Below are positions 1-64,000 of a stretch of 64,000 bases of DNA, one piece after another. A program made the position numbers and the translations under genes. Each line of letters starts with the position of its first letter. Positions within the stretch are counted from its first letter, which is position 1. The stretch is from Spirochaetales bacterium (GTDB taxonomy: Bacteria > Spirochaetota > Spirochaetia > Sphaerochaetales > Sphaerochaetaceae), in the NCBI GenBank assembly GCA_018433865.1, contig JAHDQJ010000002.1, positions 310,001 through 374,000 on the forward strand. The letters are read 5' to 3'. Below the pieces are notes generated by a model that did no database searches, was not told the origin of the DNA, and saw nothing but the letters and a program-made list of their open reading frames with translations.

Positions 1-2244
1 AGTGCGAAGGCACTCTTGGATGCGGACGGCTCCCCTACCCCTGCACAGGTGAGAAATGCAATCAAGGGAAACATCTGCAGGTGTACCGGCTACGTGAAGA
101 TAGAGAAAGCGATCCTGATGGCTGCGCGTTACTTCGCCGATGACTTGCCGGTAGTCCGGAAAACCGAAAGTGCACGGCTCAACGAACGGTTCACGCGTGT
201 GGATGCGATGGCCAAGGCATTGGGAAAAGGAATCTTTGCCGACGATGTGGTGATCGAAGGGTTGGTCCATGCGAAGGCTCTCAGGAGTGCCTATCCGCGA
301 GCTGTGATCAACCGCATCGATATTGCCGATGCGCTCAAGCATCCCGATGCCAGTGCCATCCTGCTGGCCTCCGATGTTCCGTGCAACAAGATCGGTCACA
401 TCGTCCATGATTGGGATGTCATGATCGCCGAAGGTGGGACCACCCGGTATATCGGCGATGCACTTGCCTTGGTCGCATCGGAAAGGAAGGAGAGTCTCGA
501 TGAGATCATCAGCTTGATCAAGGTCGACTATACTGTCTTGCAGCCGATCACCAGTCCATCCCAAGCGCTCTCTTTCGACGCTCCCGCGATCCATGAGACC
601 GGCAATGTATTGACGGTCGAGCGGCTCAAGCGCGGAGATGCCGATGCCGCGATCGCAAGATCTGCCCATGTGGTCACTCAGACCTATCGTACACCGTTCA
701 CCGAACACGCGTTCATGGAACCGGAGTGTGCATTGGCCATGCCCGAAGGTGAGGGTTTGTTGGTCTATACTGCAAGCCAATCCGTATTCGACGAACAACG
801 GGAGATAGCACGGATGCTCAAGCTTCCGCTTGCATCGGTACATTGCCGTTCCATGCTTGTCGGGGGAGGCTTCGGAGGAAAGGAAGACATGAGCGTACAA
901 CACCATGCAGCACTCATGGCATGGTACTTGAAACGCCCCGTGAAGGTCCGCTTCTCCCGTCAGGAGAGCATCAACATCCACCCGAAGCGACATGCGATGG
1001 AAATGGAATTCACGACCGCCTGCGATGAGAGGGGCCGACTGACAGGGATGCGGGCGACCCTGATCGCAGATACCGGAGCCTATGCCTCACTAGGAGGTCC
1101 GGTACTGCAACGCGCATGCACGCACGCTGCAGGTCCCTACAATTACCAGGACATCGATATCATCGGAAAAGCTGTGTATACGAACAACGTTCCCGCGGGA
1201 GCGTTCCGCGGATTCGGAGTGACCCAAAGTTGCTTTGCCACCGAGAACAACCTCAACCTCCTCGCCGAGAAAGTCGGCATCTCTGCGTGGGAGATCCGTC
1301 ATCTCAATGCGATCCGCCCGGGACAGGTGTTGCCGAATGGTCAGGTCGCCGATCCGAACACGGCTCTCGATGCATGCCTCGCAGCGGTGAAGGAGGCCTT
1401 CGAACGATCTCCGAGAACAGGGATTGCCTGCGCATTCAAGAACAGCGGCTATGGCGTGGGAGTCCCCGATACCGGACGGTGCACACTTTCCGTTGAAGGG
1501 GGGATCATCCATATCAGGACCTCCGCGGCTTGCATGGGCCAAGGTCTCGCCACGGTTGCGACGCAGATTGTCTGCGAGACAATAGGCATCGGACCGGAGA
1601 AGACATTCTGTGAGCCTGCTGACACTTTCCGTACCCCCGATGCAGGAACCAGTACCGCGTCCCGGCAAACGGTGATCACCGGCGAAGCGATCAGGAAAGT
1701 CGCACTCCAGCTCCGGGAAGCCCTGGATCGTGAGGGGAGCCTCGGGGCATTGGAAGGAAGCGAATTCCATGATGAATTCACCGCACTCACCGATCCCATG
1801 GGCTCAAGGAAGCCGAATCCGGTCAGTCATATCGCGTACAGCTACTCCACGCAAGTCGTTGAGCTTGATGAACAGGGAAAGGTCTGCAAGGTGACCGCTG
1901 CGGTCGATGTCGGCCAAGTGGTGAATCCGACCGCAGTGGAAGGCCAGGTCGAAGGGGGCGTGGTCATGGGACTCGGATACGCCCTCACCGAGGATTACCC
2001 GATCGAAGGCGGGTATCCGCAGGTGAAGTACGGAACGCTCGGGCTTTTCAGGGCACCTGAGGCTCCCCCCGTGGAAACGTTCATGGTAAAGAGTGAAGAG
2101 GTGGGTCCCCACGCCTACGGAGCGAAGGGAATCGGTGAGCTGAGCACCATCGCCACAGCTCCCGCGGTCCAGCACGCCTACTGGCGTTTCGATGGGAAGT
2201 TCAGGACCAAGTTGCCTCTCGAACATACGGCCTACAGACCGTAG
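1..2244 (+). CDS. Molybdenum hydroxylase, xanthine dehydrogenase type (5' end missing)
   Basis: Partial gene: the frame is open from base 1, so the true start lies upstream. The first visible residues are the end of a [2Fe-2S] domain with the ICRCTGY motif (Cys 26 and 28). After a short linker comes the large molybdopterin-binding part, with GGGFGGKE near residue 286, FRGFG near 402 and GAKGIGE near 707-713, whose Glu is the expected catalytic base. Known for the family: hydroxylation of purines or other N-heterocycles at a Mo centre. The iron-sulfur and Mo parts are on one chain, and no FAD domain is visible. That layout resembles the fused selenium-dependent xanthine dehydrogenase group of purinolytic anaerobes, but substrate and selenium use are inference. 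A xanthine/uracil permease at 3198-4472 and a guanine deaminase at 27109-27585 fit purine catabolism. Confidence 0.88.
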   Translation, partial: SAKALLDADGSPTPAQVRNAIKGNICRCTGYVKIEKAILMAARYFADDLPVVRKTESARLNERFTRVDAMAKALGKGIFADDVVIEGLVHAKALRSAYPRAVINRIDIADALKHPDASAILLASDVPCNKIGHIVHDWDVMIAEGGTTRYIGDALALVASERKESLDEIISLIKVDYTVLQPITSPSQALSFDAPAIHETGNVLTVERLKRGDADAAIARSAHVVTQTYRTPFTEHAFMEPECALAMPEGEGLLVYTASQSVFDEQREIARMLKLPLASVHCRSMLVGGGFGGKEDMSVQHHAALMAWYLKRPVKVRFSRQESINIHPKRHAMEMEFTTACDERGRLTGMRATLIADTGAYASLGGPVLQRACTHAAGPYNYQDIDIIGKAVYTNNVPAGAFRGFGVTQSCFATENNLNLLAEKVGISAWEIRHLNAIRPGQVLPNGQVADPNTALDACLAAVKEAFERSPRTGIACAFKNSGYGVGVPDTGRCTLSVEGGIIHIRTSAACMGQGLATVATQIVCETIGIGPEKTFCEPADTFRTPDAGTSTASRQTVITGEAIRKVALQLREALDREGSLGALEGSEFHDEFTALTDPMGSRKPNPVSHIAYSYSTQVVELDEQGKVCKVTAAVDVGQVVNPTAVEGQVEGGVVMGLGYALTEDYPIEGGYPQVKYGTLGLFRAPEAPPVETFMVKSEEVGPHAYGAKGIGELSTIATAPAVQHAYWRFDGKFRTKLPLEHTAYRP

Positions 2245-2256
2245 TCACCGGAGATC

Positions 2257-3138
2257 TCAGTGCAAGCCCTCCAGCTCCTGGAGGGCTCCGTCGCGTGCCA
2301 CTACCAGAAGCGCAAGCAGATCCTCCGCGATACGGGTATCGGCATGATGTGCGACCTTCCTGAAATCCTCGGGAGTCTGCGGCACCTGTTTCGCGATATC
2401 CACCAAGACTCGCTTGTCAAGGACACGGAACGCCGGGAGATTCAGCCTCTTCGCAAGCATGTCCCGAGCCTCGAAGAACCATTTGAGATAGATCCTCTCC
2501 GAAGCGGAAAGATACTTCCAACCGCTGAGTTTCTCGTATCCGGGACGATCGGGACCCTTGGGCAATGCGGCTGTCTTCTGCATCTGCGAATCCTTCCCGG
2601 AAAGTCCTGCGACAGCGATCTCCTTGTCCAGGACCTTGCGAAGGGCGAACAGGTGTTCCACATCCGACAGCGCATACGCTATCAGCTTGGATGCTATCGG
2701 TCGCTTGAGCCAGTTCGCAGTCTGGTTTCCCTTCTTCCCCGTTGCCGGTTCCTTTCCAAGATAGGTACTGACCAGGCTGGTCAGGTTGCCATTGAACCCG
2801 AGCAACTGTGCACTGATGCGGACATCATGCACCCGCTGCAACGTGATCCCGTACTGTTTCCTGACCAAAGCGGCATCGCTGGCACAGTCGAACATCAGTT
2901 TCTCGATATCCTTGCTCTCCAAAAGACGGGAAAGACCGTCCCTGTCGATCTTGAAGGGATCGACAAGATAGTAGGCCGTATTGTCAAACAGCTGGATGAG
3001 ACAGAGGTGCTCACCATAGACATGCAGGTTGAACTCACCCTCGAAATCCATGGCAACCGAGGTGATGCCATCTGCGCGCCACTGTGCCAACAGGGCGTCA
3101 AGCTTCTCATGCGAATCGATCATTGTGTAGGCAAACAT
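2257..3138 (-). CDS. rnd: Ribonuclease D
   Basis: 293-residue 3'-5' exoribonuclease of the DEDDy class, which trims tRNA 3' ends in characterised bacteria. The exonuclease I motif is MDFEGEF (Asp31, Glu33). Motif II is FDCASDAALV. Motif III is YALSDVEHL, with the Tyr and Asp expected for DEDDy enzymes. A C-terminal HRDC domain follows, with YLSASERIYLKWFFEARDML at its start. The ATG at 3138 has AGGA six bases upstream. The ATG at 3153 would add five residues and has no better site. The gene converges on the Mo hydroxylase with only 12 bp between stops. Its last codons contain a perfect inverted repeat. Confidence 0.9.
   Translation of the reverse strand: MFAYTMIDSHEKLDALLAQWRADGITSVAMDFEGEFNLHVYGEHLCLIQLFDNTAYYLVDPFKIDRDGLSRLLESKDIEKLMFDCASDAALVRKQYGITLQRVHDVRISAQLLGFNGNLTSLVSTYLGKEPATGKKGNQTANWLKRPIASKLIAYALSDVEHLFALRKVLDKEIAVAGLSGKDSQMQKTAALPKGPDRPGYEKLSGWKYLSASERIYLKWFFEARDMLAKRLNLPAFRVLDKRVLVDIAKQVPQTPEDFRKVAHHADTRIAEDLLALLVVARDGALQELEGLH
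2265..2287. terminator. Strong hairpin at the convergent xdh/rnd ends
   Basis: AGCCCTCCAG-CTC-CTGGAGGGCT is a perfect 10-bp inverted repeat. It lies inside the last codons of rnd and just after the stop of the Mo hydroxylase. Neither side has a T-run, so it may act as an RNA stabiliser or Rho-assisted stop rather than a classical intrinsic terminator. Confidence 0.4.
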
Positions 3139-3160
3139 GGGCCATCCTACCATGTTTGCC

Positions 3161-3189
3161 AAAAAATGGGCAGGTCTTGCGACCCGCCC
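3161..3189 (-). terminator. Intrinsic terminator of the permease gene
   Basis: On the minus strand GGGCGGGTC-GCAA-GACCTGCCC is followed by ATTTTTT. It lies just after the permease stop and before the rnd start at 3138, so rnd needs its own promoter or readthrough. Confidence 0.8.
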
Positions 3190-3197
3190 ATCATGCA

Positions 3198-4472
3198 TTA
3201 CGGTAATGTCTTCGGTATCACCAGATTGAGGATGATCCCCACCAGCGTAGCCAGTGCGACTCCGCCCATCTGGAAAGTGATGTCCTGTCCGAGCGGGAAA
3301 GCAAGCAATCCGCCGCCGATGCCGATCACCAATATCACGCTCGAGATCGTCAGGTTGCGCTTGCACTTGTAATCCACACCGCTCTCGACGAGATTCCGCA
3401 GTCCGCTCGAAGCGATGATGCCGAACAGCAGCATGGAGATGCCGCCGATCACGGGAGAGGGAATGGTTTGGATGAGTGCTCCGAATTTCGGAAGGAAGGA
3501 GAGCAAGGTCGCGATGACTGCAGCTCCCCCGATGACCCATACACTGTAGACACGCGTGATGGCCATCACCCCGATGTTCTCCCCATACGTCGTATTCGGC
3601 GGCCCACCCCAGAATGCTGCCCAGGCGGTGGCGATACCGTCGCCTGCCAAGGTCCTGTGCAGCCCGGGATCGGTAGTGAAATCCTTTCCGACCACGTTCC
3701 CGAGGGTGATGGTGTCACCCAGGTGTTCTGCCATCGTGGCGAAGGAGACGATGATGAAGGTGAGGATCGCCACGAAGTTGAATTGCGGAAACCTGAACAC
3801 CGGAAGTCCGAACCAGGCAGCGGAACCGACACCACTGAAATCGATCAGCGCGTAGGCAGGGAAGATGAATCCCATGATCAGGGTGAACAGGTACCCGGAA
3901 ACCAGGCCGATCAGGATCGGGATGACGCTGAAGAACCCGGGGAGAAAGATGTTGGCGATCACGGTGATGGCGAGGGTGACCACTGCAATCGAAAGATGAG
4001 TCAGGCTGTAGCTTCCCGATGCATCATTCATCGCCATGCCCATTGCCGTGGGCGCCAAGTTGAGCCCGATGACGATGATCACGGATCCGATCACCACCGG
4101 AGGAAGAGCCCGTTTGATCCATCCCAAGCCTGCGGCCTTGATGATCAATGCGATCACTGTGTAGAAGATTCCTGCAGCCACCGCGCCACCCATCGCATAC
4201 GGGACGCCATATGCGGCGGAAATGCCGATCAAGGCGGGTATGAACGCGAAGGAGGAGCCGAGGAACGCGGGAACTTTGGCTCCGGTGATCAGGATGTACA
4301 GCAAAGTTCCGGTTCCTGCGGTGAACAGGGCGGAAGTAATGCTCAGTCCTGTCAGGATGGGGACCAGGACCGTAGCGCCGAACATGGCGAACACATGCTG
4401 GAAGCTGAGGGGAATCCATCTGGATATGGGAGGTTTGTCAGCAGGCATGTAGATGCTGTTGTCTTTGGGCAT
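3198..4472 (-). CDS. Uracil/xanthine permease (NCS2 family)
   Basis: 424-residue polytopic membrane protein with about 12-14 hydrophobic helices. Recognisable NCS2 features are the N-terminal SFQHVFAMFGATVLVPILTG and the TTYGENIGVMAITRVYSVWV stretch, which is the nucleobase-binding signature (NxGxxxxT/R type). The family imports uracil or xanthine by proton symport. Substrate cannot be fixed from sequence, but the neighbouring Mo hydroxylase makes xanthine as likely as uracil. The start ATG has AAAGGAG nine bases upstream. It follows the orphan gene at 4549-5532 on the same strand after 76 bp and ends at a clear terminator. Confidence 0.88.
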   Translation of the reverse strand: MPKDNSIYMPADKPPISRWIPLSFQHVFAMFGATVLVPILTGLSITSALFTAGTGTLLYILITGAKVPAFLGSSFAFIPALIGISAAYGVPYAMGGAVAAGIFYTVIALIIKAAGLGWIKRALPPVVIGSVIIVIGLNLAPTAMGMAMNDASGSYSLTHLSIAVVTLAITVIANIFLPGFFSVIPILIGLVSGYLFTLIMGFIFPAYALIDFSGVGSAAWFGLPVFRFPQFNFVAILTFIIVSFATMAEHLGDTITLGNVVGKDFTTDPGLHRTLAGDGIATAWAAFWGGPPNTTYGENIGVMAITRVYSVWVIGGAAVIATLLSFLPKFGALIQTIPSPVIGGISMLLFGIIASSGLRNLVESGVDYKCKRNLTISSVILVIGIGGGLLAFPLGQDITFQMGGVALATLVGIILNLVIPKTLP

Positions 4473-4548
4473 GGTTGCATACTCCTTTCATATGATTCAT
4501 CGCAAGTGTATCGAGCGGGGCGAACCATGCCAAGGGGTTCGCCCTCGT

Positions 4549-5532
4549 TCATTCGGGGATTTTCAGCGTCGAGACATAATTTTCGCTCGAGAGGAGGTAG
4601 ATGACAAAATATTCCTCAAGCGATCGTTTCGGACCTGCATCTTGTCGATAATTCCTGATCTTCGCCGATTGCTGCCGACTCATGAAACTCTTGTAGAGCG
4701 CGAGCGCCGCATTGCGTTCCAGTTGCGGAAGATCCCTCTTGCCCAGCATATGCCACGCAGTCTGACGGTCGATCACCTTGATCTGCTCCAGAGCCATCCT
4801 GGACCGCAGCGTCATCAGTTCCTCATAGCGCAGGTCGAAGAGGAATTCTTCCAGGGCATACCCGATCTCTTCATCATCGGAGACGGAAGAGAGAAAATCG
4901 AGCCACACGGGAGGAAGCAGTGCGCTGAGCCGCATGATCTCCATGGTACCCAGAAGCGTTCCGAGTACAGGGACGATCATATGACGGGCTTGCCACAAAT
5001 CCCGGATCGCGAGGGCAAAGGTCTCGAGATACCCGCTGGTACGAAGGTCCCACATGGTGATCAGCTCATGTACCGCCTCATGGACCCAAGGAGCCTGCAT
5101 GTCCTGTTCGGAGATCAGTGCGGTATAGAGGTCCTCGGCCATGAGTGTGAACAGCAGGTCGTTGTACTCCTTCTCGATATCAGGTCGGCATGCATCGAGC
5201 TCCTCGACCGAGACCAGCAGTTTCATGAGCAAACCGAAGAGGTGAAGCTTGCTCACCGTGAGTCCGTGCCCGAGGACCGCCTTGGTGGGAAGATCGACGA
5301 CATGCCCCAAACCGTGGGCACAGAGTTTCTTGGCAAGTGTTCCCAAGTTCCGCATGTCGGAGTGGTGCAGCAGATCCACGTTCGGCGAGGGAGCACGGTC
5401 GACGATCGCAGCAAGCTGCTCCAGGTCACGGACCCGCGCACTCACCACCGAGACGAAAGGGGAATCCTGTTCCTCCAGGATACGGATGCACTCGTCCAGG
5501 ACCTCCCGCTCCGCAGATGTGAATGTGACCAT
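4549..5532 (-). CDS. Uncharacterised helical protein
   Basis: 327 residues. I recognise no family. The sequence is rich in Leu, Glu and His, predicted almost wholly alpha-helical and soluble, with no signal peptide or clear membrane span. Notable local patterns are paired HH and DM residues near 55-60 (VDLLHHSDMRNLGTL) and an acidic SSVSDDEEIGYALEEFLFDL segment near 230. The C-terminal third is basic (SRQQSAKIRNYRQDAGPKR). The ATG has AAGGAG seven to eight bases upstream, supporting expression. It diverges from the M20 peptidase gene at 5655 and lies upstream of the permease on the same strand. No function is assigned. Confidence 0.7.
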   Translation of the reverse strand: MVTFTSAEREVLDECIRILEEQDSPFVSVVSARVRDLEQLAAIVDRAPSPNVDLLHHSDMRNLGTLAKKLCAHGLGHVVDLPTKAVLGHGLTVSKLHLFGLLMKLLVSVEELDACRPDIEKEYNDLLFTLMAEDLYTALISEQDMQAPWVHEAVHELITMWDLRTSGYLETFALAIRDLWQARHMIVPVLGTLLGTMEIMRLSALLPPVWLDFLSSVSDDEEIGYALEEFLFDLRYEELMTLRSRMALEQIKVIDRQTAWHMLGKRDLPQLERNAALALYKSFMSRQQSAKIRNYRQDAGPKRSLEEYFVIYLLSSENYVSTLKIPE

Positions 5533-5654
5533 GCAGCGCTCCTTCGCAGACCGTTTGGTACTACCATATGCTACAGAACCCGATTCGTCCAGACTCTTGG
5601 AACTAGTAGTGAGGGTATGCTATGCTCAAGCTCTCGAAGACCCAGGAGGAATGT

Positions 5655-6770
5655 ATGTCCCACACCCTTACAGACAAGGCAGTCAGCCTCATGCTCGAAC
5701 TGCTCGCGATAGACTCTCCCTCGTGCCATGAGGAACACGCCCGTATCGACCTCGAGTCGCGCCTCAAGGAACTCTGCAGCACCGTACAGATCGATGAGAA
5801 GGGAAACCTGCTCGGCAGAATCGGTGCGACTGCGGGTCATCAGGAAAGTCCGACCGTCTTGCTGTGTTGTCACATGGATACGGTTCCCAGTGCAGTCGGT
5901 GTCAAACCGTCGATTGCCGACGGGATATTGCGAAGCGACGGGACCACAGCCCTAGGAGCTGATGACAAGGCAGGAATCGCAGCGATCCTGGTGGCACTGG
6001 AACATGTCGTGTCACGTGGTATGCCACACGGTCCGATCACAGTCTTGTTCACCGTGGAGGAAGAGATCGGCTTGGAAGGCATCAAGGCTCTCGACCTTGC
6101 ATGGCTCGGCCCGGTAGACCGCGGCTATATCCTTGATGCCAGGGGACCTGTCGGGACCGCGATCACCAGTGCCCCGAGCAAGAGTGATGCGAAAATCATC
6201 TTCCACGGCAAGGCCTCCCATGCCGGCTTTGCTCCTGAGAAGGGCATCAGCGCAATATCATTGGCTGCCCGGGCAATCGACAGGATGAAGTTGCTACGCA
6301 TCGATGAGGTGACCACTGCGAACATCGGGACGATCCATGGGGGAGAGGTCACCAATGTCGTATGCGACCGCTGTGAAGTTACGCTGGAGGTACGCTCCTC
6401 GACTCGAGAACGGGTCAATCGCCATCTCGCACACATGGAGTTCTGCTGCATCAAGGCTGTCAATGATTTCGGCGGTTCCTATGAGTTCCTCCCGATAGAA
6501 CTCTACCCTGGGTATAGGATCGATCCCTCGGCCAAGGAACTCACCGAGTTCGCCGGAATCTGCAAGAGAATCGGCATCGAGTATCGTACGGCACCGACCG
6601 GGGGTGGCAGTGACACGAATATCCTGCGGATCAAGGGTTTGCCCGTCATCACGCTGGGCATCGGATACGAAGGCGCACATACCTTGGGCGAGGAGCTTGC
6701 GATCGAACAGCTGGGCACCCTTGTCCGTCTGGTCACCGCCTTGGTGGAATCGGAGGAGAACATCACATGA
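5655..6770 (+). CDS. M20 family metallopeptidase, PepT-like
   Basis: 371-residue dinuclear zinc peptidase-type protein. Visible ligands and catalytic residues are the His in CCHMDTVPS, Asp in GADDKAG, the paired Glu in VEEEIGLEG, Asp in ILDARGP, and the late His in GAHTLGEE. A dimerisation insert carries GKASHAGFAPEKGISA, so the layout is that of PepT-like M20 peptidases. Members cleave tripeptides or related amides; the substrate is not predictable here. I chose the ATG at 5655 because AGGAGGA lies just upstream. An in-frame ATG at 5622 lacks a site. The stop overlaps the start of the next gene by ATGA, so the two are probably translationally coupled. Confidence 0.85.
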   Translation: MSHTLTDKAVSLMLELLAIDSPSCHEEHARIDLESRLKELCSTVQIDEKGNLLGRIGATAGHQESPTVLLCCHMDTVPSAVGVKPSIADGILRSDGTTALGADDKAGIAAILVALEHVVSRGMPHGPITVLFTVEEEIGLEGIKALDLAWLGPVDRGYILDARGPVGTAITSAPSKSDAKIIFHGKASHAGFAPEKGISAISLAARAIDRMKLLRIDEVTTANIGTIHGGEVTNVVCDRCEVTLEVRSSTRERVNRHLAHMEFCCIKAVNDFGGSYEFLPIELYPGYRIDPSAKELTEFAGICKRIGIEYRTAPTGGGSDTNILRIKGLPVITLGIGYEGAHTLGEELAIEQLGTLVRLVTALVESEENIT

Positions 6771-7705
6771 TCAGGACCGTCTCGATCATCGGTGTCGGAG
6801 CCGTGGGAGCGATCTACGCGTGGCGGTTGTCCGAGTGTCTCGGGTACGAGAATGTCCGCGTGATCGTGAACCGGGAACGTATGGAACGATACCGGAGAGA
6901 GGGGATGATCCTCAACGGCAGCAGGGTCGATTTCCACTACGTTGCTCCGGATGAGCCGGTCGAGAGCGCACAACTGATGATCGTGGCGACGAAGAACCAA
7001 CACCTGAACCAAGCAATGGAGGATATCGTGCACCATGTCGGAGAGCATACCACGATCCTCTCGCTTCTGAACGGTATCGACAGTGAACGCATCCTCGCCG
7101 AACGTTTCGGGCCGGAGAAAGTCCTCTATGGTTTCACGACAGCACTGGATTCGACACGAGAGGGAACGAGGATCGACTTCTCCACGGAGGGAAAGATATT
7201 CTTCGGAGAGCGCGACAATCGCAGGACAAAGCGGATCGAGGACATCGGGCGATTGTTCGGATCAGCCAAGATCAACCATATCGTACCTGAGAACATCGAG
7301 CGCGAACTGTGGGCAAAATTCATGGTCAACGTGAGCATCAACACGATCAGTGCGATCACACGGGGAACCTATGGCGATTGTGCGAACATCGAGGCTATCA
7401 GGCAGTTGATCATCGATACGCAACGAGAAGTGATCACCCTCGCCGAAAAGGTGGGAATCAAGGGACTCGATGAGCGTCATATCGAGACCTACCAGAAGAT
7501 CTTCGCTTCGCTGGAATACAATGGAAAGACCTCGATGCTGCAGGACATGGAGGCAGGCCGAGCCACTGAGAACGCCTGGTTCTGCGTGCGTGCGGCGAAC
7601 CTCGCCAGGGAGCTCGGCGTCTCCACCCCATTGATCGAAGTCCTGGGACGCATCGCAGAAGGTGCCGAAGCGGTGCAACACCGTCAGAAGGCTTTTGGGT
7701 CCTGA
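6767..7705 (+). CDS. Ketopantoate reductase-like NAD(P)H oxidoreductase (PanE/ApbA family)
   Basis: 312 residues. The N-terminal Rossmann motif is GVGAVGAIYAWRL. KNQHLNQAMEDIV follows with the catalytic Lys of the family, and the helical C-terminal domain includes ELWAKFMVNVSINTISAI, whose Lys-Asn pair matches the family active site. Characterised members reduce 2-dehydropantoate to pantoate. The gene is coupled (ATGA) to an M20 peptidase, and no other pantothenate genes are in the window. A second PanE-family gene lies at 27610-28626, so one or both may act on another 2-oxo acid. That is inference from context. Confidence 0.82.
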   Translation: MIRTVSIIGVGAVGAIYAWRLSECLGYENVRVIVNRERMERYRREGMILNGSRVDFHYVAPDEPVESAQLMIVATKNQHLNQAMEDIVHHVGEHTTILSLLNGIDSERILAERFGPEKVLYGFTTALDSTREGTRIDFSTEGKIFFGERDNRRTKRIEDIGRLFGSAKINHIVPENIERELWAKFMVNVSINTISAITRGTYGDCANIEAIRQLIIDTQREVITLAEKVGIKGLDERHIETYQKIFASLEYNGKTSMLQDMEAGRATENAWFCVRAANLARELGVSTPLIEVLGRIAEGAEAVQHRQKAFGS

Positions 7706-7759
7706 AAAAGAAGACCGCCCACGGCACGAGGCTGTGGACGGTGCATATATGTAACTGTT

Positions 7760-7820
7760 CGGGCCCAAGCCCGGCAGGGAAGAACGGATGACTGTCCGGA
7801 GGCGGTCATCCGTTTTGCTT
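7760..7820. terminator. Hairpins between convergent panE-like and pckG genes
   Basis: CGGGC-CCAA-GCCCG lies at 7760-7773. GGATGAC...GTCATCC lies at 7786-7811 and is followed by GTTTTGCTT on the plus strand. Read on the minus strand, the second stem is followed by GTTCTTCCC. The pair probably terminates both converging transcripts. Confidence 0.65.
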
Positions 7821-7825
7821 CCTGA

Positions 7826-9670
7826 TCAGCAGCAGCTGCATCCTGTGCAAGATGCCTTGAGGTTCTTCTCCATGACATCGAGCATGTGTGCGAGCTCTGC
7901 AGGCAACTTATCTCCGAACTTAGGATAGTGATTCTCCCTGATATCGGCAACTTCCTTGAGCCACCCTTCACGATCGACACAGAGCAACTCCTTCATATCC
8001 TCTTCGGATACTCCGGCGGGTCTGTCGATCGCGTCGGCAGTCGGCATGATGCCGATCGCAGTGTCCTGGCTCTTGGCGGTTCCCGCGCAGGCCTCGAACA
8101 CCCACTTCAGGACCCTGCTGTTCTCGCCGAAACCGGGCCACAGCCACTTGCCGCTGTCGGTTTTGCGGAACCAGTTGACGTAGAAGATCTTGGGCAGCTT
8201 GGACTGGTCATGGGTCTTCCCGATGTTGATCCAATGCTTGAAATAGTCTCCCATGTGGTATCCGCAGAACGGCAGCATGGCGAACGGGTCGCGACGGATC
8301 GTACCGGCCTTGAGATCCAACGCTGCAGCGGTGATCTCGGAACCGACGATCGAACCGAGGAAGACTCCGTGGTTCCAATCACGAGCCTGGTGCACGAGGG
8401 GAACGGTGCGGGGTCTGCGTCCACCGAAGAGGATCGCATCGATGGGAACACCCTTCGGATCTTCCCACTCCGCCGCGATGCTCGGGCACTGGCTTGCGGG
8501 AGCAGTGAACCGGGCGTTCGGATGCGCCGCTGCCGGCTGTTCCTTGTTACCCTTGTCCTGGACCCACTCGTTGCCCTTCCAATCGATCAGCTTGCCAGGA
8601 GCATCGTATCCGATGCCTTCCCACCAGATATCCTTGTCCTCAGTGATCGCACAGTTGGTGAAGATCGAATTCTTCTCCAAGGAGTGCATCGCATTGGGGT
8701 TGGAATCGAGCGAGGTTCCGGGAGCAACACCGAAGAAACCGGCTTCGGGGTTGATGGCGTAGAGCCTTCCGTCCTTGCCGAACTTCATCCAGGCGATATC
8801 GTCGCCGATGGTCTCGACCTTCCAGTCCTTGATCGTCGGGACGAGCATGGCCAGGTTGGTCTTGCCACAAGCGCTGGGGAATGCGGCCGCGACATACTTC
8901 GCCTCTCCTGCGGGATTGGTTATCTTGAGGATGAGCATATGCTCGGCGAGCCAGCCCTCATCACGAGCGATGACCGAAGCGATGCGCAGCGCGAGACACT
9001 TCTTGCCAAGCAACGCGTTTCCACCGTAACCGGAGCCATAAGACCATATTTCACGGGTCTCGGGGAAGTGGGAGATGTACTTCTGGTCAAGAGGCGCGCA
9101 GGGCCACTTGCCGTTGTCCGACTCACCTTCGGCGAGGGGCTTTCCGACGCTGTGGAGACAGGGGACGAAATACCCATCGGTGCCAAGGACATCGAGGACG
9201 CGCTTCCCGACACGGGTCATGATCATCATGTTGGTGACGACGTAAGGACTGTCGGTGATCTCAACGCCGATCTTCGCGATGTCGCTTCCCACGGGGCCCA
9301 TGGAGAAGGGAATCACATACAGTGTACGGCCCTTCATGCAACCGTCATAAAGACCGGTCATGGTCTTCTTCAGTTCCTTGGGATCGATCCAGTTGTTCGT
9401 GGGACCGGCAGCTTCCTTGGTCTCGGCAGCGATATAGGTCCTGTTCTCGACACGTGCCACATCTGAGGGGTCGGAGTAGAATGCGATGCAACCCGGCTTT
9501 TTCTCTGGATTCAGGGGTGTGGCGAGACCGCTTGCAACCATCTCGTCAACCAACTGCTGATAGTGTTCGGCACTGCCGTCCGCAACCACCACAGCTTCAG
9601 GCTTGGTGAGTTTCGCGACTTCATCGACCCACTTTTTCAATCCTGCATGTTTAAGATCCTGTAATTTCAT
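7826..9670 (-). CDS. pckG: Phosphoenolpyruvate carboxykinase (GTP)
   Basis: 614 residues, the usual length of the GTP-dependent class. The P-loop [14 protein letters not shown], with the family's reactive Cys, lies near residues 265-276. The second nucleotide/metal motif [10 protein letters not shown] follows, as does the Asn-rich substrate region TGPTNNWI-type segment near residue 90. The enzyme interconverts oxaloacetate and PEP with GTP/GDP. In fermenting anaerobes it often runs towards oxaloacetate for succinate formation, but the direction here is inference. The start has AAGGAG with good spacing. An odd C-terminal tail rich in Cys (ASCTGCSCC) could bind metal or be disordered. It is a monocistronic unit facing the panE-like gene. 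Confidence 0.96.
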
Positions 9671-9730
9671 TCATTGCTCCTTATGATCTCTATACCGACT
9701 CACATCGTCAGTCCACATCCAATCCTTTGC

Positions 9731-9759
9731 AGGTTATCGGGTTTCCCCCAATTTTTCAA
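9731..9759 (-). promoter_or_regulatory. Possible pckG promoter
   Basis: On the minus strand TTGAAA, a 17-bp spacer and TAACCT lie about 60 bp upstream of the pckG start. The -10 box is a poor match to consensus, so this is tentative. Confidence 0.35.
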
Positions 9760-9916
9760 TCCCTTGGACCGAACCGACCCGCTCACTTGTATTGATATAT
9801 GAACATATGGATATCCTGCGAAGTCGGTTTGACCGGCTGACAGGAGCGTGCTACACTGCTACACGTGCCTCTTGCAAGTATCGGAGGCTGTGCACCCTGG
9901 TCCGCTGGAGGCGCCC

Positions 9917-11290
9917 ATGCGCGAGATGGTGACCCACTCGACCGAGACCGTCCGAACCAAGGAAAAACTTGCCTATGGGTTCGGATGCTTCGGACAAAAT
10001 TTCAGTTATTACTTTCTCTCCAACTATATCCTCTTTTTTTTCACCGATGTGTTCGGCATCCTCCCGGCTGCTGCCGGCACGTTGCTCCTGGTGACCAAGA
10101 TATGGGATGGCATCAACGATCCGTTGATGGGCATCCTGGTCGATCGCACGCGCTCACGCTGGGGAAAGTTCAGGCCTTGGCTGATCTTCACCCCGATCCT
10201 CTTCGCCCCCATCTCCATCATGTGCTTCAGTGCACCCGACCTTACACCGATGGGAAAACTCATCTGGGCCTATGCCACCTACATCCTGTTCGACATGACC
10301 TATACAGCCAGCGATGTCCCCTATTGGGCGATGTCGAGTGCGATCACTGCCAATACGACCGAGAGGAACAGCGTGGTGGTCTATCCCCGTTTCATCGCGA
10401 CTGTCGCGGTGGCGATCGCAACGCTCACCACACTTCCCTTGGTCCACCTTTTCCAAGACCTCGCAGGCGGGGATGCCGCCAGGGGAGACCGAGGGTTCCA
10501 GCTGACTGCGGCTCTCTACGGAATATTGACCGTAGCATGCTTTGCGGTCACCTTCTTCCTGGTGAGGGAGCGGGTGGTCATCCCACACACACAGAAACGA
10601 TCCACTGCAAGGAATATCCTGGTCACATTGGGCAAAAACAAGCCCCTGATGTTGCTGATCATCAGCGGATTGTTCGTGAATGCAGCCTCCGGGGCAAAGC
10701 TTTCCACGCTCATCTACTATGCGAAGTACAATCTGGGAAATGAGATGCTGAATCCTGTCGTCGCTGCGGTGAATATCCCGTTCATCCTCATCGGCATAGC
10801 CGTGACCCCGAAGATCGCCAAGCGATACGGAAAGAAAACGACGTACATCATCCTGAACGCTATCTTCGCGCTTGGCTCCCTGGGGTTCTATCTCAGCGGT
10901 TGGGAAAACCTGGTCGTGATGCTTGCATGGAGCTGCTTCGGCTCGATCGGAATGGCCGCACCGCTGGTGCTGCAGACCTCCATGATCGCCGATACCATCG
11001 AGTATGCGGAGCTCAAGACGGGACAACGGTCCGAAGGCCTGATTTTCTCCAGCCAAACCTTCATGGTCAAGCTCGCCAGTGCATTCACCTCGTGGATAAC
11101 CGGACTCCTCCTTGCTGCTACCGGTTTCATCGCAAACGCAGCCCAAAGCCAGTCGGCTCTCACAGGAATACACCTGATCATGTCCCTCTTCCCGTTTCTT
11201 GCGTGCACCATTGCAATCATCCCGATGTTCTTCTATCCTTTGACGGAAAAGAAACACGGTGAGATCCTGCGAGAGCTGGAATCACGATAG
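9917..11290 (+). CDS. Glycoside-pentoside-hexuronide (GPH) family sugar:cation symporter
   Basis: 457-residue, about 12-helix transporter. Family signatures are YGFGCFGQNFSYYFLSNY in helix 1, the loop MGILVDRTRSRWGKFRPWL, and ASDVPYWAM in helix 4. These resemble MelB/XynB-type sodium or proton sugar symporters. The sugar is not predictable. The ATG at 9917 has GGAGG five bases upstream. An upstream in-frame start at 9848 lacks a site. It is transcribed with the U32-family gene starting ten bases after its stop, and divergently from pckG. Confidence 0.87.
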   Translation: MREMVTHSTETVRTKEKLAYGFGCFGQNFSYYFLSNYILFFFTDVFGILPAAAGTLLLVTKIWDGINDPLMGILVDRTRSRWGKFRPWLIFTPILFAPISIMCFSAPDLTPMGKLIWAYATYILFDMTYTASDVPYWAMSSAITANTTERNSVVVYPRFIATVAVAIATLTTLPLVHLFQDLAGGDAARGDRGFQLTAALYGILTVACFAVTFFLVRERVVIPHTQKRSTARNILVTLGKNKPLMLLIISGLFVNAASGAKLSTLIYYAKYNLGNEMLNPVVAAVNIPFILIGIAVTPKIAKRYGKKTTYIILNAIFALGSLGFYLSGWENLVVMLAWSCFGSIGMAAPLVLQTSMIADTIEYAELKTGQRSEGLIFSSQTFMVKLASAFTSWITGLLLAATGFIANAAQSQSALTGIHLIMSLFPFLACTIAIIPMFFYPLTEKKHGEILRELESR

Positions 11291-11300
11291 AGGCAGAACC

Positions 11301-13544
11301 ATGATTGAGCTTACCCTCCCCGCCGGATCCTTGCAGGCGGCATTGCACGCCTTCGCCGGAGGCGCGGATGCCGTCTACCTCGGCATGCAACAGTTCTCCG
11401 CACGCAAGGGTGCCATCAACTTCTCCTTCGAGGAGCTGGCCAAGCTGAAACAAGAGGCTGTCCGACAGGGCAAGAGAGTATATGTCACGGTGAACACGCT
11501 CCTCGATGACCGTGAGCTGGACCAAGCGGTACCGCTGCTCAGACAGCTCGAGCTGCTGCGGCCTGATGGAATCATCGTCCAGGACCTCGGGATCGCCTCC
11601 CTTCTGCGCAGGGAGTTCCCTTCGCTTCCGATCCACAGCAGCACCCAAGGCGCCGTACATACCGCCGAAGGAGTGCGCATGATGCAGGATCTCGGGTTCA
11701 GCAGGATCGTCCTCTCCCGTGAGCTTACCTTCGATGCGATTGCGAGGATCAGGAAAGAGTGTCCCGATGCAAATCTCAAGGTATTCATCCACGGTGCCAT
11801 GTGCTATGGGTTTTCCGGTCTCTGCATGGCCTCCCACAAGATCACCGGAAGGAGTGCCAATCGGGGGGAGTGCGCACAGATATGCAGGACATGGTTCTCT
11901 CTTGAGGGAGAGACCGGGCAAGAGAAGGAGCATGGGTTCTTCTTCTCGATGACCGACTTGGCGGCAGCAGATGATGTGCTCAGGCTCAGGGACATCGGTA
12001 TCGACTCATTGAAGGTGGAAGGCAGGATGAAAAGCCCCGCCTATGTCCGTTTCGCTGCCCGGTACTACCGTATGATCCTCGACGGCAGTACCGACCTAGA
12101 GGCCTTGCACATTGCCAGAGAGGAACTCGACACCCAATTCTCACGTACATCGGAAGGGGGGTGGATGTTCTCGTATGGCAAGGAACGGACCACCGAGAAT
12201 CGCCATACTCCTTCACTTGCGACCGTGGATTATCCTTCACACACAGGAACCAAGGTAGGTTCTCTTCGCAACGTGAGGACAGAAGGAAAGTCAGCATTGC
12301 TCACGATCACCCTGGATCGGGATCTCTCGGTCAGGGATGGTGTGTTGATCCTGAGAAAAGGGAACGACGGATTGTCACAGCCGGTACGATTCGCCGTGTC
12401 CTCGATCAGGAACCGTGAAGGACGATCACTTTTCACCGGCAGAGCACACGAGACCGTGTGCATCGACGCTCCCATCGAGTGCGCGACCGGTTGCAGCGAC
12501 ATCCTCTACCGGGTATCGCGCCATGACCTGCATCCCGCACAGCTGCAGGAGGAGTCCTTGCTACCCTTCCGCTATCCGTTGGATCTTACGATCACGATCG
12601 AGGAAGGCGGCCTGACGATCAGGACCGATTCCCTCCCCTCATGGATGGGAAGGATTCACGAAGAACACCATCACCTTGACATACAACGGGCAAGAACGGA
12701 ACAGAGACCGCTGGAAAACCTGATCAAGACATTCTCATCCGCAAAAGAGGGCTTCGCTACCTTGGGAAGCTTGGAAATCATCAATCGTACCTCGTGGGAC
12801 GATTCCTCCCTGTTTCTCCCCTTGTCCAGCCTGAAGGAAACCAGGCGCTCCTGGTACGCATCATTGCACGAGAAGATGCAATCCTCCTTGTACAGTTTCG
12901 TACCAATCACGTATCCATCTCGGGTGGGCGTCGAACTGCCCAAGCGCCACCTGCTCACGATCGGCAAGGACTCCCATATCCCCTGGGTCGATCCGATACA
13001 ATTGCTGAAGCAGCTTGACGCGCATATCCCGCTGGAGACCCTGCTCGTCTGCAAGGAGGGGTGGTATTATCTTCCCCTCCCGCCGGTCAGTTTCGATGAA
13101 GAGGCACTGTTCGGAGCCTTGGATGAGACCATACACCGACATGGCGGTCAACTGCGGATCGGACTGAACAATATCGCCCAAGTCCGATGGGCTGGGAAGC
13201 ATCCTGAAGTGGCCTGTTTCGCAGATATATATCTCTACATGACGAACCGTGAGGCAGTCGCCTCCTTGCTCGGCACAAAAGCCAACCTGATTGGTCTCTA
13301 CCACTGGGTGGAACGTCAGGAAATGGATATGAGCGGGTGGCCGATGATAGGATCGCCTGCCGGCCCGGCATGCAAAATTCCCTTGTTCATCAGCAGGAAC
13401 TGTTTCAGGTACGACTCATTGCACCTGTCATGCGAAAGCTGCCCGCGGCAGGGAACCTGGCATGTCGTGCAGAATGGGAACCGGTATCGTGTCGATGTGC
13501 GCGATTGCCTGACTGTCGTCTCAGAAGAGCCAGAAGAGCAATGA
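11301..13544 (+). CDS. U32 peptidase-family protein (RlhA/TrhP-like)
   Basis: 747 residues. The N-terminal TIM-barrel-like domain starts ELTLPAGSLQAALHAFAGGADAVYLG. The family signature, about residues 165-200, reads MCYGFSGLCMASHKITGR followed by SANRGECAQICR, with four Cys that hold an Fe-S cluster in characterised members. A long C-terminal part contains another Cys-rich patch, CFRYDSLHLSCESC. E. coli relatives RlhA and TrhP hydroxylate cytidine in 23S rRNA or uridine in tRNA. An RNA-modification role is therefore likelier than proteolysis, though which RNA is unknown. The ATG at 11301 has a modest AGAGG. Its 3' end overlaps the converging OMP gene by 24 bp. Confidence 0.85.
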   Translation: MIELTLPAGSLQAALHAFAGGADAVYLGMQQFSARKGAINFSFEELAKLKQEAVRQGKRVYVTVNTLLDDRELDQAVPLLRQLELLRPDGIIVQDLGIASLLRREFPSLPIHSSTQGAVHTAEGVRMMQDLGFSRIVLSRELTFDAIARIRKECPDANLKVFIHGAMCYGFSGLCMASHKITGRSANRGECAQICRTWFSLEGETGQEKEHGFFFSMTDLAAADDVLRLRDIGIDSLKVEGRMKSPAYVRFAARYYRMILDGSTDLEALHIAREELDTQFSRTSEGGWMFSYGKERTTENRHTPSLATVDYPSHTGTKVGSLRNVRTEGKSALLTITLDRDLSVRDGVLILRKGNDGLSQPVRFAVSSIRNREGRSLFTGRAHETVCIDAPIECATGCSDILYRVSRHDLHPAQLQEESLLPFRYPLDLTITIEEGGLTIRTDSLPSWMGRIHEEHHHLDIQRARTEQRPLENLIKTFSSAKEGFATLGSLEIINRTSWDDSSLFLPLSSLKETRRSWYASLHEKMQSSLYSFVPITYPSRVGVELPKRHLLTIGKDSHIPWVDPIQLLKQLDAHIPLETLLVCKEGWYYLPLPPVSFDEEALFGALDETIHRHGGQLRIGLNNIAQVRWAGKHPEVACFADIYLYMTNREAVASLLGTKANLIGLYHWVERQEMDMSGWPMIGSPAGPACKIPLFISRNCFRYDSLHLSCESCPRQGTWHVVQNGNRYRVDVRDCLTVVSEEPEEQ

Positions 13545-14099
13545 TGCACCAAGCGTAGAATCCTCCCACGACGGAGTGAGTTTCCACACCTCGTTCTGTG
13601 CGAGCGTATAACCGGCCGAGGGGACCTGCACGGACATGCCGAGCGATACCCTTCCAAGCTTGATATCACCGTGCGCACGATAGTGGATCACACCGTTGTC
13701 AACCGCATCAGACAAGTCGGTGGCACCGATATAGGCTCCATTGGAATTCCTGTACGACCAATCCACCTCACCGTCGGCCATGGTGATGGCAATCGCCGGA
13801 CCGGCACCGACACCTACGTGGAGAAGATCGAACAGACTCATCGAGGTTCCGACCGTGAACATTCCCACCAGCATCTGTGAAGCCGGGTCATAGGCAGCGC
13901 TCGCTGTCGCTTCGGCGAAAAGAAGTCCGAGCCGGGCTTCGCCTCCGACCCTCCAGTCTTCGATCGTTCCGAACCCATCGACCTGGTCCATGGGAATCGG
14001 GTTCGAGGCATGGACGCCGAAACCGAACGAGATCAGTCCCGCCGATACCACTGAAACGGAACACACGAGAATCGCCAATACCATCAAGATCCTTCTCAT
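13521..14099 (-). CDS. Small secreted, probably outer-membrane beta-barrel protein
   Basis: 192 residues with an N-terminal signal peptide (MRRILMVLAILVCSVSVVSAG). The rest shows alternating hydrophobic and polar residues, Gly and aromatic residues, and a C-terminal aromatic strand, TLGASLLFWLF, ending in Phe. That is the usual last strand of an outer-membrane barrel. No family is recognised. AAGGAGC lies eight bases before the ATG. Upstream in-frame codons lack a site. A second protein of this general kind is at 36093-36647. Confidence 0.7.
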   Translation of the reverse strand: MRRILMVLAILVCSVSVVSAGLISFGFGVHASNPIPMDQVDGFGTIEDWRVGGEARLGLLFAEATASAAYDPASQMLVGMFTVGTSMSLFDLLHVGVGAGPAIAITMADGEVDWSYRNSNGAYIGATDLSDAVDNGVIHYRAHGDIKLGRVSLGMSVQVPSAGYTLAQNEVWKLTPSWEDSTLGASLLFWLF

Positions 14100-14261
14100 A
14101 GGCTCGCTCCTTGCACCTGAGAATCCTCGCCTTTCCCGTGAAAGGAAAAAGAAAAATTCTTCATTCATCGGTTCCGTTGCCATCATAACGCAACGGATGT
14201 GGTGAAGTCGAGGGGCAAGCATGCCCCTGAAGGGCCTTCCCGGTGAACTTACGATTCAATC

Positions 14262-14290
14262 TTGACTAATTTTGTTTCCATCGGTATGCT
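14262..14290 (+). promoter_or_regulatory. tRNA-Ala(GGC) promoter
   Basis: TTGACT, 17-bp spacer, TATGCT, ending 12 bp before the mature tRNA 5' end. Confidence 0.75.
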
Positions 14291-14302
14291 AGCAATGCGT
14301 TT

Positions 14303-14376
14303 GGGGGTGTAGCTCAGTTGGCTAGAGCGTTTGAATGGCATTCAAAAGGTCAGGGGTTCAATTCCCCTTACCTCCA
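14303..14376 (+). tRNA. tRNA-Ala (anticodon GGC)
   Basis: 74-nt cloverleaf. The acceptor stem is GGGGGTG/TACCTCC with a G3-U70 wobble pair, the alanine identity element. The D-arm is GCTC-AGTTGGCTA-GAGC, and the anticodon loop is ATGGCAT with GGC at 34-36. The T-arm is AGGGG-TTCAATT-CCCCT, and the discriminator base is A. CCA is not encoded. Confidence 0.95.
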
Positions 14377-14385
14377 CTAAGGAAA

Positions 14386-14412
14386 AGTCGTTGCAGTGCA
14401 ACGGCTTTTTTC
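14386..14412 (+). terminator. Intrinsic terminator after tRNA-Ala(GGC)
   Basis: AGTCGTTGC-AGT-GCAACGGCT followed by TTTTTT. Confidence 0.85.
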
Positions 14413-14448
14413 GTCTTTTGGGACGTCATGCAGTGCAAAGCAACATGC

Positions 14449-15189
14449 TCAGCACTTCCAGTCTTGCAACGGCATCCCGTTTCTGACTGCATAGGCTGTG
14501 CTGCGCCACAGTGGCATCCGCCTTGCCTTGAGATCCAACTCACCGGCATACCGTTCGCGATCATACTCGATCCGCCTGATTTCCGGGAGCAACCCCTGTT
14601 CGCCGACATCGACGATCGCGTAGGATGCACGCGGGTCCCCATCGAATGAGTATCCCACCGCCCCGATATTCACGATCGGCTTCCCGTACATCCCGAACAC
14701 TTGTGGTACATGCGTATGGGCGCAACAGACAAGTTCTTCCGGTTCTTCAGAGACCCTTCGTGCCAAGTGCTCATCGGCAATCGGGGCAGAGAGCCTGTCA
14801 TTGAAGTGATACGGACTCCCATGACAACACATGATCCGATGTCCTTCCAGCGTCAGCGTCTCCGCGACAGGCCATGAGGAAATGGTTCCCAAGGTATCCG
14901 AAGTGAGTCGGCCGGCACAGTCACGCACCACCTCAAGCAGCTGCCGTTCGAACTCGGATCGAGGCGTGAAGGTCTCGACTTCCTCCAGGTTCGCATCGGT
15001 ATTCCCTTTGATGCAGATGAGAGGAGCTCTTGCCGACAAGGCATCGAAACACGGTTGTGGATACAAACCGAAGAACACCAGATCCCCGAGAAACACAAAC
15101 GCATCGACTCCGGCAACGTCGCAATCGGCGAGCACCGCTTCCAAGGCCCCGATGTTCCCATGGATATCGGACAAGAAAGCCAACCGCAT
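14449..15189 (-). CDS. Metallophosphoesterase, YfcE-like
   Basis: 246 residues of the calcineurin-like fold. All five metal-binding blocks are visible: LSDIHGN (residues 5-12), FLGDLV, GNTDANL, CCHGSPYHF, and CAHTHVPQ. The set fits a dinuclear phosphodiesterase or phosphatase of the YfcE/MJ0936 type, and the physiological substrate is unknown. The ATG at 15189 has AAAGGAG eight bases upstream. A longer in-frame start at 15249 has none. The gene lies 8 bp after the end of the EamA gene on the same strand at 15258 and may belong to the same operon. Confidence 0.87.
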   Translation of the reverse strand: MRLAFLSDIHGNIGALEAVLADCDVAGVDAFVFLGDLVFFGLYPQPCFDALSARAPLICIKGNTDANLEEVETFTPRSEFERQLLEVVRDCAGRLTSDTLGTISSWPVAETLTLEGHRIMCCHGSPYHFNDRLSAPIADEHLARRVSEEPEELVCCAHTHVPQVFGMYGKPIVNIGAVGYSFDGDPRASYAIVDVGEQGLLPEIRRIEYDRERYAGELDLKARRMPLWRSTAYAVRNGMPLQDWKC

Positions 15190-15257
15190 CCCACAACTCC
15201 TTTCCTTGGGAAAGCATAGTACGTGGAAGGCAGAGGTGCAAGGGACCAAGACAGCTT

Positions 15258-16235
15258 CTAGGAGCGGACGGAGGGAACCTTGGGACCGCTGTTGACCAGA
15301 TAGATGCCGATGGCAACCGCGGGGAGTGCCACCAGGTACTGCACCTGGAACACCGACTCGTTGAGGATCAACGCGGAGAGGAAGGTTCCGACCACGGGAA
15401 TCAGGAAGTTGTAGATGGTGATGGAACTGACCTTGTTGTATTTCAGCAAGCTGGTCCAGACGGAGAATGCCACCGCGGAAAGCAGTGCCATGTAACCCAG
15501 CAGAAGGTACCCCGCAAAGCCTCCGTAGGGGAACGGAGCGCCGATTGCCAATCCGATGATCAGCAACAATGTTCCTCCGAAGGTGAGCTGTGCACTGGTG
15601 AGGAGTACCGGATCGATGGTCTTGCTGATCTTTTTGCTATACAGACCGCTTGCAGAGGTAAGGAACGCGGCGATCACGACGAAGCCTTCGCCCCGTAACG
15701 TGAAGGAGAGTCCCAGGCCGGGTTCGAAATTCACCAGGATCACCGCGACGAAACCGATGAGGATACCGATACCCTTGCGAACGGACACCCGGTCGTTCGC
15801 GTGGAACAGGTGTGCGAGCAAAGCACTGAAGAACACGGATACGGAGTTGAGGATGGAACTCTTCGCTCCTGTGGTGTAGGAAATTCCCAGATAGAAGAAA
15901 TAATAGTGAATGGTGGTCTGGGCCAAACCCAGGACCACGATACGGAACCATTGGTCGGCTTTCAGTGCACGCAGGGTCTGCCACTTGGAAGAAGCCGGAT
16001 CCTTCGAACCGAATTTGGTCGACACGGAGCGGAAGAGCAGCACCATGAGCCCTGCGATCGCAAAACGCAAGCCCGCGAATGCCAACTTTCCGGGTGTATC
16101 ATCGGCACCGATGGCAAAGAGTTCATACCCGAGCTTGATCGAAGGATAGGCACTTCCCCAGAGAACGGTACAGAGGATTGCCAGGACAGTCGCGATGATA
16201 GGGTTTGACAATCGTGACGTGGATTCATCGTTCAT
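15258..16235 (-). CDS. EamA/DMT-family transporter
   Basis: 325 residues with about ten hydrophobic helices in two EamA repeats. The first repeat begins PIIATVLAILCTVLWGSAYP. The second carries a YTTGAKSSILNSVSVFFSALL segment typical of drug/metabolite transporters. Substrate is unknown. The start codon overlaps the HAD gene stop by ATGA and has GGAGGT six to seven bases upstream, so it should be translated with the HAD protein. Context with a racemase and a HAD phosphatase might suggest a role in amino-acid or metabolite export, but that is weak inference. Confidence 0.85.
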   Translation of the reverse strand: MNDESTSRLSNPIIATVLAILCTVLWGSAYPSIKLGYELFAIGADDTPGKLAFAGLRFAIAGLMVLLFRSVSTKFGSKDPASSKWQTLRALKADQWFRIVVLGLAQTTIHYYFFYLGISYTTGAKSSILNSVSVFFSALLAHLFHANDRVSVRKGIGILIGFVAVILVNFEPGLGLSFTLRGEGFVVIAAFLTSASGLYSKKISKTIDPVLLTSAQLTFGGTLLLIIGLAIGAPFPYGGFAGYLLLGYMALLSAVAFSVWTSLLKYNKVSSITIYNFLIPVVGTFLSALILNESVFQVQYLVALPAVAIGIYLVNSGPKVPSVRS

Positions 16236-16969
16236 GAACGGACCTCCATCCGACCAAGTTTCTTGCAGTACGCACATGCTTCGGAAAGACTCCCCTTTTC
16301 AAAGGAGGAGGTATCTACCCCCGTACGGTTGATCAGATGATCGGTAACCAAGAATACCTGCATGCCCAACTCGCGCACGACCATGTCTTCCTCGACATCA
16401 TTGCCGATCATGAGACACTGGGCGGCCTCAATGCCAAGACGTTCCAGGATCTGGCGGTAGTACCCGAGACTCGGCTTGGCGAAGGAGAAATCCTCATAGG
16501 TGGTGATCATGTCGAACCAAGAGGGATCCAGTCCAGCCCACCGCATCCGTTCCAAAGTCCCTTCCCTGGGAAAGACCGGCGTGGTTGCCAATACGACACG
16601 ATACCCATGGTCTTTCAAGAATCGGACCATATGCGCAGCGGTCGGATCGGTAACGGTCTCATGGGCGATGAGCGTGAATTCCTGACGATAGAAGTCGAGG
16701 AACCGATCCATGTGATCTTGCATGTCGATCTGCATGATCTCGGAAAAGGCCTGCCAAAACCGTCTTTCATTGGTCATGCTGCCATCATTGCCGATCATCG
16801 CAGTGATCCCTGATTCCAATGCCCGCATGGCACGATCCACGGGGAGACCGATCTGCAGGCATTTGCCAGCGAACGCCTTCAGATAGGATTCCATGAAACT
16901 GCCGCGATCCATGGGCAGGAGTGTCCCATCAAGATCGAGCAATACCGTGGTGATGTCTTGCGATGCCAT
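16232..16969 (-). CDS. HAD-superfamily hydrolase
   Basis: 245 residues. HAD motif I is LLDLDGTLLPMD at the N-terminus, motif II lies near LATTPVFP, motif III has the Lys in FAKPSLGYY, and motif IV is MIGNDVEEDM. A helical cap sits between motifs I and II. It is probably a phosphatase; the substrate is unknown. The ATG at 16969 has no Shine-Dalgarno sequence. A TATCAT box ends six bases before it, with TTGACC 18 bp further up, which predicts a leaderless mRNA. The -35 box overlaps the stop codon of the upstream racemase gene. Confidence 0.85.
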   Translation of the reverse strand: MASQDITTVLLDLDGTLLPMDRGSFMESYLKAFAGKCLQIGLPVDRAMRALESGITAMIGNDGSMTNERRFWQAFSEIMQIDMQDHMDRFLDFYRQEFTLIAHETVTDPTAAHMVRFLKDHGYRVVLATTPVFPREGTLERMRWAGLDPSWFDMITTYEDFSFAKPSLGYYRQILERLGIEAAQCLMIGNDVEEDMVVRELGMQVFLVTDHLINRTGVDTSSFEKGSLSEACAYCKKLGRMEVRS

Positions 16970-16975
16970 GGGCGC

Positions 16976-17005
16976 ATGATACCCGGTATTGTCGAAACCG
17001 GTCAA
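16976..17005 (-). promoter_or_regulatory. Promoter of HAD gene, predicted leaderless start
   Basis: Minus strand: TTGACC, 18-bp spacer, TATCAT, then six bases (GCGCCC) to the ATG. The expected transcription start coincides with the start codon, and no AGGAGG-like site exists. Confidence 0.65.
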
Positions 17006-17754
17006 CAAGCTTTCAGTTTCCCCGCGTCCACCAATACCAAGGCCGATCGGGCCAGGATGGATGTCGGATCGACCAAAGGACAGGGGAGCATCCCCTCGTG
17101 CAAGGCCAACGGTAGTTCCGTACACCCGAGTATCAGTGCCTGCGCGCCTCGTCCGATCAAGCGACTGCCCTCTTCCATCAGGACCTTCACCGCCCGTTCA
17201 GTCACGGGAGAGACCGCCTTGATCCCATAATCGCCATCATAGATCGCTTGGTGGACCCGATCCTGCCCATGCGCATCGGGTTCGATCAACGAGAGCTCCG
17301 GGTAGCGGGAAAAGTACTCACGATAGACACCGACGGAGTGGGTTCCCTTGGTAGCAAGCAGTCCGATCGAAGCTCCGGAGGGGAAGAGACGCGAGACATG
17401 TGCACACGTTTCCTCGATCATGTTCAGCAAGCGCACTTGGGGAAATTCTCTTGAGGAACGTTCCTTCACGATACCGTAGATCGGCTTGGCATGAGCCGTA
17501 TTGCAGGGAATGACCACCACCGAGGCTCCGATCATGGCCAACTTCGTGAAACACGTGTACAGTCCTTCCGCCGGATTCTCTCCGCCTTCAAGAAGATAAC
17601 GGGTCCTGTCTCCGATGATCGAAGGACAACTGGTGAGATACAGGTTCACATGTTCCTGGTCGCTTTTTGCGATTGTATTGTCGAATACCTTCTTCACAAG
17701 ATCCAGTCCTGCGTACGGACCGACTCCCCCGATCACCCCGATTGCTCTCTCCAT
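17002..17754 (-). CDS. Aspartate/glutamate racemase family protein
   Basis: 250 residues. The two catalytic Cys of the PLP-independent racemases are both present, in VVIPCNTAHAKPIY (near residue 84) and LILGCTELPLAL (near residue 200). The N-terminus GVIGGVGPYAGLDLVKKVF matches the aspartate racemase subgroup. Members interconvert L- and D-aspartate, glutamate or related acids. ATG at 17754 has GGAGG five bases upstream. It leads the minus-strand run racemase, HAD, EamA, and possibly the phosphoesterase. Confidence 0.85.
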   Translation of the reverse strand: MERAIGVIGGVGPYAGLDLVKKVFDNTIAKSDQEHVNLYLTSCPSIIGDRTRYLLEGGENPAEGLYTCFTKLAMIGASVVVIPCNTAHAKPIYGIVKERSSREFPQVRLLNMIEETCAHVSRLFPSGASIGLLATKGTHSVGVYREYFSRYPELSLIEPDAHGQDRVHQAIYDGDYGIKAVSPVTERAVKVLMEEGSRLIGRGAQALILGCTELPLALHEGMLPCPLVDPTSILARSALVLVDAGKLKAC

Positions 17755-17854
17755 ATGCTCCTCCGCTGATTTCCAGATAGTATCGTACTCGGATTTTCTG
17801 GACAAGTGATGCAACCATGGTATAGTGGGAGCGGTTGGAAAGAAGGAGTACAGG

Positions 17855-18259
17855 TTGGCAGGATCACGTCAGGGAGTGAAGGAAATCAGGGAAAGGATGC
17901 AGGAGCTCTATGTCTATGACCTCTACGGATTCCGAACGGAGCTCAAGACCTTGTCTTCGATCCTCTACCCGTACGAGAAGATCAATTGTTTCGCCACAGG
18001 CATATTCAAGGGAAAGCGGAGGATGCTGGTGGTGACGCACTACCGTCTGATCATCCTCTCCACCGGTTTCGGTTCCGCTCCGGAAATCTTCGCATTCGAT
18101 CGGGAACATATAAGCGACCCGAGATTCACGAAGAGATTCTTCACCAGCTCGATCTCCTTCGATGCAGAGGGGAAGACGATTGAGTTGGCCATGGTCTCCC
18201 GCAGGGTCTTGGAACTGTTTGTCTGGGCAGTACGACAACCGCTTCCGAAACGTACATGA
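17855..18259 (+). CDS. Uncharacterised PH-like domain protein
   Basis: 134 residues from a TTG start at 17855, chosen because AAGAAGGAG lies six bases upstream. The in-frame GTG at 17825 has no site. The body alternates beta-strand-like segments (MLVVTHYRLIILST, SISFDAEGKTIELAM) and ends in an amphipathic helix (RRVLELFVWAVRQPL). This is the pattern of bacterial PH (GRAM/bPH) domains. No catalytic motif, signal peptide or membrane span is seen. It diverges from the racemase gene and converges on the DAACS symporter gene. Function is unknown. Confidence 0.65.
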   Translation: MAGSRQGVKEIRERMQELYVYDLYGFRTELKTLSSILYPYEKINCFATGIFKGKRRMLVVTHYRLIILSTGFGSAPEIFAFDREHISDPRFTKRFFTSSISFDAEGKTIELAMVSRRVLELFVWAVRQPLPKRT

Positions 18260-18269
18260 TGAATTAGAT

Positions 18270-18300
18270 ACAGTGAAGGCCACCAATCGGCGGCCTCCAC
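18270..18300. terminator. Hairpin between convergent genes
   Basis: AGTG-A-AGGCC and GGCCT-C-CACT form an interrupted stem around ACCAATCGGC, between the PH-like gene and the symporter gene stops. T-runs are weak on both sides. Confidence 0.45.
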
Positions 18301-18325
18301 TTTGATGATCAACAATCGAGAACGA

Positions 18326-19624
18326 TCAAGCCCACTTTTCCAAGTCGAGCTGCTTCATGCCCTTCGCAACCACCGTCGTACAGGTGAGGTCTCCGGTGAC
18401 GTTCAACGCGGTCCTTCCCATGTCGAGAATCGCATCGATGCCGAGGATCATCGCATAGGCACCGGCGACAGCCGTTCCTGCGACAACCGGCAATCCGACT
18501 GCCTCGAGAACCATAAGGAGCATCAACGCACCAGCACCCGGGACTCCGGCGGTTCCGATGGAGGCCAAGGTCGCGGTGAGGATGATGATACCCATCTGGC
18601 CCAAGGTGAAGTTGTGACCGGTGACGGTCAAACTGATGAAGATCGCACATACGCCCTGGTAAATCGCCGTTCCATCCATGTTGATGGTGGCACCGAGCGG
18701 GAGAGAGAACGCGTAGATGTCTTTCGGAACACCAAGGTTCTTCGCGGCCTCGATGGTGACGGGCAACGTTCCGTTCGAACTGCGGGTGACGAATGCGGTG
18801 ATGAACGGATCCTTCGCATCACGGAAGAAACGCCTGATGCTCAGCTTGCCACCGAACTTCAGCAGACCACCATAGACGAGGACCACATGGATCAGGTAAC
18901 CGGCGAAACACGCGATCGTCACGACCGCGAGCGAACCGGCGACCTTCGATCCCTGCTTTGCAAACACTTCGGCGACCAACGCCAAGACACCGATCGGAGC
19001 ATACTGCATGATACCGGTGACCATGCGCATCATGACCTCTGCGGTTCCGTCGAACACCATGTAGAGAGCCTCACCGGCTTTCACGAGACGCTCGTCCTTG
19101 CTGATCTTCAGGTAGGAGATTCCGATACCGAAGATGATGGCAAAGAAGATGACCTGCAAGACCACTTCATTCACGACTGCCTGTGCGATGCTGGTGGGAA
19201 CGATGTTCAGCAGTACCTGGCTGACCGGCTGGCTGGCTGCGGCTTTGCCGGCGGCTTCAGCCGAGAGCGCTGCCATCTCTGCACTCGGTTGGAAGACCGA
19301 GCCCATGACCAATCCGACGAACACAGCGAACGCGGAGGTCAGCAGATAGAACAGCACGACACGGATACCAACCTTTCCGAGTGTTGCGGGGCTGATCGAA
19401 GCAGCTCCCACGATCAACGTGGAGAGAATGATGGGCATCATGATCATTTTCAACAATCGTACGAACAATGCACCGAACGGAGCAATCCAGAGAATCTTCT
19501 CTCCCAAGGCGATTCCCAAAATAGCTCCCAAGACCAACCCGATAAGAATCCGGTACAACAAATTGAAATTGAAGTACCAACCGAGCAGCCCCTTCTTCAC
19601 AGGAGCTTTCTTCTGTTCTGCCAT
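18326..19624 (-). CDS. Dicarboxylate/amino acid:cation symporter (DAACS family)
   Basis: 432 residues with the eight-helix plus two-hairpin pattern of GltPh/SstT-type transporters. The HP1 serine-rich segment is TRSSNGTLPVTIEAAKNLGV, helix 7 carries NMDGTAIYQ, and HP2 is GTAGVPGAGALMLLMVLEA. These are the substrate and sodium-binding regions. Likely substrates are glutamate, aspartate, serine/threonine or dicarboxylates. The start at 19624 has AAGGAG eight bases upstream. It diverges from the aminotransferase gene at 19860, and a linked amino-acid role is plausible. Confidence 0.9.
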   Translation of the reverse strand: MAEQKKAPVKKGLLGWYFNFNLLYRILIGLVLGAILGIALGEKILWIAPFGALFVRLLKMIMMPIILSTLIVGAASISPATLGKVGIRVVLFYLLTSAFAVFVGLVMGSVFQPSAEMAALSAEAAGKAAASQPVSQVLLNIVPTSIAQAVVNEVVLQVIFFAIIFGIGISYLKISKDERLVKAGEALYMVFDGTAEVMMRMVTGIMQYAPIGVLALVAEVFAKQGSKVAGSLAVVTIACFAGYLIHVVLVYGGLLKFGGKLSIRRFFRDAKDPFITAFVTRSSNGTLPVTIEAAKNLGVPKDIYAFSLPLGATINMDGTAIYQGVCAIFISLTVTGHNFTLGQMGIIILTATLASIGTAGVPGAGALMLLMVLEAVGLPVVAGTAVAGAYAMILGIDAILDMGRTALNVTGDLTCTTVVAKGMKQLDLEKWA

Positions 19625-19859
19625 AACCAATCTCCTTTTCTCGATTTTCTGCCGAAGCTTTCCGTTCAACAGAACTTGCTTCACCAGACATGCCTAACTG
19701 TACACCAACACATGCGAATTTGAAACAAAAATCTTTTCCTTCTGTTATGGAGAGAACACCCTTCCACCATCCATCCGCACCGTTTCTGGAGTGTTTGGTC
19801 TTCACGAAACGGATTTGCCCGGGTATGATGGGAGTATCATTCTCACGGAGGGACAGGAT

Positions 19860-21149
19860 ATGAACCCATTGGCAAAAGAACTGAACGATGTACTGGCAGG
19901 CTCATTGGCTGCTGAACTGTTGTCAGATTATGGAAAGCGGATGTATTTCCCGAAAGGCATCATCAGCCAGTCGGCGGAGGCGAAGCAGAAAGCTCACACA
20001 TACAATGCGACGATCGGCATCGCAACCGAGAAAGGCACTGCCATGTGCATCCCCTCGGTATTTGCCGAGTTCAAGGGAGACCTCTCTCGCGACGACGTGT
20101 TCCCCTACGCTCCCACAGCAGGGGAAATGGCGCTGAGAAAGATCTGGCTCGAGGAGATGATCCGCAAGAATCCCTCGATGGTTGGCAAGAAAACCAGCAT
20201 CCCCGCAGTGACCGGGGGACTAACCCACTCCATCAGCATCGCAGCGTCCCTCTTTCTCGACAAGGGAGAGTCGATCATCGTTCCCGACATGTATTGGGGC
20301 AACTACAATCTGGTCTTCACCGAACAACGTGAGGCAAAGCAAGTCTCCTTCCCCCTCTTCGCAGACGGAAAGCTGAATATCGACGGACTCGCCAAGACCA
20401 TCGACTCGATCGAAGGGGCCCATGTGGCGATGATCCTGAACTTCCCGAACAACCCCACCGGCTATACTCCCACCATCTCCGAAGCGAAGGCCCTGGTTGC
20501 GATGCTGGTGTCGAAGGCAGACCAAGGGAAAAAGATGCTGGTCTTCACCGACGATGCCTACTTCGGACTCTTCTTCGAAGAAGACGTGTGCCGGGAGTCG
20601 CTGTTCGCACTGCTTTGTGATGCACATGAGAATATCCTCGCGATCAAGGGTGATGCGGCGACCAAGGAGGAGATGGTATGGGGCTTCCGTGTCGGCTTCC
20701 TCACCTACAATGCCAAGGGAATGACCGAATCTCAGTATGAAGCGCTGGTCAAGAAGACGATGGGAGCCATACGCGGAAGCGTATCCTCCTGTTCAAAGCC
20801 CGCACAGAGCATCCTCCTGAAGGGCATGAAGAGCAAGACCTACCACCAAGAGAAGGCCGCAGGTGTCGCAGAGATAGAAAAACGGTACAAGCTGATGAAG
20901 CAAGTGCTTTCGACCTATGCAGGGAACCCCTACCTTACCCCGCTTCCGTTCAATTCCGGCTACTTCATGTCCTTCGTCTGCGCGGGAGACGCCGAGAAAC
21001 TTCGGTTGCACCTGCTCGACACCTATGGCGTAGGTACCATCTCGATCAAGAACGCCTTCCTCAGGTTGGCTTTCTCCAGTACCGACATGGATGAGATCGA
21101 GGACCTGGTGAGGATTGTCTACAAGGCTGCCCAAGAGCTCTTCGCCTGA
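19860..21149 (+). CDS. Class I/II aminotransferase
   Basis: 429 residues of the PLP fold-type I family. Visible landmarks are the Asn-Pro block NFPNNPTGYTP near residue 205, the Asp and Tyr of VFTDDAYFGLFFEE near 243, and the likely PLP Lys in KGDAATKEEMVWGFRVGF, whose Arg is the carboxylate contact. The donor and acceptor are not predictable; aspartate or alanine types are closest in feel. ATG at 19860 has GGAGG nine bases upstream. A MerR regulator starts 13 bases after its stop, and a DAACS amino-acid symporter is divergent, which fits amino-acid metabolism. Confidence 0.87.
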   Translation: MNPLAKELNDVLAGSLAAELLSDYGKRMYFPKGIISQSAEAKQKAHTYNATIGIATEKGTAMCIPSVFAEFKGDLSRDDVFPYAPTAGEMALRKIWLEEMIRKNPSMVGKKTSIPAVTGGLTHSISIAASLFLDKGESIIVPDMYWGNYNLVFTEQREAKQVSFPLFADGKLNIDGLAKTIDSIEGAHVAMILNFPNNPTGYTPTISEAKALVAMLVSKADQGKKMLVFTDDAYFGLFFEEDVCRESLFALLCDAHENILAIKGDAATKEEMVWGFRVGFLTYNAKGMTESQYEALVKKTMGAIRGSVSSCSKPAQSILLKGMKSKTYHQEKAAGVAEIEKRYKLMKQVLSTYAGNPYLTPLPFNSGYFMSFVCAGDAEKLRLHLLDTYGVGTISIKNAFLRLAFSSTDMDEIEDLVRIVYKAAQELFA

Positions 21150-21162
21150 GAGCTGGGGTACC

Positions 21163-21645
21163 ATGTCGACGGAACAGGATTATCGGATCGGTGAATTGGC
21201 CCGCAAGGCGAAAGTCACCGTCCGGACCGTACGGTATTATGAAGCCCTGGGTCTTCTCAAGACCCAGAGCCGGTCAGACGGGGGGCAGCGGTACTACACC
21301 GATGCCGACCTCGTCTATCTGCTGCGGATTTTGCAGCTGAAGCGATATGGGTTCTCCTTGGAACAGATCGGACGCATCGTGAGGATGGGTCCCGATGATC
21401 TGACCGGAAGGAAAAGAAGGACCGAACTGCTCAAGCAGTACCGCAAGCAAGTCTCGGAAACCTTGCGCAAGAAGCGCGAACTCGACTCATTGCTCGAGGA
21501 ATTGACCTGGCATATCCAGCAACTTGAATCGGTCGGGGACAAGTTCCAGTCCTGCCCCGGCTCATCGTGTCCCGATTGTGAATTCAAGGAGCGCTGCGAG
21601 TTCTATCAAGGTCCCGACTCTGCCAGGCACATGTCGAACACATAG
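21163..21645 (+). CDS. MerR-family regulator with C-terminal Cys cluster
   Basis: 160 residues. The N-terminal winged helix reads YRIGELARKAKVTVRTVRYY followed by EALGLL, the standard MerR DNA-binding start. A dimerisation coiled coil spans about residues 80-125. The tail carries CPGSSCPDCEFKERC, spaced C-x4-C-x2-C-x5-C. SoxR uses C-x2-C-x-C-x5-C for a [2Fe-2S] cluster, so metal or Fe-S sensing is plausible here but not shown. It is co-oriented and 13 bp downstream of the aminotransferase gene. The upstream ribosome site is weak (GAGCTGGGG), so coupling to the upstream gene is possible. Confidence 0.85.
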   Translation: MSTEQDYRIGELARKAKVTVRTVRYYEALGLLKTQSRSDGGQRYYTDADLVYLLRILQLKRYGFSLEQIGRIVRMGPDDLTGRKRRTELLKQYRKQVSETLRKKRELDSLLEELTWHIQQLESVGDKFQSCPGSSCPDCEFKERCEFYQGPDSARHMSNT

Positions 21646-21675
21646 GCTCCTTATTCCGGCGTGGCTTGCGATCCC

Positions 21676-23058
21676 CTACTCCTTGTTCATCCGGTTGTAC
21701 TCATCCATGAATCGATTGAGCACCGCAGCCAGGTTGCGTACCGTCTCCTCGGTAGGAACATGCTTCTCAAGCATCTCCAATATGCCATTCTGGATCTCAT
21801 AATATGCTTGATAACTGTTCGGCCACCAGACGCTCTGGATGCGCGGATCACTGTCATGCAACTGGTCGATCGCTACCTTGAAGAGCGGATTCCTGGCAAT
21901 ATGGGCATGGAAGGCAGGCAAATCGTAGGTCGCCTTGGAAACAGGGAAGTACCCTGTCTTCTGATGCCAGAAAAGCTGGGACTCTGGACTCATGAGGAAC
22001 TTGAGGAATTCCCAGGAAGCGCTCTTGCCGGGATCATTGTCGTTGTCGAAAGCGAAGATCGCTCCTCCTCCGATGTTCACTCCCCCGGTGCTGGTTTCAT
22101 CGACCTGCGGCAGATACCCAACTCCGAGCTCGAATCGACCGGCGACAGAGTCGATGACGGTGGCGAGCGAGCTGGTTGAGATGACGAACATCGCGGTCTT
22201 GCCGGCGATGAATTGCTGGCGGACATCGCTTGTCATGTTTCCGAGTCCTCCCGAGGCGTATACATTTCTCCACTCGTCGAGGAAACGGGCCATCGTCCCA
22301 TCGGTATCGAAGAGGACTCTCGTGGGATTGCCTTCATGCCCGTTGAGCTTGTCCGTCAGGTATGAGACGCCGTTCTGCTGTCCAATCCATGAGACCAGCT
22401 CGTAGGTAGTGGGGACACCGGCGAATCCGTATCGGAGCACACTTTGCCCATCGGGTGAACGCTTGGCCAGGAGTGCAGCGTAGGAGGCAAGCTCAGCGAG
22501 TGTCCGCGGCGGCTTCTCAGGATCGAGGCCGGCCTCCCTGAAGGCATCCTTGTTGTAGTAGAGCAAGATCGTCGAGGCATTGAACGGCATGCCGATCATC
22601 ACACCCCGATAGGTCATGGAGAGGACCGTACCCTCCTGCAGCTGATCCAACGAGAATCCTGGATCCTCTTCGACCAACCGTTGCATGGGAATCATCAACT
22701 CAGAGTCCCGCACATCCATCACACCGGTCGCGTCAAGCTGCGCGAGATCGGGCAGGTCCGTCTTCCTGTTCGCTTGCAAAGATGCTCGCAGCTTGGTTGC
22801 GACATCGGCTGCCTTTCCTTGGTAGACCTCCTCGACCCTGATCCCCTTCTCAGCACCTATCGTACTGTTGAATTCGCTGACCAAGGCAGTCATGGCCTCC
22901 CCGAGCAACCCGCTGTTCGGGTGCCAGAAACTTACGCGTACCGGCGTGTTGCCGACAGTCGTATCGGAAGGTTCCTTCGATCCCGCGGCGAACAACACCG
23001 CGGTACAGGACATGATGACCAGGATTGCCATGCCTATTCTATTCCGTAACGTGTACAT
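21676..23058 (-). CDS. Sugar/glycerol-phosphate ABC importer, substrate-binding protein
   Basis: 460 residues of the cluster B (UgpB/MalE) binding-protein type. A signal peptide ends near LFAAGSKEPSD. A Cys in VIMSC gives a loose lipobox, so it may be a lipoprotein. VRVSFWHPNSGLLGEAMTAL is the usual first strand, and PFNASTILLYYNKDAF and WEFLKFLMSPESQ are further family segments. It binds a sugar or glycerol phosphodiester-like ligand; the ligand is not predictable. It is the last gene of a three-gene minus-strand operon with two permeases. No ATPase gene is nearby. Confidence 0.87.
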   Translation of the reverse strand: MYTLRNRIGMAILVIMSCTAVLFAAGSKEPSDTTVGNTPVRVSFWHPNSGLLGEAMTALVSEFNSTIGAEKGIRVEEVYQGKAADVATKLRASLQANRKTDLPDLAQLDATGVMDVRDSELMIPMQRLVEEDPGFSLDQLQEGTVLSMTYRGVMIGMPFNASTILLYYNKDAFREAGLDPEKPPRTLAELASYAALLAKRSPDGQSVLRYGFAGVPTTYELVSWIGQQNGVSYLTDKLNGHEGNPTRVLFDTDGTMARFLDEWRNVYASGGLGNMTSDVRQQFIAGKTAMFVISTSSLATVIDSVAGRFELGVGYLPQVDETSTGGVNIGGGAIFAFDNDNDPGKSASWEFLKFLMSPESQLFWHQKTGYFPVSKATYDLPAFHAHIARNPLFKVAIDQLHDSDPRIQSVWWPNSYQAYYEIQNGILEMLEKHVPTEETVRNLAAVLNRFMDEYNRMNKE

Positions 23059-23086
23059 GAACTTCTATCTCCTTTATATATACATA

Positions 23087-23914
23087 TCAACCGACGATAG
23101 TCCCTGCGGCTATTCCGGCTACTATCCGCTTCCTCAATACCAGAAAGATAGCCACGGATGGCAACAGGAGCAACGTGATCGCGGCAAAGATCGGTCCGTA
23201 GTCGAGGCTGTCCGCGTACCCAAGCATCGTGATGCCTACTTGTACGGTACGCATCAGCGGCTTGTTCGTCACCAACAACGGCCACAGGTAGGTATTCCAG
23301 ATGGTCACGAACGAGTGCAACCAGAGCGTGAGGACAATGGAGCCGGAAATCGGCAAGACCACCGAGACGAGGAATCGGAAATCGGAACAACCATCCATTG
23401 CAGCCACCTCCCGATAGGTCTGTGGGATGGTCTTGAAACTCTGCCGGAGCATGAACAGTTGTACCGGAGCGAGAAGGTAGACCGACATGATGCCGAGATA
23501 GGAATCGACCAACCCCATCCGGCTGACGGTCAGGTAGTTCTCGATGATCAAGGCATCCGCGGGCAGCATCATCGTTCCGAGGATCACGAAGAAAAGCAGG
23601 TTCCGTCCCTTGAAACGCAATAACGCAACGGCGAACGCGGCGAGAATCGCCACGACCATGCGCAAAACGGAACCGAAAAAACTCACCAACAGGGAATTTG
23701 CCATGAACCGGGGAAGCAGCGAATCGTTCCACGCCCGGACATAGTTGTGCAAAGAGAATGAGGAGGGAAACAGCTTGGGAGGAGAGGCGGAGAATTCCGA
23801 GAGGGTGAAGAACGAGGCACTGAAGGCATAGTAGATCGGAAAGATGACGATCAGTCCGAGCATCGTTGCGACCAAGGCTTTCAGGATATCGAAGGGACCC
23901 ATGGTACGTCTCAT
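23087..23914 (-). CDS. Sugar ABC importer permease (UgpE/MalG type)
   Basis: 275 residues with six hydrophobic helices. The cytoplasmic EAA loop reads YREVAAMDGCSDFRFLVSVVLP, which contacts the ATPase. The gene starts with an ATGA overlap with the upstream permease, and AGGAG lies within that gene's last codons, so the pair is translationally coupled. Confidence 0.88.
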   Translation of the reverse strand: MRRTMGPFDILKALVATMLGLIVIFPIYYAFSASFFTLSEFSASPPKLFPSSFSLHNYVRAWNDSLLPRFMANSLLVSFFGSVLRMVVAILAAFAVALLRFKGRNLLFFVILGTMMLPADALIIENYLTVSRMGLVDSYLGIMSVYLLAPVQLFMLRQSFKTIPQTYREVAAMDGCSDFRFLVSVVLPISGSIVLTLWLHSFVTIWNTYLWPLLVTNKPLMRTVQVGITMLGYADSLDYGPIFAAITLLLLPSVAIFLVLRKRIVAGIAAGTIVG

Positions 23915-24786
23915 TGGTAGAACACTCCTCTCCGTTCGAAACGGAACGCAAGAAGGACCAAGAGGAATGTCAGCGCGAATACGACTACGCTGATCGCCGA
24001 TCCCTTGCTGTAATTGCCGGCCACGAAGCCCTCCACATACATCTGGTAGACCAGTGTCTGCGTGGATCTGAACGGGCCTCCGGCGGTCATGACCATGACA
24101 GGCCCTCCGAGAAGCATGCTATCACGCAACCGCGTGGTGACTATGAACAGTATGGTCGGGGAGATAAGCGGAAGCTGGACCCTGAGAAACGTGGAGACCG
24201 GGCCGGCACCCTCGATCTGGGCAGCCTCCACCAACTGCTTGGGAACACTACGCAACGCCCCGAGCAAGAGAAGGAAATCGAGCCCCATGGCCATCCAGAC
24301 ACCGAGCAGTACGATGGTCAGCATCGCCCACCTTGGGTCATCGAACCAACGGATGCTCAGGGAGAACAAGTGATTCACCACTCCGATGGTGGGATTGAAC
24401 AAGGCCTTGAACACCAGAGCCGCAGAACTCATCGCAACCGCCATGGGCATGATGAACAGGGTTTCATTGAACCCATTGAACCGCCGCTTGCGATACACCA
24501 GCAACGCGCAAAACATACAGAAAAGCAAGTCGAGGGGAATGAAGAGCAGTGCGAAACGGAAGGTGTTCACAAGGCTGACCTGGAAATTCCTGTCGGCGAA
24601 CAGATGGCGGAAATTGTCCAGGCCGACGAATTCCACGATCTTGCCCGAAAAATTCACCAAGGAGACGCTGTTGATGATCGTCTTCAGAAACGGCCTGTAG
24701 CTGAACAGATACGCCAGTACCAATGCCGGGACAAGATAGAGATAGCCGGAGATGGTTCTTCGTAGCGAAGAGTGATGCCCTTTCAT
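23911..24786 (-). CDS. Sugar ABC importer permease (UgpA/MalF type)
   Basis: 291 residues with six hydrophobic helices. The EAA loop is LVEAAQIEGAGPVSTFLRVQ followed by LPLISP. It pairs with the UgpE-type permease and the binding protein downstream. First gene of the operon. No Shine-Dalgarno sequence is seen before the ATG at 24786. A TTGCCA-N17-TATGAT promoter ends nine bases before it, so the 5' leader would be only two or three bases. Confidence 0.87.
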   Translation of the reverse strand: MKGHHSSLRRTISGYLYLVPALVLAYLFSYRPFLKTIINSVSLVNFSGKIVEFVGLDNFRHLFADRNFQVSLVNTFRFALLFIPLDLLFCMFCALLVYRKRRFNGFNETLFIMPMAVAMSSAALVFKALFNPTIGVVNHLFSLSIRWFDDPRWAMLTIVLLGVWMAMGLDFLLLLGALRSVPKQLVEAAQIEGAGPVSTFLRVQLPLISPTILFIVTTRLRDSMLLGGPVMVMTAGGPFRSTQTLVYQMYVEGFVAGNYSKGSAISVVVFALTFLLVLLAFRFERRGVFYQ

Positions 24787-24795
24787 ACCGGACGT

Positions 24796-24824
24796 ATCAT
24801 AGTCGGCAGGAGAATCCTTGGCAA
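24796..24824 (-). promoter_or_regulatory. Promoter of the ABC importer operon, very short leader
   Basis: Minus strand: TTGCCA, 17-bp spacer, TATGAT, then nine bases to the ATG, with no ribosome site between. Confidence 0.6.
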
Positions 24825-24977
24825 GAGTTTTCCATGTAATTCATTATTTAATCACAAATTCCTTACGTGATTATCCACAACGTCAGGTTTTTGGCCTGCG
24901 ACGGAATCTGCTTGTATTTTTTCCATTATTGAAGCAAAATCAGATTGCTTTGAGTTGCATCCCGATGGAGTGACACG

Positions 24978-26954
24978 ATGTATTGGAACGCAGTCCCCGA
25001 GATGATCGCCGCGCTCATCATACTGGTGCTCCTGCTCAACTCGCGTGATGTCCATGCGATGCCCTCAATGCGGGACAGGATGTTCCGCTTCACCCTCTAC
25101 TACTCCCTTTTCAGCTTTCTTCTCAACATCCTCTCCATCGAGACTGTCCACTTCCACCAAGTAGTCCCTCGGTGGGCGATCATCGCCTCGAATGCCGCCT
25201 ACTTCGCATTCTACCCGCTGATCACCCCGGTATTCATCTTCTATATCCTCCTCTATGCGTTCGAGCGCGCACCTGAGGAGCACCGCGTACGGCTCAGGAC
25301 CACAGGAACGATCATCCTGGGCAGTGCCGCCCTCTATCTCGTGATCGTCTTGCTCAACTTTTCCTACGGGTGGCTATTCTCCCTCGATGAGACGAACGAA
25401 TATGTCAGGGGGCCTCTGAACAGGCTCTCCCTGCTTCTGGCGATGGTCCATATCGTCATCGGTGTGCTCACCGTGCTGCGTGAGCGGAGCTACCTCGACA
25501 AGTTCTTCTTCAAGGTCCTGCTTTGGTTCCCCATGCTCTCGCTGGCGATCGTCATCATCCAGGCCCTGTACCTCGAAGTCGTCCTCACCGGTTCTGCCTT
25601 GGTGATCGCAATCCTGTCCGTGTACCTCAACTTCCAGACCAAGAAGATCTCGATCGACACACTCACCGAGTTCCCGAACCGGGAAACCTTCGTATCGAAC
25701 CTGGAAACGATTGTTCGCCACAAGCGCAAGGTGACGGTCGTTGTCGCGAGTCTCGACAATTTCAAGAGCGTGAACGATACGTTCGGGCAGAAGCGGGGCG
25801 ACCTGTTTTTGAAAGAGGTTGCGAATACGCTGCAGCAACTCTGCCCGAAGGGACAACCCTACCGCTACGGAGGAGATGAGCTGGCAATCATCACCGATTC
25901 GACAGATCGCGGCCAATTGGTCGAAACGATTGCCGAACGATTCGAACGAGAGTGGACGGTCGATGGAATCACCACGCGCCTCAGCACCTCCTTGGCACTC
26001 CTTGAGCTCCCCTTCCGCGCAGATCCCTCGACCGATCCGATCACCTTGATCGACCACGCATTGAGGACCGCGAAGAATCGCGGTCCCGGTCAGATGGTCC
26101 GTTGCGACACCATGGTGTTGCACACCATACGAAGGAAGAACCAGCTCTCCGAACGACTGCTGCGCGCAATCCCGGAAGAGAGCCTTTCCCTCTACTACCA
26201 ACCCATATTCTCAATCGATACGGGGACCATGATGATGGCGGAGGCGTTGCTCCGGATGGAGACGAAGGAGCTCGGGCCCATAACACCATCGGAGTTCATT
26301 CCCTTGGCCGAGGAGCTGGGAATCATCGGAGAATTGGGGCGGTGGGTCCTTGAACAGGTCTGCATCCTTCTCTCCGATTTCCGGTCTCGCGGAAAGGAGA
26401 TGCCGATCATCTCGATCAACTTCTCCAGCCAACAGTTCTCAAACCCCAAGGTCGTGAAGGATATCCTCGAGACCATCGAACGGTACCGGATTCCCCCGGG
26501 AAAGATAATCCTCGAACTCACTGAGAGCACATTCATAGGTTCTTCGTTCCAGGATGCGCTCGAGGTGATGCACCAGCTGCTTGGTCATGGCATCCACTTC
26601 AATCTCGATGACTTCGGTTCCGGGTATTCGAACCTCTCCTACGTAGTGAACCTTCCGTTCCGGTGCATCAAGCTCGACAAGTCCCTGCTCTGGGATGTTG
26701 AAGAGAAGAACAGGATGCACCATCTCATCGAAAGCATCATCAAGGTGGTTCGGCAGATAGACTACCAGGTGATCGTCGAGGGGGTGGAGAATGCATCGCA
26801 GGTTTCTTTCCTCAGGAGCATCGAGTGTGACATGATCCAAGGCTACTATCTCTGCCCACCCTTGCCCAGGGATGAATTCACCCGACGCCATGAGGCCAAG
26901 CTCTTTTCCCCGTTGGCGAAATTGGTGGGCAACCCAGAGGAACCTCTTGACTAA
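24978..26954 (+). CDS. Membrane GGDEF-EAL protein (cyclic di-GMP enzyme)
   Basis: 658 residues. The first ~215 form about seven hydrophobic helices, probably a membrane sensor. The GGDEF domain has SLDNFKSVNDTFG and an active-site motif reading GGDEL instead of GGDEF, with no RxxD inhibitory site. The EAL domain has all the landmark motifs: AEALLRME, NFSSQQF, ELTEST, DDFGSGYSNLSYV, KLDKSL and EGVEN. I infer an active c-di-GMP phosphodiesterase whose GGDEF part may be a weak cyclase or a regulatory GTP-binding module. GGAG lies eight bases before the ATG. Its stop codon lies within the -35 region of the downstream tRNA. Confidence 0.92.
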   Translation: MYWNAVPEMIAALIILVLLLNSRDVHAMPSMRDRMFRFTLYYSLFSFLLNILSIETVHFHQVVPRWAIIASNAAYFAFYPLITPVFIFYILLYAFERAPEEHRVRLRTTGTIILGSAALYLVIVLLNFSYGWLFSLDETNEYVRGPLNRLSLLLAMVHIVIGVLTVLRERSYLDKFFFKVLLWFPMLSLAIVIIQALYLEVVLTGSALVIAILSVYLNFQTKKISIDTLTEFPNRETFVSNLETIVRHKRKVTVVVASLDNFKSVNDTFGQKRGDLFLKEVANTLQQLCPKGQPYRYGGDELAIITDSTDRGQLVETIAERFEREWTVDGITTRLSTSLALLELPFRADPSTDPITLIDHALRTAKNRGPGQMVRCDTMVLHTIRRKNQLSERLLRAIPEESLSLYYQPIFSIDTGTMMMAEALLRMETKELGPITPSEFIPLAEELGIIGELGRWVLEQVCILLSDFRSRGKEMPIISINFSSQQFSNPKVVKDILETIERYRIPPGKIILELTESTFIGSSFQDALEVMHQLLGHGIHFNLDDFGSGYSNLSYVVNLPFRCIKLDKSLLWDVEEKNRMHHLIESIIKVVRQIDYQVIVEGVENASQVSFLRSIECDMIQGYYLCPPLPRDEFTRRHEAKLFSPLAKLVGNPEEPLD

Positions 26955-26975
26955 GATGGGCCGCTACGGTAGGTT
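26947..26975 (+). promoter_or_regulatory. tRNA-Ala(CGC) promoter
   Basis: TTGACT, 17-bp spacer, TAGGTT. The -35 box overlaps the last codons of the GGDEF-EAL gene, and the -10 box ends 12 bp before the tRNA. Confidence 0.7.
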
Positions 26976-26987
26976 TTATGTGCTCAT

Positions 26988-27061
26988 GGGGGTATAGCTC
27001 AGTTGGCTAGAGCGATAGGTTCGCAATCTATAGGCCAGGGGTTCGAATCCCCTTACCTCCA
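26988..27061 (+). tRNA. tRNA-Ala (anticodon CGC)
   Basis: 74-nt cloverleaf with acceptor stem GGGGGTA/TACCTCC and a G3-U70 pair. The anticodon stem is ATAGG/TCTAT with loop TTCGCAA (CGC at 34-36). The T-arm is AGGGG-TTCGAAT-CCCCT, and the discriminator base is A. CCA is not encoded. It closely resembles the GGC isoacceptor at 14303 outside the anticodon arm. Confidence 0.94.
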
Positions 27062-27077
27062 TCCATGACACGCACGA

Positions 27078-27100
27078 GCCCGTCGGCATGACGGGCTTCG
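27078..27100 (+). terminator. Hairpin after tRNA-Ala(CGC)
   Basis: GCCCGTC-GGCAT-GACGGGC followed by TTCGTC. The stem is strong but the T-run is weak. Confidence 0.6.
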
Positions 27101-27108
27101 TCATCTCT

Positions 27109-27585
27109 TCAGTACAGTGTCTTCTCCATCTTCTCGTACGCTGCATAGAGGGCCCTGCACTCCTGGTGCCCCATTTGCACGAGCTTGAGGACGTGCGCAT
27201 CGTTGCGCTTCGCCTCGATGAAACGATAGATGAAGTCGTCCCTGAAGCCGATTCTTTCCGCTTCCCAGGCCTCGCACCCGAAGTAGACCGTATCGATGTT
27301 TGCCCATATGATCGCCGAGAGGCACATCGGACAGGGGTATCCGGTAGCATAGAGGATGCATCCGCCCAGGTCGTGCGTCCCGAGGACCTGTCCCGCTTTC
27401 CGTATGGCATTGACCTCGGCATGCGCGCTCGGATCATGGTCACGCAACACGGAGTTTGCCGCTATCGAAATCACCTTGCCATCTTTCAGTACCGCCGCTC
27501 CGAACGGTCCTCCGAAACCGGCGGTCATGGAGGTCCTTGCCGCCTCTATCGCCTCGGCGATCGCCTTGTCCAGTCCCTGTTCCAT
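27109..27585 (-). CDS. Guanine deaminase-type nucleoside/base deaminase
   Basis: 158-residue zinc deaminase of the CDA fold. Zinc ligands and the catalytic Glu are in SAHAEVNAIRKAG and GYPCPMCLSAIIWA. Length, the N-terminal TAGFGGPFGAAVLKDG and the C-terminal FGFRDDFIYRFI-like block match the short GuaD family of Bacillus rather than TadA. The reaction would be guanine to xanthine plus ammonia, feeding the xanthine hydroxylase at the window start. ATG at 27585 has GGAGGA six bases upstream. The in-frame GTG two codons earlier abuts that site and is unlikely. Confidence 0.85.
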   Translation of the reverse strand: MEQGLDKAIAEAIEAARTSMTAGFGGPFGAAVLKDGKVISIAANSVLRDHDPSAHAEVNAIRKAGQVLGTHDLGGCILYATGYPCPMCLSAIIWANIDTVYFGCEAWEAERIGFRDDFIYRFIEAKRNDAHVLKLVQMGHQECRALYAAYEKMEKTLY

Positions 27586-27609
27586 CCGCACTCCTCCATC
27601 ATAGTCGAT

Positions 27610-28626
27610 TCAATGACACACCTCGGCGAATCGCGCGAGGTTGTGATGCCCCGCGACAGCCTCGCCGCGTTCGATTTCGTGGATGATATCGATCACCCGA
27701 TCGGTCACCGGAGTCTTCACGCCGACCTCCCGGCCATGCCTCGCGACCGCACCTTGGATCGCATCGACCTCACTCACCCGGCCCCGCTCCAAGTCAGCCA
27801 GCATGCTTGGTCTCAATTCCCGGTGCTTGCCCAGGGCTATCGGGATGAGATGGAAAGAAATCCACCGTTTCCATCTGGTATGGTAATCGAAGAGTCGAAC
27901 GATATCCTTGCCCTGGATCGGAGCCAATGTGATGTGCAAAGCCTTCGCGACATCGATGCACTCCTTCACGATGCACTGGGCATAGCGTCTGGCAACCCTA
28001 TCGTCGATCACTTCCTTGAAGGAACCTCCCAACACTGTGGACATCCCGCTGAACGAAGCGTTGACCACCAATTTCGACCACCGGGCACCCAAGAAGTCGC
28101 TCTCGGTCACGACCGTTCCGACCGTGGAGAGTATCGCAGCCACCCTGTCAAGGGACTCTCTGCTCCCTGAGGGAGGAAGTCCGAGATTGAACACGAAGGT
28201 ATCCCTGCCACTGGTCATCTCCACCACCCCGGGTGCGATGAGCGATGCACCCCACCCGATCGCACACCCGAGCACTTTGGACGGGCCGAGAATCCTCTGC
28301 AGTTGCGCTTCAGGCAATCCGTTCTGCATCGTGCAGAGAACTCCCGTCGGGGAAAGGTAAGACTTGAGTTGCCTGGCTACCTGGGCATTGTCCTGCTGTT
28401 TGGTCAGCAGGAACACGACGTCATACGTCCCCTCCATCTGAGCGGGAAGCAATGCGCGTACCCGATAAGTCCCCTTGAGTGTTCCTACGATCCGGGCACC
28501 TTCAAGATTCAGCGCATGCACGTGGTCGGCGTTCCGGGTGATAAGCTCCACCCCAGGATAATGTGCACTGAGCAATGCCCCGAGGATGGTCCCCAGCGAT
28601 CCCGCACCGTAGATTGCAATTCTCAT
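27610..28626 (-). CDS. Ketopantoate reductase-family oxidoreductase, second copy
   Basis: 338 residues. The Rossmann motif is YGAGSLGTILGALL, followed by LLTKQQDNAQVA with the family Lys and CTMQNGLPEAQLQ. The C-terminal domain carries ARWSKLVVNASFSGMSTVLG with the Lys-Asn pair. It is longer than the homologue at 6767-7705 and not closely similar to it. It may be the true pantoate enzyme or act on another 2-oxo acid. GAGGAGG lies upstream of the ATG. Neighbours on the same strand are the guanine deaminase (downstream) and pflA (upstream, 57 bp). Confidence 0.8.
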   Translation of the reverse strand: MRIAIYGAGSLGTILGALLSAHYPGVELITRNADHVHALNLEGARIVGTLKGTYRVRALLPAQMEGTYDVVFLLTKQQDNAQVARQLKSYLSPTGVLCTMQNGLPEAQLQRILGPSKVLGCAIGWGASLIAPGVVEMTSGRDTFVFNLGLPPSGSRESLDRVAAILSTVGTVVTESDFLGARWSKLVVNASFSGMSTVLGGSFKEVIDDRVARRYAQCIVKECIDVAKALHITLAPIQGKDIVRLFDYHTRWKRWISFHLIPIALGKHRELRPSMLADLERGRVSEVDAIQGAVARHGREVGVKTPVTDRVIDIIHEIERGEAVAGHHNLARFAEVCH

Positions 28627-28683
28627 CAGGCCCCCCTCCTCATCACCGATTATAGGGGTGATGCATGCGCTATGCCAGAGTGT

Positions 28684-29451
28684 TCATCCGATCTTCTTGG
28701 AGACTGTGGTGAAATCATGGTCGCGCACGAGAACGGAAAGTCCCCGGTCGAGCATGATCTGTCGAGCCATCGCAATCTCCTCGCCCGTAGGTTCCGGAGT
28801 ACCGAGGAGTGCGTATCGGTAGCCCAGCTCTTTCCACTTGTACTCACCCATCTTGTGGAAGGGAAGCAGCTCCACCTGTTCGATGCATCGGAAAGGAGCA
28901 AGATGGTCGGCAAGCTTGGAAAGCAATCGGACATCCAATGTCCATCCGGGAACGAGCACATGGCGGAGCCATACCCGTTTTCCGATCTCTTCAAGATACT
29001 CAAGTGTCGCGAGCGTCTCTGCATTTCCTCTTCCGGTCAAGCTCCAGCACTGTCCGTCATCGATGCTCTTGATGTCCAAGAGAATCAGGTCAGCAGCTGC
29101 AAGGGCCTGGCGCGAGTGGTCGAGAGGAACACTCCCCGCCGTATCCACGGCGGTGTGTATGTGTTCGGCTCTCGCCCGGAGAAGGATATCCTCGGTGAAA
29201 TCGCTCTGCAAAAGTGGTTCTCCTCCGCTGATGGTAAGCCCTCCGCTTCGGATGAAAGAACGATAGGAGACTACCTCACGGATCATTACTTCCGAGTCGA
29301 CTTCCTTCCCGCAGGTACGCTGCCATGTGTCCGGATTGTGGCAGAACTTGCATCGGAGTGCGCACCCCTGCAGGAACACTACATACCGTACTCCGGGACC
29401 GTCGACGGTCCCGAACGTCTCCACAGAATGGATCCTTCCCCTGATACCCAT
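28684..29451 (-). CDS. pflA: Pyruvate formate-lyase activating enzyme (radical SAM)
   Basis: 255 residues, the usual length. The radical-SAM motif CALRCKFCHNPDTW lies near residue 28. GGLTISGGEPLLQ is the SAM-binding GGE block, and LLDIKSIDD a later strand. The enzyme makes the glycyl radical on PflB, using SAM and an electron from flavodoxin or ferredoxin. The ATG at 29451 has GGGGAGGT five bases upstream. It starts 13 bp after the pflB stop and is co-transcribed with it. Confidence 0.95.
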   Translation of the reverse strand: MGIRGRIHSVETFGTVDGPGVRYVVFLQGCALRCKFCHNPDTWQRTCGKEVDSEVMIREVVSYRSFIRSGGLTISGGEPLLQSDFTEDILLRARAEHIHTAVDTAGSVPLDHSRQALAAADLILLDIKSIDDGQCWSLTGRGNAETLATLEYLEEIGKRVWLRHVLVPGWTLDVRLLSKLADHLAPFRCIEQVELLPFHKMGEYKWKELGYRYALLGTPEPTGEEIAMARQIMLDRGLSVLVRDHDFTTVSKKIG

Positions 29452-29464
29452 GCCGTACCTCCCC

Positions 29465-31645
29465 TTACAACGATTCGTGGAACGTGCGGTGGATGACATC
29501 CAGCTGCTGTTCGCGAGTCAGCTTGATGAAGTTCACCGCATAGCCGCTCACCCGGATGGTGAGCTGAGGATAGCGCTCGGGATGCTCCATCGCATCGAGC
29601 AGGACCTCACGATCCAGCACGTTCACGTTGATGTGGTGTCCCTGTTCGAGGAAATAGGCATCGAGAAGGCTGACGAGATTCTGTACCTGGTGCGGTACGC
29701 TCTTGCCGAGAGCTCCCGGGATGATGCTGAAGGTGTAGGAAATCCCGTCCTCCGCCTCATCATAGGGAATCGCCGCGACACTCTTCATCGATGCGACACA
29801 TCCTTTCAAATCCCTTCCATGCATCGGATTCGCACCGGGAGCGAACGGTTCACCCCGCTTCCTCCCGTCAGGAGTGGAACCGGTCTTCTTCCCATACACC
29901 ACATTGCTGGTGATCGTAAGGACCGAGAGCGTAGGAACGCTCTGGCGATAGGTATGATGACTTCTCAACTTATGCATGAAGCTTTTCACGATCCGTACCG
30001 CGATATCGTCAACCTCCGGATCGTTGTTTCCGAATGCTGGGTAGCTTCCCTCGATCACGAAATCGACCACCAGGCCACGGTCGTCCCTGATCGGCCTGAC
30101 CTTGGCATGCTTGATTGCCGAAAGGCTGTCCGCAACCACACTCAGACCTGCGATGCCTCCCGCCATGGTTCGCAGGACCTGGTCGTCATGCAGTGCCATC
30201 TCTATCCGTTCGTAGCAATACTTGTCGTGCATGTAGTGGATGATGTTCAATGTATCGATGTAGAGCTTGGAAAGCCAATCGCACATCGAGTCGAACTTGT
30301 CGGCCACCTCATCATACTCGAGGTACCCGTCACCGACCGGTGCGAGCTTCGGACCGACCTGGGTCCCGTCGATCTCGTCACGACCGCCGTTGAGGGCATA
30401 GAGCAGTGCCTTTGCAAGGTTTACCCGCGCACCGAAGAACTGCATCTGCTTGCCGATTCTCATGGCCGATACGCAGCACGCGATCCCGTAGTCGTCCCCG
30501 AACTTGGGACGCATGAGATCATCGTTCTCATACTGGATGGAAGAAGTCTTGATCGACATCGCCGCGCAGTATCGCTTGAACGGATCGGGCAGACGTTCGC
30601 TCCACAGGATCGTGAGGTTGGGCTCGGGAGCAGGGCCGAGGTTCGTCAGCGTGTGGAGGAACCGGTAGCTCATCTTCGTCACCATATGCCTTCCATCCTC
30701 TGCGATCCCCCCGATGGTTTCGGTGACCCACGTGGGATCGCCGCTGAACAGCTCATCATACGCAGGCGTCCGTAGGAATCGGACAATCCGGAGTTTCATC
30801 ACGAAGTGATCCACCATCTCCTGGATCTCCGACTCGCCGTACCGTCCGGAAGCAAGGTCCCTCTCGGCGTAGATATCGAGGAACGTGGAGACCCTGCCGA
30901 GACTCATCGCAGCGCCGTTCTGCTCTTTCACCGCAGCAAGATAGGCGAAGTAGAGCCACTGGATCGCCTCCTTGACATCCTCTGCAGGACGCGAGATGTC
31001 GAAACCGTAGGAGGCGGCCATCGCAGTAAGTTCCCCTAGCGACCTGATCTGTTCGCTCAGCTCTTCCCGTTCCCGGATCCTCTGTTCATCCATCACATCG
31101 AACCGATGGAGCCTCTTCGCTTCCCGCTTGCCATCGATCAGCGCGGCAGTTCCGAAAAGCGGTACGCGACGATAGTCCCCTATGATCCGACCTCTTCCAT
31201 ACGCATCGGGCAATCCGGTGATGATCCCGCTGTGCCTGGCCCTTTTCATCTCATCGGTATAGGCATCGAACACACCGTCATTGTGTGTCTTCCGATACGT
31301 GAAGACCTCATCGACATGTTCGGGAACGGTTCGGCCATAGGATTCAAGCTCGGTATGGATGAGGCGGATGCCACCGAAGGGCATGATGGAGCGCTTCAGG
31401 GGCTGGTCGGTCTGCAAACCGACGATCGTTTCCAGCTGTCTGTCGATGTAGCCCGGTCCGTGACTCGTGATGGTGCTGATGATGTGCTCGTCGATATCGT
31501 ACATGCCTCCACGTTGCCGTTCGATCTCCAGCAAACCGCTGAGCTTCTGCCAGAGTGCCTTCGTCCTGTCGGTGGGGGGTGCGAGAAATGTTTCGTCTCC
31601 GTCATACGGAGTATAGTGGTGCAAGATGTATGCGCTTGTCTGCAT
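29465..31645 (-). CDS. pflB: Formate C-acetyltransferase (pyruvate formate-lyase)
   Basis: 726 residues. The two catalytic Cys lie in the [20 protein letters not shown] block. The glycyl-radical site is [13 protein letters not shown] near the C-terminus. Together they identify a true PFL rather than a diol dehydratase or other glycyl-radical enzyme. It converts pyruvate and CoA to acetyl-CoA and formate under anaerobic conditions. GACAGGAGAA precedes the ATG. Upstream lies a TGTGA-N6-TCACA operator shared with the divergent FNR/CRP-type regulator. The operator centre is about 41.5 bp from the start predicted from the TACAAC -10 box, a class II activator position. Confidence 0.96.
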
Positions 31646-31666
31646 GTTGGTTCTCCTGTCGCCCCC

Positions 31667-31672
31667 GTTGTA
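31667..31672 (-). promoter_or_regulatory. pflB -10 box
   Basis: TACAAC on the minus strand places transcription start near 31660. The centre of the upstream palindrome (31701.5) is then 41.5 bp away, with no good -35 box, as expected for activator-dependent class II promoters. Confidence 0.5.
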
Positions 31673-31693
31673 ACACGCGTCCAAGAATGTTGC

Positions 31694-31709
31694 TGTGATT
31701 CAAATCACA
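31694..31709. promoter_or_regulatory. CRP/FNR-type operator
   Basis: TGTGATTCAAATCACA: perfect half-sites TGTGATT and AATCACA around CA, that is TGTGA-N6-TCACA. It lies between pflB and the divergent Crp/Fnr-family gene, the obvious candidate to bind it. Confidence 0.8.
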
Positions 31710-31711
31710 TC

Positions 31712-31741
31712 TTCACCGGTAGTCCCGAGCAGGAGTATCGT
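31712..31741 (+). promoter_or_regulatory. Possible promoter of the Crp/Fnr gene
   Basis: TTCACC, 18-bp spacer, TATCGT, just beyond the operator. Confidence 0.4.
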
Positions 31742-31764
31742 GTATCTTGTAGATGGAGGAAACG

Positions 31765-32493
31765 ATGGAGAAGATGCCCATTTCCTGTGCGTGCTTGCAC
31801 GATCTGTGCCTCATGAAAGTCCCGCTTTTCGCAAGCCTGGACCGGGATAGCCTGCTTTCCATCACCACGCAGATGCGCCACAAGTCATATGCGAAGGGAG
31901 AGACGATCATCCGCGAGGGAGACCACCCCCTGGGATTCACCGTCATCCAGCAAGGCAGCGCCAAGGCATATCGCATCACCGCCGACGGGAGGGAGCAGAT
32001 CCTCTACATATTTCCCACCCACGACTATTTCGGGGCACGTTTTTTGTTCACCGAGGAGGCGGTCCCCTACTCGGTCGAGGCCCTGGAGGAAACGCACGTC
32101 TGCATACTCTCGAAACCTCGTCTGATGGAATTGCTCGCATCCCATCCCCAGGTCTCCCTTGAGCTGATCGAAGCGATGGCCAACCGGATGCGACGTCTCG
32201 AACTGATCGTCCAGAGCATGGGTGGTCGCAATGCAGAACTTCGCATCGCCTCGATGCTCCTCGAGTTCGTGGATACCTTCGGAACGGCTGGTAAGGAGGG
32301 GTACCGGGTGACTCTCCCGCTCAGCAGGGAGGGATTGGCAAACTACCTTGGCATTGCACGGGAGACCTTGAGCCGGAAGCTCACGCAACTTGAGGAGGAT
32401 CAGGTCATCCGTTTCCTGGACAGCCGGACGATGGTGGTTCCGGACAGGGAAGCCCTGAGCCGGCTCTCCGTGCTCTCATCGGATCAACTGTAG
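31765..32493 (+). CDS. Crp/Fnr-family regulator, probably FNR-like
   Basis: 242 residues. It has an N-terminal Cys cluster (Cys8, Cys10, Cys15), a cyclic-nucleotide-binding-fold sensor domain, and a fourth Cys at 113 that lies near the position of E. coli FNR Cys122. The C-terminal helix-turn-helix is REGLANYLGIARETLSRKL. The recognition helix R-E-T-L-S-R keeps the Arg, Glu and Arg that read TGTGA in CRP. I infer an oxygen-labile Fe-S regulator of pflBA, although the Cys spacing is not that of classical FNR. ATG at 31765 has GGAGGA four bases upstream. The ATG at 31753 overlaps that site. The 3' end overlaps the converging AEC gene by 10 bp. Confidence 0.88.
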   Translation: MEKMPISCACLHDLCLMKVPLFASLDRDSLLSITTQMRHKSYAKGETIIREGDHPLGFTVIQQGSAKAYRITADGREQILYIFPTHDYFGARFLFTEEAVPYSVEALEETHVCILSKPRLMELLASHPQVSLELIEAMANRMRRLELIVQSMGGRNAELRIASMLLEFVDTFGTAGKEGYRVTLPLSREGLANYLGIARETLSRKLTQLEEDQVIRFLDSRTMVVPDREALSRLSVLSSDQL

Positions 32494-33413
32494 AAAGCAG
32501 CCATCATGATGATCAGGAGTATCGAGATGACCGTGTCCAGCGAGAGCGTATTGGACACGTAGTCCATGTTCGCCCGGTCATCCTGCTTCATGAAGATGGA
32601 AATGACGAACGGCGGCGGGGTGAGGAACATGATCATCATCGCCAATCGGTACATCCGGTCCATGCCAAGCATGCGATCGACCACCACGGCATTGAGGATC
32701 AAGACGATCACGAGAGCGAGGATCTTCCTTGTCAGGATGGTCTTCAATGAGGCGACCAGTCCGTCCTTGCGGATATTGATGCCATACCCGATCGTGATGG
32801 CGATCAGCGGGACAGTCAAGGATCCGAGCATGTCGATGAAGCTGCCCAGGCTCTCCAGGAACGGTCCTCTCCGCACTTCGCCCTTCAAGGCACTCGCGAC
32901 AAGACCCGCAAGGATGGCGAGGATCACGGGGCTGGTGAGGAACTGCCGGACCAAAGTCTTCGGATCACTCACACCCTCTCGTTCCTTGATCAGCAACGCC
33001 ATCAGTACGAAAAAGACGAAAAGGACCTGCCCGAGGTCGACAAGCGCCATCTTCCCCAGGTGTTGATCGCCATACAAGGCCAAGAACAGGGCATACCCCA
33101 ACATGCCCATCTCGAATCCACCCATCATGATGGAAAAGTAGGGAGAACGGATGCCGAGCGGCCGGGACAGGAACCTGCCGAGCAGGACCATGAGAAGACA
33201 GGAGGCGAAGATCAACGCGACCAGGATGAGGTATCGGCTTTCGATCTCGATCGCGAAGAAGGCTTGGAACATCAAGGCCGGCAGCGCAAGATTGGAAACC
33301 AGCTTCTTCATGTCCCCGATGGAACGGGGAGAGAAGAAGCTGATCCGTTGGAGTACATATCCGACCATGAACAGCATCAGTACCGGCAAGACCGGCAGAA
33401 GCGTATCGAACAT
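32484..33413 (-). CDS. AEC-family (auxin efflux carrier-like) transporter
   Basis: 309 residues with about ten hydrophobic helices. The N-terminal LMLFMVGYVLQR and the SNLALPALMFQAFF helix are typical, as is the late FLTPPPFVISIF segment. Bacterial members export or import organic acids such as malate, but the substrate here is unknown. No ribosome site is visible before the ATG at 33413, which lies 13 bp after the stop of the CBS gene, so translation may depend on coupling. A link to fermentation-acid export next to pfl is speculative. Confidence 0.82.
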   Translation of the reverse strand: MFDTLLPVLPVLMLFMVGYVLQRISFFSPRSIGDMKKLVSNLALPALMFQAFFAIEIESRYLILVALIFASCLLMVLLGRFLSRPLGIRSPYFSIMMGGFEMGMLGYALFLALYGDQHLGKMALVDLGQVLFVFFVLMALLIKEREGVSDPKTLVRQFLTSPVILAILAGLVASALKGEVRRGPFLESLGSFIDMLGSLTVPLIAITIGYGINIRKDGLVASLKTILTRKILALVIVLILNAVVVDRMLGMDRMYRLAMMIMFLTPPPFVISIFMKQDDRANMDYVSNTLSLDTVISILLIIMMAAFYS

Positions 33414-33426
33414 TACCGTGAGACGA

Positions 33427-33864
33427 TCAGAACGTATTGGTGATGTAGTATTCCAACTGTCCGATCTGGAACGCCCTGTCGGCGAGAACGGCCTTCACGA
33501 CATCCCCGATGGAGATGAGGCCCACTACCGCATCATTGTCGACGACCGGAAGATGCCTGAACCTTCCCGTGGTCATGAGCTGCAAGCATTCGTCAAGGCT
33601 CTGGTGAGGCTTCACGTAGGTGACGCCCTTGGTCATCACTTCTGATACCGGGATCGCGGTTGAGAATTCGATGCGTCCTGCGAGGTGCTTGACCACATCA
33701 CGCTCCGAGAGAATTCCCTTGATGGCACCTTTCTCGTCCAGGACGAGTACGGCTCCGATCCTGTGCTGGGTCAGTTTCAGGATGGCTTGTGCCAATGTAT
33801 CGTTTGGAAGAACGGTGACGACTTCACTCCCCTTCTGTTCAAGTATGGCTCTCACTGTACTCAT
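33427..33864 (-). CDS. CBS-domain pair protein
   Basis: 145 residues made up of two CBS motifs (residues ~8-60 and ~75-130). Landmarks are HRIGAVLVLDEKGAIKGILS followed by ERDVV in the first, and GRFRHLPVVDNDAVVGLISI followed by GDVV in the second. Such free-standing pairs bind adenosine nucleotides and regulate partners. The partner is unknown. GGAGGT lies about seven bases before the ATG at 33864. The AEC transporter gene follows after 13 bp and may be the regulated partner. Confidence 0.87.
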   Translation of the reverse strand: MSTVRAILEQKGSEVVTVLPNDTLAQAILKLTQHRIGAVLVLDEKGAIKGILSERDVVKHLAGRIEFSTAIPVSEVMTKGVTYVKPHQSLDECLQLMTTGRFRHLPVVDNDAVVGLISIGDVVKAVLADRAFQIGQLEYYITNTF

Positions 33865-33969
33865 AAATGCACCTCCTCTGATATATCTCAACCGGTTTCC
33901 CGGTATCCTAGGATGTTACTCCGGCATGGCGGAATGCGCAAGCAAAATATCGTCATCGATGAAATCATT

Positions 33970-34992
33970 TCAGGTTTGACTCAACAACAGCTGTACCAGA
34001 AATGATACCACCACCACTGCAAGGGAGATCAAGAATCCGTGGAGCATCGGCTTGAATCCTGAGCGGGCCAGATGGATCGCATCCGTCTTCATCCCGATTG
34101 CGCCCAATGCCATCACCATGCTGAACTTCCCGATTCTCGCGATTCCCGTCGTCGCCTGGGACGGAACGAGACCAAGGCTATTCAGGATCACCACCACGAG
34201 GAACACCAGCACGAACCAAGGGAACACCGCACCGAAAGAGAAGGATGCACCGCGGCCGGCTGCACGTTCAGCTGCGACCGAGCGCATCTGGATCACCGAG
34301 AAGACCAGTACGACAGGAACGATCGAGAGTGTCCGTGTCAGTTTCACGACGATCGCGAAATTCCCGGCCGCTTCGGAGAATGCATAGCCGGCAGCCACCA
34401 CGGAGGAGGTATCATTCACCGCGGTTCCCGTCCAAAGGCCGAACCCGAGATCCGACATGCCGAACGCCCTGCCGAGCAACGGGAAAACCACGACCATGAT
34501 GATATCGAAGAGGAAGGTTGCCGAGAGTGCATAGGCGACGTCCTGGGCGTCTGCGTTGATCACCGGAGCGATCGCGGCAATCGCCGAACCGCCGCAGATT
34601 CCCGTTCCTGCCGAAATCAGACCCGATTGCCGCCAAGGCATCTTCAGAAGTTTGCCGAGCAGATACCCCCCTCCGAACGCGGTCGCCAAGGTGAACACCA
34701 TCACGATCAATGAGAAAGCTCCGATCTGTACCACCTGGGAGATGCTGAGTGTCACGCCCATCCCGATGATGGCGAGCCTGAGCAACCGTTTCCCCGTGAA
34801 TGTGATTCCTCCCTGGAAAACCGGGAACCTCTTCACGAGAGGATGGAATGCCATGCCGATCAGCAGGGCATAGACACCTCCGCTGATCAGATGATCCGGC
34901 GTGATCCGGGCAATCGCATTGGCGATCACTGCAATGAGGGCGGCCAAGCCAAGACCGGGAAAGATGTTGGCAAATGATTGTCGTGTGTGCAT
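33970..34992 (-). CDS. YeiH/UPF0324-family membrane protein (putative sulfate exporter family)
   Basis: 340 residues with about ten hydrophobic helices. Family blocks are SGGVYALLIGMAFHP, LLRLAIIGMGVTLS, GTGICGGSAIAAIAPVI and GTAVNDTSSVVAAGYAFS. Function is unproven in the family; E. coli yeiH sits beside the LysR gene yeiE, the same arrangement as here. No ribosome site precedes the ATG. TTGAAA-N17-TATAGT ends six bases before it, so the mRNA should be leaderless. Confidence 0.88.
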   Translation of the reverse strand: MHTRQSFANIFPGLGLAALIAVIANAIARITPDHLISGGVYALLIGMAFHPLVKRFPVFQGGITFTGKRLLRLAIIGMGVTLSISQVVQIGAFSLIVMVFTLATAFGGGYLLGKLLKMPWRQSGLISAGTGICGGSAIAAIAPVINADAQDVAYALSATFLFDIIMVVVFPLLGRAFGMSDLGFGLWTGTAVNDTSSVVAAGYAFSEAAGNFAIVVKLTRTLSIVPVVLVFSVIQMRSVAAERAAGRGASFSFGAVFPWFVLVFLVVVILNSLGLVPSQATTGIARIGKFSMVMALGAIGMKTDAIHLARSGFKPMLHGFLISLAVVVVSFLVQLLLSQT

Positions 34993-34998
34993 GACGGA

Positions 34999-35027
34999 AC
35001 TATAACGAAATCATTCCATAATTTCAA
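34999..35027 (-). promoter_or_regulatory. yeiH-like gene promoter, predicted leaderless start
   Basis: Minus strand: TTGAAA, 17-bp spacer, TATAGT, six bases, ATG. Near-consensus sigma70 boxes, with no Shine-Dalgarno sequence possible in the six-base gap. Confidence 0.75.
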
Positions 35028-35036
35028 ATTATATTT

Positions 35037-35058
35037 TATTATGTACATATAAGTAATA
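35037..35058. promoter_or_regulatory. Possible LysR-type operator
   Basis: An imperfect inverted repeat, TATTA-N12-TAATA, in the AT-rich gap between yeiH and the lysR gene. Position fits autoregulation; sequence support is weak. Confidence 0.3.
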
Positions 35059-35072
35059 TTTATGGAGTAGCC

Positions 35073-35951
35073 ATGCTCGATTTCCGGATCCTGACATTCC
35101 TCGCCATCTGCGAGCACAAGAGCTTCACGAAAGCTGCGCAGGCTTTGCACATCACCCAACCGGCGGTATCCCAGCACATGCAGGCGCTCCAAGCACAGCT
35201 GGGAACCCAACTGTTCACCATGGAGGGCAGGCAAGTGCTGCTCACCGCCCAAGGAGAACAGTTCTGGCACTTCGCACGTTCCATCCATAACGATATCACC
35301 CGGTTCACCGAGGATTTTCCTGCGAACGCAGAACGTGAGTCGCTACGGTTCGGAGCAACGCTCAGCATCGGCGAATTCACCCTTCCTCCGATTCTCGCGA
35401 AGGTGATGTCGGCCGAGAGGCAGAGAAATCACCGGATGTATGTCGACAACACCGAAATCCTTCTGGGGATGCTCGATTCCGGAGAGATCGACTTCGCTTT
35501 CATCGAGGGAACATTCGACAAGAGGCGCTATGGCTATCGTCTGCTCTCCCATGAACGGTTCATCGCCATCGGTTCTCCATCATGCAAGGATCGTCATCCG
35601 AAACCGAGCCTCGAGGAGCTTTTCGGCGAACGTCTGATCATCCGTGAAAGCGGTTCGGGAACGAGGGGAGTGCTCGAAAGGATACTCGCCGAGCGGGGTC
35701 TGAGTACCTCCCTGTTCCACCATATGGATGAAATCGGCAACCTGAATGTCATCACATACCTGGTGGGGAAAGACTTGGGCATCTCATTCCTCTATGAAGC
35801 GGCCGCCAGGGATGCATTGGAACGCGGTGCGGTCTGTGGGCTCGAGATCGAGGGGTGGTACGTGGTGCGGGAGTTCAACTTCGTCTACCCATTACATGCA
35901 AGGCAGGAACAACGGTATCTCCGCTATTTTGAAGAATTCACCTCACCTTGA
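35073..35951 (+). CDS. LysR-family regulator (YeiE/CysB-like position)
   Basis: 292 residues. The N-terminal helix-turn-helix reads FLAICEHKSFTKAAQALHIT followed by QPAVSQHMQALQ. A periplasmic-binding-like effector domain follows, with ESGSGTRGVLERIL as a typical ligand-loop segment. It diverges from the yeiH-like gene across 80 bp of AT-rich DNA. By analogy with E. coli yeiE-yeiH it should control that gene, possibly in response to an anion such as sulfite. GGAG lies six bases before the ATG. Confidence 0.88.
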   Translation: MLDFRILTFLAICEHKSFTKAAQALHITQPAVSQHMQALQAQLGTQLFTMEGRQVLLTAQGEQFWHFARSIHNDITRFTEDFPANAERESLRFGATLSIGEFTLPPILAKVMSAERQRNHRMYVDNTEILLGMLDSGEIDFAFIEGTFDKRRYGYRLLSHERFIAIGSPSCKDRHPKPSLEELFGERLIIRESGSGTRGVLERILAERGLSTSLFHHMDEIGNLNVITYLVGKDLGISFLYEAAARDALERGAVCGLEIEGWYVVREFNFVYPLHARQEQRYLRYFEEFTSP

Positions 35952-36027
35952 GCCCCTATGATGTATGCATCCCATTCCATTTCCACCGAAATGACATAAC
36001 TTTATGCCGATTCGATTGTTTTCCCTA

Positions 36028-36056
36028 TTGTGAATCCCCAAAGGGTTACATACAAT
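36028..36056 (+). promoter_or_regulatory. Promoter of the OMP gene
   Basis: TTGTGA, 17-bp spacer, TACAAT, about 37 bp before the ATG at 36093. Confidence 0.6.
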
Positions 36057-36092
36057 ACCGATACAGGTATTGAAGATTGCAGGAGGAACGGA

Positions 36093-36647
36093 ATGCGAAA
36101 GAACATGTTCGTCATCGTATTATTGCTATCGGTAGTCCTGACTGGCTCACTCACGGCTGCAAGCGTGGGAAGCATCGGACTGGTCAACTATGCATCCTGG
36201 TATGAGGTCGGTTCCGAAGATACCGACGCTTATGTACCGGGAATCAGGGGAGAGTTCTTCTTCAGCGACATCTTGGGAATCTCCGCAGATGCGCTCATGC
36301 TCGCCGAATGGACCGATGCCTATGATCAGACATCCTATCTGATGATGTACATCATCGATGTCGTGGCACGGGCACCGCTCGGGTTGCTGGAACCGTATGT
36401 CGGACTCGGACCCGTCTATCTGGGGTATATCACCGAGGATGACTCCTCTACAGGCGAGGACTCGGTCGGCTTCAATCTCCGGGGAGGACTGGACCTGAAC
36501 ATCTTCGATTGGCTGAGCGTCGGAGCCGAAGCCAACTACTTCGTCGACGACCTCGAGGATTTCTTCGACAACACCGACTATTATTTCAGTGAACAGGGAT
36601 TGAAGGAATCGGCACTCATCGGACTCAGCGCGAAGTTCAAGTTCTGA
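36093..36647 (+). CDS. Small outer-membrane beta-barrel-like protein
   Basis: 184 residues. A signal peptide (MRKNMFVIVLLLSVVLTGSL...) is followed by repeated amphipathic strands such as VGSIGLVNYASWYEVG, LLEPYVGLGPVYLGY and SVGFNLRGGLDLNIF. The C-terminal strand ALIGLSAKFKF ends in Phe, as in outer-membrane barrels, and the middle is rich in Asp and Tyr. No family is recognised. AGGAGGAA lies about seven bases before the ATG. An upstream in-frame ATG at 36030 lacks a site. Confidence 0.75.
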   Translation: MRKNMFVIVLLLSVVLTGSLTAASVGSIGLVNYASWYEVGSEDTDAYVPGIRGEFFFSDILGISADALMLAEWTDAYDQTSYLMMYIIDVVARAPLGLLEPYVGLGPVYLGYITEDDSSTGEDSVGFNLRGGLDLNIFDWLSVGAEANYFVDDLEDFFDNTDYYFSEQGLKESALIGLSAKFKF

Positions 36648-36669
36648 TCCGACCTCTCCTATGAAAACT

Positions 36670-36692
36670 GAGCCGCATCCAGTGTGCGGCTC
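36670..36692. terminator. Hairpin after OMP gene
   Basis: GAGCCGCA-N7-TGCGGCTC. Strong stem without a T-run. Confidence 0.45.
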
Positions 36693-36705
36693 CTGATGTG
36701 ATCCA

Positions 36706-36734
36706 TTGCCCCGATGCGTGCGAAGTGTTACGAT
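36706..36734 (+). promoter_or_regulatory. Thiamine pyrophosphokinase promoter, predicted leaderless start
   Basis: TTGCCC, 17-bp spacer, TACGAT, six bases, then the ATG at 36741. Confidence 0.6.
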
Positions 36735-36740
36735 GCCGCC

Positions 36741-37361
36741 ATGGAAATGCGTGCACTGGCTTTCACCGGCGGCAATGGACCGAAGTCGGGTTTCGATCTC
36801 TCGCTCATCCCTCCCTGTGATTTCATCTGCGCTGCGGACAGCGGACTCGATACCGCAATTGCTCTCGGGTTTCGTGTCGACAAGGCGATAGGAGATTTCG
36901 ACTCGCTGAGAGACCCGGCATTATTGCACACGACCTTTCATGAACAGCTTCCTTCAGAGAAAGACATCACCGATACCGAAGCCCTGCTGCAACTCATCAC
37001 GGGCAAGGGAATCGGCTCGTATGTGCTCGTGGGAGGGGGTGAGGGACGGTTCGACCACCTGTTGCACCTCTATTCCCTGTTCTCCCTCTACGGTCCGCCT
37101 GAGATATGGATCACCGCACAGGAGATCATGTACCTCGTACGTACCAAATCGACACTCGATCGGATGGAGGGGAAAACGGTATCGGTCATCCCCTCGGGCT
37201 TCCGTTGCCGCTCTTCGGTGAGTGCACGGCAGCTCCGGTGGCCCCTGGATGATTTTCCGATCGACATGGCCAGCCAAAGCATATCCAACCGCTGCGAACG
37301 GGAAGAACTGGTCATTGAGGTTCACGGGGATCCTGTCTTCCTCTCCATCCCTTTTCCCTGA
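36741..37361 (+). CDS. Thiamine pyrophosphokinase
   Basis: 206 residues from the ATG at 36741. The core motifs are CAADSGLDTAIALGFRVDKA followed by IGDFDSL, then DITDTEALLQ and VGGGEGRFDHLLH, the nucleotide and thiamine-binding set. The enzyme makes thiamine diphosphate from thiamine and ATP. The C-terminal half is less typical. No ribosome site is seen. A TACGAT box ends six bases before the start with TTGCCC 17 bp further up, so I chose this start as leaderless. An in-frame ATG at 36714 would fall inside the promoter. No TPP riboswitch is evident upstream. The shikimate-dehydrogenase homologue follows after 12 bp. Confidence 0.85.
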   Translation: MEMRALAFTGGNGPKSGFDLSLIPPCDFICAADSGLDTAIALGFRVDKAIGDFDSLRDPALLHTTFHEQLPSEKDITDTEALLQLITGKGIGSYVLVGGGEGRFDHLLHLYSLFSLYGPPEIWITAQEIMYLVRTKSTLDRMEGKTVSVIPSGFRCRSSVSARQLRWPLDDFPIDMASQSISNRCEREELVIEVHGDPVFLSIPFP

Positions 37362-37373
37362 GGAAAAATAGGC

Positions 37374-38324
37374 ATGACAGCAAACGGAAAATACTATACA
37401 ATGGACCATCACATCATGAACGACATCGAGGTACAAGACATGGAAAAGAATTATGAACTGCTCTCCAAGGAAGCTGTCATGCACGGTCCGCTGGAGGCAT
37501 TGTTCTGTTGCATAGGAAATCCAGTCATCGGAAACCCTACCCAGTTGATGATGGAAGCCGCATTCCGTGCGATGCTGTTTCCTGCCCGTTATCTGACCTG
37601 CACCGTGACCGATGATCATGTGAAAGGCGCGATCGACGGGATCAAGGCGCTCGGTTTCACCGGCGCGAACGTGACCGCCCCCCACAAGGTATCCGTCATC
37701 CCCTTCCTTGACGGCCTTACAGAATCGGCACGTCTCAGCGGTGCGGTGAACTGCATCATCAGAAGAGGCGACTCCTACATCGGGGACAATACCGATGGGA
37801 AAGGATTCTTGACCTCCATCGAGGTGATCAAGCCGGTGAAGGACATGAATGTCCTGGTGATCGGTGCCGGAGGCGCTGCAAGGGCCATCATCACCGAACT
37901 GGCATTGCATGGGGCGAAGGAGATCGTCATAGCAAACCGGACGGTGGAGAAAGCGCAGCAAATCATCGATCGTATCGCACCTCACGTCAAGACCAAGCTC
38001 GACAAGGATGCACTCGTGCGTCCCTACCGCATCAAGGACGATTATGATCTCGTGGTCCAGGCCACCAGTGTGGGACTGTTCGATCCGGAGGGCTCCTTGG
38101 ACATCACGTGGGAACCTTCACGGAAACAACGGATCGCAGCCGATGTCGTGTTCAATCCCGTACGGACCCATTTCCTCGCATCTGCCGAGGCCGCAGGGGC
38201 CACACCGGTAGACGGATTGGGGATGCTGGTGTATCAAGGAGCGATCGCAGTCTCCCAGTGGACAGGCAAGGATCCCGATTTCCTTGTGATGAAGACATCC
38301 CTTGAAGAGGCATTCACAATCTGA
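37374..38324 (+). CDS. Shikimate dehydrogenase-family protein, variant substrate motif
   Basis: Up to 316 residues. NADP-binding GAGGAARAI and NRTVEKA, the catalytic-type Lys in NVTAPHK, Asp in DNTDGKG, and the late LGMLVYQGAIA all match AroE. The usual Ser-x-Ser of the shikimate-binding loop (GNPxxHSxSP) is replaced by GNPVIGNPTQLMM, so substrate may differ. The start is uncertain: ATG 37374 has GAGGA at long spacing, while ATG 37440 has GAGG eight bases upstream and still covers the family. It overlaps the esterase gene by one base (TGATG). Quinate/shikimate-like or another cyclic hydroxy acid is possible. Confidence 0.78.
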   Translation: MTANGKYYTMDHHIMNDIEVQDMEKNYELLSKEAVMHGPLEALFCCIGNPVIGNPTQLMMEAAFRAMLFPARYLTCTVTDDHVKGAIDGIKALGFTGANVTAPHKVSVIPFLDGLTESARLSGAVNCIIRRGDSYIGDNTDGKGFLTSIEVIKPVKDMNVLVIGAGGAARAIITELALHGAKEIVIANRTVEKAQQIIDRIAPHVKTKLDKDALVRPYRIKDDYDLVVQATSVGLFDPEGSLDITWEPSRKQRIAADVVFNPVRTHFLASAEAAGATPVDGLGMLVYQGAIAVSQWTGKDPDFLVMKTSLEEAFTI

Positions 38325-39454
38325 TGCAACAGAAACAAGGATCGGCGATGGAACAGCTTGAGAAGAGCTCCCAGATACAAATTTCCAAGAAACTGCAGAG
38401 GATCATCGCATTGTCGAAACGGATCTCGGGACCTACCGACGGATCCGAGCTCTCGGAAGAGCAGATCAGCGAGATCAACAAGCGCTCCATCCCGAACAAT
38501 TGGATCACCCGGCGAATCCTGAAGAAACCGGCAAAAAAGGTAGAGACCAATACGTTCATCATTCCGGTTGAGGAAGGTGCCATCACCGGGTACTTCTTCC
38601 AGAGAAGGGGTGCCCAGGCGAACCAGATGACCAGCTTGCGTCCGTTGATCATCTACTACCACGGAGGCGGATGGGTCTGGGGGAACATGGATCTCTACAG
38701 CTTCATCTGTGCGAGGATAGCCTCGTTGACCCATGCTGCGGTCCTCTCGGTCGATTACCGACTGGCTCCGCAGTACAGGTTCCCCACTGCGGTGGAGGAT
38801 TGCTACAACTCGTTGATCTGGGCTTCGCAGGGAGCCCGCTATTGGAAAGTCGATCCCGAACGCATCTACGTGATGGGTGACAGTGCGGGAGGAAACCTCG
38901 CCGCGGTAGTCAGCCGTCTTGCGAGAGATCGCAAGGGGCCTCGCATCGCCGGACAGATACTGATCTACCCGGTAACCGACGGACGGCTCAAGACCCCCTC
39001 GATGAATACGTTCAAGGACAGTCCCTCCCTCACTGCACGGGAGATGCAGTTCTTCGTGAAAAGCTATCAGAGCGAACCGAAGGATATCCTGAATCCGAAC
39101 TTCTCCCCCCTCTTGTCGAAAGACCACTCGAGGCTTCCCCCGACGTTGATCATCACCGCGGACAACGATCCGCTGCTCGATGACGGAAAACTGTATGCCG
39201 AGGCGCTTGCCTCCGCAGATACCCCGGTGAAGTACCTCGAATGCAAGCATACGGTCCACGGATTCCTCGCATTCCCCTCCGCAGAGGGAACCGAGGAGAC
39301 CGAGTCTGCGATCATGCAGTTCGTGGGAGGCCGGCCGATCGATCAGGTAGAGCTGCTGACGATGGCCCAGTTGCGAAAACGCAACAAGAAGGAATTGCAG
39401 GTCGCGCGCAAGTCCAACAAGTCATTCATCGCCGCGGGAGTCGAGGAAGGCTGA
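38324..39454 (+). CDS. Alpha/beta hydrolase, hormone-sensitive-lipase type esterase
   Basis: 376 residues. The oxyanion block HGGGWVWGN lies near residue 110, the nucleophile Ser is in GDSAGGN (GDSAG type), and the Asp and His of the triad are in ADNDPLLDD and HTVHGFL. The N-terminal ~80 residues form a helical cap. Substrates are short-chain esters or acyl-derivatives; none is predicted. Starts at 38324 or at 38348, where AAGGA lies seven bases upstream. The gene is coupled to the AroE-like gene, and its stop abuts the converging propeller gene. Confidence 0.85.
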   Translation: MQQKQGSAMEQLEKSSQIQISKKLQRIIALSKRISGPTDGSELSEEQISEINKRSIPNNWITRRILKKPAKKVETNTFIIPVEEGAITGYFFQRRGAQANQMTSLRPLIIYYHGGGWVWGNMDLYSFICARIASLTHAAVLSVDYRLAPQYRFPTAVEDCYNSLIWASQGARYWKVDPERIYVMGDSAGGNLAAVVSRLARDRKGPRIAGQILIYPVTDGRLKTPSMNTFKDSPSLTAREMQFFVKSYQSEPKDILNPNFSPLLSKDHSRLPPTLIITADNDPLLDDGKLYAEALASADTPVKYLECKHTVHGFLAFPSAEGTEETESAIMQFVGGRPIDQVELLTMAQLRKRNKKELQVARKSNKSFIAAGVEEG

Positions 39455-40495
39455 TCAGGATTCTTCGAACAGGGAATCCGGGGAAGAAGAGGGCTTTCTC
39501 GGTGCGCGGGGCTTTCCGATCAGAAGACCGATCGATTCACGGACCAAACCGAACCGACGCTCTCCTGTCGCAGAGAAATAGCAGTACCAGCATGCCTCAT
39601 CCTGTTTATACCTGACATCGCTCGACATGATGTGCTCGGAGGCCCATCCGCGTTCGGCAGGGACAAGGACGGGATCCCGCTCGGCCCGTTGCCACTGCAG
39701 CCCGTCGCTGCTGGTCAGCAACACGATGGCAGATGCATGTCGCTTCCTCCCGGCATCCCAATACCGGGAGTTCTGGATCGCGACGTAGGAATCGTTGCCT
39801 TTGTACACGCACATGCGTCCTGTCCCGAGACTCCTGAACGGATCATTCGGCACCGCCTCGACCAATGGCAACTGGGACTCCGGGACATACCGTCCGTCCA
39901 AGGTCTCGCTGAATGCGGTACAGACATACCGCGTCGATGCAGGATCGCTGCCGATCTTCGAGGATCCGACATACATCCGATACCCACCCTCCGCAGGAAT
40001 CACCTGCGGATGGCTGACTGTCGGAGTCTTGCGGTAATCGGAGGCTGAAGGGATATCCTTGGCCTCGAGGAGTATCCTGGGCTCGCTCCATACCGACAGG
40101 TCGTTTGAGCTGCGCATCTCTATGTGGGATCCGACGACGTAGGACTTCTTCATCCGCTTCGTCACATGCTCGACGAAGGGAATCCTCCTGCCGTGCCGTT
40201 CGTAGATGATATGGAATGCTCCCTTCTCCTTGAAGAGGAACGGATACTTGCCCCGTACCTGCACCAACCCCATCGGTTCCCACATGATCCCGCTTCCCGA
40301 GACATAGTGCTGGATCCCGAGCCACGAGTGGGCAAAGAGATGCCACTTGCCATCCGGGGCGTCCTCAGGGAAGAGGAACACGGGACAGGACAGGCGCGGT
40401 ACATACCACAGCCCCTGGATCACCGGTTCATCGGAGAACGGGAACCATGAGGATTCGGCGAGCTGTTCCACTGGCTGGATGCGTGAACTGAGCAT
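39455..40495 (-). CDS. Beta-propeller protein, glycosidase-like (GH43 type fold)
   Basis: 346 residues. The sequence shows repeated blade-like segments: DGKWHLFAHSWLGIQHYVSG, GAFHIIYERHGRRIPFVEHV, GGYRMYVGSSKIGSD and NDSYVAIQNSRYWDAG. Trp/Tyr-rich turns and isolated Asp/Glu recall five-bladed glycosidase families such as GH43 and GH130. I cannot place the catalytic acids with confidence. There is no signal peptide, so it should be cytoplasmic. The ATG lies two bases after the stop of the small membrane gene, with GGAGGA about 13 bases upstream, which suggests coupling. Confidence 0.65.
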   Translation of the reverse strand: MLSSRIQPVEQLAESSWFPFSDEPVIQGLWYVPRLSCPVFLFPEDAPDGKWHLFAHSWLGIQHYVSGSGIMWEPMGLVQVRGKYPFLFKEKGAFHIIYERHGRRIPFVEHVTKRMKKSYVVGSHIEMRSSNDLSVWSEPRILLEAKDIPSASDYRKTPTVSHPQVIPAEGGYRMYVGSSKIGSDPASTRYVCTAFSETLDGRYVPESQLPLVEAVPNDPFRSLGTGRMCVYKGNDSYVAIQNSRYWDAGRKRHASAIVLLTSSDGLQWQRAERDPVLVPAERGWASEHIMSSDVRYKQDEACWYCYFSATGERRFGLVRESIGLLIGKPRAPRKPSSSPDSLFEES

Positions 40496-40497
40496 GG

Positions 40498-40785
40498 TTA
40501 CAGCATGTTCCTCCGATCCTTCCTCTTCTTCCAGAAGATCGGATCGAGAAATTGTTCGAGATTGTACTTCACGGTGATCTTCTTCATCACCACGGTATAG
40601 AGGTAGAAGCTGCCACCGATCGAGACGATGAACATCAGACCAAGGAACAGCGGCATCATCGGACTTTCGGGATCGACGAACCGCGCGATCAGGATGAGGC
40701 AGATGACGAAGAGAATCGCCATCACCACCATATTCACCAACGTCGCGCCGAGCACGAACAGCACCGTATTGAGTTTCTTATTCAT
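40498..40785 (-). CDS. Small membrane protein
   Basis: 95 residues with two long hydrophobic spans (about 8-34 and 44-67). A basic cytoplasmic tail ends KKRKDRRNML. No family is recognised. Its start overlaps the lspA stop by 8 bp and its stop is two bases before the propeller gene start, so it sits inside a tight operon. It could be an accessory to lipoprotein processing; that is a guess from position only. Confidence 0.7.
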   Translation of the reverse strand: MNKKLNTVLFVLGATLVNMVVMAILFVICLILIARFVDPESPMMPLFLGLMFIVSIGGSFYLYTVVMKKITVKYNLEQFLDPIFWKKRKDRRNML

Positions 40786-41329
40786 GGGGAACCTCCTTGG
40801 CTTCGTCCGTCACCGAGGACCTCTTGCGCGCATCGAAGAACAGGATGCTCAGCATCAACAGGATGCCGGTCACGACGATCGATGCGTCGGCGACATTGAA
40901 GGTGGGCCAGCGTTCGAATCCGAAGAGCCCATAGACTTTCACACTTATGAAATCGACCACCCACTCGGGGCGGAACATCCGGTCGACCAAGTTCCCCGCC
41001 CCGCCACCGATGATTCCTGCCAACATCCACCGCTGGAACGTGGACAGGTCCTCGGTTCGCAGCATGAATATGACAATAAGGACGATCATCACCGCGGGGA
41101 TGGCGATGAAGAATATCCGTTTCAGATCATCAGGGAGGCCCTCCCCGATGCTGAATCCGATCGCGGAGTTCCGCACGTGGCAGATCCAGAGGAAATCGTT
41201 CAGGAACGAGAATCCCACGGTCCCCTGCGGGATGGTGGCGACTACCCGGGCCTTGGTGATCTGGTCCGCGACCACGATCGCCAAGGTGAGGAGGAACGGG
41301 AGGATGGGATTGCGTTTTCTTCTTGTCAT
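40778..41329 (-). CDS. lspA: Lipoprotein signal peptidase (signal peptidase II)
   Basis: 183 residues with four membrane helices. The conserved blocks are VADQITK near residue 21, RNSAIGFSIG, IGGGAGNLVDRMF followed by EWVVDFI (first catalytic Asp), and TFNVADASIVV (second catalytic Asp). It removes signal peptides from prolipoproteins in the inner membrane. AGGA lies about ten bases before the ATG. It follows the Nif3-family gene by 15 bp on the same strand and overlaps the small membrane gene. Confidence 0.95.
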   Translation of the reverse strand: MTRRKRNPILPFLLTLAIVVADQITKARVVATIPQGTVGFSFLNDFLWICHVRNSAIGFSIGEGLPDDLKRIFFIAIPAVMIVLIVIFMLRTEDLSTFQRWMLAGIIGGGAGNLVDRMFRPEWVVDFISVKVYGLFGFERWPTFNVADASIVVTGILLMLSILFFDARKRSSVTDEAKEVPHE

Positions 41330-41344
41330 TGCGCGATCATCCTA

Positions 41345-42106
41345 CTACAGAGCCGTCGGAAGCGCAACGAAGGAAGATTCCAGGCCGAGGTTATCGGCAA
41401 GATCCTTGGCCATCGACTGTACGCCGAACACTTCCGTGGCATAGTGACCGCCGCAAATCATCGTGATCCCCGACTCCTGGCAGAAAGGATGCATCGTGTG
41501 GGAACTCTCCCCCGTGATATAGGCATCGAGCCCGAGCGAGATGGCCTCCTGGACCTCGAATGCCGCTCCTCCGCTGATGATGCCTACGGACCTGATGTGC
41601 TTCTTGCCGAACGGCAGCACGTGCAGCCCCGTCTCCTCGGAGAGCCCGAGCGTCCGCACGATGTCCCCGACCGTCACGGGACTCTTGAAGGTCCCGCGAA
41701 ATCCGATGTGCCTTCCGTGGTAGAGACCGAATGGCGTCACCGCCTCAAGATCGAGTAGTCTTGCCATGGTCGCATTGTTCCCAAGTACCGGGTGGGCATC
41801 AAGCGGAAGGTGTGCCGCAAGGAGCGCGATATCGGCCCTGAGCAAGAGTGCGAGACGGGCATAGTGCATCCCCGTCACCGCGATCGGTTTTCCCCAGAAC
41901 AGTCCGTGATGGACGAAGAGGGCATCCGCACCCATCTCAGCAGCCTTGGCGAACGTGGCCAAGGAGGCATCGACAGCACAGACCACCCGCTTCACTTCCT
42001 TGTCAGGCCTACCGACCTGCAAGCCGTTCAACGACACGTCCATATCGGCAAAGGCATCGAGATCCAAACGTGTACGTATATAGTCTGCAAGCATTTCTAT
42101 CTTCAT
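41345..42106 (-). CDS. Nif3-like dinuclear metal centre protein (YbgI/YqfO family)
   Basis: 253 residues. Family blocks are VSLNGLQVGRPDKEV, VVCAVDASLATFAKAAEMGA, ALFVHHGLFWGKP with the metal His pair, and a late ISGGAAFEVQEAISLGLDAYITGE plus GGHYATEVFG. Structures of relatives show toroidal hexamers with two metals, linked to GTP cyclohydrolase I-like roles; function remains unsettled. No Shine-Dalgarno sequence precedes the ATG at 42106. A perfect TATAAT ends six bases before it, so the mRNA is probably leaderless. It diverges from the Lon-like gene with only 53 bp between start codons. Confidence 0.87.
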   Translation of the reverse strand: MKIEMLADYIRTRLDLDAFADMDVSLNGLQVGRPDKEVKRVVCAVDASLATFAKAAEMGADALFVHHGLFWGKPIAVTGMHYARLALLLRADIALLAAHLPLDAHPVLGNNATMARLLDLEAVTPFGLYHGRHIGFRGTFKSPVTVGDIVRTLGLSEETGLHVLPFGKKHIRSVGIISGGAAFEVQEAISLGLDAYITGESSHTMHPFCQESGITMICGGHYATEVFGVQSMAKDLADNLGLESSFVALPTAL

Positions 42107-42112
42107 GGCACC

Positions 42113-42118
42113 ATTATA
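42113..42118 (-). promoter_or_regulatory. -10 box of nif3-like gene, predicted leaderless start
   Basis: TATAAT on the minus strand, six bases (GGTGCC) before the ATG. The best -35 at 17 bp is poor (TGGAAT). Confidence 0.55.
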
Positions 42119-42123
42119 GAGAG

Positions 42124-42152
42124 TTGACATCAATTATTCCACCACCTATAGT
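42124..42152 (+). promoter_or_regulatory. Promoter of lon-like gene, predicted leaderless start
   Basis: Consensus TTGACA, 17-bp spacer, TATAGT, then seven bases (GAGCCTC) to the ATG at 42160. No ribosome site. The promoter region overlaps that of the divergent nif3-like gene. Confidence 0.75.
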
Positions 42153-42159
42153 GAGCCTC

Positions 42160-44229
42160 ATGGCAGATTTACAGTTCACCCGCCCAGAGCTCACCGCAGA
42201 GCAGGCCAGGTTCGCATACGATCCCTCCATCGTCGAAACCTGTGCTCCGATTCCCGAGCATCCGACGATCATCGGGCAACCGAGGGCGATGCGTGCGCTC
42301 GAGATGGGACTCTCCATCCCGGGAAAGGGGTACAACATCTATGTGAGCGGAGACCCGGGAACCGGCCGATCGACTGCCATCAGGCTGGCGACCGCCCCGT
42401 ATGCGAACGACCTCTCGCTGTTGCGTGACATCGCATTCATCCACAACTTCCGACACCCCGACTCACCGATCGCCGTGACTTTTGCACCCAGAGAGGGCAA
42501 GGCCTTCTTGCTGGCAATGAAAGAATTCGTCATCCACCTCAAGCAGGATATCGGGACGAAGGTTGCACAGGGAGAACGGTTGGACGGCCCGACATTGAAG
42601 AATCTCGCCCAGAAGCATCTGGCAGCATGCGAGCAGCGATTCTCCGACCCTCTCTTGCATACACACTTCAAGCACATCAAGCAGGATCTGGCTGAACACG
42701 CCTACCTCTTCGACCGTGAGAATTCCCAAGAGCCGCCCAACGGGAATTTTTATCTCCGCTACGGGGTGAATCTTTTGGTCGACCACAGCCAGACAACCGA
42801 ACGTCCCCTGATCTTCGAAACCCACCCGACCTTTGCGAACCTCTTCGGTTCGCTTGACGGGCCATGCGATACCAGGGATGAACGCTACCTGCCGTTCCTC
42901 TCCATCCACGCAGGATCCTTGCTTCGTGCGGCCGGAGGATTCATCGTCATCAGTGCCGAGGAGATGCTGACCGTCGAGGGATTGTGGGAAGCCTTCAAGC
43001 GGTTCCTCACCGCCAGTGCCCTCGTGATCCAGAACGCAACCCTTGGCAGCCAGAGCTTCGCCGGAATCAGGCCCGAACCGGTTTCCCTCCCGGTTAAGGT
43101 CCTCCTCGTGGGCAGTGAGGACTCCTACGATGCGTTCTGTGAGCATGATGCCGATTTCCTCAAGCTCTTCAAGGTCTCCGCCGAATTCGATTACACCATG
43201 CGGGCGACGAACGAGAACATTGCCGGATGCATTGGGTTCATCAGGATGGTCGCAAGGGAGGAGAACCTGCTTCCCGTCGAGAACGACGGAATAGCCGAAC
43301 TGTTGCGCTACAGTGCACTCGCGGCCGAGTCGCGTGATGAACTGACCACACAGCTCTCGCTCGTCGCGGACCTGTTGCGAGAGTCCGATTATTGGGCACG
43401 ATCGACATCAACCGGCTCGATCGATCGTACCGTGGTGCTCCGCGCCATCGCCGAACGGGACTATGTCTCGAGCGTGACGGAGAACCGAATCTTCGATGAG
43501 ATCGCCAACGGAGAGATGATCATCTCGCTCGACGGGAACAAGACCGGTGTGGTGAACGGCCTCGCGGTCCTCGATCGCGGACCCTCCTCATTCGGAACTC
43601 CCACGGTGATAAGCGCGACCGTAGCTCCGGGAAACGAGGGCATTGTCAATATCGAGCATGAGGCGGGACTCTCGGGAGAGATCCATGACAAGGGATTGCT
43701 GATCCTCGAGGGATACCTGCGCAAACGCTATGCGAGGAACTTCCCCCTCTCGATCTACTCGGGCATCTGTTTCGAACAGTCGTATGCGGAGATCGACGGC
43801 GACTCGGCTTCCTCGAGCGAACTGTACGCACTCCTTTCGGCGATCGGGGAGATTCCGGTCAAGCAGAACATCGCGGTCACCGGCTCGGTGAACCAGATGG
43901 GGGAATTGCAACCGGTCGGAGGGATCAACGAGAAGATCACCGGCTTCTACAACGTATGCAAGCGGCTCGGACTGAAGAACCATCCGGGGGTGATCATCCC
44001 GGTGCAGAACATCAAGAGCCTCATCCTCCCCTATGAGATCATCGAGGCCATCGAACGCAAGGAGTTCCACATCTACCCGGTGCAGACCATCGACGAAGGA
44101 ATGCAGGTCCTGACCGACCGCCCTGCGGGCACGAGGAACCAGAAAGGGAACTTCCCTCCCGATACCCTCAACCGAACGATCGAGGAACGTCTCAAGGATC
44201 TGTACGAGATTTCCCGTCCACAGAATTGA
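42160..44229 (+). CDS. Lon-type ATP-dependent protease (LonB/AAA_32-like)
   Basis: 689 residues. The Walker A variant is GDPGTGRSTAIR near residue 64, and the middle holds a long helical insert. The C-terminal Lon protease domain has the catalytic Ser in IDGDSASSSELYALLSAIGE and Lys in GGINEKITGFY. The layout matches the AAA_32/Lon-C proteins of many anaerobes rather than classical LonA, which has a long N-terminal substrate domain. Known or predicted role: ATP-dependent degradation of damaged or regulatory proteins. I chose the ATG at 42160 because a consensus promoter ends seven bases upstream. Longer reading frames run into the divergent gene. The 3' end overlaps the MATE gene by 38 bp. 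Confidence 0.88.
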   Translation: MADLQFTRPELTAEQARFAYDPSIVETCAPIPEHPTIIGQPRAMRALEMGLSIPGKGYNIYVSGDPGTGRSTAIRLATAPYANDLSLLRDIAFIHNFRHPDSPIAVTFAPREGKAFLLAMKEFVIHLKQDIGTKVAQGERLDGPTLKNLAQKHLAACEQRFSDPLLHTHFKHIKQDLAEHAYLFDRENSQEPPNGNFYLRYGVNLLVDHSQTTERPLIFETHPTFANLFGSLDGPCDTRDERYLPFLSIHAGSLLRAAGGFIVISAEEMLTVEGLWEAFKRFLTASALVIQNATLGSQSFAGIRPEPVSLPVKVLLVGSEDSYDAFCEHDADFLKLFKVSAEFDYTMRATNENIAGCIGFIRMVAREENLLPVENDGIAELLRYSALAAESRDELTTQLSLVADLLRESDYWARSTSTGSIDRTVVLRAIAERDYVSSVTENRIFDEIANGEMIISLDGNKTGVVNGLAVLDRGPSSFGTPTVISATVAPGNEGIVNIEHEAGLSGEIHDKGLLILEGYLRKRYARNFPLSIYSGICFEQSYAEIDGDSASSSELYALLSAIGEIPVKQNIAVTGSVNQMGELQPVGGINEKITGFYNVCKRLGLKNHPGVIIPVQNIKSLILPYEIIEAIERKEFHIYPVQTIDEGMQVLTDRPAGTRNQKGNFPPDTLNRTIEERLKDLYEISRPQN

Positions 44230-45601
44230 ATGCCATCGCTGCATCCGTGGTACGCCAGAACTTCTTCGCCATCACCACCGCAAAGATGAATGTCGCCAGG
44301 TCGGCGATCGGTTGGCTGACCTGCAACCCGAGCAGACCGATCGCGGGAGGAAGCGCAAGGATGGTGGGGATGAAGAAGAGTCCTTGCCGCGAGAGCGCAG
44401 TAAGCGAAGCCTGTTTTGCCTTCCCGATCGATTGGAAAAGCATCGATATGATGATGCTCACCGCTTGCAGTGGCATCAACAGCGATTGCAGCCGCATCGC
44501 CAGACTCCCGATCTCCACGACTGCAGGGTCGGTCTTGATGAAGAACCGCATGATCGCCGGAGCGAAGATGAATCCGAACGTACCGATGATGATGAAACCG
44601 ATCACCCCTGTCAGCAGGGAGAACCGGTAGGCCGCTCGCAACCGATCCAACCGCTTCGCTCCCCAGCTGAAACCGGCGACCGGCTGGAACCCCTGACCGA
44701 AGCCGATCAACGCGCTCCCGAGGAATTGCATGGTCCGGGTGACTATGGTCATCGCAGCCAATGCAGCGTCCCCGAACGGAGCGGCGACGTTGTTCAATAC
44801 GATCATCGAGATGCTCGCCAAGCCCTGTCGATACAATGCGGGCATTCCGGTGGTGAAAATCTCCCGGTAGATCCACCGCTTGAACCTGAATGCCCCGAAA
44901 GAAAGGCGGACGATACTTCGCTTCCTCAGATAGAAGGAGAGGAGGATCGAGAAAGCGACCGCTTGGCTGAACACCGTTGCGATCGCAGCTCCCTTGATTC
45001 CCAGGTCGAACGTGAAGATCAGGAGGGGATCGAGGATCACGTTCAACAGTGATCCGGTCACCATCCCCCGCATCCCCAGGCTTGCACTTCCCTCGCTACG
45101 CAAGGCTGTGTTCATGACGAACGAGGCGGCCATGATCGGGGCACCGAACAGGATGATGCTCCCGTAGGCTTTCGCATAGGGAAGGATCGTTTCGGTGGAC
45201 CCGAGAAGTCTCATGAACGGCTCCAGGAATGCAGTACCTGCCACCAGCAAGAGCAATCCGATCCCCAGGGCGGAGAAGAATGCACTCGAGAGCACTTGCT
45301 GTGCCTTCTCATCCTCCTTTGCCCCGAGAAGCCGGGCGATGAAGTTGCCCGCACCCAGACCGAGCGTCATGCCGATTGCCTGGATGATCGACATGAGGGA
45401 GAAGACTATTCCCACCGCACCGCTGGCCTGCGTGCCGAGACGGCTGACAAACACCGTATCGGCCATATTGTAGAAAGTCGTCACAAGCATCGTGATGATC
45501 GTCGGGATGGCCAACGAGGAAATCAGACGAGACACGGGAGTCTCTGTCATCCGGACATAGTTATCCTCGACGCTCAGCCGCTTGGGAGAAAGCAGGCCCA
45601 T
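44192..45601 (-). CDS. MATE-family efflux transporter
   Basis: 469 residues with about 12 helices in two MatE repeats. It begins in the ETPVSRLISSLAIPTIITML region, with NMADTVFVSRLG in helix 2 and IQAIGMTLGLGAGNFIARLLG following; the second repeat has LIGFGQGFQPVAGFSWGAKR. Members export cationic drugs or metabolites by sodium or proton antiport. The start at 45601 lies two bases after the SpoU gene stop with AAAGGA upstream, so the two are coupled. Its 3' end overlaps the converging lon-like gene by 38 bp. Confidence 0.88.
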   Translation of the reverse strand: MGLLSPKRLSVEDNYVRMTETPVSRLISSLAIPTIITMLVTTFYNMADTVFVSRLGTQASGAVGIVFSLMSIIQAIGMTLGLGAGNFIARLLGAKEDEKAQQVLSSAFFSALGIGLLLLVAGTAFLEPFMRLLGSTETILPYAKAYGSIILFGAPIMAASFVMNTALRSEGSASLGMRGMVTGSLLNVILDPLLIFTFDLGIKGAAIATVFSQAVAFSILLSFYLRKRSIVRLSFGAFRFKRWIYREIFTTGMPALYRQGLASISMIVLNNVAAPFGDAALAAMTIVTRTMQFLGSALIGFGQGFQPVAGFSWGAKRLDRLRAAYRFSLLTGVIGFIIIGTFGFIFAPAIMRFFIKTDPAVVEIGSLAMRLQSLLMPLQAVSIIISMLFQSIGKAKQASLTALSRQGLFFIPTILALPPAIGLLGLQVSQPIADLATFIFAVVMAKKFWRTTDAAMAFNSVDGKSRTDP

Positions 45602-45603
45602 TC

Positions 45604-46395
45604 CTACGGTTTCCTTTCCACGACGGTATACCATCTATGCATCAGTATGCCGAATGCGACCGATACGTTCAACGAACCCTTCGAACCGAACAGGGGAATG
45701 CTTACCCTGCCGAGACTTTGGTCCGCAGCCTCGAGCAAGCGCGGGCTCACTCCCAGTTCCTCCGATCCGATGATCACTGCTCCATGGTCGGGGAAAGGAA
45801 AGGCCTGCACGTCGTCGCCTCCAAGCTCGAGCGCGAAGAGCGGCACATCATGCAAGAGTCCGAGTACCTTTTCCTCCGGCACCTCTTGGTGCGCCACCGT
45901 CTCGGTACACCCCATCGCACTGCGCCGGGCACGCGGATGCGAGGCTGAGGCTCCGGGAGAGACCAGGAGCATGGCACTCACGCCGAATGAGTCGGCGGTC
46001 CTGAACAACGAACCGATATTGAAGGGAGAGCGGATGCGGTCCAGCACCACGGTAAAAGGCTTGAGATCCCTGTGCGTTCCATCGAGGCTTCCTGCAAAGG
46101 GATCACGGAAATCCCAATCAGCGCGCTCGAGCGCGAGGTCCTGTTCGAGTGAGATGGCAACATCCGCCACCGAGCGCCAGTCTGTGCCGGTCATGGCTCG
46201 CATGCACGCATGACGGGTCGATCCGGATACCCGGGGGTCTGTCGAGGCGATCACCAAGCGACAGACTTCAGCAAGGTAGGAATTGTCCTCGGTCTCCCCG
46301 TGTCGCAAATTCCACGAACCATCGTCAAGGATCCTCGCACACTTGCGCAACCTGGTGGTTTCCGGCAAGGAGGCAAGCTTCTTGATCGTGATCAC
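45604..46395 (-). CDS. SpoU/TrmH-family RNA 2'-O-methyltransferase
   Basis: 263 residues. The trefoil-knot motifs are visible: RSPFNIGSLFRTADSFGV (motif 1), GAVIIGSEELGVS (motif 2) and SIPLFGSKGSLNVSVAFGIL (motif 3). An N-terminal helical extension of about 110 residues may bind RNA. The target rRNA or tRNA nucleotide is unknown. It starts with GTG overlapping the rsmI stop (GTGA) and has AGGGGG upstream, so the two methylases are translated together. Confidence 0.88.
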   Translation of the reverse strand: MITIKKLASLPETTRLRKCARILDDGSWNLRHGETEDNSYLAEVCRLVIASTDPRVSGSTRHACMRAMTGTDWRSVADVAISLEQDLALERADWDFRDPFAGSLDGTHRDLKPFTVVLDRIRSPFNIGSLFRTADSFGVSAMLLVSPGASASHPRARRSAMGCTETVAHQEVPEEKVLGLLHDVPLFALELGGDDVQAFPFPDHGAVIIGSEELGVSPRLLEAADQSLGRVSIPLFGSKGSLNVSVAFGILMHRWYTVVERKP

Positions 46396-47096
46396 GCGTC
46401 ATCCCCCTCGTCAGGGGGCAATCCCTCCTGAGGACTGATGAACAGGGCAAACTCTCCCTTGATCGATTGCCTCTGGGCAAATTCGGTCGCAAGATCATCC
46501 GCCGTTCCCTCCACATACTCCTCGAACGCCTTCGTCATCTCGCGACCGACGAGCACTCTCCTCTGTGGCGCCAGCTCGGCAAGGTCCTGGAGCAACTTCA
46601 CCACCCTGAACGGCGATTCATAGAGCATGAAAGCCTCGTTGCGATCGAGCAGTTGCTTGAGCCGGCTTCTCCTCCGGCCCTGTCTGGGGCTGAGGAATCC
46701 ATCGAACGAGAAGCTTTTTCCGACGAAGCCGCTGACCGAGATCAGCGTTGCGACCGCGGAGACTCCCGGTATCGGGACGACAGGAAACCCTGCCGCACGT
46801 ACCGCGTTGACCACCTTGGTTCCCGGGTCACTGATCCCCGGCGTTCCCGCATCGGAAACGAACGCCACATCCTGTCCCTCGGCCAAGAGCTTCACGATAC
46901 CTGCCGCGGAGGCTGTCTCGTTGTGTGCGTGACACGCGATCAGTCGCTTGTGGATAGCGAAATGGGTCAAGAGCCGCTGGGTATGGCGTGTATCCTCACA
47001 GGCGATCACATCCACGGTCCGGAGCACCTGGAGGGCGCGCATCGTGATGTCTTCGAGGTTTCCGATCGGCGTGGCTACGACATGCAGTGTTCCCAT
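46392..47096 (-). CDS. rsmI: 16S rRNA (cytidine-1402-2'-O)-methyltransferase
   Basis: 234 residues of the tetrapyrrole-methylase fold. The N-terminal LHVVATPIGNLEDITMRA and ACEDTRHTQRLL blocks are followed by AFVSDAGTPGISDPG with the SAM loop and SFDGFLSPRQGRRR, all characteristic of RsmI. Later ALYESPFRV-like (MLYESPFRVVKLL) and GREMTKAFEEYVEGT match. It methylates C1402 in the decoding centre. No ribosome site precedes the ATG. TTGCCC-N17-TAGAAT ends six bases before it, predicting a leaderless mRNA. Confidence 0.95.
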   Translation of the reverse strand: MGTLHVVATPIGNLEDITMRALQVLRTVDVIACEDTRHTQRLLTHFAIHKRLIACHAHNETASAAGIVKLLAEGQDVAFVSDAGTPGISDPGTKVVNAVRAAGFPVVPIPGVSAVATLISVSGFVGKSFSFDGFLSPRQGRRRSRLKQLLDRNEAFMLYESPFRVVKLLQDLAELAPQRRVLVGREMTKAFEEYVEGTADDLATEFAQRQSIKGEFALFISPQEGLPPDEGDDA

Positions 47097-47102
47097 GGCG
47101 CC

Positions 47103-47131
47103 ATTCTAGCGGTAAACCGGGCCATGGGCAA
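47103..47131 (-). promoter_or_regulatory. rsmI promoter, predicted leaderless start
   Basis: Minus strand: TTGCCC, 17-bp spacer, TAGAAT, six bases, ATG. The -35 box abuts the psp palindrome at 47132-47146. Confidence 0.7.
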
Positions 47132-47146
47132 TGGTGAAATTTACCA
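47132..47146. promoter_or_regulatory. Predicted PspF enhancer site 1
   Basis: TGGTGAAATTTACCA, a near-palindrome that recurs upstream of the second pspA (49367-49381). Its centre is about 116 bp upstream of the GG of the -24 element. Matching distance and sequence at both promoters support PspF binding. Confidence 0.6.
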
Positions 47147-47252
47147 CATCATGCCCCATCGATGGCAAAACGGACACACTCACAGGAATCTTCGCCCCTG
47201 GGAATTGAAAAAACCGCTCATTGGGAGCCCGCAAACGGACATCTGCAAAAAG

Positions 47253-47269
47253 TTGGCACGGCTCTTGCA
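47253..47269 (+). promoter_or_regulatory. Sigma54 promoter of pspA1-pspC1
   Basis: TTGGCACGGCTCTTGCA, an excellent -24/-12 element with GG and GC 12 bp apart, about 75 bp before the pspA1 start. Confidence 0.9.
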
Positions 47270-47343
47270 TAAAGGGAATCAACAGAGAACAGACGGTATG
47301 CCGAGCCTGAGGTGGCAGTGGCAACGATAGCAAAGGAGTGAAT

Positions 47344-48018
47344 ATGAAGACGTTCAAGAGATTCAGGGACATTGTGAATGCCAATGTGAATGCAAAGCTT
47401 GACAAGATGGAAGATCCGGAGAAGATGATCCGTTTCATGCTCTCCGAAATGGAAGAGACGTTGGTCGAGGCAAAGAGTGCTGCTGCCGAGCGGTTGGCAA
47501 ACCGCGCGATCGTCGAGGACGAGATCAGCCGCACGAAGGATCTCCTCTCCCGTTGGGAGAACAGGGCACGGCTCGCAGTCGAAAAAGACCGCGATGACCT
47601 GGCTCGCGAGGCGCTTGCCGAGAAGAACCGGGTGGTGAGGCGTTTGGCCGGGCTTGAGGAAGAGCTGATCCAGATACAGTCGATCGTCGACTCGATGCAG
47701 GACCAGATCGCCAAGCTGGAGAGCAAGCGCGAGGAGGTCAGGGACAAGCAGAGGATGCTGATCCAGAGAGCCTACCACGCAAAGGAGAAGAAGAAGGTCG
47801 TGGAGACCTTGCGTGAGATCGATGCCGTGGCGACCTGCAGGAAATTCGCAGAGCTCGAGGAGAAGATCGAACGGATGGAAGCCGACGCGGAGATGGCCGG
47901 GTTCTCGGGAGCCGCGCACACGACCGAGAAGCAGTTCGCCCAGATGGAGACGGACGCTGAGATCGAGGCGGAACTGAGCAAGATGAAGGCCGCCAAGAGC
48001 AAGAAGAAGGAAGGTTGA
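47344..48018 (+). CDS. pspA: Phage shock protein A homologue, copy 1
   Basis: 224-residue PspA/IM30 protein, almost entirely coiled coil. The N-terminal amphipathic helix MKTFKRFRDIVNANVNAKLD binds membranes in relatives, and EDPEKMIRFMLSEMEETLVE follows. The C-terminus is Lys-rich. PspA oligomers protect the inner membrane under stress and, in proteobacteria, inhibit PspF. The ATG at 47344 has AAAGGAG five bases upstream. It is transcribed from a sigma54 promoter and followed after 4 bp by a pspC gene. A second, divergent-in-sequence copy lies at 49565. Confidence 0.93.
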   Translation: MKTFKRFRDIVNANVNAKLDKMEDPEKMIRFMLSEMEETLVEAKSAAAERLANRAIVEDEISRTKDLLSRWENRARLAVEKDRDDLAREALAEKNRVVRRLAGLEEELIQIQSIVDSMQDQIAKLESKREEVRDKQRMLIQRAYHAKEKKKVVETLREIDAVATCRKFAELEEKIERMEADAEMAGFSGAAHTTEKQFAQMETDAEIEAELSKMKAAKSKKKEG

Positions 48019-48022
48019 CGCA

Positions 48023-48301
48023 ATGGATTCACGGTACGAAGAGCGGTACAGACAGTATATGAAAAGCGAATACCGCAAAGGATATGATGACGGATGGTTT
48101 GATGCCGAACCTCGCAGGCCCCTGCGCAGATCCCGCAACGGAATTTTGCTCGGAGTGTGCCAGGGATTCGCAGATTGGTTGGCAATCCCGGCGTGGCCGT
48201 TGCGCGTCGCGACGATCATCGCCTTCATCGCAACAGGGTTCTGGCCCGTCGGGGCACTCTACCTCGCTGCAGCATTGATCATGAAACCCGCGTCCCGCTG
48301 A
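48023..48301 (+). CDS. pspC: PspC-domain membrane protein, copy 1
   Basis: 92 residues. A charged N-terminal ~38 residues (SRYEERYRQYMKSEYRKGYD) precedes the PspC domain proper, LRRSRNGILLGVCQGFADWL, and one or two membrane spans. In known systems PspC senses envelope stress and draws PspA to the membrane. It follows pspA1 by 4 bp with AAGGAAGG upstream. It differs from pspC2 in having its extra soluble part at the N-terminus rather than the C-terminus. Confidence 0.88.
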   Translation: MDSRYEERYRQYMKSEYRKGYDDGWFDAEPRRPLRRSRNGILLGVCQGFADWLAIPAWPLRVATIIAFIATGFWPVGALYLAAALIMKPASR

Positions 48302-48312
48302 CGCATGGTACA

Positions 48313-48340
48313 GGACCGCCTCCCCGGCGGTCCTTTCCTT
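48313..48340 (+). terminator. Terminator of psp operon 1
   Basis: GGACCGCC-TCCCC-GGCGGTCC followed by TTTCCTT. Confidence 0.8.
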
Positions 48341-49346
48341 ATCCCTCCAGGACATCCTTGTACTTGCGATAGAGGCCCCTGAACTGATCGTAGGTGAGAC
48401 CCATCGCCTTGGCCGCCTCCTTCTGGTTTCCCTGTGCAACCCCAAGCGACCGTCTCAGGAACCGGATATCGAGCTCCCGCTTGGCCTCATCATAGCTTTC
48501 CAATGGAAACTCATGGGAAAAGTCTGCCTTCGATGGTTGCTGCGGCGACTCATCGATCGGCTTGAAGGGATTCTCGAACGGATTGAACTGGATCGAATCG
48601 ATCTGTTTTCCCGCCGCACGATAGACCGCACGTTCCACCACATTCTTCAGCTCCCGCACGTTACCCGGCCATGGGTAGACGCACAACTGTTCCCTGACAC
48701 GTTCGCTCAGGACAGGAATGTCGGTCCTCCCGCACTCCATCGCCATCTTCGCCGCAAAATATTCGGCGAGCAGGAGGATGTCCTCCCCCCGCTCCCGCAA
48801 CGGAGGAAGGAAGAGCACTTCGAAGGAGAGGCGGTCGAGCAGGTCCTCCTTGAACTTTCCCTCTGCACAGAGCGTGGGAAGATCGGCATTGGTGGCTCCG
48901 ATGATCCGCACATCGCTCTCATGGGTCTTCGAGGAACCTACCCGCTCGAACGTCCCATACTCGACCACGCGCAGGATCTTCTCCTGGACCTCCAGGGGAA
49001 TCAAGCCGATCTCATCGAGGAAGAGGGTTCCTCCCTCGGCCTCCTCGAAGCGCCCCTTCCTCGTCTTCGTGGCTCCGGTGAACGCTCCCGCCTCATACCC
49101 GAACAGCTCGGTCTCGATGAGCGACGGAGGAAGTGCCGCGCAATTCACCGTCACGAGATTGTGCTGCCACCGGGGGCTGAGAAAGTGCAATCTCGTCGCA
49201 GCGATCTCCTTCCCGCTCCCCCGCTCCCCGACCACCAGGACGCTCCTGTTCACCGTGGCCGCCCTGCTCAGCGCCTGCTGGAAGTTGAGGAATGCCTCCG
49301 ACTCTCCGAGCGGCGCCTGCGCGTATCCTGTCCGATCTTCACTCAT
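48339..49346 (-). CDS. pspF: Sigma54-dependent activator PspF
   Basis: 335 residues: an AAA+ domain directly at the N-terminus and no receiver or sensor domain, as in PspF. Motifs are GERGSGKE (Walker A), GAFTGA (sigma54 contact, near residue 85), GGTLFLDEIG (Walker B) and the Arg-finger region DRLSFEVLFLPPLRERGEDI. The C-terminal Fis-type helix-turn-helix is NQKEAAKAMGLTYDQFRGLY. It should activate both adjacent sigma54 promoters and be inhibited by one or both PspA proteins. It lies between the two psp operons. No ribosome site precedes the ATG; TAAAAT ends six bases before it. Two palindromes matching the psp enhancer cover its own promoter, suggesting autorepression. Confidence 0.93.
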   Translation of the reverse strand: MSEDRTGYAQAPLGESEAFLNFQQALSRAATVNRSVLVVGERGSGKEIAATRLHFLSPRWQHNLVTVNCAALPPSLIETELFGYEAGAFTGATKTRKGRFEEAEGGTLFLDEIGLIPLEVQEKILRVVEYGTFERVGSSKTHESDVRIIGATNADLPTLCAEGKFKEDLLDRLSFEVLFLPPLRERGEDILLLAEYFAAKMAMECGRTDIPVLSERVREQLCVYPWPGNVRELKNVVERAVYRAAGKQIDSIQFNPFENPFKPIDESPQQPSKADFSHEFPLESYDEAKRELDIRFLRRSLGVAQGNQKEAAKAMGLTYDQFRGLYRKYKDVLEG

Positions 49347-49361
49347 AGGTGTATTTTACCA
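49347..49361. promoter_or_regulatory. Predicted PspF site 2a
   Basis: AGGTGTATTTTACCA, related to the other two psp palindromes (GGTnnnnnTnACCA). Its centre is 20 bp, two helical turns, from site 2b. It covers the pspF -10 box and abuts the pspF start codon. Confidence 0.5.
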
Positions 49362-49382
49362 CAGGATGGTCAATATGACCAA
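49353..49382 (-). promoter_or_regulatory. pspF promoter, predicted leaderless start
   Basis: Minus strand: TTGGTC, 18-bp spacer, TAAAAT, six bases, ATG. Both boxes lie inside the predicted PspF sites. Confidence 0.5.
49367..49381. promoter_or_regulatory. Predicted PspF enhancer site 2b
   Basis: TGGTCAATATGACCA, a 15-bp near-perfect palindrome. Its centre is about 118 bp upstream of the -24 GG of the pspA2 promoter, almost the same distance as site 1 has from its promoter. Confidence 0.65.
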
Positions 49383-49489
49383 GCCTTATGCTTCCCTCTC
49401 ATAGGACATCTTCATGACGAGACCATGCAAATCCATCTTGCAACTGACTTAAGAATGTTTCATAGTGTCATTGGAGTTTCCTTGCGATG

Positions 49490-49507
49490 TTGGCACGGTT
49501 TCTGCTT
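49490..49507 (+). promoter_or_regulatory. Sigma54 promoter of pspA2-pspB-pspC2-DUF4097
   Basis: TTGGCACGGTTTCTGCTT, with GG and GC 12 bp apart. The -12 part reads CTGC rather than TTGC, so it may be somewhat weaker than the pspA1 promoter. Confidence 0.85.
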
Positions 49508-49564
49508 GGTAAGGAGCAGAGAGTATGGGGATGCGTCGACATCGGACATACGAAGGAGTGGATT

Positions 49565-50218
49565 ATGGGAGTTTTCTCACGTTTCATGGACATAGTGAAC
49601 GCCAACATCAATGCGTTGCTGGACAAGGCGGAAGACCCTGAGAAGATGATCAAGCTCATGATGCAGGAGATGGAAGATACGTTGATCGAGCTCAAGTCCT
49701 CCTGCGCTGCGAAGATTGCATCGAAGACCAAGCTGGATCGCAACCGCGAAGAGTTGGCCAACAAGGCCGCCCGGTGGATGAATCGTGCCGAACTCGCGCT
49801 CGAGAAGGGGCATGAGGACCTGGCCAGGGAAGCGCTTGTGGAAAAGCGCAAGGCGGTCGATGATCTGGATCGTCTCACCGAGGATTCGCAACGCTATGAG
49901 GAGATGATCAGGAAGAGCAAGGAGGATATCGGCAAGCTGGAAGACAAGTTGGCCAACCTCCGCCAGAAACATCAGTCGATCGTGGAACGGGCCGCGAGGG
50001 CTCGCGAGGAGCAAGCTGCGAACGAGACGATCAGGAAAGCCTCCGATGCGCAGACCTTCTCCCGTTTCGAACACATGGAGCAGCAGGTCGACCGCATGGA
50101 AGCCGCTACTGGGATGAATCGTCCGAAGCCCGACCTCGAGTCGAGGTTCGCCGATCTCGAAGCACTTGATGATATCGAAGCTGAGCTTGAGCAACTGCGC
50201 AAGCAGAAGAAGAGCTGA
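49565..50218 (+). CDS. pspA: Phage shock protein A homologue, copy 2
   Basis: 217-residue PspA/IM30 coiled-coil protein. It begins MGVFSRFMDIVNANINALLD, then KAEDPEKMIKLMMQEMEDTL, the canonical PspA N-terminus. The body differs from copy 1 throughout. AAGGAG lies about seven bases before the ATG. It leads an operon with pspB, pspC and a DUF4097 gene from a sigma54 promoter. Because this copy is accompanied by PspB and PspC it is the likelier PspF inhibitor; that is inference. Confidence 0.93.
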   Translation: MGVFSRFMDIVNANINALLDKAEDPEKMIKLMMQEMEDTLIELKSSCAAKIASKTKLDRNREELANKAARWMNRAELALEKGHEDLAREALVEKRKAVDDLDRLTEDSQRYEEMIRKSKEDIGKLEDKLANLRQKHQSIVERAARAREEQAANETIRKASDAQTFSRFEHMEQQVDRMEAATGMNRPKPDLESRFADLEALDDIEAELEQLRKQKKS

Positions 50219-50247
50219 GCACGTAAGCTCTCGGGGGAATACTGATC

Positions 50248-50481
50248 ATGAATGGGGATACGTTGATCGCTGTCGTTGCCATCGCCGCACCGTTTCTCTT
50301 CGCCGCCTGGGTCATCAAGACCGGCATCAAGGCGAAGGACCGCAAGCGGGGAGTCCGCGACCAGAAGGAACAGGATCTGAGGCAGAGCGACAGGGAATTG
50401 GAAGATGGAATCATGGATATGGTGAAGCGGATAGAGAATCTTGAGATCATTCTCCGCAACAGAAACCATCATAAGGAATAA
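50248..50481 (+). CDS. pspB: PspB-like membrane protein
   Basis: 77 residues. One N-terminal membrane span (LIAVVAIAAPFLFAAWVI) is followed by a charged helix ending RIENLEIILRNRN. This matches PspB in size, topology and the final coiled-coil, where E. coli PspB has a similar leucine-zipper-like tail. PspB works with PspC to release PspF from PspA. The start has a GGGGGA-type site. Only this operon has a pspB. Confidence 0.8.
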   Translation: MNGDTLIAVVAIAAPFLFAAWVIKTGIKAKDRKRGVRDQKEQDLRQSDRELEDGIMDMVKRIENLEIILRNRNHHKE

Positions 50482-50492
50482 GAAGGATGTAT

Positions 50493-50867
50493 ATGGCAAC
50501 CAAAAAACTCTACCGATCACGGAGGGGAAAACTGTTCGGTGTATGCCAGGGCATTGCCGACTGGAGGGACCTGCCGGTCGACATACTCCGTGCGATCGTC
50601 GCGGTATCGATCATCGTCACCGGCATTTTTCCCGGTATCATCATCTACGCACTGGTAGCCCTGTTTCTCCCCTTGGAGCCAGGGTACGGAACCTCCTACG
50701 AGGAATCGGAAGAGAGGGAAAACGACCGGAGCAAAGGCCACACGAGGACCAGGGAAGACCTGCGAGAGACCTTCGAGAACCTGAAGAGGAAAGTCCAGGG
50801 GATGGAGGAAGAGATCTTCGACAAGGAACGCGATTGGGACCAGCGCTTCCATGAGGATCACAAATGA
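50493..50867 (+). CDS. pspC: PspC-domain membrane protein, copy 2
   Basis: 124 residues from ATG 50493, chosen because AAGGA lies five bases upstream while ATG 50487 abuts it. The PspC domain is LYRSRRGKLFGVCQGIADWR, with a membrane span (IIVTGIFPGIIIYALVALFL). A long C-terminal charged coiled-coil ends in ERDWDQRFHED and probably contacts PspB or PspA. It overlaps the DUF4097 gene by ATGA. Confidence 0.9.
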   Translation: MATKKLYRSRRGKLFGVCQGIADWRDLPVDILRAIVAVSIIVTGIFPGIIIYALVALFLPLEPGYGTSYEESEERENDRSKGHTRTREDLRETFENLKRKVQGMEEEIFDKERDWDQRFHEDHK

Positions 50868-51727
50868 TGAAGAGGATGGGAATCAGCCTGTTGCTCCTGA
50901 TCGCTGCGTGCGCAGTCCTCGGAGCGACGGGGCAAACATACCAGGAAACCCTGAGGCCGTCTGACGATGGCGAGATCATCGTCAGAAGCGATGCTCCCCA
51001 GGTCACCATCGAACGGCACTCCGACAGCCAGGACGTGCTGGTGGATCTCTCCGGACCGGGCAAGGACCGCTACCGGCTTACCGTACGGAAAGATGGAGGC
51101 GACGTGTTCGTCGAGGTGAAAAAGAAGCGGGGTGTCTTCATCGGATTGCGCTCTTTCCTCGATGCACGGCTGACCGTCTCCATTCCCCGGCGATGGGAAG
51201 GCTCCGTGCTCTCGGTCTCGACGGTTTCGGGTGCGCTGCAGGTCAAAGAACCGGTCTCAGGACGTTCGGTGTATCTCAAGTCAGTCTCCGGTGCAATCAA
51301 TTTCGATACGATACGCACTACACGCGAAGCATCCGTGGAGACGGTATCGGGAGCGATCAGGGGGCATCTCGTCGAAGCTGGCGAGCTTGATCTCTCCAGT
51401 GTCTCGGGAGCCATCCAGGTCGACTCGATAACCGAGACCGGTAATGGCAAGGCGCTGGTCGAGACCGTCTCCGGTTCCATCAGGATCGGCAGGACCGAGG
51501 GAAACTCATTCAAGCTCGGCAGCGTCTCGGGAGCAATCCAGGTGGCACTCCCCGCCCGGTTCGCAGGGGTCGTCACCACCAGCAGCATCAGCGGTTCGAC
51601 CAGTGCGGACTTCGCAAGCGAGCATACCGCTTCGAGTGACAAACGGACCCAGCGCCATACCGTCGGTTCCGGTACCGACTCGATGGAAGTGGGCACCACA
51701 AGCGGTTCGATCCGTATCACCCGCTAG
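50864..51727 (+). CDS. Exported DUF4097 repeat protein of the psp operon
   Basis: 287 residues. A hydrophobic N-terminus (SLLLLIAACAVLGATG) is either a signal peptide or a loose lipobox with Cys at IAAC. From about residue 120 at least seven short repeats centred on VSGAI/VSGSI recur about every 17-25 residues, as in DUF4097 beta-helix proteins. Function is unknown in the family. The ATGA overlap with pspC2 and the terminator after it make it part of the Psp response. I infer an envelope-facing or periplasmic partner of the PspBC sensor. Confidence 0.82.
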   Translation: MMKRMGISLLLLIAACAVLGATGQTYQETLRPSDDGEIIVRSDAPQVTIERHSDSQDVLVDLSGPGKDRYRLTVRKDGGDVFVEVKKKRGVFIGLRSFLDARLTVSIPRRWEGSVLSVSTVSGALQVKEPVSGRSVYLKSVSGAINFDTIRTTREASVETVSGAIRGHLVEAGELDLSSVSGAIQVDSITETGNGKALVETVSGSIRIGRTEGNSFKLGSVSGAIQVALPARFAGVVTTSSISGSTSADFASEHTASSDKRTQRHTVGSGTDSMEVGTTSGSIRITR

Positions 51728-51749
51728 GACATCCTTCCCGGTATTCCCC

Positions 51750-51783
51750 GAAAGCTGCCGCCGACCGGCAGCTTTCTTATTTC
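51750..51783 (+). terminator. Terminator of psp operon 2
   Basis: GAAAGCTGCCG-CCGAC-CGGCAGCTTTC followed by TTATTTCCCTT. Confidence 0.85.
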
Positions 51784-51841
51784 CCTTGACCCTGTCCGGG
51801 GAATTCTGTATGCATAGGATAGCTGACCAATCGAGGACTTC

Positions 51842-52309
51842 ATGGAAGACACTTCCCCTCCGTGTACCCGGATTCCGGTACTGACCCAGATATCGCGCCT
51901 ACGGCTCTTGCGTGCTCACTCACTGCTCTCAGACATGCAATTGCACCCTCCACAGTACCACCTGCTCGCCATGCTCGATGAAAATGATGTGCCCAGCCAA
52001 GCTGAGATCGCCTCCCGCCTGATGGTGAAACCCTCCACGCTCACGGTGATGATCAGGAGGATGATGAAGAACGGACTGGTGGGCAGGAGAGCTGATTCGG
52101 AGGATCGGCGGATCCGGAGGGTCTTTCGTACGGAAAAAGGTTCGCGACTGCTTGAGAACGCGCGACTTCGGTTTACACGGATCGAGCGGGAAACTTTCGA
52201 CGCATTGGACGAACAGGAACGCGCGTGTTTCGAAGCACTGGCACTTTGCATCCGCGACAACCTGGCAAAGGCAACCGAAGGGGAGGACTGCGCATGTCCG
52301 TGGTTCTGA
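51842..52309 (+). CDS. MarR-family regulator
   Basis: 155 residues. The winged helix reads PSQAEIASRLMVKPSTLTVM then IRRMMKNGLVGRR, and the wing is ADSEDRRIRRVFRTEKG. Its gene overlaps the first ABC exporter gene by 16 bp, so it probably represses this operon and responds to a transported compound. GAGGA lies about four to five bases before the ATG. The Cys at 8 and the CACPW near the C-terminus are unusual but unexplained. Confidence 0.88.
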   Translation: MEDTSPPCTRIPVLTQISRLRLLRAHSLLSDMQLHPPQYHLLAMLDENDVPSQAEIASRLMVKPSTLTVMIRRMMKNGLVGRRADSEDRRIRRVFRTEKGSRLLENARLRFTRIERETFDALDEQERACFEALALCIRDNLAKATEGEDCACPWF

Positions 52310-54345
52310 GATACGCCAGGAAATCGGCACCATTCATCCTCCTCGTCGTACTGCTGCTCATCGGGAAGGTCGTCTCCGATCTCACCCTCCCCCTCTACAC
52401 CTCGCGGATCGTAAACATAGGCATCCAGCAGGGAGGACTTGAGCATACGGTTCCCTCCGCTTTGGGCGAAGCTACGTTCAAGGCGCTCTCATCGATCGCC
52501 GATGAGAGCACACGCTCCATCCTCGAAGCCTCCTATCGGTTCGAGCCCGACACGCATGCGATCTCTGCCTATGTACTCACCGATGATGCTCGGGTGGACG
52601 AGACGATGATGAGCGATCTGCTTGCCACGCTCAGCATGGGCGCGTTGGCGAGCGAGGCGAACCAGAGCCTCCGCAGACAAGCTGCACTCTCGCTCATCAG
52701 CACCGAGTACGAGAGACTGGGCATGCCGATGGGGACGATACGGCAACGCTACATCATCCGCACCGGCTTGATGATGCTGCTCATCAGTGCACTCGGGATG
52801 GTCGCTTCGATGCTTGTCTCCCTCTTCGCCAGCCGTATCGCCGCGGCTCTGGGCAAAGACCTTCGTTCGGCGCTGTTCGCGAAGACGGTATCGAGCAACC
52901 AAGAGGAGATCGAACGGTTCTCCACGGCAAGCTTGGTCACCAGGAGCACCAATGATATCCAACAGATACAACAGTCTTTCGTGATGATCCTGCGGGTAGT
53001 GGTTTTCGCTCCGCTGATGGCACTCGGCGGTCTCTTTCGGGTGTTGCAAACCAACAGCAGCATGTCCTGGACGATCGGTGTGGGCATACTTGCCGTACTT
53101 ACGGTGGTGATGACGATGTTCGTCCTCGCGATGCCCCGTTTCAAGCGGTTGCAGATTCTGGTCGACTCGATCAACCGGATCGTGCGGGAGACCCTCAACG
53201 GACTGCAGGTCATCAGGGCCTTCAACACCCAGGACCATGAGCGGCAACGGTTTGCCAAGGCGAATGATGAGCTGACCGCCACCAGCCTGTTCGTGAACCG
53301 CGCCATGAGCGCGATGATGCCCGCCATGATGCTGATCATGAACCTGACGACCATCCTGATCGTGTCCAAGGGAGGACAACACATTGCCCAAGGAACGATG
53401 CAGGTGGGAGACATGATGGCGTTCATCCAATACGCAATGCTGATCATCATGAGCTTCCTCATGATCAGCATGCTCACCATCATGCTCCCCAGAGCCGCCG
53501 TAAGTGCCACCAGGATCAAGGAGGTACTCGACACTCCTTTCACGATCACGCAATCCGACATGCCGATAGCCCTCCCCGATCCTCTTCAGGGAAGGATCGT
53601 CTTCGACCGGGTCAGCTTCTCGTATCCGAAAGCCGAGGCACAGGCCCTCAGCGATATCTCGTTCTCTGCCGAGCCGGGGAGCGTCACCGCGATCGTGGGA
53701 AGCACCGGCAGCGGGAAGTCGACATTGCTGAGCCTGCTGCTTCGGTTCCACGACATCGCATCGGGGTCCATCACGATCGACGGCGTGGATATCAGGGAAG
53801 CCGAACTCTCGTCCCTGAGAAGCAAGATCGGGTATGTTCCCCAGCGTGCACTCCTGTTCAGTGGAACGATCCGTTCCAACATCGCATTCGGCAAAAGCGA
53901 CATCGATGAAGCGGCAGTTGCACAGTCGGCCGACCTGGCCATGGCGGGCACCTTCATCGGCGAGAGGAACGAAGGGTACGACGCGCCTGTCTCACAGGGA
54001 GGGACGAACGTCTCGGGAGGGCAACGGCAACGGCTTTGCATCGCACGCGCGATCGTCGGTTCCCCACCGATCCTCCTCTTCGACGACAGCTTCTCCGCAC
54101 TTGATTACCGTACCGAGCGACAGGTCCGCCAGAATCTTCGGGACCACCTGGGCGGATCCACGGTCCTCATCGTCGCACAGCGGATCAGCAGCATCCTGCA
54201 TGCAGACCAAATCCTCGTGCTCGACGAGGGCAGACTGGTGGGCAGCGGGAGTCATCGATACCTCATGGAACACTGTCCGGTATATCGACAGATAGCCTCC
54301 TCGCAACTGTCACCACAGGAGATCGAAGCATATGGCACACAGTGA
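52294..54345 (+). CDS. Heterodimeric ABC exporter subunit, degenerate ATPase site
   Basis: 683 residues: a six-helix ABC exporter membrane domain, with a ~130-residue extracytoplasmic insert after helix 1, fused to an ATPase domain. Walker A is GSTGSGKST and the signature is VSGGQRQR. The Walker B is ILLFDDSFSALD, with Asp for the catalytic Glu, and the switch His is Gln (IVAQRISS). This is the pattern of the non-catalytic half of heterodimers such as TM287/288. ATG at 52294 has GGAGG eight bases upstream. It overlaps its partner by 14 bp. Confidence 0.9.
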   Translation: MSVVLRYARKSAPFILLVVLLLIGKVVSDLTLPLYTSRIVNIGIQQGGLEHTVPSALGEATFKALSSIADESTRSILEASYRFEPDTHAISAYVLTDDARVDETMMSDLLATLSMGALASEANQSLRRQAALSLISTEYERLGMPMGTIRQRYIIRTGLMMLLISALGMVASMLVSLFASRIAAALGKDLRSALFAKTVSSNQEEIERFSTASLVTRSTNDIQQIQQSFVMILRVVVFAPLMALGGLFRVLQTNSSMSWTIGVGILAVLTVVMTMFVLAMPRFKRLQILVDSINRIVRETLNGLQVIRAFNTQDHERQRFAKANDELTATSLFVNRAMSAMMPAMMLIMNLTTILIVSKGGQHIAQGTMQVGDMMAFIQYAMLIIMSFLMISMLTIMLPRAAVSATRIKEVLDTPFTITQSDMPIALPDPLQGRIVFDRVSFSYPKAEAQALSDISFSAEPGSVTAIVGSTGSGKSTLLSLLLRFHDIASGSITIDGVDIREAELSSLRSKIGYVPQRALLFSGTIRSNIAFGKSDIDEAAVAQSADLAMAGTFIGERNEGYDAPVSQGGTNVSGGQRQRLCIARAIVGSPPILLFDDSFSALDYRTERQVRQNLRDHLGGSTVLIVAQRISSILHADQILVLDEGRLVGSGSHRYLMEHCPVYRQIASSQLSPQEIEAYGTQ

Positions 54346-56206
54346 ACCGAGACAGACACGACCCCTGTCGGTGATGCCGATGCGACATCCCGGACGGCAT
54401 GGTCCCGTACAGAAGGCAAAGGACTTCAAGGGCACTGCACGCCGCTTGATGGGAAGGTTGCGTTCCCATGCCGCGGCGATCGTCGCCGTGCTGCTCCTTG
54501 CGCTGGCGGGAACGTTGTTCTCCATCATAGGCCCGAAGATCCTCGGAAGTGCGACCACAACCATCTTCAGCGGACTGACGAGCAGCCTCGAAGGCCGAGA
54601 CGGCATCGATTTCTCCCGAGTCGGAAGCATACTTTCCTCACTCGCGCTGCTCTACGTGGCGAGTTCGCTGGCGATGTTCGGCCAAGGATTCATCATGAGC
54701 ACCGTGACGCAGCATATCTCGAAAGCACTGAGGAAGGAGGTCACCGACAAGATCCATCGCATGCATCTGAGCAGTTTCGACAAGACGACGCACGGAGACA
54801 TCCTCAGCCGCGTCACCAATGACATCGACACGCTGGGACAGAACCTCAGCCAAGGCCTGGTGCAGGTGCTCGTCTCGATGGTCACCATGGGAGGCGTGCT
54901 GATCATGATGCTCAGCATCAGCTGGATGATGACCTTGGTGACGCTGGTGATCCTTCCCCTCTCCGTCCTGGTCATCTCCCGGATCGTCGCCGCATCACAG
55001 AAATACTTCGTGCAACAGCAGAAGACCTTGGGGGAGCTCAATGGTCAGGTCGAGGAGATCTATTCAGGACATGCGGTCGTGAAGGCTTTCGGTGCGGAAC
55101 AGCAAGTCATCGGCCGATTCGAAGAGACGAATGCAACACTGTACGAGTCTGCGTGGAAAAGCCAGTTCCTTTCATCGCTGATGATGCCGGTGATGCAAGG
55201 AATCGGGGATGTCGGATACGTCCTCATCGCGCTTCTCGGAGGAGCGCTCGCGATCCGCGGCGCGATCTCGATCGGCGATATCCAGGCATTCATCCAATAC
55301 ATGCGCAACTTCACCCACCCGATCGCACAGGTGGCCCAGGTGACGAACCTCCTGCAATCGACCGTCGCCGCAGCAGAACGGGTGTTCGAGTTCCTCGATG
55401 GAGAGGAGGAGTCGGACGAAGGCGCTCACGTGCTGCCGCACGTGGTGCGGGGTGACGTCAGTTTCTCCAACGTCCGTTTCGGATACGACGCCGAGCACAC
55501 GGTGATCGGCGGTTTCACCGCCGAGGTGAAGTCGGGGATGAAGGTAGCGATCGTAGGTCCCACGGGAGCAGGCAAGACCACCATGGTCAAGCTCCTGATG
55601 CGTTTTTATGACCTGCAGGGAGGAATGATACGCATCGATGGCCACGATATCGCATCCCTCTCACGGAAAAACCTGCGTTCGCTTTTCGGCATGGTACTCC
55701 AGGATGCCTGGCTCTTCAACGGGACGATCCGTGAGAATATCCGGTACGGAAACCTCAGCGCCACCGATGACGAAGTGGAGGAGGCAGCAAAGGCCGCAAG
55801 GATCGATCACTTCATCCATACACTGCCCGATGGGTACCGGATGGTGGTCAACGAGGAATCCTCGAACATTTCGCAAGGACAACGTCAGCTGATCACGATC
55901 GCACGGGCAATCCTTGCCGATCCGAGCATCCTCATCCTCGACGAGGCGACCAGCAGTGTCGATACGCGTACCGAGGTGCTCATCCAGGAGGCGATGGATC
56001 ATCTGATGGCACGAAGGACCAGCTTCATCATCGCCCACCGGCTTTCGACCATCAGGAACGCCGATCTCATAGTGGTGATGCACCACGGTGACATCATCGA
56101 ACAGGGTACGCACGAACAATTGCTCGCGAAGGGAGGTTTCTACACCGACCTGTACAGTGCGCAGTTCGAACACTCCGAGGTTGGAGACATTCCCTCTTCC
56201 GACTAG
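54332..56206 (+). CDS. Heterodimeric ABC exporter subunit, catalytic site intact
   Basis: 624 residues with an N-terminal tail, six membrane helices and an ATPase domain. Walker A is GPTGAGKTT, Walker B ILILDEATSSVD with the Glu, and the switch His is in FIIAHRLSTI. The signature reads ISQGQRQ instead of LSGGQ. That variant would complete the partner's degenerate site, while the partner's proper signature completes this intact site. Substrate is probably a drug, lipid or peptide. CAGGAG lies about nine bases before the ATG. Confidence 0.9.
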   Translation: MAHSEPRQTRPLSVMPMRHPGRHGPVQKAKDFKGTARRLMGRLRSHAAAIVAVLLLALAGTLFSIIGPKILGSATTTIFSGLTSSLEGRDGIDFSRVGSILSSLALLYVASSLAMFGQGFIMSTVTQHISKALRKEVTDKIHRMHLSSFDKTTHGDILSRVTNDIDTLGQNLSQGLVQVLVSMVTMGGVLIMMLSISWMMTLVTLVILPLSVLVISRIVAASQKYFVQQQKTLGELNGQVEEIYSGHAVVKAFGAEQQVIGRFEETNATLYESAWKSQFLSSLMMPVMQGIGDVGYVLIALLGGALAIRGAISIGDIQAFIQYMRNFTHPIAQVAQVTNLLQSTVAAAERVFEFLDGEEESDEGAHVLPHVVRGDVSFSNVRFGYDAEHTVIGGFTAEVKSGMKVAIVGPTGAGKTTMVKLLMRFYDLQGGMIRIDGHDIASLSRKNLRSLFGMVLQDAWLFNGTIRENIRYGNLSATDDEVEEAAKAARIDHFIHTLPDGYRMVVNEESSNISQGQRQLITIARAILADPSILILDEATSSVDTRTEVLIQEAMDHLMARRTSFIIAHRLSTIRNADLIVVMHHGDIIEQGTHEQLLAKGGFYTDLYSAQFEHSEVGDIPSSD

Positions 56207-56259
56207 CAAATTCCTGCATTACAGGTTAAACTCTTGCCCAATGGAAGGGAGGGGTCGGG

Positions 56260-59187
56260 GTGACTGTCGGTTTGGATATCGGCTCGACGACGATCAAGTG
56301 TGTGGTCCTCGACGACCAAGGACACATCGTGTTCTCCCAATACGAGCGACATCTCTCCCAGATCACCAGCCAATCAGCCCGTTTGCTCGAACACATCAGG
56401 AGCGAGGTCCTCAAAGGCCAAAGCGCCAAGCTGATGATCAGCGGCTCTGCAGGCATGGGCATGGCCGACCGGTGCTCCCTTCCCTTCATCCAGGAAGTCT
56501 ACGCCACACGCATTGCCTCCCGGCGGCTCATACCCGATACCGACGTGATCATCGAACTCGGTGGAGAGGATGCGAAGATACTCTTCCTTTCCCATGGGAT
56601 GGAAGTGAGGATGAACGGCTCCTGTGCAGGCGGAACCGGAGCATTCATCGACCAGATGGCCTCACTTCTGCAAATTTCTGCCGATGAGATGGACAGGCAG
56701 GCCGCCGATGCACAGAAAATCTACACGGTCGCATCCAGGTGCGGCGTGTTCGCGAAGTCTGATATACAGCCGCTGCTGAACCAAGGGGCTCGCAAGAGCG
56801 ACATCTCCGCAAGTATCTTCCATGCGGTGGTGAACCAGACGATCGCGGGGCTTGCACAGGGCCGTCCCATAAAGGGAAAGGTCGTCTATCTCGGCGGACC
56901 GCTTACGTTCATGAGCCAGTTGCGCAAGGCATTCGACGAGAGCCTGCAAACCACAGGCCTCTGTCCTGAACACTCGCTCTTCTACGTCGCCTTGGGAGCG
57001 GCATACTGTGCGACCACCGTCACGGATCTTTCCGAGGCTGTCGCCAAGTTGCGCCAACCGACGAGCATCATCCCCGTGGTCTCCATACCCCCGTTGTTCG
57101 CCGACGAACCTGCGTACCGAGAATTTTGCGAACGCCATGGGCGTGCGACCGTACCCACCGGTTCCGTGGTCACGGACGGCAGGCCGTACTATCTTGGCAT
57201 CGATGCAGGTTCGACTACGGTCAAGACCGTCCTCATCGATCGGGAAGGAATCATCGTCGACTCCACCTACCAGAGCAACAGCGGCAATCCTGTGCCGATC
57301 GTACGGAGCATCCTCGAACGCCTCTACCGTGAACACCCGGGAATGAAGATCGCAGGGAGCTCGGTGACCGGCTACGGCGAGGACATCATCCGCAACGCAT
57401 TCGGAGTCACGGATGGCCTGGTCGAGACGATCGCCCACTTCACGGCTGCCCGGCACTTCATGAAGGATGTACAATTCGTCATCGATATCGGAGGACAGGA
57501 CATCAAATGCTTCGAGATCCACAATGGTGCGATCGACAACATCTTCCTCAACGAAGCATGCTCCTCGGGATGCGGTTCCTTCCTGCAGACGTTCGCACAG
57601 GCCTTGGGCTACCCGGTCGAGAAATTCGCGAAGCTGGGTCTCTTCGCAAGACATCCGGTCGATCTCGGTTCCCGTTGTACCGTATTCATGAACTCATCGG
57701 TGAAGCAGGCACAGAAGGAAGGAGCCTCTGTGGAAGATATCAGCGCAGGGCTCTCGATCAGCGTGGTGAAGAATGCCCTGTACAAGGTGATCAGGACTAC
57801 CGGTCCGGAGAACCTTGGAAAGAAAATCGTCGTACAGGGAGGAACATTCCACAACGACGCGGTGTTGCGTGCATTCGAACAAGAACTCGGCATCCAGGTG
57901 GTACGCCCGACAATCGCGGGACTGATGGGTGCCTACGGAGCAGCCTTGTTCTCCAGGAAACAGGATCCGCATAAGAGCACGCTCATCGACGCTGACGGAC
58001 TCGCAGCATTCACCCACACGGTGAAGGTGGCCACCTGCCACCTGTGCACCAACGCGTGCCGGCTCACGATCAATACCTTCTCCAATGGGAAGCGCTACAT
58101 GAGCGGCAACCGGTGCGAGAGACCGGTTACCAACAAGTCGACCGATGACCAGCTGAACCTCTACGCGTGGAAGATGCACGAGATCGACCGGTTGGGAATA
58201 TGGGCCGACGGACCGATCCCGGAGGATGCCATAGCCATTCCGCTCGCGCTGAACATGTTCGAGCTCATCTTCTTCTGGAAAGCCTTCTTCGAATCGCTCG
58301 GGAAGCGGGTGGTCATCTCTCCGCCATCCAACCGCCAGCTCTACCTCCTCGGACAAGCCACCATCCCCAGCGATACGGTGTGCTTCCCTGCGAAACTCGT
58401 ACACGGGCATATCCAGCAACTGTTGGATTGGGGTGCACGTACGATCTTCTACCCGTGCATGACGTACAACCTTGACGAGAAGTTGGGAGACAACCACTTC
58501 AATTGCCCGGTCGTGGCCTACTACCCTGAGGTCATCGCTGCCAACATGGAGGACATCGCACACGTCAACTTCATCAAGTGCCATGTCGGCCTCCATAGAA
58601 AAGATGACCTGGGGGCAAAGTTGGCGGAAAACCTGCGTCCCTATCTCGGCCCGATCAGCCGCAAGCGGATGAAAGCGGCCGTGGATGCCGCATACCATGC
58701 TCACCACGCCTACCTCGCCTCGGTCCGCGAGGAGGGTCGGCGCATCATCGATACCGCCAGGATCGAGGGCAAGCGGATCATCGTCCTTGCCGGACGTCCC
58801 TACCATGTCGATCCCGAGGTCGCCCACGGTATCGACAAGCTGTTGGGCAATTTCGGCGTCGCACTCATCAGCGAGGATGCCATCTCCGACCGGATCGGGA
58901 AGTTCCCCGTCCATGTATTGAACCAGTGGACCTACCACAGCAGGCTCTATGCGGCAGCGAAAGCGATCGGCGACCAACCGGACATGCATCTGGTACAGCT
59001 GGTCTCCTTCGGGTGCGGACTCGATGCGATCACCTCCGACGAGACACGTGACATCCTTGAACGATCAGGGAAGATGTACACGCAGATCAAGATTGACGAG
59101 ATCACCAATCTCGGAGCAGTGCGGATCCGATTCCGCAGTCTCCTTTCGGCAATCGAACAACAGGAACAACACCATGACGCCGATTGA
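56260..59187 (+). CDS. 2-hydroxyacyl-CoA dehydratase activase-like protein, tandem ASKHA domains
   Basis: 975 residues from a GTG start (GGGAGGGG upstream). Two BadF/BcrA-type ATPase domains follow in tandem. The first begins VGLDIGSTTIKCVVLD and carries NGSCAGGTGAFIDQMA. The second begins YYLGIDAGSTTVKTVLID and carries NEACSSGCGSFLQTFA. In activases these Cys hold a [4Fe-4S] cluster between subunits. The last ~320 residues are a DUF2229-like part with CHLCTNACRLT and further Cys. Known activases drive low-potential electron transfer with ATP. No dehydratase genes are adjacent, so the target is unknown. The 3' end overlaps the partner gene by 14 bp. Confidence 0.87.
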   Translation: MTVGLDIGSTTIKCVVLDDQGHIVFSQYERHLSQITSQSARLLEHIRSEVLKGQSAKLMISGSAGMGMADRCSLPFIQEVYATRIASRRLIPDTDVIIELGGEDAKILFLSHGMEVRMNGSCAGGTGAFIDQMASLLQISADEMDRQAADAQKIYTVASRCGVFAKSDIQPLLNQGARKSDISASIFHAVVNQTIAGLAQGRPIKGKVVYLGGPLTFMSQLRKAFDESLQTTGLCPEHSLFYVALGAAYCATTVTDLSEAVAKLRQPTSIIPVVSIPPLFADEPAYREFCERHGRATVPTGSVVTDGRPYYLGIDAGSTTVKTVLIDREGIIVDSTYQSNSGNPVPIVRSILERLYREHPGMKIAGSSVTGYGEDIIRNAFGVTDGLVETIAHFTAARHFMKDVQFVIDIGGQDIKCFEIHNGAIDNIFLNEACSSGCGSFLQTFAQALGYPVEKFAKLGLFARHPVDLGSRCTVFMNSSVKQAQKEGASVEDISAGLSISVVKNALYKVIRTTGPENLGKKIVVQGGTFHNDAVLRAFEQELGIQVVRPTIAGLMGAYGAALFSRKQDPHKSTLIDADGLAAFTHTVKVATCHLCTNACRLTINTFSNGKRYMSGNRCERPVTNKSTDDQLNLYAWKMHEIDRLGIWADGPIPEDAIAIPLALNMFELIFFWKAFFESLGKRVVISPPSNRQLYLLGQATIPSDTVCFPAKLVHGHIQQLLDWGARTIFYPCMTYNLDEKLGDNHFNCPVVAYYPEVIAANMEDIAHVNFIKCHVGLHRKDDLGAKLAENLRPYLGPISRKRMKAAVDAAYHAHHAYLASVREEGRRIIDTARIEGKRIIVLAGRPYHVDPEVAHGIDKLLGNFGVALISEDAISDRIGKFPVHVLNQWTYHSRLYAAAKAIGDQPDMHLVQLVSFGCGLDAITSDETRDILERSGKMYTQIKIDEITNLGAVRIRFRSLLSAIEQQEQHHDAD

Positions 59188-60487
59188 ACCGCTGTTTACC
59201 CGCGAGATGCGGAAGACCCATACCATCCTGGCTCCTTCGATGGCTACCATCCAGTTCCGCATCCTGGTCAATGTACTCAAGGATGAAGGCTATACGGTGA
59301 AGCTTCTGGAGAACGAAGGGCCGCAGATCATCCGCAAGGGACTGACCTACGTCCACAACGATACCTGCTACCCCGCCCTCCTGGTGATCGGTCAGATGAT
59401 CGATGCACTGGACAGCGGTGCGTATGATCTGAAGCGGACAGCCCTCGCGATCACGCAAACGGGCGGAGGATGTCGTGCGAGCAACTACATCCACCTGCTT
59501 CGGAAGGCATTGGACAAGGCAGGGTATGCCGATATCCCGATCGTCTCCTTGAACCTGAAGGGAATGAACCGCAACAGCGGATTCCGCATCACGACCAGGA
59601 TGCTCCGCAAGGGAATCGCGGCGTTGCTCTGCGGAGATACCCTCATGCTCCTGAAGAACCAGGTCTCTCCCTATGAGGTCCATCACGGTGAGACGAGCTC
59701 TCTCGTCGACACGTGGATCGACCGGCTCAGCGATCAATACCGCAGGGGAAGAGGCTACCGTAAGCGCGAGATGGCAGAGGACCTCAATCGGATGGTCCGG
59801 GAGTTCGCCGCGATCGAGACCGACTACGACCGACCTGTGGTCAAGGTCGGGATCGTCGGAGAGATCTACATGAAATATGCTCCGCTCGGGAACAACCACC
59901 TCGAGGACTTTCTCGCCTCACAGTCATGCGAAGTCATGATCCCGGGCATCCTCGGATTCCTCCTCTACGGATTGCAGAACCAGCTGGAGGACATCCGTCT
60001 CTACGGCGGGACCCGACGGAGGAAGTTGCTGATGGGTACGATCATGCGCCATGTCCTCGGTCTTGAGCGGATCATGATCGATGCGGTCAAGCGCGTCGAT
60101 CGCTTCACCGCCCCGGTACCCTTCACCCACACGGTGAAGACCGCTGAGGAGGTGATCAGCCTCGGGTGCAAGATGGGCGAGGGGTGGCTCCTCACCGCGG
60201 AGATGCGGGACCTGGCCCAGCTCGGATACCGGAACATCATCTGTGTGCAGCCCTTCGGATGTCTCCCGAACCATATCGTGGGAAAGGGGATGATCAGGAG
60301 ATTGAAGGAGATGGACGATTCGGTGAACATCGTACCGATAGACTATGACCCGGGGGCCACGCGCGTGAACCAGGAGAACCGCATCAAGCTGATGCTCGCG
60401 GTAGCGAATGAGAACCGGCTCGGCGGGATCGATGGATCCCCGGGGAGTCCTCTCAGAACAGGGAGAGCTGAGGCTCCGCAGGACTGA
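59174..60487 (+). CDS. Activase-associated protein (COG3581-like), partner of the tandem activase
   Basis: 437 residues. Conserved Cys-containing blocks are HNDTCYPALLVIGQ, TQTGGGCRASNYIHLL and CVQPFGCLPNHIVGKG, likely Fe-S ligands. In many Firmicutes this segment is fused to the C-terminus of the tandem activase to make a ~1400-residue protein. Here the two are separate but overlapping genes, so they presumably form a complex. The reaction is unknown. Start at 59174 is within the upstream gene, with AGGA nearby. The 3' end overlaps the converging DUF1848 gene by 35 bp. Confidence 0.82.
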   Translation: MTPIEPLFTREMRKTHTILAPSMATIQFRILVNVLKDEGYTVKLLENEGPQIIRKGLTYVHNDTCYPALLVIGQMIDALDSGAYDLKRTALAITQTGGGCRASNYIHLLRKALDKAGYADIPIVSLNLKGMNRNSGFRITTRMLRKGIAALLCGDTLMLLKNQVSPYEVHHGETSSLVDTWIDRLSDQYRRGRGYRKREMAEDLNRMVREFAAIETDYDRPVVKVGIVGEIYMKYAPLGNNHLEDFLASQSCEVMIPGILGFLLYGLQNQLEDIRLYGGTRRRKLLMGTIMRHVLGLERIMIDAVKRVDRFTAPVPFTHTVKTAEEVISLGCKMGEGWLLTAEMRDLAQLGYRNIICVQPFGCLPNHIVGKGMIRRLKEMDDSVNIVPIDYDPGATRVNQENRIKLMLAVANENRLGGIDGSPGSPLRTGRAEAPQD

Positions 60488-61403
60488 CGGTGACATCAGA
60501 GATCGTATCGTTCTTTCCCAACGTACCGATTTGCAGGGGGCTCGAGGTCCTCGCCTGCGCATAGTTCGCATGGACCTTCTTCTCGGAGTGGTTCGCATAG
60601 CAGTAGGTACAGAGATTGAGGCAGGTGTTGTACATCCCGATGTCGATGCTGGGAGCACAGAGGCAGTGCGGCCGTTGGTTCTTGGCCCTCCTCTGGACCA
60701 GCGAAAGTCCGCTGATCCTCTCGATCTCATCCGCATCGATACACGCACCGTGGGAGATGCCGAATCGTGAGAAATCATAGGGTTCCGCACAGGTGAACAG
60801 TTGCATCCCATGCGCCGTCGCGTGCAGGGAGAAACTGCGTGCGAGCGTATTGATGGTGTACTCCGACAACTGCTCGACCTCAAGCTGTTGCAACTGATCC
60901 TCATGGTGTCGGTACCGGTCGAGGAAACTGAACGTACACCGTTTCACATACCCGTCGAGCTTCCTCGCGATATAGGCGAAGCTCTCGATATGATATCCCA
61001 AGGGGTAACTCTTGTTGATCAGGACAGGATCGTATCGCCATACGATGCGATCGTTTCCGATCTTGTCCGCCAACCTCCTGAAACAATCGGTCATCTCCCC
61101 CATCGGCGGGATGCGCGGCTCGAGATCGGTCCCATACGGATTGATGGTGAACTGGAACAGGTAGCGGTAGGAGGAGAGCCGATCGAGATTCTCCATCATC
61201 GGAGTCGGATTCTTTGTCCAGAACACGATGCACGCGACCTGCTGGGGAGTGAGGTCGACCCTCCTTACCTGGTGGAAATCGCGTACGTTCCGCACCAGCA
61301 CATACCCCTCTTCAAGGCGCTGGAGAAACCAATTGGCATAATGGTTGGGGATGTCGGTACGACGGCTGGCGCTGATCACCTGTGGCATCGTCTCGACTTT
61401 CAT
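60453..61403 (-). CDS. DUF1848 protein, radical-SAM-like Cys cluster
   Basis: 316 residues. The N-terminus PQVISASRRTDIPNHYANWF and the VFWTKNPTPMM block are DUF1848 signatures. Near the C-terminus lies CLCAPSIDIGMYNTCLNLCT followed by YCYAN, containing a CxxxCxxC motif of the kind that binds a [4Fe-4S] cluster in radical-SAM enzymes, though at an unusual C-terminal position. Function is unknown. The ATG at 61403 has GGAGGT seven bases upstream. It diverges from aspS. Confidence 0.85.
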   Translation of the reverse strand: MKVETMPQVISASRRTDIPNHYANWFLQRLEEGYVLVRNVRDFHQVRRVDLTPQQVACIVFWTKNPTPMMENLDRLSSYRYLFQFTINPYGTDLEPRIPPMGEMTDCFRRLADKIGNDRIVWRYDPVLINKSYPLGYHIESFAYIARKLDGYVKRCTFSFLDRYRHHEDQLQQLEVEQLSEYTINTLARSFSLHATAHGMQLFTCAEPYDFSRFGISHGACIDADEIERISGLSLVQRRAKNQRPHCLCAPSIDIGMYNTCLNLCTYCYANHSEKKVHANYAQARTSSPLQIGTLGKNDTISDVTVSPAEPQLSLF

Positions 61404-61478
61404 GCGCAACACCTCCTCACCCCTATCATCCCCTACGCACAGGCATACGTCAAGCTTGGTTCTCCCTGCGCTCTCCAA

Positions 61479-61507
61479 TTGAAACAGGTGACGTGAAATG
61501 CTATATT
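61479..61507 (+). promoter_or_regulatory. aspS promoter, predicted leaderless start
   Basis: TTGAAA, 17-bp spacer, TATATT, then six bases (TCGCGC) to the ATG at 61514. No Shine-Dalgarno sequence. Confidence 0.75.
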
Positions 61508-61513
61508 TCGCGC

Positions 61514-63301
61514 ATGGAATACAAGCAGAGAACCGTGACATGCGGAGAGCTACGGAAGGCGGACGACGGCAGGCTCGTCGTCCTCAACGGATGGGTACAC
61601 CGGGACAGGAACCACGGCGGCATCCACTTCATCAATTTGCGCGATCGCTACGGCATCACACAGGTGGTCGTCGGTGAGCAGGCACCGGAGGAAGTGGTCA
61701 GGACCGCCGAGAAGTTGCGTGTCGAATTTTGCATCGCAGTGGAGGGAATCGTCCATGCACGTCCCGCTTCGATGGTGAATGCGGAGATGGCGACCGGGGA
61801 GATTGAGGTCGAGGTCACTTCCCTGCAGATCCTCAGCACGTGTGACCCCGTTCCCTTCCTGATCGACGAGGAATCGGATGCGAAGGAAGACACCAGGCTT
61901 CGCTACCGCTACCTCGACTTGCGTTCGAACGGCATGCAGAAGAGGATCAAGCTTCGCCACGATTTCGTCAAGGCTATCCGCGACTACCTTTGTGGCCGTG
62001 GATTCTATGAGATCGAGACGCCGACATTGATCCGCTCGACACCCGAGGGAGCGCGGGACTTCCTGGTCCCCTCGCGCATCTATCCCGGCAAGTTCTATGC
62101 CTTGCCGCAGAGCCCCCAGTTGCTCAAGCAGATCCTCATGGTCAGCGGATTCGACAAGTATTTCCAGATAGCCCGCTGCTACCGTGACGAGGATGCCCGC
62201 GGGGACCGTCAGCTCGAATTCACCCAACTCGACCTTGAGATGAGCTTCGTGAAGCGCGATGATGTGCTGTTGCTCATGGAGCAGCTGTTCGGCTATGTGT
62301 TCGAACGGACGATGGACGTCAAGCTCCCCGAGCATTTCACCCGCCTCAGCTGGCATGATGCAATGAACACCTACGGTGTGGACAAGCCCGACCTGCGCTA
62401 TGGCCTGCCGTTGACGGATGTCGACGACCTGGCCAAAGAGAGTACCTTCGGAACCTTCAAGGCAGTCCTTGAGGCCGGCGGATGCGTGAAGGCCCTGCGG
62501 GCTCCCGCATCCGATACGGTCGCGTTCACCCGCAAGTACATCACCGAGCTCGAGGATGCCGCGAAGGTCTACGGAGCCAAGGGGTTGGCGTGGATGAAGA
62601 TCGGTAGCAACCACACCCTCGAAGGTGGCGTATCGAAGTTCTTCGTCGGCCAGGAACGCGCGCTCATCGACCGGATGGAGGCGAACGAGGGAGACATGAT
62701 CCTCTTTGTCGCCGACCAGTGGAAGAAGACCTGCAACTCGCTCGGTGCGGTGCGCATCAAGCTTGCGAGGGACCTGAAGCTCTTCGATCCCAAGGACTTC
62801 GCATTCTGCTGGATCATAGACTTCCCCCTCTTCGAGTTCAACGAGGACCGCGGACACTGGGAGGCTGCACACCACATGTTCAGCATGCCCCAGGCGCAGT
62901 ACCTCGATACGCTCGAGTCCGATCCGGGCAGCGTGAAGGGAGACCTCTACGACTTGGTCCTCAACGGCTATGAGGTTGCTTCCGGTTCGATCAGGATCCA
63001 CGACATCGAGCTGCAGAAGAGGATCTTCAGGATCTGCAACATCCCCGACGAAGAATCGGAGGTCCGGTTCGGGTTCCTCCTCAACGCATTCCGTTATGGA
63101 CCGCCGCCGCACGGCGGAATCGCACCGGGTATCGACCGGATGGTGATGATCATGGCGGGCCAGAGTTCGATCAAGGAGGTCATCGCCTTCCCGAAGAACA
63201 CCGCAGCGGTCTCTCCGATGGACGACGCTCCCTCCTACGTCGATCAGAACCAGCTCGATGAGCTTCACCTGATCATCAAGCAGCCTGAGCAGAAGGGGTG
63301 A
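61514..63301 (+). CDS. aspS: Aspartyl-tRNA synthetase
   Basis: 595 residues, the bacterial length. The N-terminal OB-fold anticodon domain includes LNGWVHRDRNHGGIHFINLR. Class II motif 2 is FQIARCYRDEDARGDRQLEF. A GAD insertion domain follows, and motif 3 is GIAPGIDRMVMIMAG. It charges tRNA-Asp; whether it also charges tRNA-Asn cannot be read from this window. The start at 61514 fits the family N-terminus. It has no ribosome site but a strong promoter whose -10 ends six bases upstream, so the essential gene appears leaderless. The flavoprotein gene follows after two bases. Confidence 0.96.
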   Translation: MEYKQRTVTCGELRKADDGRLVVLNGWVHRDRNHGGIHFINLRDRYGITQVVVGEQAPEEVVRTAEKLRVEFCIAVEGIVHARPASMVNAEMATGEIEVEVTSLQILSTCDPVPFLIDEESDAKEDTRLRYRYLDLRSNGMQKRIKLRHDFVKAIRDYLCGRGFYEIETPTLIRSTPEGARDFLVPSRIYPGKFYALPQSPQLLKQILMVSGFDKYFQIARCYRDEDARGDRQLEFTQLDLEMSFVKRDDVLLLMEQLFGYVFERTMDVKLPEHFTRLSWHDAMNTYGVDKPDLRYGLPLTDVDDLAKESTFGTFKAVLEAGGCVKALRAPASDTVAFTRKYITELEDAAKVYGAKGLAWMKIGSNHTLEGGVSKFFVGQERALIDRMEANEGDMILFVADQWKKTCNSLGAVRIKLARDLKLFDPKDFAFCWIIDFPLFEFNEDRGHWEAAHHMFSMPQAQYLDTLESDPGSVKGDLYDLVLNGYEVASGSIRIHDIELQKRIFRICNIPDEESEVRFGFLLNAFRYGPPPHGGIAPGIDRMVMIMAGQSSIKEVIAFPKNTAAVSPMDDAPSYVDQNQLDELHLIIKQPEQKG

Positions 63302-63303
63302 GC

Positions 63304-64000
63304 TTGCCACACCTGGCGATCATCGGCGGAGGGCCTGCGGGCCTGTTCGCCGCATGGTGTGCCGCACGCGTGCTCACTGAGGGAAGCGTCACCCTGTACG
63401 AGAGAAATGACCGGTGCGGGAGAAAACTCCTCGCGACCGGCAGCGGCCAATGCAACCTTACCCGTGAAGACCCTGCCGAGCAGATGCTCACCCACTACGG
63501 GGAGCATGGCCGCTTCCTCGTCCACGCGATGCATGCCCTTGATCCCGAGCACACGGTCCGTCTGTTCCGAAAGCTCGGACTTCCGCTCGCCGTCCGGGAG
63601 GATGGCAAGATATTTCCTGCATCATTGAAAGCCTCCGATGTGCGCGACGTGCTTGTCCGCTCATGTCTTGGGGCGAATGTCAGGATCGTCACCGGAAGTC
63701 GTATCCTGACGATGGAGAAGAGGGACGGCCGCTTCTTCTGTGATGCATCGGAACGCACCTTTGCAGCCGACCGGGTGTTGCTCGCCACCGGAGGCATGAC
63801 CTACCCGAAAACAGGATCCACCGGGGATGGGTATCGCCTCGCATCCCAACTGGGCCATGCCATCAATGCCCCACATCCTGCGTTGACCGCGGTGAGCGTG
63901 CCCGACAGCGCGATCGGAAGTTGCAGCGGCATCTCACTCGAATCGGTCGCATTGGTCCACACGGACCGTGATGGCAAGCGTCGGGTGGCCAACGGGGCGC
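63304..64000 (+). CDS. HI0933/BaiN-family flavoprotein (3' end outside window)
   Basis: Partial: 232 residues visible, open to the window end. It starts with TTG two bases after the aspS stop, with AAGGGG five bases upstream. The FAD-binding GGGPAGLFAAWCAA lies at the N-terminus, followed by CGRKLLATGSGQCNLT, the HI0933-family signature, and later LLATGGMTYPKTGSTGDGY. Family members are NAD(P)/FAD oxidoreductases of mostly unknown substrate; BaiN acts on bile-acid intermediates. Co-transcription with aspS is likely from spacing. Confidence 0.88.
   Translation, partial: MPHLAIIGGGPAGLFAAWCAARVLTEGSVTLYERNDRCGRKLLATGSGQCNLTREDPAEQMLTHYGEHGRFLVHAMHALDPEHTVRLFRKLGLPLAVREDGKIFPASLKASDVRDVLVRSCLGANVRIVTGSRILTMEKRDGRFFCDASERTFAADRVLLATGGMTYPKTGSTGDGYRLASQLGHAINAPHPALTAVSVPDSAIGSCSGISLESVALVHTDRDGKRRVANGA

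Follow-up and report, generated by a model that had tools for sequence, protein, structure and literature searches.

An old, conserved doubling of the psp operon around a single pspF gene in Sphaerochaetaceae spirochaetes, and a proposed division of labour between the two copies

A 64,000-nucleotide stretch of DNA (hereafter, the window) from the 2.9 Mb genome of a member of the Spirochaetia carries two phage-shock operons, pspA1-pspC1 and pspA2-pspB-pspC2-DUF4097, on either side of a single pspF gene (Table 1). The account of this arrangement that is favoured here, with moderate confidence, is that the whole of an ancestral pspABC operon of spirochaetes was duplicated, and that one PspF would activate both copies by way of a common palindromic enhancer located approximately 115 base pairs before each sigma54 promoter. 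The classical regulatory loop would have been kept by the pspA2-pspB-pspC2-toastrack copy, in which PspA2 would bind the W60 patch of PspF and keep that activator inactive until, under stress, PspB and PspC2 capture PspA2 by means of the PspC2 C-terminal tail, and PspF is freed. The pspA1-pspC1 copy would be mainly a second output, that is, a PspF-driven membrane effector arm consisting of PspA1, a membrane-coating ESCRT-III protein whose membrane-contacting helix is more cationic, and of a PspC1 that lacks the tail.

The identities of the genes were checked with Pfam and NCBIfam profiles, which confirmed the two operons around one pspF that an earlier note had described from the DNA of the window. 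The genome as a whole encodes two proteins each of the PspA and PspC types and no more; of its five strong sigma54 activators, one qualifies as PspF when a strict threshold is applied. While pspB is weak by profile, it is placed where PspB would be expected and is syntenic across the family. The further descriptions of two clearly distinct PspA and PspC proteins, and of a canonical -24/-12 promoter and a separate terminator for each operon, were also upheld: the PspA pair is 40% identical and the PspC pair 43% identical (over the PspC domain only), the promoters depart from consensus by zero and one mismatch, and each operon ends in a hairpin with a T-rich tail. A scan for terminators found 5 overall, against 4.0 in shuffled sequence, with the stems at 48312 and 51750 the strongest by far; an Rfam scan of the region gave no match. 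Directly downstream of the pspA2 operon are found a MarR-family regulator and then two ABC exporter genes (51842-56206), and such regulator and exporter genes recur there in several relatives (L034, L035, L038, L039, L045, L048 and L057).

Table 1. Genes and regulatory features of the doubled psp locus (positions within the window)
Feature	Position	Strand	Description
Putative UAS, pspA1 operon	47132-47146	.	TGGTGAAATTTACCA; 22.8 bits (pspA2-side-trained matrix)
Sigma54 -24/-12 promoter, pspA1-pspC1	47254-47269	+	TGGCACGGCTCTTGCA; 0 mismatches
pspA1	47344-48018	+	PspA/ESCRT-III paralogue, putative effector-biased copy; PF04012 148 bits
pspC1	48023-48301	+	PspC domain; PF04024 46 bits; N-terminal extension of ~30 aa, no C-terminal tail
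Terminator hairpin after pspC1	48312-48334	+	9-pair stem and T-rich tail; between convergent pspC1 and pspF ends
pspF	48339-49346	-	Sigma54 activator without receiver domain; TIGR02974 438 bits (cut-off 443.6)
Putative PspF UAS I	49347-49361	.	AGGTGTATTTTACCA; 18.5 bits; one mismatch; abuts pspF start codon
Sigma70-like pspF promoter	49353-49381	-	TGGTCA-17-TAAAAT; consensus match only; overlaps both UAS
Putative PspF UAS II	49367-49381	.	TGGTCAATATGACCA; 15.5 bits; exact pattern match; 20 bp from UAS I
Sigma54 promoter, pspA2 operon	49491-49506	+	TGGCACGGTTTCTGCT; 1 mismatch; 0.94 of maximum score
pspA2	49565-50218	+	Classical PspA, putative regulator and effector; PF04012 139 bits; TIGR02977 227 bits
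pspB, divergent	50248-50481	+	Sub-threshold: PF06667 15.7 bits (cut-off 25.6), TIGR02976 21 bits (cut-off 51.7)
pspC2	50487-50867	+	PF04024 52 bits; conserved 62-aa C-terminal tail ending FDKERDWDQRFHEDHK
DUF4097/toastrack, LiaG-like	50864-51727	+	PF13349 80 bits; NF049997 LiaG 86 bits, below cut-off
Terminator hairpin, pspA2 operon	51750-51776	+	11-pair stem, T-rich tail

A comparison of gene neighbourhoods answered the concern, raised in the earlier note, that the duplication might be unique to this strain and silent, and indicated instead that it is old and conserved. Two PspA proteins are present in 23 of 37 genomes of the host's family (which rules out a strain-specific event), one in 3 and none in 11 (one of these last carrying a sub-threshold match), and the doubling was found in two further families. 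PspA1 forms one clade (98/94) that spans families f1, f3 and f4, and the age of that clade rules out a recent duplication. PspA2 follows in the tree the single PspA of other Spirochaetia; in the single-copy relatives G010, G020, G035 and G209 the PspA protein groups with PspA2, and PspA1 is absent. PspA1 without PspA2 was never seen among the relatives examined, and one candidate for such a genome (G145) was set aside when a genome search located its PspA2 approximately 57 kb away. Two f4 genomes (L058 and L251) retain pspA1-pspB-pspC1 beside pspF, which argues that the duplicated unit was the whole pspABC operon. The pspF gene adjoins rsmI in relatives that have a single copy or an unlinked operon (L073, L249 and L254), and in doubled, linked relatives the pspA1 operon is found between rsmI and pspF.

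Other doublings were encountered during the same comparison. Two loci of family f26 (L261 and L277) possess a tandem pspA pair within one operon beside pspF, the result of a separate duplication, and the first tandem copy in L261 lacks a good sigma54 or UAS match. In a third locus of that family (L262, in genome G142), pspA-pspC and pspA-pspB-pspC are arranged in series to one side of pspF; both have a sigma54 promoter of their own, and the doubling is apparently independent. One additional genome (G132) contains two pspF-pspA loci, L264 and L265; the PspA of L264 groups in the tree with proteobacterial PspA, and may have been acquired horizontally.

The case for a single activator is derived from the DNA that precedes the two operons. 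A sigma54 promoter precedes pspA1 in all relatives examined, and in a first set of relatives the sigma54 score was at least 0.92 upstream of every PspF-linked PspA, and at most 0.78 upstream of PspA in those Spirochaetia whose PspA is without a true PspF beside it. Genome-wide, with one mismatch allowed, the sigma54 pattern occurs at only about 1.7 times the control count, so that single matches to it mean little. Alignment of the DNA 5' of the relatives' promoters further revealed a 15-base-pair palindrome, TGGTnAAWTTnACCA, and exact matches to TGGTNNAWWTNACCA are located at only two places in the entire genome of the host (47132-47146 and 49367-49381). The distance from the center of the site to the -24 element is 115 base pairs for pspA1, and 117 and 137 base pairs for pspA2. 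When a matrix was trained on sites 5' of pspA2 and of single pspA genes, with the pspA1 side held out, a site was recovered upstream of 25/25 pspA1 operons, with scores of 12.7-24 bits. For comparison, mononucleotide-shuffled stretches of 200 bp reached 12.6 at their 99.9th percentile, and real genomic windows reached 12.8 at their 99th; the two weakest sites (L053 and L062) are borderline against these controls. The pattern alone also matches other places in relatives, and has zero exact matches in one of them (G011), and is therefore informative only alongside a promoter.

In seven cases (L042, L053 and L281-L285) one operon is unlinked from pspF, and these operons retain the sigma54 promoter in 7/7 cases and the palindrome in all, albeit weakly in L282 (10.4 bits). 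This retention rules out the possibility that pspA1 merely adjoins pspF. The palindrome, judged from its sequence and position, is likely a PspF enhancer that the activator would bind, and since it is present at both operons, a single PspF very probably activates the two of them. A different activator for pspA1 was considered, given the other strong sigma54 activators in the genome, but the palindrome points to PspF. The element constitutes a testable predicted PspF site beyond the Proteobacteria.

The PspF protein itself retains the F/Y-L-W patch (RLHFLSPRW) on which PspA docks, the W56 loop of which is a known regulatory contact (PMC3791423); the corresponding tryptophan, W60, is invariant in 23 relatives, and the protein of the window is close to E. 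coli PspF structures. The two PspA proteins differ in the region that would face this patch. In E. coli PspA, residues 25-47 are PspF-regulatory and residues 2-24 form a membrane-sensing helix (PMC6003685). In a comparison of 27 genome pairs, the identity among PspA2 proteins was 86% over residues 2-24, 86% over residues 25-47 and 34-50% elsewhere, and the corresponding values for PspA1 are 58%, 51% and 41-46%. Column entropy over residues 2-47 is 1.19 for PspA1 versus 0.33 for PspA2, and over residues 48-222 it is equal (1.65 in both). The regional contrast is found in 252/253 genome pairs (which are non-independent), and 1/221 circular shifts was as extreme as the contrast observed at residues 2-47. 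PspA2 from the window, whose best PDB match is 4whe, is 87% identical to E. coli PspA over residues 2-24. The mean charge of residues 1-24 is +1.2 for PspA1 (range -1 to +4), -1.9 for PspA2 and -1.1 for single PspA proteins, with values of +2 and -2 for PspA1 and PspA2 in the window.

These patterns make it moderately probable that labour is divided between the two copies, with PspA2 acting as the chief inhibitor of PspF and PspA1 as an effector; confidence goes no higher because PspA1 of the window keeps much of the 25-47 segment (61% identical to PspA2) and could still bind PspF. That the two jobs of PspA have been split outright, such that PspA2 retains repression of PspF and PspA1 has been freed as a dedicated, more cationic ESCRT-III effector, is about evenly balanced between being true and not. 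The relaxed residues 2-24 correspond to the membrane helix, and could reflect altered membrane binding and not lost binding to PspF.

The PspC proteins display a comparable asymmetry. In the enterobacterial model, the C-terminus of PspC binds and captures PspA upon stress (PMC6003685). The C-terminal tail of PspC2 is conserved across the class, with a motif close to FDKERDWDQRF, and PspC2 usually has 50-80 residues after the PspC domain; for PspC1 the number is 0-12 (f1 and f3) or 21-23 (f4), with 3 in the window, where the pspA1 operon is also without pspB. The earlier note had placed the extensions of the two PspC proteins at opposite ends, which holds for the window; family-wide, the feature is instead a PspC1 without the C-terminal tail, the N-terminal extension of PspC1 being limited to the host's genus and near relatives. 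That extension could carry a new interaction.

The same note had suggested two stress inputs, or two membrane targets, feeding one activator. The single activator was borne out by the palindrome and sigma54 promoter, which are kept also at unlinked operons. Two inputs, by which PspA1 and PspA2 would each inhibit PspF and would be freed by PspC1 and by PspB-PspC2, respectively, in response to different stresses, now appear unlikely. Such an arrangement would be compatible with the derivation of both PspA proteins from a PspF-linked PspA, with the EMEETLVEAK motif retained in PspA1 of the window, with the alternative N-terminal extension of its PspC1, and with the PspF hexamer binding six PspA molecules, which would permit mixed occupancy (PMC3791423). 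It is PspA1, however, and not PspA2, that is relaxed family-wide at exactly residues 2-47; its operon has lost PspB and the PspC tail, and several relatives lack pspC1 beside pspA1 (L038, L040, L041, L048, L051 and L057). One input loop with two outputs is therefore favoured, because the components that serve as input in enterobacteria have been lost or relaxed in the pspA1-pspC1 arm. As regards two membrane targets, the more cationic first helix of PspA1 lends that notion some support.

PspA1 could also influence PspF indirectly, by entering mixed polymers with PspA2 and altering the release of the latter from PspF or the membrane, such that induction would feed back on the sensor loop. The two proteins share a fold and would be co-induced by one activator. 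Residues 145-186, which belong to a C-terminal region that has been associated with contacts between PspA molecules (PMC6003685), show higher conservation in PspA1 than in PspA2 (46% versus 34%); an identity of 40% nevertheless permits separate polymers, co-assembly is hypothetical, and this explanation is regarded as quite improbable. Least probable is that PspA1-PspC1 is a redundant, decaying duplicate retained by chance. While pspC1, and even pspA1, has been lost in some genera, and PspA1 evolves faster overall (mean identity of 46.1% versus 53.6% for PspA2), three families retain intact frames, promoter and palindrome, even after relocation, and residues 48-222 of PspA1 are conserved equally to those of PspA2.

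Many features of the locus correspond to the classical PspF-PspABC(DE) system of E. coli and Yersinia: a PspF without a receiver domain that displays the Y/F-L-W patch (Y51/L52/W56) and its invariant tryptophan, divergent pspF and pspA genes, two predicted enhancer-like sites beside the pspF start, a sigma54 promoter, and the gene order pspA-pspB-pspC within one operon (here, that of pspA2). Between the pspF and pspA genes of E. coli, the two highest-scoring matches to the palindrome are likewise separated by 20 bp and lie next to the pspF start, but they are weaker, at only 10.9 and 2.2 bits. The pspA1 operon, without pspB and the PspC1 tail, does not constitute a pspABC operon. The locus departs from the classical system in having a second copy of the operon, from which PspB and the PspC tail have been lost, under one and the same PspF, and in the presence of a toastrack gene and the absence of pspD and pspE. 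With a second sigma54 operon that would answer to one PspF and yield an effector, it recalls pspG of E. coli, an unlinked second PspF target that is an effector for which a major regulatory role is not known (PMC2763126); unlike that small, unrelated membrane protein, the second output here is a PspA-PspC pair. In Bacillus subtilis, PspA/LiaH, YvlC (PspC) and LiaG/YvlB (DUF4097) belong to one envelope network (PMC9239133), which similarly brings together two PspA paralogues, PspC and toastrack; there, however, the lia operon is separate from the yvl/pspA operon, lia is under LiaFSR, and neither PspF nor sigma54 is involved. Models for LiaF, LiaR and LiaS gave no match among the genes scanned here, such that only the LiaG-like toastrack gene recalls the Lia-type system of Firmicutes, whereas the operons possess sigma54 promoters and predicted PspF sites.

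The components of the locus have been described previously. A 2022 survey reported PspA duplications in 16 phyla, and indicated that assigning PspF to a Psp response is difficult outside Proteobacteria (PMC9239133). Ravi et al. (2024) describe classic pspABC in some spirochaetes, and in a few of them PspF operons that contain further genes, for PspB/PspC fusions and toastrack proteins (PMC11237479); the main text of their article mentions neither two operons around one PspF, nor a common enhancer, nor asymmetry between copies. Among the papers searched, none linked Sphaerochaeta to phage shock or spirochetes to pspF, and none described twin psp operons with one PspF, a common enhancer and diverged roles. 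Inhibition of PspF and coating of the membrane are both jobs of E. coli PspA, and separation of these two functions has so far needed truncations of that protein. A family-wide natural pair, in which one PspA keeps its regulatory face and the other is unconstrained there, would offer a ready-made separation of function and, if the proposed roles are correct, a natural split between regulation and membrane repair, which E. coli PspA combines in one protein.

The sites beside pspF may also bear on its own control. The pspF start codon is 0 bp from UAS I, and a Shine-Dalgarno sequence was not found there (window 49344-49361); in relatives, the palindrome nearest pspF is frequently contiguous, or almost contiguous, with the start codon, again with no Shine-Dalgarno sequence found. 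The location of the palindrome at the pspF start, together with the overlapping sigma70-like promoter, suggests that PspF may repress its own gene, and the message is perhaps leaderless. On the opposite side of the locus, the pspA1-side palindrome is approximately 36 bp from the start of the divergent rsmI gene, which encodes a 16S rRNA methyltransferase (47096-47146), and PspF might affect rsmI as well.
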